From positions 1-37,015 of the forward strand of contig VBLC01000085.1 in the NCBI GenBank assembly GCA_005879315.1: a stretch of DNA of 37,015 nucleotides, in the 5' to 3' direction. This document shows, piece after piece, positions 1 to 37,015 of this stretch (the first letter of the stretch is position 1; each line of letters opens with the position of its first letter). The position numbers and the translations under genes are program-made. The DNA is from Deltaproteobacteria bacterium. Its GTDB lineage: Bacteria; Myxococcota; Myxococcia; Myxococcales; 40CM-4-68-19. Under the pieces are notes generated by a model that worked only from the letters and a program-made list of their open reading frames with translations, was not told the origin of the DNA and ran no database searches.

Positions 1-2
1 TT

Positions 3-953
3 TCGGCGAGCATGTTCGGGGCCTTCGACATCGCGCTGCCTTCGAGCTGGCAGGCGCGGCTCGAGTCGGTCAAGGGAGTCGGGTTCGCCCACGCCTTCGG
101 GATGGGCCTCGGCGCGGGGATCATCGCCGCGCCTTGCACCGGGCCGGTTCTCGCCGGAGTGCTGACCTATGTGGCCGCGCACCGCTCGCCCGTGCTCGGC
201 TTCTGGATGCTCTTCAGTTACGCCATCGGCCTCGGCGTCCTTTTCTTCCTCCTCGGCGCGACCAGCTTGCAGCTGCCGCGGTCCGGGGCGTGGATGGAGA
301 CGGTGAAGAGCATCCTCGGCGTGGCGCTCATCGCGGCCGCCGCGGGGCTGGTCCTGCCGTTCCTGCCCAAGACGTCGCTTCTCTCCTGGCCGAGCAAGAC
401 CGTCGCGACCGTGGCGGGCGTGGTCGCTTTCGCCGCCGTCCTCGCCGGGGCGCTCAGCCTCTCCTTCCACGGCGCTGCCAGGGAAAAGGCGTTCAAGGCC
501 GGCGCTCTGGTCGTGCTGCTCGGCGCTCTCGGCTTGCGCCTTGGATGGCTTGGCGCGCCCTCCGACGCGGCGGCGGCCAACATCGACTGGCTGCGCGATG
601 AGCGCGCTGCGGTGTCTGCCGCGCGCTCCACCGGCAAGCCGCTCCTGATCGACTTCGGGGCCGAATGGTGCGCGGCCTGCAAGGAGCTGGACGTGCATAC
701 CTGGAGCGATCCCACGGTGGCCAGGGAAGTGGCGCAGAGATTCGTGCCCCTCAAGATCGACGCCACCGCCGAGACGGAGCAGATCGAAGCGCTGGAGAAG
801 AAATATGCGATCCCCGGCCTGCCCACGGTCTTGATGATGGCCTGTCGCGACGAGAAACCGCCCGAGTGCTCGGTCCCGGGCGATGGGCCGGGGCGGGTCG
901 TCGGTTTCCTGCCTCCGAGCGAGATGCTCGAGCGGCTGAGACGCGTCGAATGA
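3..953 (+). CDS. dsbD: Thiol:disulfide interchange protein DsbD, C-terminal part (5' end outside window)
   Basis: DsbD carries electrons from cytoplasmic thioredoxin across the inner membrane to periplasmic thiol proteins. The reading frame is open to the window edge, and the ATG at 12 lies inside a stretch (SASMFGAFDIALPSS) that is internal in DsbD proteins, so the gene is truncated on the left. The visible part starts near the second half of the membrane domain. It holds the second conserved membrane cysteine (IIAAPCTGPVLAG) and about five hydrophobic segments up to roughly residue 185 counted from that ATG. A periplasmic thioredoxin-like domain follows with the active site WCAACKELD and the motif GLPTV near the cis-proline position. 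The first membrane cysteine and any N-terminal domain lie outside the window. The stop overlaps the start of the next small gene (ATGA), so the two are probably co-translated. Confidence 0.9.
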   Translation, partial: SASMFGAFDIALPSSWQARLESVKGVGFAHAFGMGLGAGIIAAPCTGPVLAGVLTYVAAHRSPVLGFWMLFSYAIGLGVLFFLLGATSLQLPRSGAWMETVKSILGVALIAAAAGLVLPFLPKTSLLSWPSKTVATVAGVVAFAAVLAGALSLSFHGAAREKAFKAGALVVLLGALGLRLGWLGAPSDAAAANIDWLRDERAAVSAARSTGKPLLIDFGAEWCAACKELDVHTWSDPTVAREVAQRFVPLKIDATAETEQIEALEKKYAIPGLPTVLMMACRDEKPPECSVPGDGPGRVVGFLPPSEMLERLRRVE

Positions 954-1144
954 GGGCCCTTCTCCTGCTGGCGCCGTTCTCGTTCGCGTTCTCGTTTGCA
1001 TGCGGCCATGGCGAGGCGGCGCTGCGCGAAGAGCAAGCCAGCTCGCGCCACTATCGCGACGCCTACGAGTCTCAGGCTCAGCAGATCGCCCAGCTCAAGG
1101 CGCGCATCGCCGAGATGGAGAAGCGCGGCTGCCGCTCGCCCTGA
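950..1144 (+). CDS. Small predicted lipoprotein with coiled-coil tail
   Basis: A 64-residue reading frame whose ATG at 950 overlaps the dsbD stop in an ATGA arrangement, typical of translational coupling. The N-terminus is a hydrophobic export signal rich in Leu, Phe and Ala that ends at a cysteine (FSFAC), which could be a weak lipobox. The rest is charged and helical, with a heptad-like stretch (QAQQIAQLKARIAEMEK) that suggests a short coiled coil. It ends 7 bp before the stop of the convergent kinase gene. The family is not recognised. The case for it being a real gene rests on the coupling to dsbD and the signal sequence. A periplasmic, possibly membrane-anchored, location is inferred. 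Confidence 0.55.
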   Translation: MRALLLLAPFSFAFSFACGHGEAALREEQASSRHYRDAYESQAQQIAQLKARIAEMEKRGCRSP

Positions 1145-1151
1145 GGGAAGC

Positions 1152-2606
1152 TCATTTCCGCAGCGCCGACTGAACCGCGGCAAGCAGTCCTTCGGGCGCG
1201 AAGGGCTTCTCGACGAAAGCCTCGCAGCGCAGCTCGCGCGCGGCCGCCGCCACCTCGCGGTCGGCCGAGAGCAGGACCACGCAGGGCAGGTGGCCGAGCG
1301 CGCGCACCTCGACGAGGAGGGCGCGCCCGTCCATCTCGGGCATGCGCAGGTCGAGGACCATCGCCTGGGGCGGGTCGCGGCGGATCTTCTCCAGCGCGGC
1401 GCGCCCGCCGGAGGCCCAGTCGGCCTCGAAGCCGTGCTCGGAGAGGAACTCTGCGAGCATGCGCGCGAGAGGCTCATCGTCGTCCACGACCAGCACCGAT
1501 CCGGCGGCCCGGGTTGGAGCGCGATCCTTGCCGTCCGGGCGCAGGGGCAGCTCGAGCACCAGAGCGCGCCGCTCCGCGCGCAACTCTCCGCCGTGGAGCA
1601 GGGCGGCCTCGCGGGCCACCACGAGACCCATGCCCAGCCCCTGCCGCTGGCCCAGGGGCAGCTCCCAGCGCGGCGCGAAGGCGCCCGCCCGCTCGCGCTC
1701 GGAGAGGGCCGCGCCGTTCCAGGAGACGCGGAGCTGGAGGTGAGCGTCTTTCCGCCGAGCGTCGACGGTGAGCTTCGGCCCCAGCGCGCGGGCGCGGAGG
1801 ATCATCGCCGTCAGGGCGCGCTCGATGCGCTCGCGGTCGGCCAGAAGCGGCAGCTCCGGCTCGACGTGGACCGCCAGGTCGGCATTGGCGGCAAGCCGCT
1901 TGAGCGAGCGGAGGCTGGCGTCGACCAGTTCCTCCGTCTGGCAAGATTCCTGGTGGAGCACGAAGCGGCCCGTCTCGATGCGCGAGACCTCCAGCATCTC
2001 CTCCAACAGCGAATGGAGGCGCTCCGCTTGCCGCTCGAGCACCTGGACGTGCCGCGGGTCGCAGTTCTCGCCTCTCTCCAGCCGCCGAGCGAGCGAATAG
2101 GAAAAGCCCTTGATGCTGGTGAGCGGCGTCTTCAGCTCGTGGGCGGCGAGGCTGAGGAAGCGATCCTTGCGCGCCTCGCGCTCGGCCGCGGCGAGCACCA
2201 GGCCGGCGCGGGAGAGCAACGGCCGCAGCGCGCGCAGGTCGCGCAAGCCGCTGTCGAAACGGAGCGAGAGCGTCCCCACCAGCTCCTCGCGCACCGCGAG
2301 CGGCACGGCGGCGGCGTCGACCTGCCACTCCACTTCGCCGCTCTGCAGGGCGCGCTCCGCCAGATCGGCTGGACAGGGTTCGCCATCCGATCCGAGCAGC
2401 TTCAGTCCGCCTGGCGATCGCAGATGCACGGCCGCGCCCGCAGTCCCGGCGAGGCGGCGCGCGATCCGCGCGATGCGCGCGGCCAGCTCCGAAGTCGTCT
2501 CTCCCTCGAGCGCGGCATCGGCCAGCTGCGCCGCTGCGCCCGAGGCGTGGAAGGCGGTCTCGATGCGCTGCTGCAGCGAGAAGAGCCGCTCGATGATCTT
2601 CCGCAC
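1152..2606 (-). CDS. Hybrid histidine kinase with C-terminal receiver domain; ATP-binding motifs degenerate
   Basis: Numbering from the GTG at 2606 (484 aa), a GAF-like sensor region occupies about residues 20-140. A dimerisation/phosphoacceptor domain follows with the H-box FLSLAAHELKTPLTS (His156), then an ATPase-like domain at 240-355. A receiver domain covers 369-484 with the acidic cluster VVDDDE, phospho-acceptor Asp419 (VLDLRMPEMDG), Ser447 and Lys467. The ATPase domain looks damaged. The N-box position reads LTAMILRA without its Asn residues and the G1 position reads SWNGAA without the Asp, while the glycine-rich G2 loop (GLGMGL) remains. No transmembrane segment is seen. The start is uncertain: coding-like sequence with strong GC3 continues upstream to about 2750, but no ATG, GTG or TTG is in frame there. 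The gene is divergent from the 2910 gene pair. Confidence 0.75.
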   Translation of the reverse strand: MRKIIERLFSLQQRIETAFHASGAAAQLADAALEGETTSELAARIARIARRLAGTAGAAVHLRSPGGLKLLGSDGEPCPADLAERALQSGEVEWQVDAAAVPLAVREELVGTLSLRFDSGLRDLRALRPLLSRAGLVLAAAEREARKDRFLSLAAHELKTPLTSIKGFSYSLARRLERGENCDPRHVQVLERQAERLHSLLEEMLEVSRIETGRFVLHQESCQTEELVDASLRSLKRLAANADLAVHVEPELPLLADRERIERALTAMILRARALGPKLTVDARRKDAHLQLRVSWNGAALSERERAGAFAPRWELPLGQRQGLGMGLVVAREAALLHGGELRAERRALVLELPLRPDGKDRAPTRAAGSVLVVDDDEPLARMLAEFLSEHGFEADWASGGRAALEKIRRDPPQAMVLDLRMPEMDGRALLVEVRALGHLPCVVLLSADREVAAAARELRCEAFVEKPFAPEGLLAAVQSALRK

Positions 2607-2909
2607 CGACGAGCCGAGGATGCGCGTGCCGTCGCGCAGGAAGGCGAGCCACGATCCGGCCGGCGCCGGCGCGACGCGGGCCTGCAGCGCCTGCGCCGCC
2701 GGCCGATGCAGCAGGCCGGCCCAGAGGCCGTGCTCTTTGACAAGTCGAAGTTGCAGCGCGCGCTCCCGGCGGGGGCCGTTTCGGGACCCTGGGTGCCAAT
2801 CTGGGCATCCCAAAACGCGACCGGGACTGGGAAAAGGCTTGGAATTCGGACGCGCCCGCCCGGCACGCAGGCTGCAAAAACTCGCGTCCGCAGTCCACTG
2901 GCGGACTGC
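2607..2909. other. Divergent regulatory region between the hybrid kinase and the exported-protein operon
   Basis: About 300 bp with no firmly assigned start on the left side. Positions 2607-2750 may still be the 5' coding part of the kinase. The rest holds an imperfect inverted repeat at 2735-2750 (CTTTGAC, 2 bp, GTCGAAG; one mismatch per arm), a hairpin at 2791-2811 (GGGTGCC pairing with GGCATCCC with one bulged T, 6-nt loop), a sigma-54-like promoter at 2861-2876 and a perfect 8-bp inverted repeat at 2889-2910. The density of symmetric elements supports a control region serving the plus-strand operon. Confidence 0.5.
2861..2876 (+). promoter_or_regulatory. Candidate sigma-54 promoter (-24/-12)
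   Basis: The sequence reads CGGCACG, 4 bp, CTGCA. The sigma-54 consensus is TGGCACG-N4-TTGCW. The invariant GG (2862-2863) and GC (2874-2875) are 10 bp apart as required, and two other positions differ from consensus. The predicted start is near 2887, about 23 bp before the GTG at 2910. The imperfect inverted repeat centred near 2742 would lie at about -145, a usual distance for an enhancer-binding-protein site. Confidence 0.45.
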
Positions 2910-2910
2910 G
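2889..2910 (+). repeat. Perfect inverted repeat overlapping the start codon of the 2910 gene
   Basis: CGCAGTCC and GGACTGCG, separated by 6 bp, form an 8-bp stem. It begins within a few bases of the predicted sigma-54 transcription start and ends on the first base of the GTG start codon. A second register (GTCCGC at 2886 with GCGGAC at 2901) competes for the same bases. It could be an operator or an mRNA 5' hairpin that limits translation. Confidence 0.5.
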
Positions 2911-3512
2911 TGGAGGGGTCTCTGCGCAGATCGCTCGCACTCTGCGTGTGGGCGGCGCTCGCCGCCCCGCCCAGCGGGGCGGAAGATTTTTCTGAGCCGC
3001 GCCTGGCCGAGGTCCAGGCAGCCGCGGCGCGCAAGGCCGCGGGCGAGGCGGCTGACGACGCCTCGCGGACGTCGCGGGCGCGCAACGCGCACTGGGCGCC
3101 GGTCGTCCGCGGTCAGGCGGGCTGGAAGGACGACGTGCGCAGCAGGCGCGGCGAGTTCCGTCTCGCGCCGCTGATCGAGGACGATACCGGAGCGGCGCGC
3201 GCCTGGGCCGTCATGGTCACCTGGGATTTCTCGCAGGTGATCTACGCGCGCGAGGAGTCGCAGATCGCGCTTGCCCATTCGCACCTGGCGCGCCTCAGAC
3301 GCGAGGCCGCCGAGCGGGCCGGGGTGCTCTGGGTCGACCGCGTTCGCGCGCGCGTCGCGCTGGCGGGAATTCCACCGGGCACGCGGCGACTCGAAGCGCA
3401 GCTGGAGATGTTGCGCCTCACGGCTGAGCTGGACGCATTGACGGGCGGACTCTTTCGCGACGCGCTCGCGCGAGAAGAGCGCACCTGCACCGACTTGGAG
3501 GAAAAGAAATGA
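2910..3512 (+). CDS. Exported TolC-like protein, short
   Basis: The product is 200 aa. The GTG start at 2910 gives a good signal peptide (basic LRRS, hydrophobic core LALCVWAALAA, cleavage region PSGAED). The mature part resembles the repeat unit of TolC-type outer-membrane efflux proteins: an aromatic strand-like stretch (HWAPVVRGQAGWKDD), then AVMVTWDFSQVIYAREE, then long amphipathic helices rich in Arg and Glu up to the Leu-rich ELDALTGGLF. It is about half the usual TolC length, so it is either a family of short relatives or a single-repeat protein. An outer-membrane or periplasmic location is inferred. Its stop overlaps the start of the next gene (ATGA), so the two proteins are probably made together. 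A sigma-54-like promoter lies just upstream. Confidence 0.6.
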   Translation: MEGSLRRSLALCVWAALAAPPSGAEDFSEPRLAEVQAAAARKAAGEAADDASRTSRARNAHWAPVVRGQAGWKDDVRSRRGEFRLAPLIEDDTGAARAWAVMVTWDFSQVIYAREESQIALAHSHLARLRREAAERAGVLWVDRVRARVALAGIPPGTRRLEAQLEMLRLTAELDALTGGLFRDALAREERTCTDLEEKK

Positions 3513-5089
3513 AGTGGATCTGCCTGGGAGCTTTGTTGGGATGCGCGCAAGTCTCGCAGACCGGCGCCGGAGCCGCCGACGCCGGAGCCGCCCCGCATCT
3601 CGAATCCGTCGAGCCGCAGCCGGGATCGATCCCCGGCTCCGCGAAGTTCACGGTGCGCTTCTCGGCGCAGATGGACGAGGGGCCGCTTCTCGCTGGCTCG
3701 GGGCGGAGCGAGACGGTGGTGCTCGCCGGCGAGGCGGACGTCGAACGGGTCGCTGCCGCCATCGCTCATTCGACGCTCTCTGCGCATGAGCGGCAGCTGC
3801 TCATTCCGGCGGCAGCTGACATCGCAGCGGATGTCCGGTCCATCCAGCTCACGCCCGATCGGCCGCTGCCCGCCGGCGCTTCCTACCTGCTCGTCTCGCC
3901 GCGGCTGAAAGATGCGCAAGGCAGGCATCTGATCGGGAACGGCGCGCGGTTTGCCTATCAAGTCGCGGCGCCGCCCGCGCGGGCCACGCTGATCTCGCCT
4001 CTGGCGGGCGCGGAGGCGCCCCTCAACCTCGCGTACCTGCGCGCCTCCGCGCCCGCTGGAAAGCTCACGCTGCTCGACGAGAAGGGGGCGATTCTCGCAG
4101 GTCCGGTCGAGGCGCAGGGCGAGACGGAGCTGGCCCTCTGCCAACAGGCGCCTTGTACCTCGCTGCAGGCCGGGAAGAAGTACCAGCTCGCGCTCGACGG
4201 CGTCGGCGATGACGCGCAGGTCTTCAGCGCAGCTGCCTGCTCGCGCGACGCTCCGCCTGTGCTGCAGGGCGGCGCTGCGGTGATCGCGGCCCGCGACACC
4301 TCCGTAGTCGCCCAGATCGCGCTCGATTGGCCGGCGCGGGCAGAGCTGCTGGTCGCCGAGGCGCGCAACGGCTCGGTCGACGACGGCTGTCTCGCCAGCG
4401 GCTGCGCGTCCACGCAGGCCGATCTCTCCTGCGCGCCGCCTCCTTGCGGCCCGCAGAGTTTCGTCTGCGTTGCCTCGTTGCGCATCGGCGGACTGAAACC
4501 TGCGGCCGACTATCTCCTGCGCGTTGCGGCGCGCGACGACGTTGGATTCACACTGCGCGGGCCGGAGCAGAAGTTCAGCACCGTGGCTTCGCTGCCGCGC
4601 GTGATCCTTTCGGAGGTGATGGCGACGCCGCCAGGCCCGACTCCGCGCAGCGCCGGCGAATACGTGGAGATCTTGAATCTCGGACCGGGCGCAGCTCTCG
4701 TCGACGGCTTCGCGTTCTCGGCGGAAGACGGCATCGTCCGCCCGCTGCTCGCCTCGCCGCCGCCGCTGCCCGTCCAGCTGCAGCCCGGCGGACGCGCCTT
4801 GGCGGTAGGAGAGTCTTTCGACTCGGCCCGATATCCATCAATTCCGCCGAGCACACCGATCCTGCGCGGCTCTACCAGGCGCCTGCTCGGCCGGGGGCTG
4901 CACAACGGGGCAGCGCCTTTCCGGCTCGTCCTCCAAGGCGCCGTTCCGATCGAGCTGTCGGGCTATCCCGGCGCGCCGCCCAGCTGCCCCGATGGTGCAA
5001 GCCTGCAGCGTGATGAATCCGCTCCTCCCGGCGCGGAGGCAAGGTGGAGCTGCGGACCGGTCGGAGGCACCCCTGGAACGGGACCGTGA
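3509..5089 (+). CDS. Lipoprotein with Ig-like domain and C-terminal lamin-tail domain
   Basis: The product is 526 aa. The N-terminus MKWICLGALLGC is a short lipoprotein signal with a good lipobox (LLGC), so the mature protein is expected to be lipid-anchored and exposed in the periplasm or at the surface. Residues about 27-155 look like an Ig-like Big_5 domain, with the typical opening VEPQPGSIPGSAKFTVRFSA and LTPDRPLPAGASYLL. A cysteine-rich middle part follows (several Cys pairs near 235-320). Residues about 365-500 form a lamin-tail domain (VILSEVMATPPG, GEYVEILNLGPG, VDGFAF). Such domains are common in large extracellular proteins of myxobacteria. The start overlaps the stop of the TolC-like gene. 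The function is unknown; a structural or adhesive role together with its partner is a guess. Confidence 0.75.
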   Translation: MKWICLGALLGCAQVSQTGAGAADAGAAPHLESVEPQPGSIPGSAKFTVRFSAQMDEGPLLAGSGRSETVVLAGEADVERVAAAIAHSTLSAHERQLLIPAAADIAADVRSIQLTPDRPLPAGASYLLVSPRLKDAQGRHLIGNGARFAYQVAAPPARATLISPLAGAEAPLNLAYLRASAPAGKLTLLDEKGAILAGPVEAQGETELALCQQAPCTSLQAGKKYQLALDGVGDDAQVFSAAACSRDAPPVLQGGAAVIAARDTSVVAQIALDWPARAELLVAEARNGSVDDGCLASGCASTQADLSCAPPPCGPQSFVCVASLRIGGLKPAADYLLRVAARDDVGFTLRGPEQKFSTVASLPRVILSEVMATPPGPTPRSAGEYVEILNLGPGAALVDGFAFSAEDGIVRPLLASPPPLPVQLQPGGRALAVGESFDSARYPSIPPSTPILRGSTRRLLGRGLHNGAAPFRLVLQGAVPIELSGYPGAPPSCPDGASLQRDESAPPGAEARWSCGPVGGTPGTGP

Positions 5090-5103
5090 AAGCTGCTAGG
5101 AGC

Positions 5104-5126
5104 GCTCCCAGATTTCCCTTGGGAGC
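5104..5126 (+). repeat. Inverted repeat (hairpin) just before yebC
   Basis: GCTCCCA and TGGGAGC form a perfect 7-bp stem with a 9-nt loop, ending 5 bp before the yebC ATG. An overlapping GGAGCGCTCC palindrome (5099-5108) could compete with it. No T-run follows, so it is a poor intrinsic terminator for the upstream lipoprotein gene. It could be a 5' leader structure. Confidence 0.4.
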
Positions 5127-5131
5127 CGGTG

Positions 5132-5884
5132 ATGTCGGGCCACAACAGGTGGACGAAGATCAAGCGCAAGAAGGAGGCGATGGGTGCGACCAAGGGCGCG
5201 CTCTTCACCAAGTTGATCCGCGAGGTGACGGTGGCGGCGCGCATCGGCGGGGGGGACCCGGAGCACAACGCGCGGCTGCGCTCGGCCGTCCTCGCCGCCC
5301 GCGAAGCGAACATGCCCGCCGACAACATCACCCGCGCCATCAAGAAGGGCACCGGCGAGTTGGAGGGCGTGAACTATGAGGAGATGATCTACGAGGGCTA
5401 CGGCCCCGGCGGCGTGGCGCTGGTGGTCGAGGTTCTCACCGACAACAAGAACCGCACTGCCGGCGACGTGCGCGCCACCTTCACCAAAGGCGGCGGCAGC
5501 CTGGCGGCGAGCGGGGCGGTGGCCTTCGTCTTCGACCGCAAGGGCGTCGTGCCGGTGAAGAAGGGCCCGAGCGAGGACGAGGTCATGGAGCTCGCGCTCG
5601 ACGCGGGCGCCGAGGACGTGCTCCCCGACGGCGAAGGGGGGTTCGAGGTGCGCACCGACACCGGTTCGCTCATGCACGTGCACAAGGCGTTGGAGAGCAA
5701 GCTCCCGGTCGGCGCTCCGCGGATGATGCACCTGCCCAAGACTACCGTCCGCGTGGCGGGGGAAACGGCGGAGAAGGTGCTGCGGCTGATCGAGAATCTC
5801 GAGGAGAACGAGGACGTCCAGCACGTCTATGCCAACTTCGAGATCGACGACGCGGAGATGGCGGCGATAGAATCGCGCGTCTAG
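5132..5884 (+). CDS. yebC: YebC/PmpR family protein
   Basis: The 250-aa product has the diagnostic N-terminus MSGHNRWTKIKRKKEAMGATKG. Further family motifs are NMPADNITRAIKKGTG, YEGYGPGGVA and the central DNKNRTAGDVR. YebC proteins act in the cytoplasm; members have been described as transcription regulators and more recently as factors that help ribosomes through difficult sequences such as proline runs. The ATG at 5132 fits the family start better than the GTG one codon upstream. It heads a plus-strand operon with ruvC (stop and start are directly adjacent), the usual yebC-ruvC-ruvA-ruvB arrangement of many Gram-negative bacteria. A hairpin sits directly upstream. Confidence 0.95.
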   Translation: MSGHNRWTKIKRKKEAMGATKGALFTKLIREVTVAARIGGGDPEHNARLRSAVLAAREANMPADNITRAIKKGTGELEGVNYEEMIYEGYGPGGVALVVEVLTDNKNRTAGDVRATFTKGGGSLAASGAVAFVFDRKGVVPVKKGPSEDEVMELALDAGAEDVLPDGEGGFEVRTDTGSLMHVHKALESKLPVGAPRMMHLPKTTVRVAGETAEKVLRLIENLEENEDVQHVYANFEIDDAEMAAIESRV

Positions 5885-6421
5885 ATGCGCGTCTTGGGAA
5901 TCGACCCGGGTTCCCGCTACTGCGGATTCGGCGTCGTCGAGGACGCCGGGGGGACGCGTGTCCGCCATCTGGCGCACGGCGTATTCATCCTGGGCGCGGA
6001 CCGGCCCATCGAGGACCGGCTGCGCTCGCTGCACGAAGGCCTCGCCGCCGCGCTCGCGCAGCACCGGCCCGAGGTAGTGGCGGTCGAGGACGTCTTCCAT
6101 GCCCGCAATGCCCGGAGCGCGCTGGTCTTGGGGCAGGCCCGCGGCGTCGCCCTCTTGGCGGCGGCGCAGGCCGGCGTCGTTGTGCGGAGCTTCTCGCCCA
6201 GCACCATCAAGCAGGCAGTGACCGGCAGCGGCCGCGCGGAGAAGGACCAGGTGAGTCGGATGGTGGCCGTTCTGCTCGGCCTGCAGCTCGAGGGCCGCCT
6301 CGATGCCAGCGACGCCCTCGCGGCGGCCATCTGCGGCGTCCTGCGCACCCGCTCCCCGGAGCTGGAGTCGCCGCGAAAAAAAAATAATTATTTTTTTCTC
6401 AAGGCGCGGGGGCGGAGGTGA
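5885..6421 (+). CDS. ruvC: Crossover junction endodeoxyribonuclease RuvC
   Basis: RuvC cuts Holliday junctions symmetrically once RuvAB has moved them. The 178-aa protein shows the catalytic carboxylates in their normal contexts: Asp in LGIDPGS, Glu in VAVEDVFHARNARSA, and the Asp pair in DASDALAAAIC. The start follows the yebC stop with no gap. Unusual is a C-terminal tail of about 20 residues after the conserved fold, containing RKKNNYFFLK. It is encoded by an A/T-only palindrome in an otherwise very GC-rich gene. The stop overlaps the GTG start of ruvA (GTGA). The fold and active site look complete; the tail looks like an add-on. Confidence 0.95.
   Translation: MRVLGIDPGSRYCGFGVVEDAGGTRVRHLAHGVFILGADRPIEDRLRSLHEGLAAALAQHRPEVVAVEDVFHARNARSALVLGQARGVALLAAAQAGVVVRSFSPSTIKQAVTGSGRAEKDQVSRMVAVLLGLQLEGRLDASDALAAAICGVLRTRSPELESPRKKNNYFFLKARGRR
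6378..6397. repeat. A/T-only 20-bp perfect palindrome inside the 3' end of ruvC
   Basis: Seven A, then TAATTA, then seven T. It is preceded by two more A, giving a run of nine A from 6376 to 6384. It is the most AT-rich stretch noticed in the window and lies about 20 bp upstream of the ruvA start. It could form a hairpin, bind a protein that prefers AT-rich DNA, act as an internal promoter element, or cause transcriptional slippage. Confidence 0.85.
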
Positions 6422-7026
6422 TCGCCCGGCTTTCTGGCGTCCTTTTGGAGAAGGGCGCCGAGTCGGCGGTCATCGATGTCGGCGGCGTGGGGTACCTGGT
6501 CCACCTCTCGCTGCAATCGATGGGCGCGCTGCCCCCTGAGGGCGACCGGGTCCAGCTGCGCTGCCACACGCACGTCCGCGAGGATGCGCTGCAGCTGTTC
6601 GCCTTCGCCACTCCCGAGGAGGAAGAGCTGTTTCACCTGCTCGTCTCTGTCTCCGGCGTAGGGCCGAAGCTGGCGGTGAACATCCTCTCCGGCATGCCGG
6701 CCACCGAGCTCGCCAGCGCCATCCTCCACTCCGAGCATGCCCGGCTGACGAGGATCTCCGGCGTGGGCAAGAAGACCGCGGAGCGCCTTGTGGTGGAGCT
6801 GAGGGACAAGATCAAGACGAGCGGCCTGGCGGCGGCGCGCACGCCATCGCAGCCGCCGCCCTTCGCCGCCGCCGACCAGGCGCTGCTGTCGGCGCTGGTG
6901 AACCTCGGCTATCGTCCCGCCGCCGCCGAGCGGACGGCGGAACAGGTCCGGCGCAGCCTCGGCCCCTCCGCGCCGCTCGAAGCGCAGCTGCGCGAGGCGC
7001 TCCGTCTCATCGCCGGAGCGCCCTGA
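6418..7026 (+). CDS. ruvA: Holliday junction branch-migration protein RuvA
   Basis: RuvA binds four-way junctions as a tetramer and loads the RuvB motor. The 202-aa product begins with the N-terminal OB-fold (MIARLSGVLLEKG, VDVGGVGYLV-type strand). Two helix-hairpin-helix motifs follow (LVSVSGVGPKLAVNIL near residue 80 and LTRISGVGKKTAERLVVELRDKI near 110). After an Ala/Pro linker comes the small C-terminal domain III that contacts RuvB (ALVNLGYRPAAAERT). The start is GTG at 6418, overlapping the ruvC stop. Length and domains are normal for the family. Confidence 0.96.
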   Translation: MIARLSGVLLEKGAESAVIDVGGVGYLVHLSLQSMGALPPEGDRVQLRCHTHVREDALQLFAFATPEEEELFHLLVSVSGVGPKLAVNILSGMPATELASAILHSEHARLTRISGVGKKTAERLVVELRDKIKTSGLAAARTPSQPPPFAAADQALLSALVNLGYRPAAAERTAEQVRRSLGPSAPLEAQLREALRLIAGAP

Positions 7027-7027
7027 G

Positions 7028-7582
7028 ATGAAGATCGAGACGCAGGAGCTCACTCCCGCTCTCTGGCCGGCATTGGAGCGGCTCTTCGGCAAGAACGGCG
7101 CCTGCGCCGGCTGCTGGTGCATGTGGTGGCGATTGGAAAGAGGTGAACGCCTCTCGCTGGCGGTCGCGCCGGAGATGAAGCGGCGGCAGAAGCAGCTGGT
7201 CCTGGCCGGGAAGTCGCGCGGCGTATTGGCCTTCGTCGAAGGGGAGCCGGTGGGCTGGTGCGCCTACTCGCGCCGCACCGAGCTGTCGAGATTGGATCGC
7301 TCGCGTTCGTTCGCCTGCGACGATGCGGAGCAGGTGTGGAGCGTGCCCTGTTTTTTCATCAAGGCCGGCTTCCGCGGCCGCGGCGTGGCGCGCGCGCTGC
7401 TCCGCCACGCGCTGCGCAGCATCCGCGCCGAGGGAGGCCGCATCGCCGAGGCCTATCCAGTCCGGCCGCCCGCGAGCAATGCCGCAGCCTTCACCGGGAC
7501 GGTGCCGTTCCTCGAGAGCGAAGGCTTTCGTGTGCTGACCGCGGCGCCGCGCGGCCGGCAGCGCGCCCGCAAAGGGCTGTAG
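7028..7582 (+). CDS. GNAT family N-acetyltransferase, inserted between ruvA and ruvB
   Basis: The product is 184 aa. The acetyl-CoA pyrophosphate-binding motif is clear ([15 protein letters not shown], residues about 116-130), preceded by the beta-strand [13 protein letters not shown]. The N-terminus carries the cysteine/tryptophan-rich signature [10 protein letters not shown], seen in a subgroup of uncharacterised GNAT proteins. [15 protein letters not shown] forms the second conserved strand region. The substrate cannot be told from the sequence. The gene begins one base after the ruvA stop and is followed by ruvB within about 40 bp, so it is part of the ruv operon. This context suggests co-expression with recombination genes but does not prove a functional link. 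Confidence 0.85.
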
Positions 7583-7622
7583 ACGACAGTCTTGCAGAGG
7601 GCGCTGTGGTACTTTGAACCCG

Positions 7623-8657
7623 ATGCGCGACGAGGACTTCGACGAGCGCCCGATAGGAGCGGAGGCGCTGGCCGACGACCGGAGTTTCGACCTCACACTG
7701 CGCCCCCGGAATTTCGCAGAGGTCGTCGGTCAAAAAGCGCTCATCGACAACCTCAAGATCTTCGTCAAGGCGGCCGGCGCGCGCAAGGAGCCGCTCGATC
7801 ACGTGCTCTTCTGCGGCCCGCCGGGCCTGGGCAAGACTTCGCTGGCCCACGTCATCGCCCACGAGCTCGGCGCGCAGATCCACTCCACTTCGGGCCCCGC
7901 GCTCGAGCGCAAAGGTGACCTGGCAGGAATCTTGACCAACCTTGCCGACAATGACGTTCTTTTCATCGATGAGATCCACCGGATGAACCCGGCCATCGAG
8001 GAGAACCTCTACCCCGCCATGGAGAGCTTCACCTTCGACATCGTCATCGGCGACGGGGCGGGAGCGCGGGCGCTCAAGCTTCCCCTCAAGCGCTTCACCT
8101 TGATCGGCGCCACCACCCGGACGGGGCTCCTCACCGGCCCTCTGCGCGATCGGTTCGGCATCGTCAGCCGGCTCGACTACTACCCGGCCGAGGACCTGCA
8201 AGAGATCGTCCGCCGCTCCTCCCACAAGCTGGCGGTCAAGCTCGACGAGGCCGGCGCGCGGGAGATCGCCCGGCGTTCGCGCGGCACCCCGCGCATCGCC
8301 AATCGCCTCCTGCGGCGGGTGCGGGACTTCGCCGAGGTGGAAGGCGACGGCAAGGTCACCGAGAAAGTGGCCGACCGCGCCCTGCAGCGCCTCGAGGTCG
8401 ACGGCGCCGGCCTCGATGCGATGGACCGCAAGATCCTGAGCAGCCTGATCGACAAGTTCGGCGGCGGGCCGGTGGGGCTCGAGACCATCGCCACCGCGGT
8501 GGGCGAGCGGGCCGACACGCTCGAGGACGTCTACGAGCCCTATCTCTTGATGGAAGGCTACCTGGCCCGCACTCCACGCGGCAGGGTGGCGACGCCTCGC
8601 GCCTTCCAGCACCTGGGGAGAAAACCGCCGACGGGGCTGCAGGGCTCGCTGCTCTGA
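7623..8657 (+). CDS. ruvB: Holliday junction branch-migration ATPase RuvB
   Basis: RuvB is the hexameric AAA+ motor that drives branch migration with RuvA. The 344-aa protein has Walker [15 protein letters not shown], Walker [11 protein letters not shown], and the sensor 1/arginine-finger region [18 protein letters not shown]. The C-terminal winged helix reads [18 protein letters not shown] chose the ATG at 7623; a TTG three codons upstream is also in frame. The last base of its TGA stop is the first base of the next gene's ATG (TGATG). Length and motifs are typical. Confidence 0.96.
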
Positions 8658-10123
8658 TGGCCCCGGCCGCGGACAAGCGCTCCTTCGCGCAGGACTTCTT
8701 CTTCGAGCTGATGCGCGACTCCCAGCGGGTCCGCGCCGTCTATCTGGCCGAGCGGGAGCGCTGGATCCGCAGCCTGGAGATCAGCGGCCGGGAGGAAATC
8801 CTCTTCGAGCTGGAGATGCTCCTGCGCGGGATCGATCGCTTCTTCAACCTGCGCAACCTCTTCGGCGAGATCCAGCCGCCCCAGGACCGCGACTGGCGCG
8901 AGGAGCTGAAGGCCATGCGCGACGCGGTCCACCGCAGCGCGCATTTGAGCCGCAAGCTGATCGTCCAGCGGCAGGAGCAGGCGCTGATCTTCCGCAGCTT
9001 CGTCGAGGGATCCCTGTCCGACGATCGCGCCCGCGCGCGCCTCGGCGCGGAGCTGCGCGAGCAGCGCACGCCGGAGGAGAGCCTCTTCCTTCTCCGCGCG
9101 GGTCTGGTCGCGCACCAAGGGATCCTCGACCACCTGCTGCGCCTCGATGCGGCGCCGCTCTCGCTCTTCCTCGACGTGGGCCGCGCGCTGCAGCACGAGC
9201 TGTTCGTCTCGCGGTATTTCTGTCCGCCCTCGGCGCTCGAGTTCCGCACCGAGTACGACCGCGTCTCCTCGGTGCGGCTGCTCGAGGCGCTGCGCGGCAT
9301 GGCCGACGAGAAGCGGCGCAAGGCCTTCGCTCTCGGTCTGCTCGCCGCTTTCCGCTCGCTGCGCTCGTTGCGCTACGTCTCCGCGCCGCCCACGCCGCAC
9401 ACCAGGCGCGTCCTGGTGATCCTTTCGCTGGTGCGCAGCGAGCTGCAGGCGCTCATCGGCTACCTGGAGACCGACCTTCCGCGGCTCTGTGCGACCCCCG
9501 CGGGAGTGGGGACTGCAGCACAGGCGGGCCGCGCAGCAGCCGAACCGATCCGCAAGACGCTCGCCGACGTGCCGCCCATCCTCTCGCACCCGCTCACCGA
9601 CCGCGCGCAGCTCGACTTCCAGCGCGACAAGCTGGTGGCGGCGACCAAAGAGGCCATCGGCGCCATCGCCGAAACCCTCGACCCCGACCTGACCCGGTAC
9701 GAGCTGTTCGACGACGGGGGTGCGCGGGTCGAGCAGAGCGAGCGGCTGCGGCGCGATCTCTGGGTCTTCCGCGAGATGTGCCGCCACACCGCCCAGCGGC
9801 TGGAGGAGCCCGGAAGCAGTCCCGAGGCGGCCGAGCCGCTGCGCCGCTACGCCACCGAGTTCCGCGACGTGGGCTACCAGCTGTTGCGCCACTCCGACCG
9901 GGAGCTGTTCGACCGCTTCCTCGACCTGCTCGAGGGCTGGTCGGGCCGCCGCGGCGAGAGCACCGCCATCCGCATGCAGCGGCTGCGCGACGACTGCCGG
10001 CGGTTCGCCGAGATCCTCGACCGCGCGCTGGAGATGGTGGGCAAGCGCAGCGAGCTGAAAGGGCGCGAGATCGATCACGCCGACTGCGAGCAAACTCTTG
10101 CGAAGGTACTCCAGTCACGGTAA
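8657..10123 (+). CDS. Conserved-looking protein of unknown function at the end of the ruv operon
   Basis: The product is 488 aa, predicted soluble and mostly helical, and unusually rich in Arg, Leu and Glu. No signal peptide, membrane segment, nucleotide-binding motif or zinc motif could be recognised. It starts SFAQDFFFELMRDSQRVRAVYLAERERW and has long amphipathic helices such as LLRGIDRFFNLRNLFGEIQ and QRQEQALIFRSFVEGSL. Codon use (strong GC3) matches its neighbours, so it is a real gene. The start overlaps the ruvB stop by one base, a strong sign of co-translation. About 200 bp of regulatory DNA follows, so it is the last gene of the operon. Its role is unknown; a DNA-processing accessory or a scaffold would fit the context but is not supported by any motif. 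Confidence 0.8.
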   Translation: MAPAADKRSFAQDFFFELMRDSQRVRAVYLAERERWIRSLEISGREEILFELEMLLRGIDRFFNLRNLFGEIQPPQDRDWREELKAMRDAVHRSAHLSRKLIVQRQEQALIFRSFVEGSLSDDRARARLGAELREQRTPEESLFLLRAGLVAHQGILDHLLRLDAAPLSLFLDVGRALQHELFVSRYFCPPSALEFRTEYDRVSSVRLLEALRGMADEKRRKAFALGLLAAFRSLRSLRYVSAPPTPHTRRVLVILSLVRSELQALIGYLETDLPRLCATPAGVGTAAQAGRAAAEPIRKTLADVPPILSHPLTDRAQLDFQRDKLVAATKEAIGAIAETLDPDLTRYELFDDGGARVEQSERLRRDLWVFREMCRHTAQRLEEPGSSPEAAEPLRRYATEFRDVGYQLLRHSDRELFDRFLDLLEGWSGRRGESTAIRMQRLRDDCRRFAEILDRALEMVGKRSELKGREIDHADCEQTLAKVLQSR

Positions 10124-10143
10124 AGGCCGCTTAATCTTCACTC

Positions 10144-10157
10144 TGACAGAGGTGTCA
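10144..10157. promoter_or_regulatory. TGACA-N4-TGTCA inverted repeat upstream of lpxC
   Basis: TGACA (10144-10148) and TGTCA (10153-10157) form a 5-bp-arm palindrome in the 198-bp gap after the ruv operon. Its centre lies about 133 bp upstream of the transcription start predicted from the sigma-54-like element at 10258. This is a typical distance for an enhancer-binding-protein site. A GTGAC at 10172-10176 also mirrors the GTCAC at 10154-10158. Confidence 0.35.
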
Positions 10158-10257
10158 CACTCTCCAGGGAAGTGACCGGCGGCTGGACAGGTCGTCGAGC
10201 CAGGCGCTAGACGGAAGGGCAGGGAAGTACAACATTTTCTCGCTCCGGGGTGAGCCC

Positions 10258-10273
10258 CGGCACGGTTGTTGCT
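10258..10273 (+). promoter_or_regulatory. Candidate sigma-54 promoter of lpxC
   Basis: The sequence is CGGCACG, 4 bp, TTGCT; only the first base differs from the consensus TGGCACG-N4-TTGCW. The invariant GG (10259-10260) and GC (10271-10272) are 10 bp apart. The predicted start is near 10284, leaving a leader of about 38 nt before the ATG at 10322, which contains the ribosome site GGAGGA near 10303. Confidence 0.6.
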
Positions 10274-10321
10274 GCACCTTCGACGCTGCTGCCGCACCCA
10301 CCTGGAGGAGACCCGGCCAAG

Positions 10322-11251
10322 ATGGATCTTCATCCCTTCCGGCAGAGGACCTTCAAGCAGCGGGCCTCCCTCGGGGGCATCGGTCTTCACAGCGGCTCGC
10401 CGGTGCGGATGACGCTGGCGCCCGCCCCGGCAGACAGCGGCATCGTCTTCGCGCGCTCGGGCGTGGAGATCCCCGCGCTCGCCGAGTTCGTCGTCGACAC
10501 GAACATGAACACCTCGCTAGGCCGCGGACCGGTGCGCATCGGCACCGTCGAGCATCTGCTTGCGGCGCTGGTCGGCTGCGGCATCGACAACGCTCGCGTC
10601 GAGGTGGAGGGGCCGGAGATCCCCATCATGGACGGCAGCTCCGATCCCTTCGTGGCTCTCGTGCGCGAGGCCGGGATCCACGAGCTGCGCGCGGTGCGCC
10701 GCTTCTTGATGCTGCGCAAGCACGTCACGGTGGGCGAGGGCGACAAGCTGGCCAGGCTTTCGCCGGCGCGGGGCAAGTTCTCGGTGAGCTACACGGTCGA
10801 CTTCCAGCACCCGCTCATCTCCGATCAGAACTACAAGCTGGAGATGAACGACCGGTCGTTCCAGAAAGAGATCTGCCGCGCGCGCACCTTCGGGTTCAAG
10901 CGCGACGTGGAGCGGCTGCATCGCGCCGGCCTGGCCCGGGGCGGATCGCTGGAGAACGCGGTCGTGGTGGACGACTTCAACATCCTCAATCCAGAGGGGC
11001 TGCGCTTCCCCGACGAGTTCGTGCGGCACAAGATCCTCGACGCCATCGGAGACCTGGCGCTGCTGGGGATGCCGCTCATCGGCCACTTCACCGCGGTGAA
11101 GTCGGGGCACTCGCTCAATCACCAGCTGGTGCGCAAGGTGCTCGCCGAGCGCGACGCTTGCGAGGTCGTGCAGCCGCGCGCTGCGGACGAGCTGAACGAG
11201 ATGCAGGAGCGGCTCCTGCCGCTGCTGGCGCTCGAAGAGCAAGTGGCGTAG
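10322..11251 (+). CDS. lpxC: UDP-3-O-acyl-N-acetylglucosamine deacetylase LpxC
   Basis: LpxC catalyses the committed, zinc-dependent deacetylation step of lipid A synthesis in the cytoplasm. The 309-aa product shows the N-terminal GIGLHSG motif and the zinc-binding His in TVEHLLAALVG. IMDGSSDPFV follows. The second zinc site lies in VRHKILDAIGDLALLG (His and Asp), and the catalytic His in KSGHSLNHQLV. The ATG at 10322 has the family's N-terminus (RQRTFKQRASLGGIGLHSG) close behind; an in-frame start further upstream would add an unusual Pro-rich tail. Upstream is a sigma-54-like promoter with a possible distal activator site, which would be unusual control for an essential gene. Its stop directly abuts the stop of the convergent next gene. 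Confidence 0.96.
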   Translation: MDLHPFRQRTFKQRASLGGIGLHSGSPVRMTLAPAPADSGIVFARSGVEIPALAEFVVDTNMNTSLGRGPVRIGTVEHLLAALVGCGIDNARVEVEGPEIPIMDGSSDPFVALVREAGIHELRAVRRFLMLRKHVTVGEGDKLARLSPARGKFSVSYTVDFQHPLISDQNYKLEMNDRSFQKEICRARTFGFKRDVERLHRAGLARGGSLENAVVVDDFNILNPEGLRFPDEFVRHKILDAIGDLALLGMPLIGHFTAVKSGHSLNHQLVRKVLAERDACEVVQPRAADELNEMQERLLPLLALEEQVA

Positions 11252-11695
11252 TCAGCCCGCCTTCGGCGGCCGCGAGTTGGAGAGGCCCGCCTTGCGGTGC
11301 TCCTTCAACATGCACCGGTCCATGACGACGAAGAGGCCGGCCTTGCGCGCGCGCTCGGCCGCGGCTTCGTCGACGACCCCTTCCTGCATCCACACCGCCG
11401 GCAGCTTGAGCGCGATCGCTTCGTCGATGTGCCCGCCCACCTGCGTGGCGCGGCGGAAGTGATCGACGACGTCGATCTTGAAAGGAACCTCATGGAGGCG
11501 CTCGTAGACCTTCTCGCCGAGGATCTCCCCGCCGCCCGGACGCACCGGAACGATCTTGTAGCCGTTGTTCTGCAGGTACATCGCCACGCTGTAGGAAGGC
11601 CGATCCGGATCGCGGGAGAGCCCGACGACGGCGATGGTGCGGATGCGCAGGAGAAAGGCCTTGATTTCGTCAGGGCTGGGGTTCCGGAACGCCAC
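11252..11695 (-). CDS. CoA-binding protein (YccU-like, Rossmann fold)
   Basis: The product is 147 aa. The family signature is IAVVGLSRDPDRPSYSVAMYLQNNGYKIVPVRPGG, a Rossmann-type CoA-binding fold, followed by VDVVDHFRRA-type and PAVWMQEGVV motifs and the C-terminal VVMDRCMLKEHRK. The family is common and soluble; its physiological role is poorly defined. The start is GTG at 11695, with GGGAGG just upstream. It is convergent with lpxC, the two stop codons touching at 11251/11252 with no room for a terminator. It is divergent from the DsbA-like lipoprotein gene. Confidence 0.88.
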   Translation of the reverse strand: MAFRNPSPDEIKAFLLRIRTIAVVGLSRDPDRPSYSVAMYLQNNGYKIVPVRPGGGEILGEKVYERLHEVPFKIDVVDHFRRATQVGGHIDEAIALKLPAVWMQEGVVDEAAAERARKAGLFVVMDRCMLKEHRKAGLSNSRPPKAG

Positions 11696-11709
11696 AGGCC
11701 TCCCAGTTG

Positions 11710-11738
11710 TTGACGCAGGGCCGCGCGCCGCCTAGGGT
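11710..11738 (+). promoter_or_regulatory. Candidate sigma-70-type promoter for the DsbA-like lipoprotein gene
   Basis: TTGACG at 11710-11715 and TAGGGT at 11733-11738 are separated by exactly 17 bp. The -35 matches 5 of 6 consensus bases and the -10 matches 3 of 6, a GC-rich form. The predicted start is near 11745, about 17 bp before the ATG at 11762, with a GGGAGA ribosome site between. Confidence 0.45.
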
Positions 11739-11761
11739 GCGCGGTCGCTCGGGAGACTCGC

Positions 11762-12826
11762 ATGAAGAGCCGTACTTTGCACGCAGTGGCCCTGGCCGGC
11801 TTGTGTGCCGTCGCTTGCAAGACAGGCGGAGGCGCGCCCGCCGGCAAAGGGGGCGTCTCCATCGATCCTGGGACCAAAGTCGCAGAGATGGACGGACAGC
11901 CGATCACCTATGCCGAGATGCAGTCCGACAAGGACGTCGGCCCGAAAGTCCGCCAGGTCGAGGTGAAGGCCCTGACCGATCTCTACGATCAACGGCGCAC
12001 TCTCCTCGACGAGATGATCAGCCGGCGGCTGCTCGAGAACGAAGCAAAGGCCAAAGGCAAGACGCTCGATCAGTGGTTCCAGACCGAGTACATGAACAGC
12101 GTCCCCGACCCGGGCGACGACGAGGTCAAGGCGTTCTACGAGGAGCACAAGGGCCAGATGCCGCAGGGGCAGTCCTTCGAGGACCTCAAGGCGCGGCTCA
12201 AGGGCGTGGTCAAGCAGCAGAAGCTGCGCGAGAACATGGGCAAGATGCTCGATCAGCTGCGCGAGAAGCACCACGTGCAGGTGGCGCTCCAGCCGCCCGA
12301 GCTTCCGCGCGTCGAAGTGGAGGCCAAGGGGCCGGCGCGCGGACCGGGCAGCGCCAAGGTGACCATCGTCGAATTCAGCGATTTCCAGTGTCCCTACTGC
12401 AGCCGCGAAGCTCCGGTGATCGAGCGGCTGATGAAGGAATACGACGGGAAGGTGCGGCTGGTGTTTCGCAACTATCCGCTCGACATCCATCCCCTCGCCG
12501 CCAAGGCCGCGGAGGCGGGCGCCTGCGCCGCCGACCAGGGCAAGTTCTGGGAGATGCACGACAAGATGTTCAGCGATCAGCAGAAGCTGGCGGTCGAGGA
12601 TCTGAAGAATCATGCGAAGTCGCTCGGGCTCGACCCGGTGAAATTCAACAAGTGCCTCGACGGCGGCGAGAAGAAGCCGCTCATCGACGAGGACCAGAAA
12701 GCCGGGAACGAGGCGGGCGTGAACGGCACTCCGGCCTTCTTCGTCAACGGGATCTTCATCAACGGCGCGGTGCCGTACGATCAGATCAAGCAGGCCGTCG
12801 AGCGGGAACTGAAGCGCAAAGGGTAG
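11762..12826 (+). CDS. Lipoprotein with SurA-like N-terminal region and DsbA-like thioredoxin domain
   Basis: The product is 354 aa. The signal ends at a lipobox (AVAC, Cys19), so it should be lipid-anchored in the periplasm. Residues about 38-180 resemble the N-terminal region of SurA/peptidyl-prolyl-isomerase chaperones ([49 protein letters not shown]-type segment). Residues about 195-350 form a DsbA-type thioredoxin domain with the active site [14 protein letters not shown] and the cis-proline loop [12 protein letters not shown]. It probably handles disulfides of exported proteins. The combination of chaperone-like and redox modules in one lipoprotein fits a periplasmic folding role. The ATG at 11762 has a GGGAGA ribosome site, and a sigma-70-like promoter lies upstream. 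proS follows after about 10 bp. Confidence 0.88.
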
Positions 12827-12836
12827 ACGCGTGCGG

Positions 12837-13529
12837 ATGTCGAAGAGCTTCGTGCCGACGCTCAAGGAAGTGCCGGCCGATGCGGTGGTGGCCTCGCACC
12901 AGCTGCTGGTGCGGGCAGGATACATCCGCCAGCTGGCGGCCGGCATCTACAGCATCCTGCCTTTGGCGCAGCGCTCGCTGCTCAAGATCACCGAGATCGT
13001 CCGCGAGGAGATGAACGCCATCGGCGCGCAGGAGTTCTACCTGCCGGCGCTCAATCCGCGCGAGGTCTGGGAGGAGTCGGGCCGCTGGACGGTGATGGGC
13101 GAGAACATGTTCCGGCTCAAGGACCGCAAAGGCGCCGACCTCTGCCTGGCGATGACCCACGAGGAGATCTTCACCGTCCTGGCGCGCGCCGAGCTGCGCA
13201 GCTACCGGCAGCTGCCGCAGGTCTGGTACCAGATCCAGACCAAGTTCCGCGACGAGCTGCGGCCGAAGAGCGGGCTCTTGCGGGTGCGGCAGTTCACCAT
13301 GAAGGACAGCTATTCCTTCGATCTCGACGACGCCGGCCTCGACGCCTCGTTTGAAAAGCACCGCCAGGCGTATGTGAAGATCTTCGCGCGCTGCGGTTTG
13401 AAGACCATCCAGGTCGAAGCGCATTCGGGCGCGATGGGCGGCACCGGCTCGACGGAAAGTCGCGCGTCGAAACTCCGCAGGCGTACGCCAGCGGAGCGGC
13501 CAGCGAAGAATTTGCTACGCCCGGCGTGA
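12837..13529 (+). CDS. proS: Prolyl-tRNA synthetase, N-terminal fragment (gene broken by deletion/frameshift)
   Basis: This fragment holds the class II catalytic core up to motif 2: [52 protein letters not shown], and [26 protein letters not shown]. It is normal as far as [12 protein letters not shown] (codon at 13449). It then runs out of frame into about 25 unrelated, Arg-rich residues and stops at 13527-13529. The ProRS sequence resumes in another frame from about 13451 as [14 protein letters not shown]. The usual stretch of about 28 residues between these points (the EFMVL-GED-YAAN segment) is absent. I chose the ATG at 12837; a GTG two codons upstream is also in frame. Confidence 0.85.
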
Positions 13530-14461
13530 CGACCATCGAAGCATTGTCGAAGCCGCCCCACGGCGTGGCCGCCGATCAGCAGTTGAAGACGCTCATCTAC
13601 GTCGCCGACGAGAAGCCGGTCATCGCGGTCGTGCGCGGGGACGATCAGTTGAACGAGGCCAAGCTGCAGACGGCGACGGGCGCGCAAGCGCTGCGGCCAG
13701 CTCGTCCGGAAGAGATTTTCAAGTGGATGGGCGCCCACCCGGGCTCGCTGGGCGCAGTCGGGGTCAAGAACATCGATCGGGTCCTCGTCGATCAGCGATT
13801 GACGGGGCAGTCGGGAATGGTGACCGGCGCCAATCGCGACGGCTTTCACCTCCGCAATGTTTCGGTGAACCGCGATCTCCGCGCGACCGCGGCCGACCTG
13901 CGCACGGTCAACGCCGGCGAAGGTTGCCCTCGCTGCGGCAAGCCGCTCAGCGTCGGCAAGGCTCTCGAGGTGGGCCACATCTTCAAGCTCGGCACGCGCT
14001 ATTCGGAAACCATGGGCGCGCGCGTGCTCAACGAGGGAGGCAGGGAGGTGCCGATCGTGATGGGCAGCTACGGCATCGGCATCGAGCGCATCCTCGCCGG
14101 TGCGGTGGAGCTGCACCACGACCAGGACGGAATCCGCTTCCCGATGAGCATCGCGCCCTTCCACCTGGCGCTCTTGCCGCTGCAGATGCAGGACGCGGCC
14201 GTGCGCAACGCCGCGGAGAAGATCTATCGGGATCTGCAGGAGGCCGGAGTGGAGGTGCTGCTCGACGACCGCGACGAGCGCGCCGGCGTGAAGTTCAAGG
14301 ACGCCGATCTGATCGGCCTGCCGCTGCGCATCGCCGTCGGCAAGAAGGGCCTCGCCGAAGGCAAGGTGGAATGGAAACCGCGCGGCGCACAGGAGGTCGA
14401 GCTGGTCGCGCTCGGTGAGATCGTCGCGCGCGCGCAGGCGGCGGTGGGCGCCAGGCCGTGA
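13526..14461 (+). CDS. proS: Prolyl-tRNA synthetase, C-terminal fragment (same broken gene)
   Basis: This part covers the rest of the editing (insertion) domain ([57 protein letters not shown]). Next comes the zinc-type CPRCGKPL segment, then class II motif 3 ([15 protein letters not shown]), and finally the anticodon-binding domain ([34 protein letters not shown]). Homology really begins upstream of the nominal GTG at 13526, near 13451, so this is the continuation of the same gene and not a separate one. The GTG overlaps the stop of the first fragment. Joined, the two would give a protein about 30 residues shorter than normal. The stop overlaps the pyrF start (GTGA). Confidence 0.85.
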
Positions 14462-15132
14462 ACCGCATCTGCGCTGCGCTCGACGTCCCCGACCCGGCGG
14501 CGGCGCGCTCGCTGGCGGCGAAGCTGGTCGGGCATGTCGGCGTCCTCAAGATCGGCCTCGAGCTGTTCGTGGCACACGGCCGCGCCGCGGTCGAGGCAGT
14601 GCGTGATTTCCGCTTGCCGATCTTCCTCGATCTCAAGCTGCACGACATTCCCCAGACGGTCGAAGCGGCAGCGCGCGCGGCCGCGGGTCTGGGGGCCTCC
14701 TTCATCACCGCGCACGCGAGCGGGGGCACCGCGATGATCTCGGCGGCGCGCAGCGCTCTGCCACGCGAGACGAAGCTGCTGGCGGTCACCTTGCTCACCT
14801 CGCTGGGCGACGACGACATCGCGGCGATGGGGTTTCCCGCAGACGCGGTCCTGCGCCTCGCGCGGCTGGCGCTCGAAGCCGGAGCCGAAGGGATCGTCTG
14901 CTCGCCGCACGAAGTCGGCCTGCTCCGCCGCGAGCTCGGCGCGGGGCCGCTCCTGGTCGTGCCTGGAATCCGTCTGGCGGGAATGGCCAAAGGCGATCAG
15001 CGCCGCACCGGGACGCCGCGCGAAGCGATCAGAGCGGGGGCGGACATTCTCGTCGTCGGCCGGCCGCTGCGAGACGCGCCCGATCCTGCCGCGGCAGCCG
15101 ACGCGATCGTGCGCGAGATGGAAACCGGCTAG
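14458..15132 (+). CDS. pyrF: Orotidine 5'-phosphate decarboxylase
   Basis: PyrF makes UMP in the last step of pyrimidine synthesis. The 224-aa TIM-barrel protein has the catalytic Asp-Lys-Asp array in [17 protein letters not shown], the early strand CAALDVPD and lysine in LKIGLELF, and the C-terminal phosphate-binding strand [14 protein letters not shown]. The start is GTG at 14458, overlapping the proS stop. It ends convergent with gspN; the two genes share the tetramer CTAG at 15129-15132, each using three of its bases as its own TAG stop. Confidence 0.95.
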
Positions 15133-16046
15133 CGCCCCGGCCGCGGCGTCAGCCGCGCGAGAGGCCCGCTGAAGCTGAAGAGATAGCTGCCGTCGGCCTG
15201 CCGGGCGTTCTGGATGAGGCCCATCGCACCCCGGATCATCGCGTTCTCGTTGAGCCAGCGGTCGGACATGCGGAAGCGCACGTGCAGCTCGGCCTGCGAG
15301 AGCATCAGCAGCGGCCGCAGGTTGATGTTGCCGTCGACGTCGGCGTCGATGTCGCCGCCGCGCGCCGTCGTCCTCTCCACTCGAGCGAGTCCTTTTTCGA
15401 CGGTCGCGCCGCCTTCGACGCGGCCGAGCGAGGTCCTCGGCAGGGGAAATCCTTGCACCGATCCGCCCGCCACGCTCGCGCCGTCCATCGACAGCGAGAG
15501 CGATCCGTTCGCGGCCTCCACCGGCAAGAGCGCCGGCAGGTCGATCTTGACCTGCAGCTTTCCGCTCGCCTCGAGGCCGGCGAGCTCCTTGAAAGGCAAA
15601 GCGCGCAGATCGAGATCGCGCGCGTCGAGCAGCAGCGAACGCAGGCCGGGCTGGCGAGGATCGTCGCTCAGCGCCAGGTGGCCGCGCGCGCTGCCGCCGT
15701 ACCCCTGCAGCGCGAAGCCGAAGGAAGTGCGCCGGAAGAGGAGCGCGAAAAGATCGGGGCTGAGATCGGCGCGATCGAGGCGCAGCTCGGCGTTGCTCTC
15801 GCCCGGACCGGCGGGCAGGCGGAGCTTCACGTCCCGAGCGCGCAGACCGCTGAGGCCGGAGGGCCCCAGGCTGCCGATGATCAGCTCGGCCCCTCCGCGC
15901 TGCGCCTCCACCTCGAGCCGGCGGGCGAGCACGTCATAAGGAAAGGTGACGACGAAGAACAATCCAAAGGCGATCACCGCGGCCATCGGCAAGAGCAGCC
16001 GGCGCAGCACCGGGTGCTTGGCGAAGAACGCGAGAGCATCGGCCAT
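15129..16046 (-). CDS. gspN: Type II secretion system protein GspN
   Basis: The product is 305 aa and the last gene of the gspC-N operon. It has one N-terminal membrane anchor ([19 protein letters not shown]) followed by a beta-rich periplasmic domain with the family pattern [15 protein letters not shown] and [20 protein letters not shown]. The C-terminus has repeated beta strands ([17 protein letters not shown]). GspN is a non-universal inner-membrane component whose exact role is not settled. Its ATG overlaps the gspM stop (TGATG). The stop shares bases with the convergent pyrF stop, so nothing can terminate transcription between the two genes by a classical hairpin. Confidence 0.85.
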
Positions 16047-16648
16047 CAGGACCCCTGCCAGGCGCTGACGCTGAGCGAAACGTCGAGGACGTCCTTGTTG
16101 TCGAAGGATTTGCGAACGCGCAGCCGCCGTACGCGCACCACGCCGGGGCTGTGCTCGATGTCGGAGAGCAGCTTGACCAGCTTGTCGAGCGGCACCTTGC
16201 CGAGGTTCACCTCGACGGAAGACTCGCGCGGCCGGCCGTTCTGTCCACCCGCCACCACGCCGCGATCCTGCATGCCGCCGATCTCCACGCCGGCTTGCCG
16301 TGCGATGCCGTCGACGAATCCCATCAGCGCCGGTGGGCTCTGCCGCAGCCGCGCCTCGAGCAATTGCCGCTCCTGCTCCTGCTGGCCGTAGCCGGCCGCC
16401 AGCCGGGAGATCTTCTCGAAGTCGAGGCGTTTCTCCTCGAGCGAATTCTCCGCGCGGCGGATGGCGCTGGAGAAGCTCGCCCAGACGATGAGCACGATGA
16501 AGAGCGCGCCGCCGCCGGCAGCCACGGTGATCAGCCGTCGCTCGCGCGGCGTCGCCGCGGCCAGCCAGGCTTGCCCGTCGGCGAGAAGAGCGCGCCCCTT
16601 GTCGAGGTGGGCGCGGAGCTTGTCGAGGAGAGCGCGGATCTTTTCCAT
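16046..16648 (-). CDS. gspM: Type II secretion system protein GspM
   Basis: The 200-aa protein has an N-terminal amphipathic helix, then a single membrane span (LITVAAGGGALFIVLIVWASF), then a coiled coil (RRAENSLEEKRLDFEKISRL). The C-terminal ferredoxin-like periplasmic domain includes SSVEVNLGKVPLDKLVKLLSDIE. GspM pairs with GspL in the inner-membrane platform. The ATG at 16648 has a strong GGAGGAG ribosome site and overlaps the gspL stop (ATGA). A longer open frame upstream, to 16762, runs inside gspL and is not used. Confidence 0.88.
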   Translation of the reverse strand: MEKIRALLDKLRAHLDKGRALLADGQAWLAAATPRERRLITVAAGGGALFIVLIVWASFSSAIRRAENSLEEKRLDFEKISRLAAGYGQQEQERQLLEARLRQSPPALMGFVDGIARQAGVEIGGMQDRGVVAGGQNGRPRESSVEVNLGKVPLDKLVKLLSDIEHSPGVVRVRRLRVRKSFDNKDVLDVSLSVSAWQGS

Positions 16649-18087
16649 CACGCTCCTCCGGGGATCTCGCCCGAACAGGCGTAGCCGAAGTCGAGCGCGA
16701 AGCTGACCTTGCTGCCGTCGCGGAGCTTCTCCACTCGCGGCTGCTTGATCTCGCCGAAGCACTTGTCCTTCTTCAGGGCAGAGATGATCTCGTCGACCTT
16801 GCCGAAGCTCTCCGCAGTTCCCTTCACCCGCAGGCTACTGGTCGTGACCTCGACGTCGTCGAGCAGGGGCAGCGCTCCTTCGGGCAGCTGGGCCACCAGC
16901 TCGGCGAAGACGTCGGCGCCCGAGACGCGCGGGATGCCCGCCGCGCGCGACTTGCCGCCGGAGAGCTGGCCGATCGCCTGCCGATAATCGGTCAGGCAGG
17001 TGCCGAGAATGCGCCGCGTGGCGCTGCAGACGGCCTCGTCGTAGGAGGCGATCTGCCGATGCAGCGAGGAGAGCCGCGCCATCCCCACGCCGAGCGCGAG
17101 CAAGAGCAGCGCCGCTGCGGCAGCGGAGAAGCGCAACAGCTGGCCGCGCACCTGCGAGAGATCCTTGGTGACGGCGAATTCGCCTTTGCGGAAGTTGATC
17201 CGGCCGCGCGGCGTCTGCGCGCGCACGGCGAGGCCGAGGGCGAGAGCGCTCTCGGGCGTACCGGCCGGCAGCGCGATCGGCTCGACGGGGAGATTGAGCT
17301 CGGCGCCCAGCCGCTCCGCGGCGCCGGGGAGCGCTGCCAGCGCGCCCATCAGCACCAGCTTTCGCGGTGCGGCTCCCTTGCGGGCCCGCAGCGAAATCTT
17401 CAGGTCGCGCGCGAGCAGCGCAAGCAGCCGCGCGCGAGCGGTCTCGTCGCTCTGCGCTGCCCGCCATTGAGCGATTCCGGCGGAGACGATGGCGCGGGCC
17501 ATGGTCGGCCGGCCGCCCTCGAGCAACGCCAGCTCGGAGCGGTCGGGCCCCGCCTCGAGCAACGCAGCGGTGGGCGGCTCGGCCCCGAGCAAGTTTTTTT
17601 CTCCGAGCGCCGCCAGCGCGAGCGGCGCGATGGTGACGACGCGCGGCTCGATGCCCGCCGCGGCCAGCATCTCGAGATGCTCGCGCAGCGCCGTCTTCTT
17701 GACGATGCCCACCAGGACCTCGGTCTTGCCGTTCACCTGGCCGAGCGGGGCGTGATCCCAGACCACCTCGGCGAGATCGAAGGGGATGGCGCTCTCCACT
17801 TCCGCCGGCAGCACCTGCTCGATGCGCTTCTTGTCGGTGAAGGGCAGGGTGAAGAGGTGGATGGCGACGAGCGAGCCCGGCAGCGCGACGGCGACGGTGT
17901 CCTCGGGGCCGAGCGGCGGCGTGAGCGCAAGCTCAGCGAGGGCGGTCTTGAGCCGCTCGGCCGGCGCGCCCTCGGAAGGAAGCGGCGCCGAGCGCACCGC
18001 CTCGATGGCGAAGCCGCGGAAGCCGCTCTCCAGAGTGGCCACCCGGACCGCATCCTGCGCCCAATCCAGACCGACGGATCGGTGCAT
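16648..18087 (-). CDS. gspL: Type II secretion system protein GspL (PilM-like actin fold)
   Basis: The product is 479 aa. The cytoplasmic part has an ASKHA/PilM-like fold (VGLDWAQDAVRVATL, VAVALPGSLVAIHLFTLPFTDKKRIEQVLPAEVES), which links the GspE ATPase to the membrane platform. A single membrane span sits near residues 310-335 (AAAALLLLALGVGMARL), followed by a small periplasmic domain (FAELVAQLPEGALPLLDDVEVT). The ATG at 18087 has the ribosome site GGAGGAG and overlaps the gspK stop (TGATG). The GTG one codon upstream is less likely. Confidence 0.9.
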   Translation of the reverse strand: MHRSVGLDWAQDAVRVATLESGFRGFAIEAVRSAPLPSEGAPAERLKTALAELALTPPLGPEDTVAVALPGSLVAIHLFTLPFTDKKRIEQVLPAEVESAIPFDLAEVVWDHAPLGQVNGKTEVLVGIVKKTALREHLEMLAAAGIEPRVVTIAPLALAALGEKNLLGAEPPTAALLEAGPDRSELALLEGGRPTMARAIVSAGIAQWRAAQSDETARARLLALLARDLKISLRARKGAAPRKLVLMGALAALPGAAERLGAELNLPVEPIALPAGTPESALALGLAVRAQTPRGRINFRKGEFAVTKDLSQVRGQLLRFSAAAAALLLLALGVGMARLSSLHRQIASYDEAVCSATRRILGTCLTDYRQAIGQLSGGKSRAAGIPRVSGADVFAELVAQLPEGALPLLDDVEVTTSSLRVKGTAESFGKVDEIISALKKDKCFGEIKQPRVEKLRDGSKVSFALDFGYACSGEIPGGA

Positions 18088-19400
18088 CACTCCTCCTTCC
18101 AGTAGAGGAGCTTGCCGAGCGTGTCGTCGTAGCGGACGACGGCGGTGATCCTCTTCTCGATGCGGCCGACGCGCCCTACGCCGACGACGCGGAAGGTGTC
18201 GCTGGTCGAGCCGAAGAACTGGGATGGATTCCCGCCGATGCGCGTGTCGATCTCGGGCCGCAGGCGGATGCCGTTCGCCTGGAGGATGGAGACGAAGTCC
18301 TGCGCCGACATTCCCAAAAACGAGAACATCTTGCGCAGCTGGATCTCCTGGAGAATGGTCTGCAAGAGCCGCGGGTCGCGCAGCGCCGGATCGTTCGGAT
18401 TTGCCGCGGCGATGAGGATGTTGGTCAGCATCTGCCGCGGGTCGTCGCTGTTGATGTTCAACTTGGAATTGATGTCGGGCCAGACGGTGAGGCGGTCGCC
18501 GAAAGCGGCCATGAAGCGATCGTTGACCCCGCGGACCATGTAGAGCTCCTCGAGGCTGTCGAAGTGCGCGCTCTTGGCCAGGTAGCGCGGCTGATAACGG
18601 CTGTAAGCGGCGTTCTTGTCGGAGAAGCCGGCGACGAAGGGGCTGCTGGTGTTGGTCGGATCGATGGTGTAGCCGGTGTCGCGCAGATCGACCCAGTCCT
18701 TCATCGCCAGGATGACGTCGTCGCGCCGGACGCGGTCGTGGTTCGCGTCTTCTTCGTCGAAGATGAAGTCGTACTTCGGGTCGGCCATCATCGCCCGCAG
18801 CTGGATCAAGGTGGCGAGCGGTGCACCGCCGACGCCGTCCAGGCCGGTGACGTTGATGCGGCTGTTCTCGTCGACGATCTTGGCATTGAAGCCTCCTTCG
18901 AAAGTGCCGAAGGAATGCTCGATGGCGAGGCGCTCGCCGGGAGGAAGGACCGGCTGCTGCGCCTCGCCGGTCGCCGGATGTTTCAGTCCTTCGACATTCC
19001 CCGCGAGCAATGCGCCAAACGCATTGGAATCGATGGGAACCAGCTCCCAGAGACGAATGCCGAGGTTCGAAGCTTGCTGCGGCGCGGCCGTCGTCGGGGG
19101 GCGCGCCTGCGCGGGCGTCTGGCGGTTGCTGCCCAACAGCTGCTGGAGGCCCTGCGTGAGCTGGCCCCCCAGTTGGTCGACCTGCTTCTGGAAATGGAGC
19201 ATCAATCGGGAGAGATTGATCGCCGATTGCGCGAGATACACAGCGCGCGTCTCGTCGCGCAGGTTCTCCGCCAGCTTCAGCGAGACGCGCGAGCTGTAGC
19301 TGAAGTCCACCCCGATGGAAGCGAGGATGGCCACGGTGGTGAGCACCAGCACCAGCGCCACGCCGCGCGACGATCGGCTGTGTTTGTTCCCGAGGCGCAC
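18087..19400 (-). CDS. gspK: Type II secretion minor pseudopilin GspK
   Basis: The product is 437 aa. The N-terminal helix SSRGVALVLVLTTVAILASIGVDF is a type III (prepilin) signal with the GspK-type processing site, notable for lacking the usual Glu at +5. The large globular domain matches GspK (SRINVTGLDGVG, LRAMMADPKYDFIFD, VILAMKDWVDLRDTGY, LEELYMVRGVNDRFMAAFGDRLTV, SKLNINSDDPRQM). GspK caps the pseudopilus tip with GspI and GspJ. A GTG at 19400, two bases after the gspJ stop, is the best start; the open frame further upstream runs inside gspJ. A Gln/Pro-rich low-complexity insertion lies near residues 100-125 (QQLLGSNRQTPAQARPP). Confidence 0.88.
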   Translation of the reverse strand: MRLGNKHSRSSRGVALVLVLTTVAILASIGVDFSYSSRVSLKLAENLRDETRAVYLAQSAINLSRLMLHFQKQVDQLGGQLTQGLQQLLGSNRQTPAQARPPTTAAPQQASNLGIRLWELVPIDSNAFGALLAGNVEGLKHPATGEAQQPVLPPGERLAIEHSFGTFEGGFNAKIVDENSRINVTGLDGVGGAPLATLIQLRAMMADPKYDFIFDEEDANHDRVRRDDVILAMKDWVDLRDTGYTIDPTNTSSPFVAGFSDKNAAYSRYQPRYLAKSAHFDSLEELYMVRGVNDRFMAAFGDRLTVWPDINSKLNINSDDPRQMLTNILIAAANPNDPALRDPRLLQTILQEIQLRKMFSFLGMSAQDFVSILQANGIRLRPEIDTRIGGNPSQFFGSTSDTFRVVGVGRVGRIEKRITAVVRYDDTLGKLLYWKEE

Positions 19401-19402
19401 GG

Positions 19403-20062
19403 TCAGAATTCCAGCGGCGAGTCGAGCGCGATGCGGGCCTGGGTGGACCAGGTCCGCTCCTTGCCCTGCTCGTCCTTGAGGGTGATGGCGATCTTCACTC
19501 GCGGGGGAAGGAGCAGCTGCCCGGCGCGGGTGGCGGAACTGGTGTCCCATTCATCGCGCCACTCGCGATCTTTGGGCTCCCAGACCTGCACGGTGAAGCG
19601 GATCACGTCCTCCGCGAGAAGGGCTTTCTCCCCGCCGCGGTCGGGTTCCTCGTCGATGTGCGGTTTGACGCGGCGGAAGATCGACATGGTGCCGTTCTCG
19701 TCGCGCTCGAGCCGATATTGAAAGACAGCCCGGTCCGACTCCTTCGCGTCGAGATGCAGCCGCTCGTGCGCGAAGGAGGTGAACATCAGATCCGCTTCGC
19801 CGCGGCCGTCCCTGAGCCGGAAGAAGGTCGGCCGGGTGCGGAAGCGCTTGTGGTCGTAATGCTCGGAGAGGAAGGTCATCGAGACTTCCCGCGACATCCG
19901 CTCCAGCGCGGCACGCGCGGTCTGGTCGCGCTCCTCGGCGCGCTCGACGCGCGACTTGAGATCGTAGGCGCCGTCGAAGGCCTTCCAGGTGACGGCGCCG
20001 ATCATGCCGAGGACCGCGACGGCGATCAGCACTTCCAGGAGGGTGAAACCCGCGCACCTCAT
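19403..20062 (-). CDS. gspJ: Type II secretion minor pseudopilin GspJ
   Basis: The 219-aa product has the prepilin-type N-terminus CAGFTLLEVLIAVAVLGMIGAVTW, with cleavage expected after Gly5 and the conserved Glu at +5. The GspJ body includes ALERMSREVSMTFLS, FRTRPTFFRLRDGRGEADLMFTSFAHERL and FTVQVWEPKDREW. It assembles with GspI and GspK at the pseudopilus tip. The ATG overlaps the gspI stop (ATGA). Maturation needs a GspO/PilD peptidase that is not encoded here. Confidence 0.92.
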   Translation of the reverse strand: MRCAGFTLLEVLIAVAVLGMIGAVTWKAFDGAYDLKSRVERAEERDQTARAALERMSREVSMTFLSEHYDHKRFRTRPTFFRLRDGRGEADLMFTSFAHERLHLDAKESDRAVFQYRLERDENGTMSIFRRVKPHIDEEPDRGGEKALLAEDVIRFTVQVWEPKDREWRDEWDTSSATRAGQLLLPPRVKIAITLKDEQGKERTWSTQARIALDSPLEF

Positions 20063-20778
20063 TTCGGCACCTGCACCGGCTGCGCAGTTGGCGCCGTCGG
20101 CTGCGGCTGCAGCGCCTGCGCCGGCACCTGTCCGGCCTTGCCCACCATCTCCGGCAGGATGACGACGATCTGCGAGGCGGTGACGGAGCGCTGTTGCGAG
20201 CCGTCCTTCCAGCTCACCGACAGCCGCACCTCGCGCACGCTCTTCTTCAATTGCTCGATGAAGGTCTTGGCCTGGCCCTGGAGGATGCCGCCCAAGGGCC
20301 CGCCCATCATGGCCGCCGCGCCGCCGGTCTGGAATCCCTGCAATGCGCCCTGCGCGCCGCCCAGCTGCGCCGCCAGGGCGCTCGCCGCGGCAGCGATTCC
20401 GCCGGTGCCGGCGGCAGCGCCGGTCTTCTGCTGCTTGTTGTCGCCGCCGACGCCGAGCATGCCGAGAAGCTGCGCGGGGTCGAGCTGGACATCGGGTTTG
20501 AGGATCTCCGCTTGCCAGGCGTAGCCGGCCGCGCCCTCGTCCTCGAAAGTGCCGTGCTTCTCGTCGGAGAAATCGGAGAAGCCGTTCTTCTGCAGCTGGT
20601 CCTCGATGTCGAGCATCTTGCCCTTGAGCAAGAGGCTCGCCTCGGTGGCGCGGCGGCCGTAGGCGTGCATGGCGACGGCGCCGCCGTTGAGATCGGAGAT
20701 GGCCACCAGCGCCACCGCGAGGATGGCGAGGCTGATCATCACCTCGAGCAGCGTGAATCCTGCGGCGCGCGCCTTCAT
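20059..20778 (-). CDS. gspI: Type II secretion minor pseudopilin GspI, with low-complexity insertion
   Basis: The N-terminus AAGFTLLEVMISLAILAVALVAISDLN is a prepilin signal with Glu at +5. The body begins as in GspI (SLLLKGKMLDIEDQLQKNGFSDFSDE) and ends with the strand pair VREVRLSVSWKDGSQQRSV. At 239 aa it is nearly twice the usual size of roughly 125. The extra length is a Gly/Ala/Gln-rich stretch at about residues 100-178 and a Pro/Gln-rich tail from about 217. The insertion lies in the tip-exposed globular domain, so it may form a flexible extension at the pseudopilus tip. It overlaps gspH and gspJ by 4 bp each. Confidence 0.9.
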   Translation of the reverse strand: MKARAAGFTLLEVMISLAILAVALVAISDLNGGAVAMHAYGRRATEASLLLKGKMLDIEDQLQKNGFSDFSDEKHGTFEDEGAAGYAWQAEILKPDVQLDPAQLLGMLGVGGDNKQQKTGAAAGTGGIAAAASALAAQLGGAQGALQGFQTGGAAAMMGGPLGGILQGQAKTFIEQLKKSVREVRLSVSWKDGSQQRSVTASQIVVILPEMVGKAGQVPAQALQPQPTAPTAQPVQVPK

Positions 20779-21428
20779 CGCTTCTGCCCCGGCGCGTCGA
20801 TGCGCTCGCTGACGACCTTCACCCGGCCGGTGAGCGGCGAGACGACGAGCGAATAGACGTCGTCGCCCTGGGCGAGATGGATCGAGGCCTCCTCGGTGAG
20901 GCCGCTCGACCAGAAATAGAGGAAAGCCTTGCCGCTCGAATAACGCTCCGGCTGGTGCTGCACCCAGATGTCGGCGAACTTGACCGAGCCGCCCAGCTCC
21001 GTGCGTGGCACGTCCTTGGAGGGAGAAAACGCGCTCTTCTGCGCAAGCTCGAGCCGCTCGCGCTCTTCATCGGAGAGGGAGCGGTTGTCCGGCTTGGATT
21101 CCTGGAGAAGCTCTTCCTCGCGGGTGGCGATCCGCGCGCCGTCCTGCGAGCGCTCGCCCTCGCGCGCGAGGCGCACGTTGCCCTTGGCGCATTCCGACCA
21201 ATAGGCATTGGAATCGAGATCGAAGACCAATCGGCAAGTATGGCCGGCGATGGCCGCGCTGCCGTAGAGGGCGCGGATTCCTCCGCCCAGCTGGCCGCTC
21301 TTCTGCCGCAGCTGCGCGCGCGTCACCGCGCCGATGGCGGGGATGGCCACCGCCAGCATCAGGCCGGCGATGCAGAGCGCAACGCCCAGCTCGATCAGGG
21401 TCATTCCGCTGTGGCGTCTTTGCTTCAT
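20775..21428 (-). CDS. gspH: Type II secretion minor pseudopilin GspH
   Basis: The 217-aa product has the prepilin signal HSGMTLIELGVALCIAGLMLAVAIPAIG, with Glu at +5, then the GspH-type domain (LGGGIRALYGSAAIAGHTCRLVFDLDSNAYWSE, FADIWVQHQPERYSSGKAFLYFWSSGLTEEASIHL). The central part holds a charged insertion rich in Glu and Arg (REEELLQESKPDNRSLSDEER, split across a longer loop). It is a minor pseudopilin near the tip. The ATG overlaps the gspG stop (ATGA). Confidence 0.9.
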   Translation of the reverse strand: MKQRRHSGMTLIELGVALCIAGLMLAVAIPAIGAVTRAQLRQKSGQLGGGIRALYGSAAIAGHTCRLVFDLDSNAYWSECAKGNVRLAREGERSQDGARIATREEELLQESKPDNRSLSDEERERLELAQKSAFSPSKDVPRTELGGSVKFADIWVQHQPERYSSGKAFLYFWSSGLTEEASIHLAQGDDVYSLVVSPLTGRVKVVSERIDAPGQKR

Positions 21429-21832
21429 TTCCCTGCGGTGGGCGGCGCTGCCCCTTCGCCGCCGTGGATGACGATGTCGTCGCCGCCGCCCTGCGCCTTG
21501 TCGGGGCCATAAGAATAGACGTCATATCCGTCGCCGCTCTTGACGTAGACGTAATCCACGCCCCAGGGATCCTTGTGCACGTCCTTCAGGAATTTCGGAA
21601 CGAGCTGTTGCAGCGACTCGGGCCACTGGCCCGTCTCGACGTGATACAGGTCTACGCCGTTGGAGATCGACTTCAGGTCGAGCGTGGCGGTCTGGCGTTG
21701 TGCATCTTTCAGGCGCTCGAATACGTTGTATCCGATCGCGCCGGCGATGAGCCCGAGAATGACCAGCACGACCATGATCTCGATGAGCGTCATGCCGCGC
21801 GAAGCCGCTTTGCCGATCTTCTTTGCCAGCAT
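21425..21832 (-). CDS. gspG: Type II secretion major pseudopilin GspG
   Basis: The 135-aa product has the prepilin signal SRGMTLIEIMVVLVILGLIAGAIGYNVF with cleavage after Gly13. The conserved core follows (LDLKSISNGVDLYHVETGQWPESLQQLV, DPWGVDYVYVKSGDGYDVYSYGPD). The C-terminal Gly/Asp loop (GGGDDIVIH) corresponds to the calcium-binding site of GspG proteins. It is the main subunit of the pseudopilus that pushes substrates through the secretin. The ATG at 21832 has an AAGGA ribosome site. The 11-bp gap to gspF is one of the few non-overlapping junctions in the operon, which may allow separate tuning of this abundant subunit. Confidence 0.95.
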   Translation of the reverse strand: MLAKKIGKAASRGMTLIEIMVVLVILGLIAGAIGYNVFERLKDAQRQTATLDLKSISNGVDLYHVETGQWPESLQQLVPKFLKDVHKDPWGVDYVYVKSGDGYDVYSYGPDKAQGGGDDIVIHGGEGAAPPTAGK

Positions 21833-21843
21833 ATGCAAATCCT

Positions 21844-23094
21844 TTACTTGGGAACGAACGTGTTGAGCTGCATGATCGGCATGAGGATGGAGAAGACGAT
21901 GAACGCCACCCCTCCGCCCATCGCCACGATCATCACCGGCTCGAGCAGCGAGGTGAGCGCGGCGACGCGGATCTCCACCTGCGATTCGTAGCTCTTGGCG
22001 ACGTTCTGGAGCATCTCCTCCAGCTGACCGCTCTTTTCTCCAATGGCGATCATATGGAACACCAAAGGAGGGAATTGTCCCGAGCGCTTCAATGGCGCAG
22101 CGATCGATTCGCCTTCGCGGATGGCGTCGCGCGCCTTTTCGATCACCTCGGCGAGCAGCGTGTTGGCGACGATGTTCTTGACGATCTCCATCGCCGTGAG
22201 CAGCTGCACGCCGCTCGCCAGCAGCGTGGCCAGCGTCTTGGCGAAGCGGGAGATGGCCAGCATGCGGATCAATTCCCCGAAGACCGGCATGCGCAGCTGG
22301 GCGCGGTCCCAGGAGCGGCGGCCGCGGGGCGTCTTCAGCCATCGCCGCAGGCCATAGGCCAGCGCGGGCAATGCGATCACCATCGTGTACCAGTAATCGC
22401 GCGCAAAGGAAGAGACGGCGATGAGGATCCGCGTCGTCCAGGGCAGGGTGACGTTCATGTCTTCGAAGATCTTCGTCACCTTGGGAATGACCACCACGAA
22501 GAGGATGCTGACGATGGCGATGCCCACCACCACCATGATGGCGGGATAGAGCATCGCGCCGATGATCTTGTTGCGCAGCTGCGCCTGCGACTCGGTGAAG
22601 TCGGCCAGCCGCACCAGCACCACGTCGAGCGCGCCGGACGATTCGCCGGCGCGGATCATGTTCACGTAGAGCTCGCTGAAGATGCGCGGGTGCTCCTTGA
22701 GCGCGTCCGCCAGGGAGGAGCCCTCGTTCACCTTCTGCTTCACCACGCCGAGGATCCGCTTGAGGCGCGGCTGGTCGACCTGCTCGACCAATGCCGTCAA
22801 GGCATCGACCAAGGGAATGCCGGCTCCGATCAGGGTCGCCAGCTGCCGGGTGGCGATGGCCAGGTCCTGCGCCGAGACGCCGGTGAAACCAAAGAGCGCC
22901 CCGACGTCGACTTCGCGCGCGAGACCCGTCTTCTGTTCGCCCGCCACCGCGCCCGCCTCGGCGGCGCGCGCATCGGTGAGATACACGCCGTCCTTGCGCA
23001 AGAGCGTGCGCAACGCCTTGCTGCTCTCCGCGTCGCGGATGCCGCGCACGGATTTGCCGGCCTCGGTGAGGCCGCTGTATTCGAAGACGGGCAA
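21844..23094 (-). CDS. gspF: Type II secretion inner-membrane platform protein GspF
   Basis: The 416-aa polytopic protein has two T2SF domains (about 80-205 and 285-405), each ending in membrane helices (AMLYPAIMVVVGIAIVSILFVVVIPK and LEPVMIVAMGGGVAFIVFSILMPIMQL, quoted in parts). Typical motifs are FTRQLATLIGAGIPL-like, IRAGESSGALDVVL and IAIGEKSGQLEEML. The start is a rare TTG at 23094, directly after the gspE stop, giving the family's N-terminus PVFEYSGLTEAGK. GAGGAC upstream can serve as ribosome site. The TTG may lower translation relative to the neighbours. Confidence 0.94.
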   Translation of the reverse strand: MPVFEYSGLTEAGKSVRGIRDAESSKALRTLLRKDGVYLTDARAAEAGAVAGEQKTGLAREVDVGALFGFTGVSAQDLAIATRQLATLIGAGIPLVDALTALVEQVDQPRLKRILGVVKQKVNEGSSLADALKEHPRIFSELYVNMIRAGESSGALDVVLVRLADFTESQAQLRNKIIGAMLYPAIMVVVGIAIVSILFVVVIPKVTKIFEDMNVTLPWTTRILIAVSSFARDYWYTMVIALPALAYGLRRWLKTPRGRRSWDRAQLRMPVFGELIRMLAISRFAKTLATLLASGVQLLTAMEIVKNIVANTLLAEVIEKARDAIREGESIAAPLKRSGQFPPLVFHMIAIGEKSGQLEEMLQNVAKSYESQVEIRVAALTSLLEPVMIVAMGGGVAFIVFSILMPIMQLNTFVPK

Positions 23095-24870
<1,776 letters not shown>

Positions 24871-24877
24871 TCAGACC

Positions 24878-27535
24878 TCAACCATTCGGCGCGCGCTTTT
24901 CATCCGTCGGCGGCGGCGGTGGCGCAGGCGTCTGTGTGCCCGGCGCCGTGTCTTTCGAGGGCTCCAACGGTAGAGGGGCGGGCGAGGGTGGGGCCGAAGG
25001 CACGAGGCCCGGTTTGTCCATTTGCGGCGGAATGTAACGAGGGGCAGGTCCGATGACCCGCTCATTGGACGAGCCCGGTCCGCCGTTCTCGACCTTGTTC
25101 AATTCATCGCGCACGCCGCGGCGCATGCGCGAGAGGGGACCCGGCTTCTTGGAATAGTCGATGTTCGCCTGGTAACCGACCTCGTCGCCGTAGAAGCGCT
25201 TCACGAATTCGGCACGCTCGGCCATCTTGCGCTCGAAGATGCGGCGGTAATCGGCCTGGTCGCGGATGATGTACGGAGTGAGGAACAAGAGCAGGTTGGT
25301 CTTGGTCCGCTTGCTGCTCTCGTTGCGGAACAGCCAGCCCACCACCGGCAGCGAGCCGAGGACGGGCACCTTCTTCACATCTCGGATGGTCCGCTCCTGG
25401 ATGAGCCCGCCCAGGACCACGGTCTCCTCGTCCTTCGCCACTACCGTCGTCTTCGCCGAGCGCTTCGACGTCGTCGGGCCGAGCTGCTTGTCGACGCTGG
25501 CGATCTCTTCCGTCTGCTCGTCGACTTCGAGGCGGACGTAATCACTTTCATTGATCTGCGGCTTGATCTTCAGGCGGAGCTCCACGTTCTGGCGCTGGAT
25601 GGGCGCATAGAGCGAACCGAGCCCGCCGAGGCCGACCAGGGGCGAGATGCCGCTCGTCGTGCCGGTGGTTCCGGTCGCGCCGGTCGCCAGCGAGGAGAGC
25701 CCACCCAGGCTTGGCGCATATCCCGCCTGGAAGGGCACGTTCTGGCCCACCGTGATCTCGCCCTCGGTGTTGTCGGTCATGATCACGTGCGGCGTGGAGA
25801 TGACGTTGACGTCGCTCGAGCTCTGCAATGCGTTCAAGAGGATTGCAAAGGAGGGCAAGGAGATATTGAGCCCGGGAACGGTGATGGGCGGACCTTGCAA
25901 GCCGGCGAGGAATCCGCCGAGCGAGCCGAGCGAGGCGACCCCGCCCAGCGAATTGAGCCCGCCGAGCTCGCTGCCCACCACCAGCGGCGCGTCGCCTTTG
26001 GCGCCGCGGAAATTGACGTTGCTCAAGACCGTGCCGCCGTGGGCGGAGACGCCCAGGTCGGTGTCGTTCTCCAGGTTTACTTCCATGATCACCGCCTCGA
26101 CGAAGACCTGGCGGCGGCGGATGTCGAGCTGCTCGACCACCTTGATGAGGTTGCGGTAGTCGGCCTGGCTGGCGATGACCACCAGCGAGTTGGTGTTCTT
26201 GTCGGCGGTGATCTTCACCTGGCCGCTGAAGAGATCGGCGGTGGTCGGTCCGCCCGCCGCGCCGGCCGGCGCGACGCCGGTCGGACCGGGACCTCCGGTG
26301 CGCTTGGTGGAGAGCCCTTGCGCCAGCGCCTGGAGCGTGGAGGCGATCTCCTCGGCCTTGGCGTTCTCCAGATATTTCACGTGCACGCCGCCTTCGCCGG
26401 TGGGCACGTCGAGCTGGCGGATGAGCTCCATCACCCGCTGGAACGACTTGCCGCCGGCGATGACGATGAGCTTGTTGGTGCGCTCCTCGGAGATGATCTT
26501 GCTCACCATCACGGGCCCTGCCTGCTGCACGGCCTGTCCGGGCACCGGCGGCGGAATGGGTTGCCCGGGCTGCACCGGCTCGACGAAACCGAGCGCGCGC
26601 GGCGTGCCCGGCTTCTGGCCCGTCTGCGCCTGGAAGATCTCGGTCAGCTTCTGCGCCAGCTCCTGCGCGCCGGCGTACTGCACCGGGACGATGTGGATCT
26701 CCTCCGATCCGCCCGGCTGATCGAGCTGCTCGAGGAGCCGCTCGAGGCGGCGCATGTTCAATCCGAGGTCGCTGATGATCAAGGTGTCGGGCGGGAAGAT
26801 CTGGAAATCGGAATCGCGCGAGGTGAATTGATTGAGCACGTTGCGCATCTGGTCGGCTTCGACGTAGCGCAGCTTGAAGAGCTTGGTGACCATCTGCTCG
26901 GTGGGCGGGGCCTCCTGCCCGCGCTCGAGATAAGTGGGCACGTTCGCCCGCGCCGACTGCTTCTTCTCCACCAGCTTCCAGTAGCGGCCCACCGGATAGA
27001 CGGCCCAGTTGTTGGCGTCGAGGGCAGCGACGAAGACGTTCCAGACCTCGTCGGCAGGAATCGGCGAGTTGGAGAGGATGGTGATCTTTCCCGAGACGCG
27101 CTCGGGGAGGATGAAGTTGCGCTGGGTGAACTGGCTGACGAACTGGATCACTTCGGCCAGATCGCGCTTGTCGAAGCTCACCATCACCGTCTTGGCGTTG
27201 ATCTGCACGTCCCGCTTGTCGATCGGCGCGGTCGGGGGCGGCTCGGTGGCGCGCGTCGCGCCGGGCGTGGCGGGTGCGGGAGGAGTCTGCGGAGCGATGG
27301 CGTTCTTGTAGGGCGCCGGCGCGGGCTTCGCCGGAGGAACGATCGGCTTGACGCGGCGCCGCGGCGCGCCCGGCTCGACATCTTCCGTCGTCTGCCCCGG
27401 CGCACGGAGGAAGGGGCGCTTCGCCGCCGGGGAGCGCGCTTCCTCCTCGTTGTCCGGATCTTGCTGGGCGCGTGCGGCGAATGAAGCGGAGAGGGCGGCG
27501 AGCGCGAGCCCTCGCAGGATGACAAGCTTGCGCAT
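24878..27535 (-). CDS. gspD: Type II secretion outer-membrane secretin GspD
   Basis: GspD forms the outer-membrane gate. The product is about 885 aa. Signal peptide KLVILRGLALAALSASFAARA is followed by a Pro-rich linker (about 25-95). Next come the N0 domain (VMVSFDKRDLAEVIQFVSQF), N1-N3 domains with KLFKLRYVEADQMRNVLNQF and YLENAKAEEIASTLQAL, and the secretin core. The signature is VPVLGSLPVVGWLFRNESS followed by LLLFLTPYIIRDQ. A Pro-rich tail ends the protein. Gly/Pro-rich loops interrupt N2/N3 and the secretin core. I chose the ATG at 27535; a GTG at 27544, overlapping the gspC stop (GTGA), is the alternative. No pilotin gene is adjacent. Confidence 0.94.
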   Translation of the reverse strand: MRKLVILRGLALAALSASFAARAQQDPDNEEEARSPAAKRPFLRAPGQTTEDVEPGAPRRRVKPIVPPAKPAPAPYKNAIAPQTPPAPATPGATRATEPPPTAPIDKRDVQINAKTVMVSFDKRDLAEVIQFVSQFTQRNFILPERVSGKITILSNSPIPADEVWNVFVAALDANNWAVYPVGRYWKLVEKKQSARANVPTYLERGQEAPPTEQMVTKLFKLRYVEADQMRNVLNQFTSRDSDFQIFPPDTLIISDLGLNMRRLERLLEQLDQPGGSEEIHIVPVQYAGAQELAQKLTEIFQAQTGQKPGTPRALGFVEPVQPGQPIPPPVPGQAVQQAGPVMVSKIISEERTNKLIVIAGGKSFQRVMELIRQLDVPTGEGGVHVKYLENAKAEEIASTLQALAQGLSTKRTGGPGPTGVAPAGAAGGPTTADLFSGQVKITADKNTNSLVVIASQADYRNLIKVVEQLDIRRRQVFVEAVIMEVNLENDTDLGVSAHGGTVLSNVNFRGAKGDAPLVVGSELGGLNSLGGVASLGSLGGFLAGLQGPPITVPGLNISLPSFAILLNALQSSSDVNVISTPHVIMTDNTEGEITVGQNVPFQAGYAPSLGGLSSLATGATGTTGTTSGISPLVGLGGLGSLYAPIQRQNVELRLKIKPQINESDYVRLEVDEQTEEIASVDKQLGPTTSKRSAKTTVVAKDEETVVLGGLIQERTIRDVKKVPVLGSLPVVGWLFRNESSKRTKTNLLLFLTPYIIRDQADYRRIFERKMAERAEFVKRFYGDEVGYQANIDYSKKPGPLSRMRRGVRDELNKVENGGPGSSNERVIGPAPRYIPPQMDKPGLVPSAPPSPAPLPLEPSKDTAPGTQTPAPPPPPTDEKRAPNG

Positions 27536-27540
27536 GGCCG

Positions 27541-28434
27541 TCACTCGATGGAGTAGGTCTTGCGGAGGGTCTCGCCGCGCCGCTCCAGCTCGATCTCGAT
27601 GCGGTTGGCGTCGCGGAGCTTCTGGTAGATCTCCAGCGCCTTGTCGGGGCTGTTCATCTCGTAGCCGTTGATGCGGCGGATGACGTCGCCGTTCTGGATG
27701 CCGATCTTCGAATAGAGGCTGTCGGGGACGATGGAGAACAATTTGAACCCGTTCGCGACGCCGTTCTTGAAGGAAGGAACGATGCGAGCCTTGGTGGCCA
27801 GATCGGAGAGATTGGTGAGTGCGTTGTTGATCTCCCCCTTGGCGACCACGTACTGGTTCTCGGAGAGCTGCTTCACGCCCTCGCCGCCCGCCGCATTCGG
27901 CGGTGGCACAGGCATCACGCCCAGCGTGGGAAGGGCAGCGGCGCTGTTGTCGATATATTCGTTCTTGCCGTCGTTATCGATGAGCGCGCGCTCCTTCTCG
28001 ATCCCGTAGATGCGCGCGCTCTGATACTTGTCTCCGATTCCGTAGACCTGCGTCTCGTTCAGATCGGGATTGGTGATCTGGCAGAGCGAATAGCGCGGCG
28101 GATCGGCGATCGCCGTCCCCACCAGCGTGCCGTGCAGCGACGAGCGCACCGGCACGGGATTCCAGCCGCCGCGCGACTGCTCGGCGGAGGTGTCGCTCGC
28201 CGCCGGCGACTTGGGGAGCGGCACGTCGAAGAGCTTTGCCACCTTTTCCGTGTCGAGGTCGGGATGCTGCGCGGCGGGAGCAGCTTGCGGCGCGGCCGCC
28301 TGCTGCAAGAGCGCAGGTTTCGGTGCGATGGCCGTGGCCGCCAGCGTATTCACGGTGCGAGCGGCCAGATACGCGCCGAGCAGCACCGCGAAGAGATTGA
28401 GCGCCCACGAATATCTCTGGAGAACGAGCTCCAT
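27541..28434 (-). CDS. gspC: Type II secretion inner-membrane protein GspC (HR and PDZ domains)
   Basis: The 297-aa product has a short cytoplasmic N-terminus MELVLQRYSWAL, then one membrane span (LNLFAVLLGAYLAARTVNTLA) and an Ala/Pro/Gln linker. The homology region (SSLHGTLVGTAIADPPRYSLCQI, ETQVYGIGDKYQSARIYGIEKERALI) contacts the secretin. The C-terminal PDZ domain (PDSLYSKIGIQNGDVIRRINGYEMNSPDKALEIYQKL) is thought to select substrates. It is the first gene of the operon. The predicted sigma-54 transcription start (about 28437) falls just upstream of the ATG at 28434, so the in-frame ATG at 28440 and TTG at 28467 would not be on the main transcript. No ribosome site is visible. Confidence 0.9.
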   Translation of the reverse strand: MELVLQRYSWALNLFAVLLGAYLAARTVNTLAATAIAPKPALLQQAAAPQAAPAAQHPDLDTEKVAKLFDVPLPKSPAASDTSAEQSRGGWNPVPVRSSLHGTLVGTAIADPPRYSLCQITNPDLNETQVYGIGDKYQSARIYGIEKERALIDNDGKNEYIDNSAAALPTLGVMPVPPPNAAGGEGVKQLSENQYVVAKGEINNALTNLSDLATKARIVPSFKNGVANGFKLFSIVPDSLYSKIGIQNGDVIRRINGYEMNSPDKALEIYQKLRDANRIEIELERRGETLRKTYSIE

Positions 28435-28447
28435 GAGCATGGAGGTG

Positions 28448-28464
28448 AGCAACAGTCGTGCCAG
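28448..28464 (-). promoter_or_regulatory. Sigma-54 promoter of the gspC-N operon
   Basis: On the minus strand the sequence is CTGGCACG, 4 bp, TTGCT, a full match to the sigma-54 consensus TGGCACG-N4-TTGCW. The GG is at 28462-28461 and the GC at 28450-28449. The predicted transcription start is about 28437, only a few bases before the gspC ATG at 28434. An NtrC-type activator gene and a palindromic site lie just upstream, which strongly supports the call. Confidence 0.85.
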
Positions 28465-28482
28465 CAAGAATCTTCCGCGCGC

Positions 28483-28501
28483 CGAGGGCCTCGCGCCCTC
28501 G
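28483..28501. repeat. 7-bp inverted repeat between the palindrome and the gsp promoter
   Basis: CGAGGGC and GCCCTCG with a 5-nt loop form a perfect GC-rich stem between the activator site and the promoter. No T-run follows on the minus strand, so it is at best a weak terminator of the activator gene. It lies where DNA bending between activator and polymerase would occur. Confidence 0.4.
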
Positions 28502-28520
28502 CAGTGCGGGCGGGCGACAA

Positions 28521-28528
28521 GCTGACAA
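28521..28528. promoter_or_regulatory. Extra half-site GCTGACAA
   Basis: An exact copy of one arm (GCTGACAA) of the 17-bp palindrome, 24 bp closer to the gsp promoter. The opposite arm is not conserved. It may be a secondary binding site for the same activator. Confidence 0.4.
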
Positions 28529-28544
28529 GACCGGACGGCCCGCG

Positions 28545-28561
28545 GCTGACAATTTGTCAGC
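28545..28561. promoter_or_regulatory. 17-bp perfect palindrome, candidate activator binding site (UAS)
   Basis: GCTGACAA, one T, TTGTCAGC: 8-bp arms with a single central base. The centre (28553) lies about 116 bp upstream of the predicted sigma-54 start of gspC and 21 bp after the end of the NtrC-type activator gene. Position, symmetry and neighbouring gene match the upstream activator sites of sigma-54 enhancer-binding proteins. Confidence 0.7.
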
Positions 28562-28581
28562 TCAGGGGCCGGCGGTGGAGA

Positions 28582-29958
28582 TCATTCTTTTTCCCGATCG
28601 AGCTTGCGATAGATGGTGCGCGCCGCAATCCCGAGCAGCTGCGCGGCGAGGTTCTTGTCGCCCTTGGTCTGCCGCAGCGTCTCGCGGATGACGCGCAGCT
28701 CGATCTCCTCCATCGTCGTGCCGAGCGGGACCGTGAGCGTGCGCCCCTCGACGCCGCCGGCGAGCCCGGCCCCGCGCGGCCCGCCGCCGCTGCGCACCGA
28801 TTCCGGTAGATCGTCGATGTCGATCTCTGCCCCGCGCGAGAGAACGACGGCGCGCTCGATGGCATTCTCCAGCTCACGCACGTTGCCGGGCCAGGGATAG
28901 GTCTCGAGGGCCTCGAGAGCGCCGCGCGTCAGGCCGCGGATGGTCTTGCCGTTCTTGGCGGCATAGCGCGCCACGAAATGATCGGCGAGCAGCGGAATGT
29001 CCTCGACCCGATCGCGCAGCGGCGGCAGCGTCACCTGGATGACGTTCAGTCGATAGAAAAGATCCTCGCGGAACTCGCCTCCGCGCACGCGCGCGCCCAG
29101 GTCGGCGTTGGTGGCGGCGACCACGCGGCAATCGACCTTGACCGCGCCGCTGCCGCCCAGGTGCTCGATCTCTCCTTCCTGCAGGAAGCGGAGCAGCTTT
29201 ACCTGCACCGCAGCGGTCAGCTCGCCCACTTCGTCGAGAAAGAGAGTGCCGCCCTGCGCGCGCTCGATGCGGCCCTCCTTGCGCTGCACGGCTCCGGTGA
29301 AGGCGCCGCGCTCGTAGCCGAACAGCTCGCTCTCGAGAATGGTCTCGGGGATGGCCGCGCAGTTGATGGGGACGAAAGGGCCGGTAGCGCGCGAGGAATG
29401 CTCGTGCAGGGCGCGGGCGAACAACTCCTTTCCCGTACCGCTCTCGCCGAGCAGGAGCACTGTCGCGCTGGAGGGCGCCGCCTGGCGAATGACGTCGAGG
29501 GTTGCGCGCAGCGCCGGGCTCTGCCCGACGATGGGCTGCTCGGCTCCTGCCAGACGCGCGCGCAGCTGCTTGTTTTCCTGCAGCAGGCGGCGCTTCTCCA
29601 GCGCCTGCGCGACGCTCTTGAGCACGGCGTGGCGCTTGAGCGGCTTGGTGAGGAAATCGTAGGCTCCGTCCTTCATGGCCGCGACGGCCGCCTCGACGGT
29701 GCCGTAAGCGGTCATCAGCACCACCTCCGCCTCGGGCGCGACGGCCCGCACGGCGCGGAGCAGCTCCTGGCCGCTCATGCCCGGCATCATCAGATCCGTC
29801 ACGACGACGTCGACAGGCTCGGCGCGCAGCGTCTCGACCGCGGCCTGGCCGCTGGAGGCGAGCAGGACGCGGTACCCTTCGCGGGCGAAGATCCGCTCCA
29901 GCGAATCGAGATTCGCCTGCTCGTCGTCGACCAGAAGGACGGCGCCGGGCTCCGCCAT
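28582..29958 (-). CDS. NtrC-family sigma-54-dependent response regulator (enhancer-binding protein)
   Basis: The 458-aa product has three domains. A receiver domain covers 5-120 (VDDE, phospho-acceptor Asp55 in VVVTDLMMPGMSG, Lys105 in LTKPL). An AAA+ domain covers about 140-375 with Walker A GESGTGKE, an intact GAFTGA sigma-54 contact loop (218-223) and Walker B GGTLFLDEVGEL, followed by WPGNVRELENAIERAVVL. The C-terminal Fis-type helix-turn-helix reads NLAAQLLGIAARTIYRKL. It acts by looping DNA to a sigma-54 polymerase. It starts 9 bp after the ftsY stop and lies directly upstream of the gsp operon and its sigma-54 promoter, so it is probably the local activator. No cognate kinase gene is adjacent, so it is an orphan by position. 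Confidence 0.95.
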   Translation of the reverse strand: MAEPGAVLLVDDEQANLDSLERIFAREGYRVLLASSGQAAVETLRAEPVDVVVTDLMMPGMSGQELLRAVRAVAPEAEVVLMTAYGTVEAAVAAMKDGAYDFLTKPLKRHAVLKSVAQALEKRRLLQENKQLRARLAGAEQPIVGQSPALRATLDVIRQAAPSSATVLLLGESGTGKELFARALHEHSSRATGPFVPINCAAIPETILESELFGYERGAFTGAVQRKEGRIERAQGGTLFLDEVGELTAAVQVKLLRFLQEGEIEHLGGSGAVKVDCRVVAATNADLGARVRGGEFREDLFYRLNVIQVTLPPLRDRVEDIPLLADHFVARYAAKNGKTIRGLTRGALEALETYPWPGNVRELENAIERAVVLSRGAEIDIDDLPESVRSGGGPRGAGLAGGVEGRTLTVPLGTTMEEIELRVIRETLRQTKGDKNLAAQLLGIAARTIYRKLDREKE

Positions 29959-29967
29959 GGGCCCAGA

Positions 29968-31419
29968 CTATACGCCTTCGCCGAAGAGGGCCTCGACGAA
30001 CTCGTGCGCGTCGAAAGGCTTGAGGTCGGCGACTTTCTCGCCCACGCCCACGTAGCGGACGGGAATCTTCAGCTCGTCGCAGATGCCGATGATGACGCCG
30101 CCCTTGGCGGTGCCGTCGAGCTTGGTGAGCACGAAGCCGGTCACACCCAGCGCCTCGTGGAATTGTCGCGCCTGCTGGATGGCGTTCTGTCCCGTGGTTG
30201 CGTCCACCACCAGGAGGACCTCGTGCGGCGCGCCCGGCTGCGTCTTCGCGAGGGTGCGCTTGAAGCGCGTCAGCTCGTCCATCAGGTTCGACCTGGTGTG
30301 CAGGCGGCCGGCGGTATCGCAGAGGACCACGTCGATCTTCTCGCTCTTCGCCTTGGCCACCGCGTCGAAGAGCACCGCGCCGGGATCGCTGCCGTCCTTC
30401 CCGCGCACGATGGGCACTTCTGCGCGGTCGGCCCAGATGTCGAGCTGCTCACCGGCCGCCGCGCGGAAGGTGTCGCCCGCGCCGAGGAGGACCGACTTGC
30501 CCGACCGCTTCACCAGCGCGGCCAGCTTGCCCACGGTGGTGGTCTTGCCGGTCCCGTTCACGCCGACCACCATCACCACCTGCGGCGGCGGGCTTCCCGG
30601 GGGCAGGTCGGGCAGTCCGCCGTGACCGGCGAGCGTGTGGTGCTCCTGGCCGAGCGAGAGGATGCGCTCGATCTCCACGCGGAGCGCCGCTTTCACGCGG
30701 CTGAGGTCGCCCAGCTCCTTGCGCTTGAGCCGCTCGCGCACGCTTTCGAGCAAAGCCATGGCCGTGCGCACTCCGACGTCGGCGGAGAAGAGGATCTCCT
30801 CGAGCTCGCCGAGCGCCGCATCGTCGAAGTCCTTCCCGGCGCCGACCAAGGCATTGAGCCGCGCGATGAAGCCTCCGCGCGTCTTGGCCAGGCCCTCGGC
30901 CAGCGTGCGGCCTTTCTCCTCCTCGACCAGCTTGCGGCGCGCCTCTTCCGCGGCGCGGCGCTGCTCTTCGGCGCGAGCGGCTTCCTCGGCGCGGGCGCGC
31001 GCGGCCGCTTCTTCCTGCGCGGCGGCCTCGGCCAGCTTGCGCGCTTTTTCCGTCGCCTCGGTGGTCTTGCGCGCCTCGTAGTCGAGCTTGCGGCGCGCGT
31101 CGGCGACTTCGCGTTCGTACCGCGCCACCTCCGCCCGCGCGGCGGCCGAGCCCGGCTCGCCCGCGAGCGTTTCGCGCGCAGCGTGCAGCGCCTGCTCCGC
31201 GGTCTCGAGCTCGTCGCGCGCTCGCCCCTCGCGGGCCACGCGCTCGACCGGCGCGGCGACTTCGGGGACGCGCAGCTCTTCTTTCGGCTTCTCGGCCGGC
31301 AGCTGCGGCGGCCGCGCCTTTCGAGACACCAACGCGCGCGCGACGAGCGCCACGACCAGCGCCGCGGCCACCAGCAGCGCGACGACGAGGATGATCTGCG
31401 AAAGGTCGGCCGCCAGCAC
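29968..31419 (-). CDS. ftsY: Signal recognition particle receptor FtsY
   Basis: FtsY docks SRP-bound ribosomes at the membrane. The 483-aa protein has an N-terminal membrane helix (ILVVALLVAAALVVALVARALV), a long Ala/Glu/Arg-rich coiled-coil region (about 40-185), and the four-helix N domain. The GTPase domain has G1 VVGVNGTGKTTTVGKLA, DTFRAAAGEQL, G3 DTAGRLHT, G4 TKLDGTAKGG and the C-terminal GVGEKVADLKPFDAHEFVEALF. The transmembrane anchor differs from the amphipathic anchor of E. coli FtsY. The start is GTG at 31419, the only usual start codon in frame before the membrane helix. A hairpin lies directly in front of it. Confidence 0.95.
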   Translation of the reverse strand: MLAADLSQIILVVALLVAAALVVALVARALVSRKARPPQLPAEKPKEELRVPEVAAPVERVAREGRARDELETAEQALHAARETLAGEPGSAAARAEVARYEREVADARRKLDYEARKTTEATEKARKLAEAAAQEEAAARARAEEAARAEEQRRAAEEARRKLVEEEKGRTLAEGLAKTRGGFIARLNALVGAGKDFDDAALGELEEILFSADVGVRTAMALLESVRERLKRKELGDLSRVKAALRVEIERILSLGQEHHTLAGHGGLPDLPPGSPPPQVVMVVGVNGTGKTTTVGKLAALVKRSGKSVLLGAGDTFRAAAGEQLDIWADRAEVPIVRGKDGSDPGAVLFDAVAKAKSEKIDVVLCDTAGRLHTRSNLMDELTRFKRTLAKTQPGAPHEVLLVVDATTGQNAIQQARQFHEALGVTGFVLTKLDGTAKGGVIIGICDELKIPVRYVGVGEKVADLKPFDAHEFVEALFGEGV

Positions 31420-31420
31420 G

Positions 31421-31445
31421 GGCTGCGCAAATTGCGTGCGCAGCC
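31421..31445. repeat. 8-bp inverted repeat immediately before the ftsY start
   Basis: GGCTGCGC and GCGCAGCC with a 9-nt loop end one base before the GTG start of ftsY on the minus strand. No purine-rich ribosome site is visible in the stretch, so the hairpin would cover the place where one is expected. It overlaps the -10 region of the promoter candidate at 31429-31457. Confidence 0.45.
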
Positions 31446-31457
31446 GTTCGCTGTCAA
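31429..31457 (-). promoter_or_regulatory. Candidate sigma-70-type promoter of ftsY
   Basis: On the minus strand TTGACA (31457-31452) is a perfect -35 hexamer, followed after 17 bp by CAATTT, a weak -10 (2 of 6 consensus bases). The predicted start is near 31422, almost at the GTG. The -35 match and spacing support it; the -10 does not. Confidence 0.3.
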
Positions 31458-31467
31458 GGCGCGATCA

Positions 31468-32727
31468 TCATTCCGGCAGCGACGGCGGCGCGCGCTGGCT
31501 GACGGCCTCGAGAGGCGAGGGCTGCGCCGCTCCCGGCTGCGCTGCCACCGCGGCCGCATGCCAGCGGCGCTTGCTGCCGGTGTCGACTCCGCACTTGCTC
31601 GCGGTCGCGTCGCAGGCCACCACCTGGTAGAAGACCGCGCCCTCTTCCTGCGGCGGCAGCTCCGCCTTGAAGCCGCCGTAGCCGCCGTTCTCGTCGCGGC
31701 CCATGTCGAGGATCTGGTCCTGTCCGTCGTTGCCGCGAAAGAGAATGGCGACGCGGTCGGGGAGCTGGCCGTCGGGATCGGAAGGCACCACCTGCGCGCG
31801 CACCAGGATCGGTCGGTTGGGCATCACGCGGTAGAGCCGATTGTGGGTGAAGCCGAAGGGGCCCGCGGGCGGCGGCTGGGCAGCGCTCGCCTGCGCTCCT
31901 GCCGACGGCGACGCGCTCGACTTGAACGTGACCACGTACGGCGTCTTGTTGTCCTCGCTGTCCCCCTTCTGCGCCATCGTCCCCGCCTGGTTCTTGGCGG
32001 CGATGAAATATTCGACGGTCCCCTTGGCGAACTCGGCGGGAATCTTCGCCTCGTAGCTGTCCCCATCGACGCGGGTGACGTCGAAGTTTGCCTTCTGCGG
32101 CTGCATCAAGAGCAGCTTGGCGACCGCCACCGGCGCCTCGGAGTGGATCTTCATCCGCACGGTGAACTCGCGTCCCTCGGGCGGCTGCACGCTCGGCTTG
32201 CGATGCTCGATGACCGGCGGCGGCGCGATCCTGGCCACCTTCCGCTCCGGCTCACGCGGCGGCTCCTGCGTCTCGGCCGGCGGCTCCTTGCGAGCGCGCT
32301 TGCGTTCGCGCGGCGCGGCGGTCTCCTGCGGCGGCGGAGCGGTCTCGGCCTGCGCCACCGTCGCCTTCGCCGACTTGCTTCCGCCCACCAGGAAAGGCTT
32401 GCCCGGCGATCCATAGAGCGCCGGCCCGTTGCCGAGCAGGTCGCTCGACTCGATCCAGTACTCGGTCTCCGCGCCGCCGGCAAAGCTCACCTTGAAGACG
32501 TCGTCGTACTCGTTCTTGATCATCGGCGAGTCTTCCACCCGGCCATCCCTGCCGCGGTGGTGGCAGATGGCGGAGAGCACGCCGGTCTCGTCGGTGATGC
32601 GGGCTTCGAGGGTGACGTTGCCGCGGCCGAGGGAAGACTTCACCTCGCTGATGACCGGCGGCCTGGTGTCGTCGGCAGATGCGGCAGCGGCGGAGAGCAG
32701 GACGGCAAGAAGGATCGCGGTGCGCAT
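31468..32727 (-). CDS. Exported protein of unknown function with Pro/Glu-rich linker
   Basis: The 419-aa product has a clear signal peptide (MRTAILLAVLLSAAAASADDT) with likely cleavage after ASA. An Ig-like beta domain follows at about 22-115 (PPVISEVKSSLGRGNVTLEARITDETG, EYWIESSDLLGNG). A charged, Pro-rich linker covers about 115-185 (KRARKEPPAETQEPP). A second similar domain (FTVRMKIHSEAPVAVAKLLL, GTVEYFIAAKNQAG) and a third beta region (HNRLYRVMPNRPILVRAQVVP, AVFYQVVACDATASKC) complete it. The repeated motifs of the type TEYWIE / VEYFIA / AVFYQV suggest repeated Ig-like folds. The specific family is not recognised. It starts 30 bp after the smc stop and precedes ftsY, so it may be transcribed with smc. 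Confidence 0.75.
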   Translation of the reverse strand: MRTAILLAVLLSAAAASADDTRPPVISEVKSSLGRGNVTLEARITDETGVLSAICHHRGRDGRVEDSPMIKNEYDDVFKVSFAGGAETEYWIESSDLLGNGPALYGSPGKPFLVGGSKSAKATVAQAETAPPPQETAAPRERKRARKEPPAETQEPPREPERKVARIAPPPVIEHRKPSVQPPEGREFTVRMKIHSEAPVAVAKLLLMQPQKANFDVTRVDGDSYEAKIPAEFAKGTVEYFIAAKNQAGTMAQKGDSEDNKTPYVVTFKSSASPSAGAQASAAQPPPAGPFGFTHNRLYRVMPNRPILVRAQVVPSDPDGQLPDRVAILFRGNDGQDQILDMGRDENGGYGGFKAELPPQEEGAVFYQVVACDATASKCGVDTGSKRRWHAAAVAAQPGAAQPSPLEAVSQRAPPSLPE

Positions 32728-32756
32728 CAGCGAAGACTACCGCAGATCGGTTGCCC

Positions 32757-35700
32757 TCAGGCAGCGGCCGTCGCGCTGGGGGAGAGCTTGACCGAGACGA
32801 TCTTGGAGATGCCGGGCTCCTCCATCGTCACTCCGTAGAGCGAATCGGTCGCTTCCATCGTCTGCTTGTTGTGGGTGATGACGATGAACTGCGAGCTGCG
32901 GCACATCTCGCGCACCATCTCGTTGTAGCGGCCCACGTTCGCTTCATCGAGCGGCGCGTCGACCTCGTCGAGCAGGCAGAAGGGCGTCGGCTTGATCAGG
33001 AAGATGGCAAAGATGAGGGAGACGGCGGTGAGCGCCTTCTCGCCACCCGAGAGCAAGTTGACGGAGGCCAGCTTCTTTCCGGGCGGCTGCGCGACGATCT
33101 CCACGCCGGGCTCGCCGCCGGCGGGATCTTCCACCAGCTGCAATTCCGCGGTGCCGCCGCGGAAGAGGCGGGGGAAGACTTCGCGGAAGCGATCGTTCAC
33201 CAGCTGGAAAGTCTCCTTGAAGCGCTCTTTGGAGGCCCGGTCGATGCGGACGATGGCTGAGCGCAATTTTGCGATCGACTCCTCCAGGTCCGTCTTCTGG
33301 CCGGTGAGGAACTGGTAGCGCTCGCCCACCTCGCGCGCCTCGTCGATGGCGGTGAGGGAGACCTCGCCGAGCGCATCGATCTTCTCGCGCAGCGCGTGCA
33401 TCTTCTCCTCGGTTCGCACCGGATCGATGGCGAGCGCCTCCTCGCGGCGCGCGCCGGCCGCTTCGGAGAGCTCGAGCAGATTGCGCTCGCGAACGGTCAC
33501 TTCCAGGTGCGAGATCTCCAGCCGCGTTCCCTGCAGCGCCAGCTCGGCGCGCCCGCGCCGGTCAGCGGCCTGCCGCGCCTCCTCGCGCGCGGTCTTGACC
33601 TGCTCGTCGCCGCCGCGCAGCCGCGACTGCGCCTCCTCGTAGAGAGCGCGGGAGCGGCCCAGCTCCTCGCGCAGCCGCGCCGAATCGGCGAGCAGCTGCT
33701 GCAGCTCCCGCTGCGCCACCTCGGCGCGGGCTTCGAGCGCCGCATTCCGCTCCTTGCCTTGCGCGATCTCCGCCCGCAGCTTCTCGCGGCGGCCCTCGAC
33801 TTCCTGCCGCGAATCCAGCAGCCGCTGCAGCGATCGGGCAACGCCCTCGCGCCGCTCGGCCAGCGCCGCCGCGCTCACCTTCGCCTTGGTCACTTCCGCC
33901 TGCACCGCCTCGGCGCGGCCGCGCGCCTCGAGCACCGCCGCCTGCAGCGCGCGCAGGCGAGCTTCGCGTTCGCTCTGCTCGCCCTCGCCGGTCGCGACCG
34001 CCTCGCGCGACTGCTGCTCCTCGCGCGCCACCTCGTCGAGCGCGGCTTGCAGGCCCTTCTGCTCGTGGTGCAGCACCTGGTCGCGCTGCTCGATGCGGGC
34101 CAGCTCTTCCTGCAGCTTCGTCACGTCGCGCTGCAGGTGCAGTTGTGACAGCTCCTCTTCTCGCTCCTCGTGCACCAGGCGCTTCACGGCCGTGTCGGCG
34201 GACTGCACCTTGGCGGCGAGTTGCGCCGCGTGCTCGGTCATCTGATGGAGCCGCGCCTCCAGCTCCTGCACCGTCCCGGCCAGCTCCTGCACCTCGCGGC
34301 GCTTGTGGAGAAGCCCGTCGGCCACGCCCTCGAGCTGCCCGCCCGAGACGACCCCTTCCTTGTCCACCACTTCGCCGTCGGCGGAGACGAAGGTCCGCTC
34401 TCCGGGATTCCGCGACCAGAGCAAGAGCGCCGTCGCAAGCGAGTCGCAGAGGAAGACGTCGCTCAAGAGATAATTGCGCAGGCGCTCGTGCTCCGGCGCG
34501 CAGTCGACGGCGTCGACGGCGGGCTGCGTGCCTTCCGGCGCGGGAAGGGCGGCCGCCTCGGGGACGAGCGGCAGCTGCTCCATCTCGGTGAGAGGGACGA
34601 AGGAGGCGCGGCCCTGCGACGCCTGCCGCAAGTAATCGACTGCCCTCAGGCCGGCGGCGTGGCTCTCCACCAGGATCAGCTGGAGGCGCTCGCCGAGCAC
34701 GGCCTCGAGAGCGCGCTCGTGTCGCGGCTCGACCTTGAGGACGTCGGCGACGAGGCCATAGATGCCGTCCCGCCGCCGCTCCTCTTCGTGGCGCAGCATG
34801 ATCGCTTTCACGCCGCGGCCATAGCCTTCGAAATTCTTCTGCAGCTCGAGCAGCGAAGTCAGCCTGCTGCGCCGGTCGGCCAGCTCCTCGCGCAATTTGA
34901 TGAGCAGCGCCTCGAGATCGCGTTGCTCGGCGCGGCCGCGGGCCAGCTCTTCTTCCGTAGCGAGCTTCTGCTCGTGCAGCGACTTGCGCTTCTGTTGCGA
35001 CTCGAGCAGCCGGCGCGCCAGCTCGTCGCGCTCGACCGCGAGCTCCTGCGCGCGCGCCTCGAGCTGCTCGCTCTCCGAGACGATCTTCTGCAGCCGCGCC
35101 GCCAGCTCGCTGCGGCGGCGCTCGAGGTTGACGAGGTTGGTCCGGTGGTTCGCCAGCCTGGTCAAGACCGCCACGGCCTGGTGCCGCTCGGCCTCGACCC
35201 CGTGCTGGGCAGAATGGATCTGCTCCAGCGCTCCCGCGAGTTGGTCTTCGGCCTGCCGCTGGCGGGTCTGGTCGTCGGCGCTCGCCTCGGCGAGCTTCTG
35301 CTGCTCGCCGCGCAGGCCTTCCTCCTCGCGGCCGAGCAGCTCGAGCCGCGCGCCGAGCAGCCCCAGCTCCTCCTCGTGCTGCGCCTGCCGCTGCGCGATC
35401 GTCTCCCGCTCGCGCCGCGCGAAGTCCATCTCCTGCTCGGTGAGCTTGAGCTGCTTGTCGATGCGGTGCGAAGCCTCGGCCAGCTCCTGCACCTTCTTTT
35501 CGTCCTCGAGAAGCTGCAGGCGCTCTGCGGAGAGGCCGGCCTCGAGCCGCGCCACCTGCGCCTCCGCCACGCCGGTGGACTCGCCCGCCTCGGCGAGCTC
35601 GCGCGCTTGCTGCTCCTCGAATTTCTTCAGCTCCAGGTATTGCGCGCAGGCCGCGAGCAGCTCCAGATCGCGCAGCTGCGTGCGCAGCTCGCGGAAGCGC

Positions 35701-36347
35701 TCCGCCTTCTTCGCCGATCGTTCCAGCGACTGCAGCCGGGCGCGCACTTCCCCGACCACGTCGGAGAGCCGGAGCAGGTTCTGCTCGGTCGCCTCCAGCT
35801 TGCGCTCGGCCTGTTTGCGCCGCGCCTTGTACTTGGTGACGCCGGCCGCCTCCTCGATGATGGCGCGCCGATCTTCCGGCTTGGCGCTGACGATGAGCCC
35901 GATGCGGCCCTGCTCGATGATCGAATAGGCCCGCGTTCCCACGCCGGTCCCGAGGAACAGCTCGGTGATGTCGAGCAGCCGGCAGGCCGTCTTGTTGATC
36001 TCGTACTCGCTGTCTCCGTTGCGGAAGAGGCGCCGCGCGACGGTGATCTCGGCGAAGCCGGCGTACTGCGGCGGCACCAGCCGGCCGTCGTTCTGGAAGG
36101 TGAGCGAGACCTCCGCCATGCCGGTGGCGGGGCGCGACTCGCTGCCGGAGAAGATCACGTCCTCCATCGCCCGGCCGCGCAGGTGTTTGGCGCTCTGCTC
36201 GCCCATCGCCCAGCGGATGGCGTCGACCAGGTTGGACTTGCCGCAGCCGTTGGGCCCGACGATGCCGGTGACGCCGTCGTCGAAGGAAAAGACAGCCCGG
36301 TCGGCGAAGGATTTGAACCCGGAGATCTCCAGCCGCCGCAGTTTCAT
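32757..36347 (-). CDS. smc: Chromosome segregation protein SMC
   Basis: The 1196-aa ATPase of the condensin-like SMC-ScpAB complex has the N-terminal LRRLEISGFKSFADR with Walker A GIVGPNGCGKSNLVDAIRWAMGEQS. A long coiled coil is interrupted near the middle by the hinge (YGLVADVLKVEPRHERALEAVLG, DVFLCDSLATALLLW). The C-terminal signature motif reads NLLSGGEKALTAVSLIFAIF, with Walker B CLLDEVDAPLDEANV and ITHNKQTMEATDSLYGVTM. Length and motifs are typical. The 96 bp upstream (36348-36443) before the glycosylase gene show no convincing promoter or structure. scpA and scpB are not in the window. Confidence 0.96.
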   Translation of the reverse strand: MKLRRLEISGFKSFADRAVFSFDDGVTGIVGPNGCGKSNLVDAIRWAMGEQSAKHLRGRAMEDVIFSGSESRPATGMAEVSLTFQNDGRLVPPQYAGFAEITVARRLFRNGDSEYEINKTACRLLDITELFLGTGVGTRAYSIIEQGRIGLIVSAKPEDRRAIIEEAAGVTKYKARRKQAERKLEATEQNLLRLSDVVGEVRARLQSLERSAKKAERFRELRTQLRDLELLAACAQYLELKKFEEQQARELAEAGESTGVAEAQVARLEAGLSAERLQLLEDEKKVQELAEASHRIDKQLKLTEQEMDFARRERETIAQRQAQHEEELGLLGARLELLGREEEGLRGEQQKLAEASADDQTRQRQAEDQLAGALEQIHSAQHGVEAERHQAVAVLTRLANHRTNLVNLERRRSELAARLQKIVSESEQLEARAQELAVERDELARRLLESQQKRKSLHEQKLATEEELARGRAEQRDLEALLIKLREELADRRSRLTSLLELQKNFEGYGRGVKAIMLRHEEERRRDGIYGLVADVLKVEPRHERALEAVLGERLQLILVESHAAGLRAVDYLRQASQGRASFVPLTEMEQLPLVPEAAALPAPEGTQPAVDAVDCAPEHERLRNYLLSDVFLCDSLATALLLWSRNPGERTFVSADGEVVDKEGVVSGGQLEGVADGLLHKRREVQELAGTVQELEARLHQMTEHAAQLAAKVQSADTAVKRLVHEEREEELSQLHLQRDVTKLQEELARIEQRDQVLHHEQKGLQAALDEVAREEQQSREAVATGEGEQSEREARLRALQAAVLEARGRAEAVQAEVTKAKVSAAALAERREGVARSLQRLLDSRQEVEGRREKLRAEIAQGKERNAALEARAEVAQRELQQLLADSARLREELGRSRALYEEAQSRLRGGDEQVKTAREEARQAADRRGRAELALQGTRLEISHLEVTVRERNLLELSEAAGARREEALAIDPVRTEEKMHALREKIDALGEVSLTAIDEAREVGERYQFLTGQKTDLEESIAKLRSAIVRIDRASKERFKETFQLVNDRFREVFPRLFRGGTAELQLVEDPAGGEPGVEIVAQPPGKKLASVNLLSGGEKALTAVSLIFAIFLIKPTPFCLLDEVDAPLDEANVGRYNEMVREMCRSSQFIVITHNKQTMEATDSLYGVTMEEPGISKIVSVKLSPSATAAA

Positions 36348-36443
36348 GCTGGGCGGTGAGCATCACCATGAACGCCGCGCCGTCGCAAGACTTGATTTGC
36401 GCGGGGGACACGTGCGGGGTCAGCCCCATGGAGACGGACGGTC

Positions 36444-37007
36444 TCATCGGCGCGAAACGTGCGCGCTTCTGGCGTCCCAGAAGCGGAGCGGCTCCTTGGC
36501 CCAGGTCCCGGCGTAGTCGATGCCGACGCGCGGTCCTCGCACAAGCCGCGGCTTGCGCTCGCGCGGCAGGATGAGGAGCCCGCTCTCGGCGTCGCACAGG
36601 TCGGCGCGGTTGTGGCGCCGCTCGATGCCGAAGGCGCTGCAGAGATTGCCGGGGCCGGTCGCGCTCGAATGCAACCAGGGTGCGCTCGCTTCGATCGGCT
36701 CGGCGGCGCGGATGAGGACGGCGTTGGCGTCGCTGCCCGGGCCGCAGACGGTGTTGAGCATCTTGTGGATGCCGTAGATCAGGTACACGTAAGCGTGGCC
36801 CGGCTCGCCGTACATCACTTCGGTGCGCGCGGTGCGGCCGGCCCGCGAGTGGCAAGCGAGGTCGTGCTCGCCGACGTACGCCTCGGCTTCGATGATGCGG
36901 CCGAGCAGCCAGCCGCGCCGGCCGCGGCGCGCGAGGACGCAGCCGACCAGGTCGGGGGCGACCTTGACGGCGTTGCGATCGTAGAAGTTGCGCGGCAAAG
37001 GATCCAC
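36444..37007 (-). CDS. mpg: 3-methyladenine DNA glycosylase (AAG/MPG family)
   Basis: The 187-aa product removes alkylated purines such as 3-methyladenine in base-excision repair. It shows the AAG signature: LPRNFYDRNAVKVAPDLVGCVLARRG, the catalytic Glu and neighbours in RIIEAEAYVGEHDLACHSRAGRT, MYGEPGHAYVYLIYGIHKMLN, VLIRAAEPIE, GPGNLCSAFGI and the C-terminal RGPRVGIDYAG. The GTG at 37007 is the only start visible in the window. The frame is open for two more codons to the edge, so the true start could lie outside. The 3' end is complete. Confidence 0.92.
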   Translation of the reverse strand: MDPLPRNFYDRNAVKVAPDLVGCVLARRGRRGWLLGRIIEAEAYVGEHDLACHSRAGRTARTEVMYGEPGHAYVYLIYGIHKMLNTVCGPGSDANAVLIRAAEPIEASAPWLHSSATGPGNLCSAFGIERRHNRADLCDAESGLLILPRERKPRLVRGPRVGIDYAGTWAKEPLRFWDARSAHVSRR

Positions 37008-37015
37008 GGCGCGCA

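Follow-up and report, generated by a model that had tools for sequence, protein, structure and literature searches.

LpxC performs the first committed step in the synthesis of outer-membrane lipid A. The locus described here raises the question of whether a sigma-54 promoter under an enhancer-binding protein (bEBP) drives lpxC and, if so, which activator would be responsible and which other genes it would serve. The window, that is the whole stretch of DNA that was analysed, comprises 37,015 nucleotides.

Promoter elements upstream of lpxC and their conservation

In the window, lpxC lies at 10322–11251 on the forward strand and its 309-aa translation matches PF03331 with an E-value of 3e-107, while a profile search found a single copy of the gene in the 4.4-Mb genome. 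Two elements are present on the forward strand between the stop codon of the upstream ORF at 10123 and the lpxC ATG at 10322. One is a putative activator-site palindrome, TGACA-GAGG-TGTCA, at 10144–10157, recognised from its sequence and its order-level conservation. The other is a sigma-54 -24/-12 element, CGGCACG-GTTG-TTGCT, at 10258–10273, in which GG (10259–10260) and GC (10271–10272) stand 10 bp apart as in a sigma-54 promoter and which differs from TGGCACG-N4-TTGCW by one mismatch (11/12). Re-reading of the sequence confirmed the positions that the original prediction had given for the palindrome, the -24/-12 element and the start codon. According to sigma-54 promoter geometry, transcription would start at 10284 on the same strand, 12 bp past the -12 GC, and a GGAGGA ribosome-binding site follows at 10304–10309 (forward strand). 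Given that the downstream neighbour, a CoA-binding gene at 11252–11695, is convergent, lpxC is probably monocistronic. A consensus scan of 10050–10400, a weak method for high-GC genomes, displayed no sigma-70-like promoter or intrinsic terminator. A TGAAC-like block at 10165–10190, about 20 bp 3' of the palindrome, shows partial conservation among own-genus relatives and is possibly a second weak site. The genome also holds what a sigma-54 promoter needs, namely rpoN (contig C104) and 22 strong bEBP matches, and rpoN was found in 59 of the 60 relatives.

In order to compare the region across relatives, as the original prediction had proposed, we searched 60 order-level relatives for LpxC, read the DNA upstream of the gene and tallied 57 genomes from nine families. 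A sigma-54 element (at least 9/12) is found within 150 bp of the lpxC ATG in 54 of these 57 genomes and an exact GACA-N4-TGTC upstream of the gene in 44, or in 50 when up to one mismatch is allowed; the relatives behind these counts are not independent, the pattern nonetheless spanning families. The order consensus of the operator is ACCGCGACA-N4-TGTCGCGGT. Loss of GG or GC in close relatives, which had been named as refuting sigma-54 control, was not seen. In own-family alignments, conservation reaches 0.90 and 0.98 for the palindrome arms, 0.91 and 1.0 for the sigma-54 parts and 0.64 for the DNA between them. Outside the order, both elements are present at lpxC in 3 of 20 sampled genomes (G071, G089 and G080), with the palindrome in four more (G091, G074, G088 and G097) and a sigma-54 element in six more.

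Chance was assessed with dinucleotide shuffles of 57 distinct upstream regions at a sigma-54 threshold of 10/12. Indeed, 47 sigma-54 elements were observed versus 0.74 expected, 44 palindromes versus 0.18, and 40 regions with the two in order versus 0. When the 320-bp upstream region of the genome itself was shuffled 5000 times, a sigma-54 match of at least 11/12 appeared in 0.16%, GACA-N4-TGTC in 0.46% and both elements in order in none. The gap between operator and GG is 101–104 bp in the own genus and 114–162 bp elsewhere, a single gap of 191 bp (L055) being due to a wrongly picked sigma-54 match. At 101–162 bp 5' of GG, the conserved palindrome is placed as an enhancer site of a sigma-54 promoter would be. 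The distances display no helical phasing (20 distinct gaps, Rayleigh p ~0.33), which counts against the explanation that we favour.

Two other readings of the region bear on this evidence. If the palindrome were a repressor or otherwise unrelated site and the -24/-12 match incidental, the joint ordered conservation in the shuffle control would be left without a reason, as would the recurrence of the pair at other genes; we regard such a reading as highly unlikely. The idea that lpxC is transcribed mainly from a housekeeping promoter or by read-through, the sigma-54 promoter merely boosting its expression, deserves more weight, even if we lean against it. Housekeeping promoters of high-GC myxobacteria are poorly predicted, and two relatives (G030 and G015) retain lpxC without the module, but the intergenic region has no sigma-70-like match and the module is strongly conserved, although a second promoter would be compatible with both of these observations.

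The gsp operator and other genes behind the N4 module

The genome search for TGACA-N3/4-TGTCA suggested in the original prediction was run and gave just three occurrences in 4.4 Mb, two of them inside the window. A look-alike of the lpxC site with a different spacer, TGACA-N3-TGTCA, lies at 28547–28559, by the gsp (type II secretion) genes, where a sigma-54 element on the reverse strand (28448–28463, TGGCACGACTGTTGCT) matches the consensus perfectly. The adjoining gene at 28582–29958 on the reverse strand encodes an NtrC-type bEBP (receiver-AAA+-Fis HTH), which is probably the gsp activator. The promoter (28448–28559) and the bEBP gene form a unit conserved in relatives.

The original prediction combined sigma-54 and activator control of lpxC with the suggestion that the gsp activator may also act on lpxC. 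The former is strongly supported, both elements being conserved within the order as well as in further families of its phylum, while the latter is not supported. The half-sites TGACA and TGTCA are similar and both promoters fall within one window; however, GACA-N3-TGTC stands beside the orthologous gsp bEBP in seven relatives (G005, G009, G012, G014, G019, G038 and G054), and in G013 as GACA-AAA-TGTC. Exact lpxC operators have N4 throughout, whereas gsp operators have N3 in the relatives where they were found, so that the lpxC site, with its N4 spacer, does not belong to the gsp operators. Moreover, a one-base change of spacer alters both the spacing and the rotation of a Fis-type dimer site, and two relatives (G025 and G030) keep the DNA-binding domain of the gsp bEBP but have lost the lpxC palindrome. 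Given the spacers and these two genomes, the gsp and lpxC sites are different operators. The gsp activator, with its gene beside its own promoter, was hence rejected for lpxC, and it is most unlikely that it activates both.

A search of the 60 genomes for the N4 palindrome, a gap and a sigma-54 element returned about 100 places versus a handful in a reversed-pattern control, although some single matches may be due to chance. Besides lpxC, the module precedes genes for lipoproteins, for an MMPL/RND-like transporter and for a probable outer-membrane protein, as well as a 27-aa membrane peptide and an sRNA-like transcript, and this set suggests a function in the envelope. In family f4, conserved lipoprotein genes lie behind the module (L187–L192 and L206), and the MMPL/RND-like transporter is found at L193/L194. 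The membrane peptide, MSVLRTMSLIxGGALxALGGSAxALFL, occurs behind the module in the own genus and in a neighbouring genus. In the genome itself its locus, with N4 palindrome and sigma-54 element, is at C92:140761–140873 (L123:1462–1574), with homologues at L157, L160, L161, L163 and L202. Its ATG comes 12 nt after the sigma-54 element, so that the mRNA may be leaderless.

The sRNA-like transcript follows a sigma-54 element behind one or two N4 palindromes (L149, L171, L172, L175, L177, L178, L180–L184, L170 and L200). It has a terminator and two hairpins that are conserved, and in L184 it is repeated in tandem copies. In family f4 the palindrome is often doubled, at a distance of 45 bp, and f3 has a related transcript. 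No Rfam match was obtained in the tested loci, and identity with Pxr was discarded, as none of the loci searched contains the Pxr probe core.

Candidate activators

Among the bEBPs of the genome, the best candidate is a GAF-AAA+-Fis protein of 652 aa with a GAFTGA motif, encoded on contig C25 (C25:1337–3295, locus L080). An FHA-like fold at its N-terminus is uncertain, the FHA similarity being below the Pfam cut-off, and our literature search found no Myxococcus paper that brings together an enhancer-binding protein with FHA and GAF. It has no receiver domain, unlike a response-regulator activator of the DVU2934 type. The bEBPs were compared by joining the C-terminal domains of all 22 of them as one chimeric query. 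The DNA-binding domain of the C25 bEBP is the best-conserved match in most genomes across the order and ranks top or near top in the wider phylum, and its recognition helix, NRTKTAKDLGVDPRTIFRHLE, hardly varies within the order.

The module is also found directly behind the C25 bEBP gene, where its target is a lipoprotein gene. In six own-family genomes (the own genome, G001, G003, G005, G006 and G010) the N4 palindrome is at -5 from the bEBP stop and the sigma-54 element at +77; in G015 the latter is at +63, and G009 shows one mismatch. Since no GTG start overlaps in G001 and G010, the palindrome there cannot be put down to coding. No such site was seen at six loci of other bEBPs that served as controls. 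The C25 bEBP was not found in G025, G030, G048, G064, G079 and G082, all of which are without the lpxC palindrome, and G067, also without it, has only a weak match. Some observations count against this candidate: G032, an assembly 86% complete, has the lpxC palindrome yet no match to the C25 DNA-binding domain, G015 has the C25 bEBP but no module at lpxC, and no module was seen beside the C25 bEBP gene in the other order families examined, f5 excepted. On this balance of sequence evidence, the C25 bEBP is somewhat more probably than not the lpxC activator.

The same promoter and operator could be served by another core bEBP, such as the NtrC-type response regulator encoded on contig C113 (L083). 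Its phylogenetic profile is similar to that of the C25 bEBP, and the profile as sole discriminator was abandoned because it fails to separate the two. In a Syntrophaceae MAG (L014:1145–4829), lpxC is followed by genes for an NtrY-like histidine kinase and an NtrC-type bEBP. The C113 bEBP is the best full-length match of the genome (44%) to this EBP, two genes 3' of lpxC, and its architecture is closer to that of the Syntrophaceae EBP and of DVU2934, a response regulator (PMC3333781). However, four or five other EBPs come very close to this identity, and in the HTH the proteins match only weakly; likeness to the L014 EBP was set aside as a guide to the activator, several EBPs of the genome being tied at 42–44%. 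Furthermore, the C113 orthologues have no N4 site nearby in the loci examined, and the protein is absent from G020, which retains the N4 module at an sRNA-like locus. An activator of this kind seems unlikely, and the C25 bEBP is kept as the candidate in what follows.

Proposed control of lpxC and relation to known systems

We consider it likely that a sigma-54 promoter and a bEBP site drive lpxC as part of an N4 envelope regulon, with the C25 bEBP as the likeliest regulator. A bEBP would bind the GACA-N4-TGTC palindrome about 100 bp 5' of the -24/-12 element, reach the promoter via DNA looping and, by ATP-driven remodelling of the closed complex, lead to lpxC transcription. One regulator of the N4 operator would thus run an outer-membrane supply regulon made of lpxC, lipoproteins, a transporter, the membrane peptide and the sRNA-like transcript. 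Comparative genomics argues for this proposal through the presence of both elements, their order, the depth of their conservation and the module behind the C25 bEBP gene; the transcription start, the identity of the activator, its signal and the absence of another lpxC promoter are what we infer in addition.

Myxococcus xanthus cannot do without sigma-54 (Keseler and Kaiser 1997, cited in PMC2725144). By inference this species belongs to the same bacterial order as the source genome, and the citing passage gives the cause of the essentiality as not elucidated. The conserved sigma-54 promoter of lpxC could explain it. Should lpxC rely on sigma-54 and a single activator, the essentiality of M. 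xanthus rpoN would become directly testable, as supplying lpxC in a copy that does not need rpoN should then lift it partly or fully. Across much of the phylum, lipid A synthesis would be controlled at transcription by a signal-dependent activator, whereas enterobacteria control LpxC by proteolysis, and an envelope regulon would be marked out by an operator that can be recognised. More tentatively, the GAF-domain bEBP and sigma-54 may be the Myxococcota regulator of envelope supply (lpxC, lipoproteins, transporter, peptide and sRNA), comparable in its role to the sigma-E of enterobacteria, and the essentiality of sigma-54 in Myxococcus may stem chiefly from the dependence of lpxC on them; we put this forward as a possibility rather than an expectation.

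In E. coli, the bEBP GlrR/QseF acts with the sigma-54-dependent sRNAs GlmY/GlmZ. The likeness lies in a bEBP that is linked to both envelope precursors and sRNAs and has TGTC and GACA half-sites; in E. coli the half-sites are in the opposite orientation and separated by N10, whereas here they form GACA-N4-TGTC.

For lpxC itself, the novelty of sigma-54 control implied in the original prediction is only partial, the case of DVU2934 and a listing for Myxococcia being already known. A sigma-54 promoter has been predicted for Leptospira lpxC. A 2025 survey (PMC12316311) lists COG0774 (LpxC) as sigma-54-enriched in Myxococcia, so that sigma-54 promoters at lpxC are predicted there as here, but its listing comes without the activator site, activator, regulon or link to rpoN essentiality proposed here. 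The operator, the depth of its conservation, the envelope regulon and the candidate activator are new, as is a reason for rpoN essentiality that can be tested; the literature searched contained no mention of the operator, its conservation depth, the wider module or the candidate activator. The closest parallel is that of Desulfovibrio vulgaris, in which the sigma-54-dependent DVU2934 targets lpxC (DVU2917) directly, as shown by DAP-chip (PMC3333781; listed in PMC4641369). In both cases a sigma-54-dependent regulator acts at lpxC, in our case by prediction. However, DVU2934 is a response regulator whose operon also encodes a histidine kinase and an HD-GYP protein, whereas the candidate here is a GAF-domain bEBP. 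Furthermore, lpxC is the sole DAP-chip target of DVU2934, while the N4 operator would serve several genes, and the DVU2934 motif precedes lpxC in just two other Desulfovibrio, whereas the operator described here, in another phylum, spans an order and other families.
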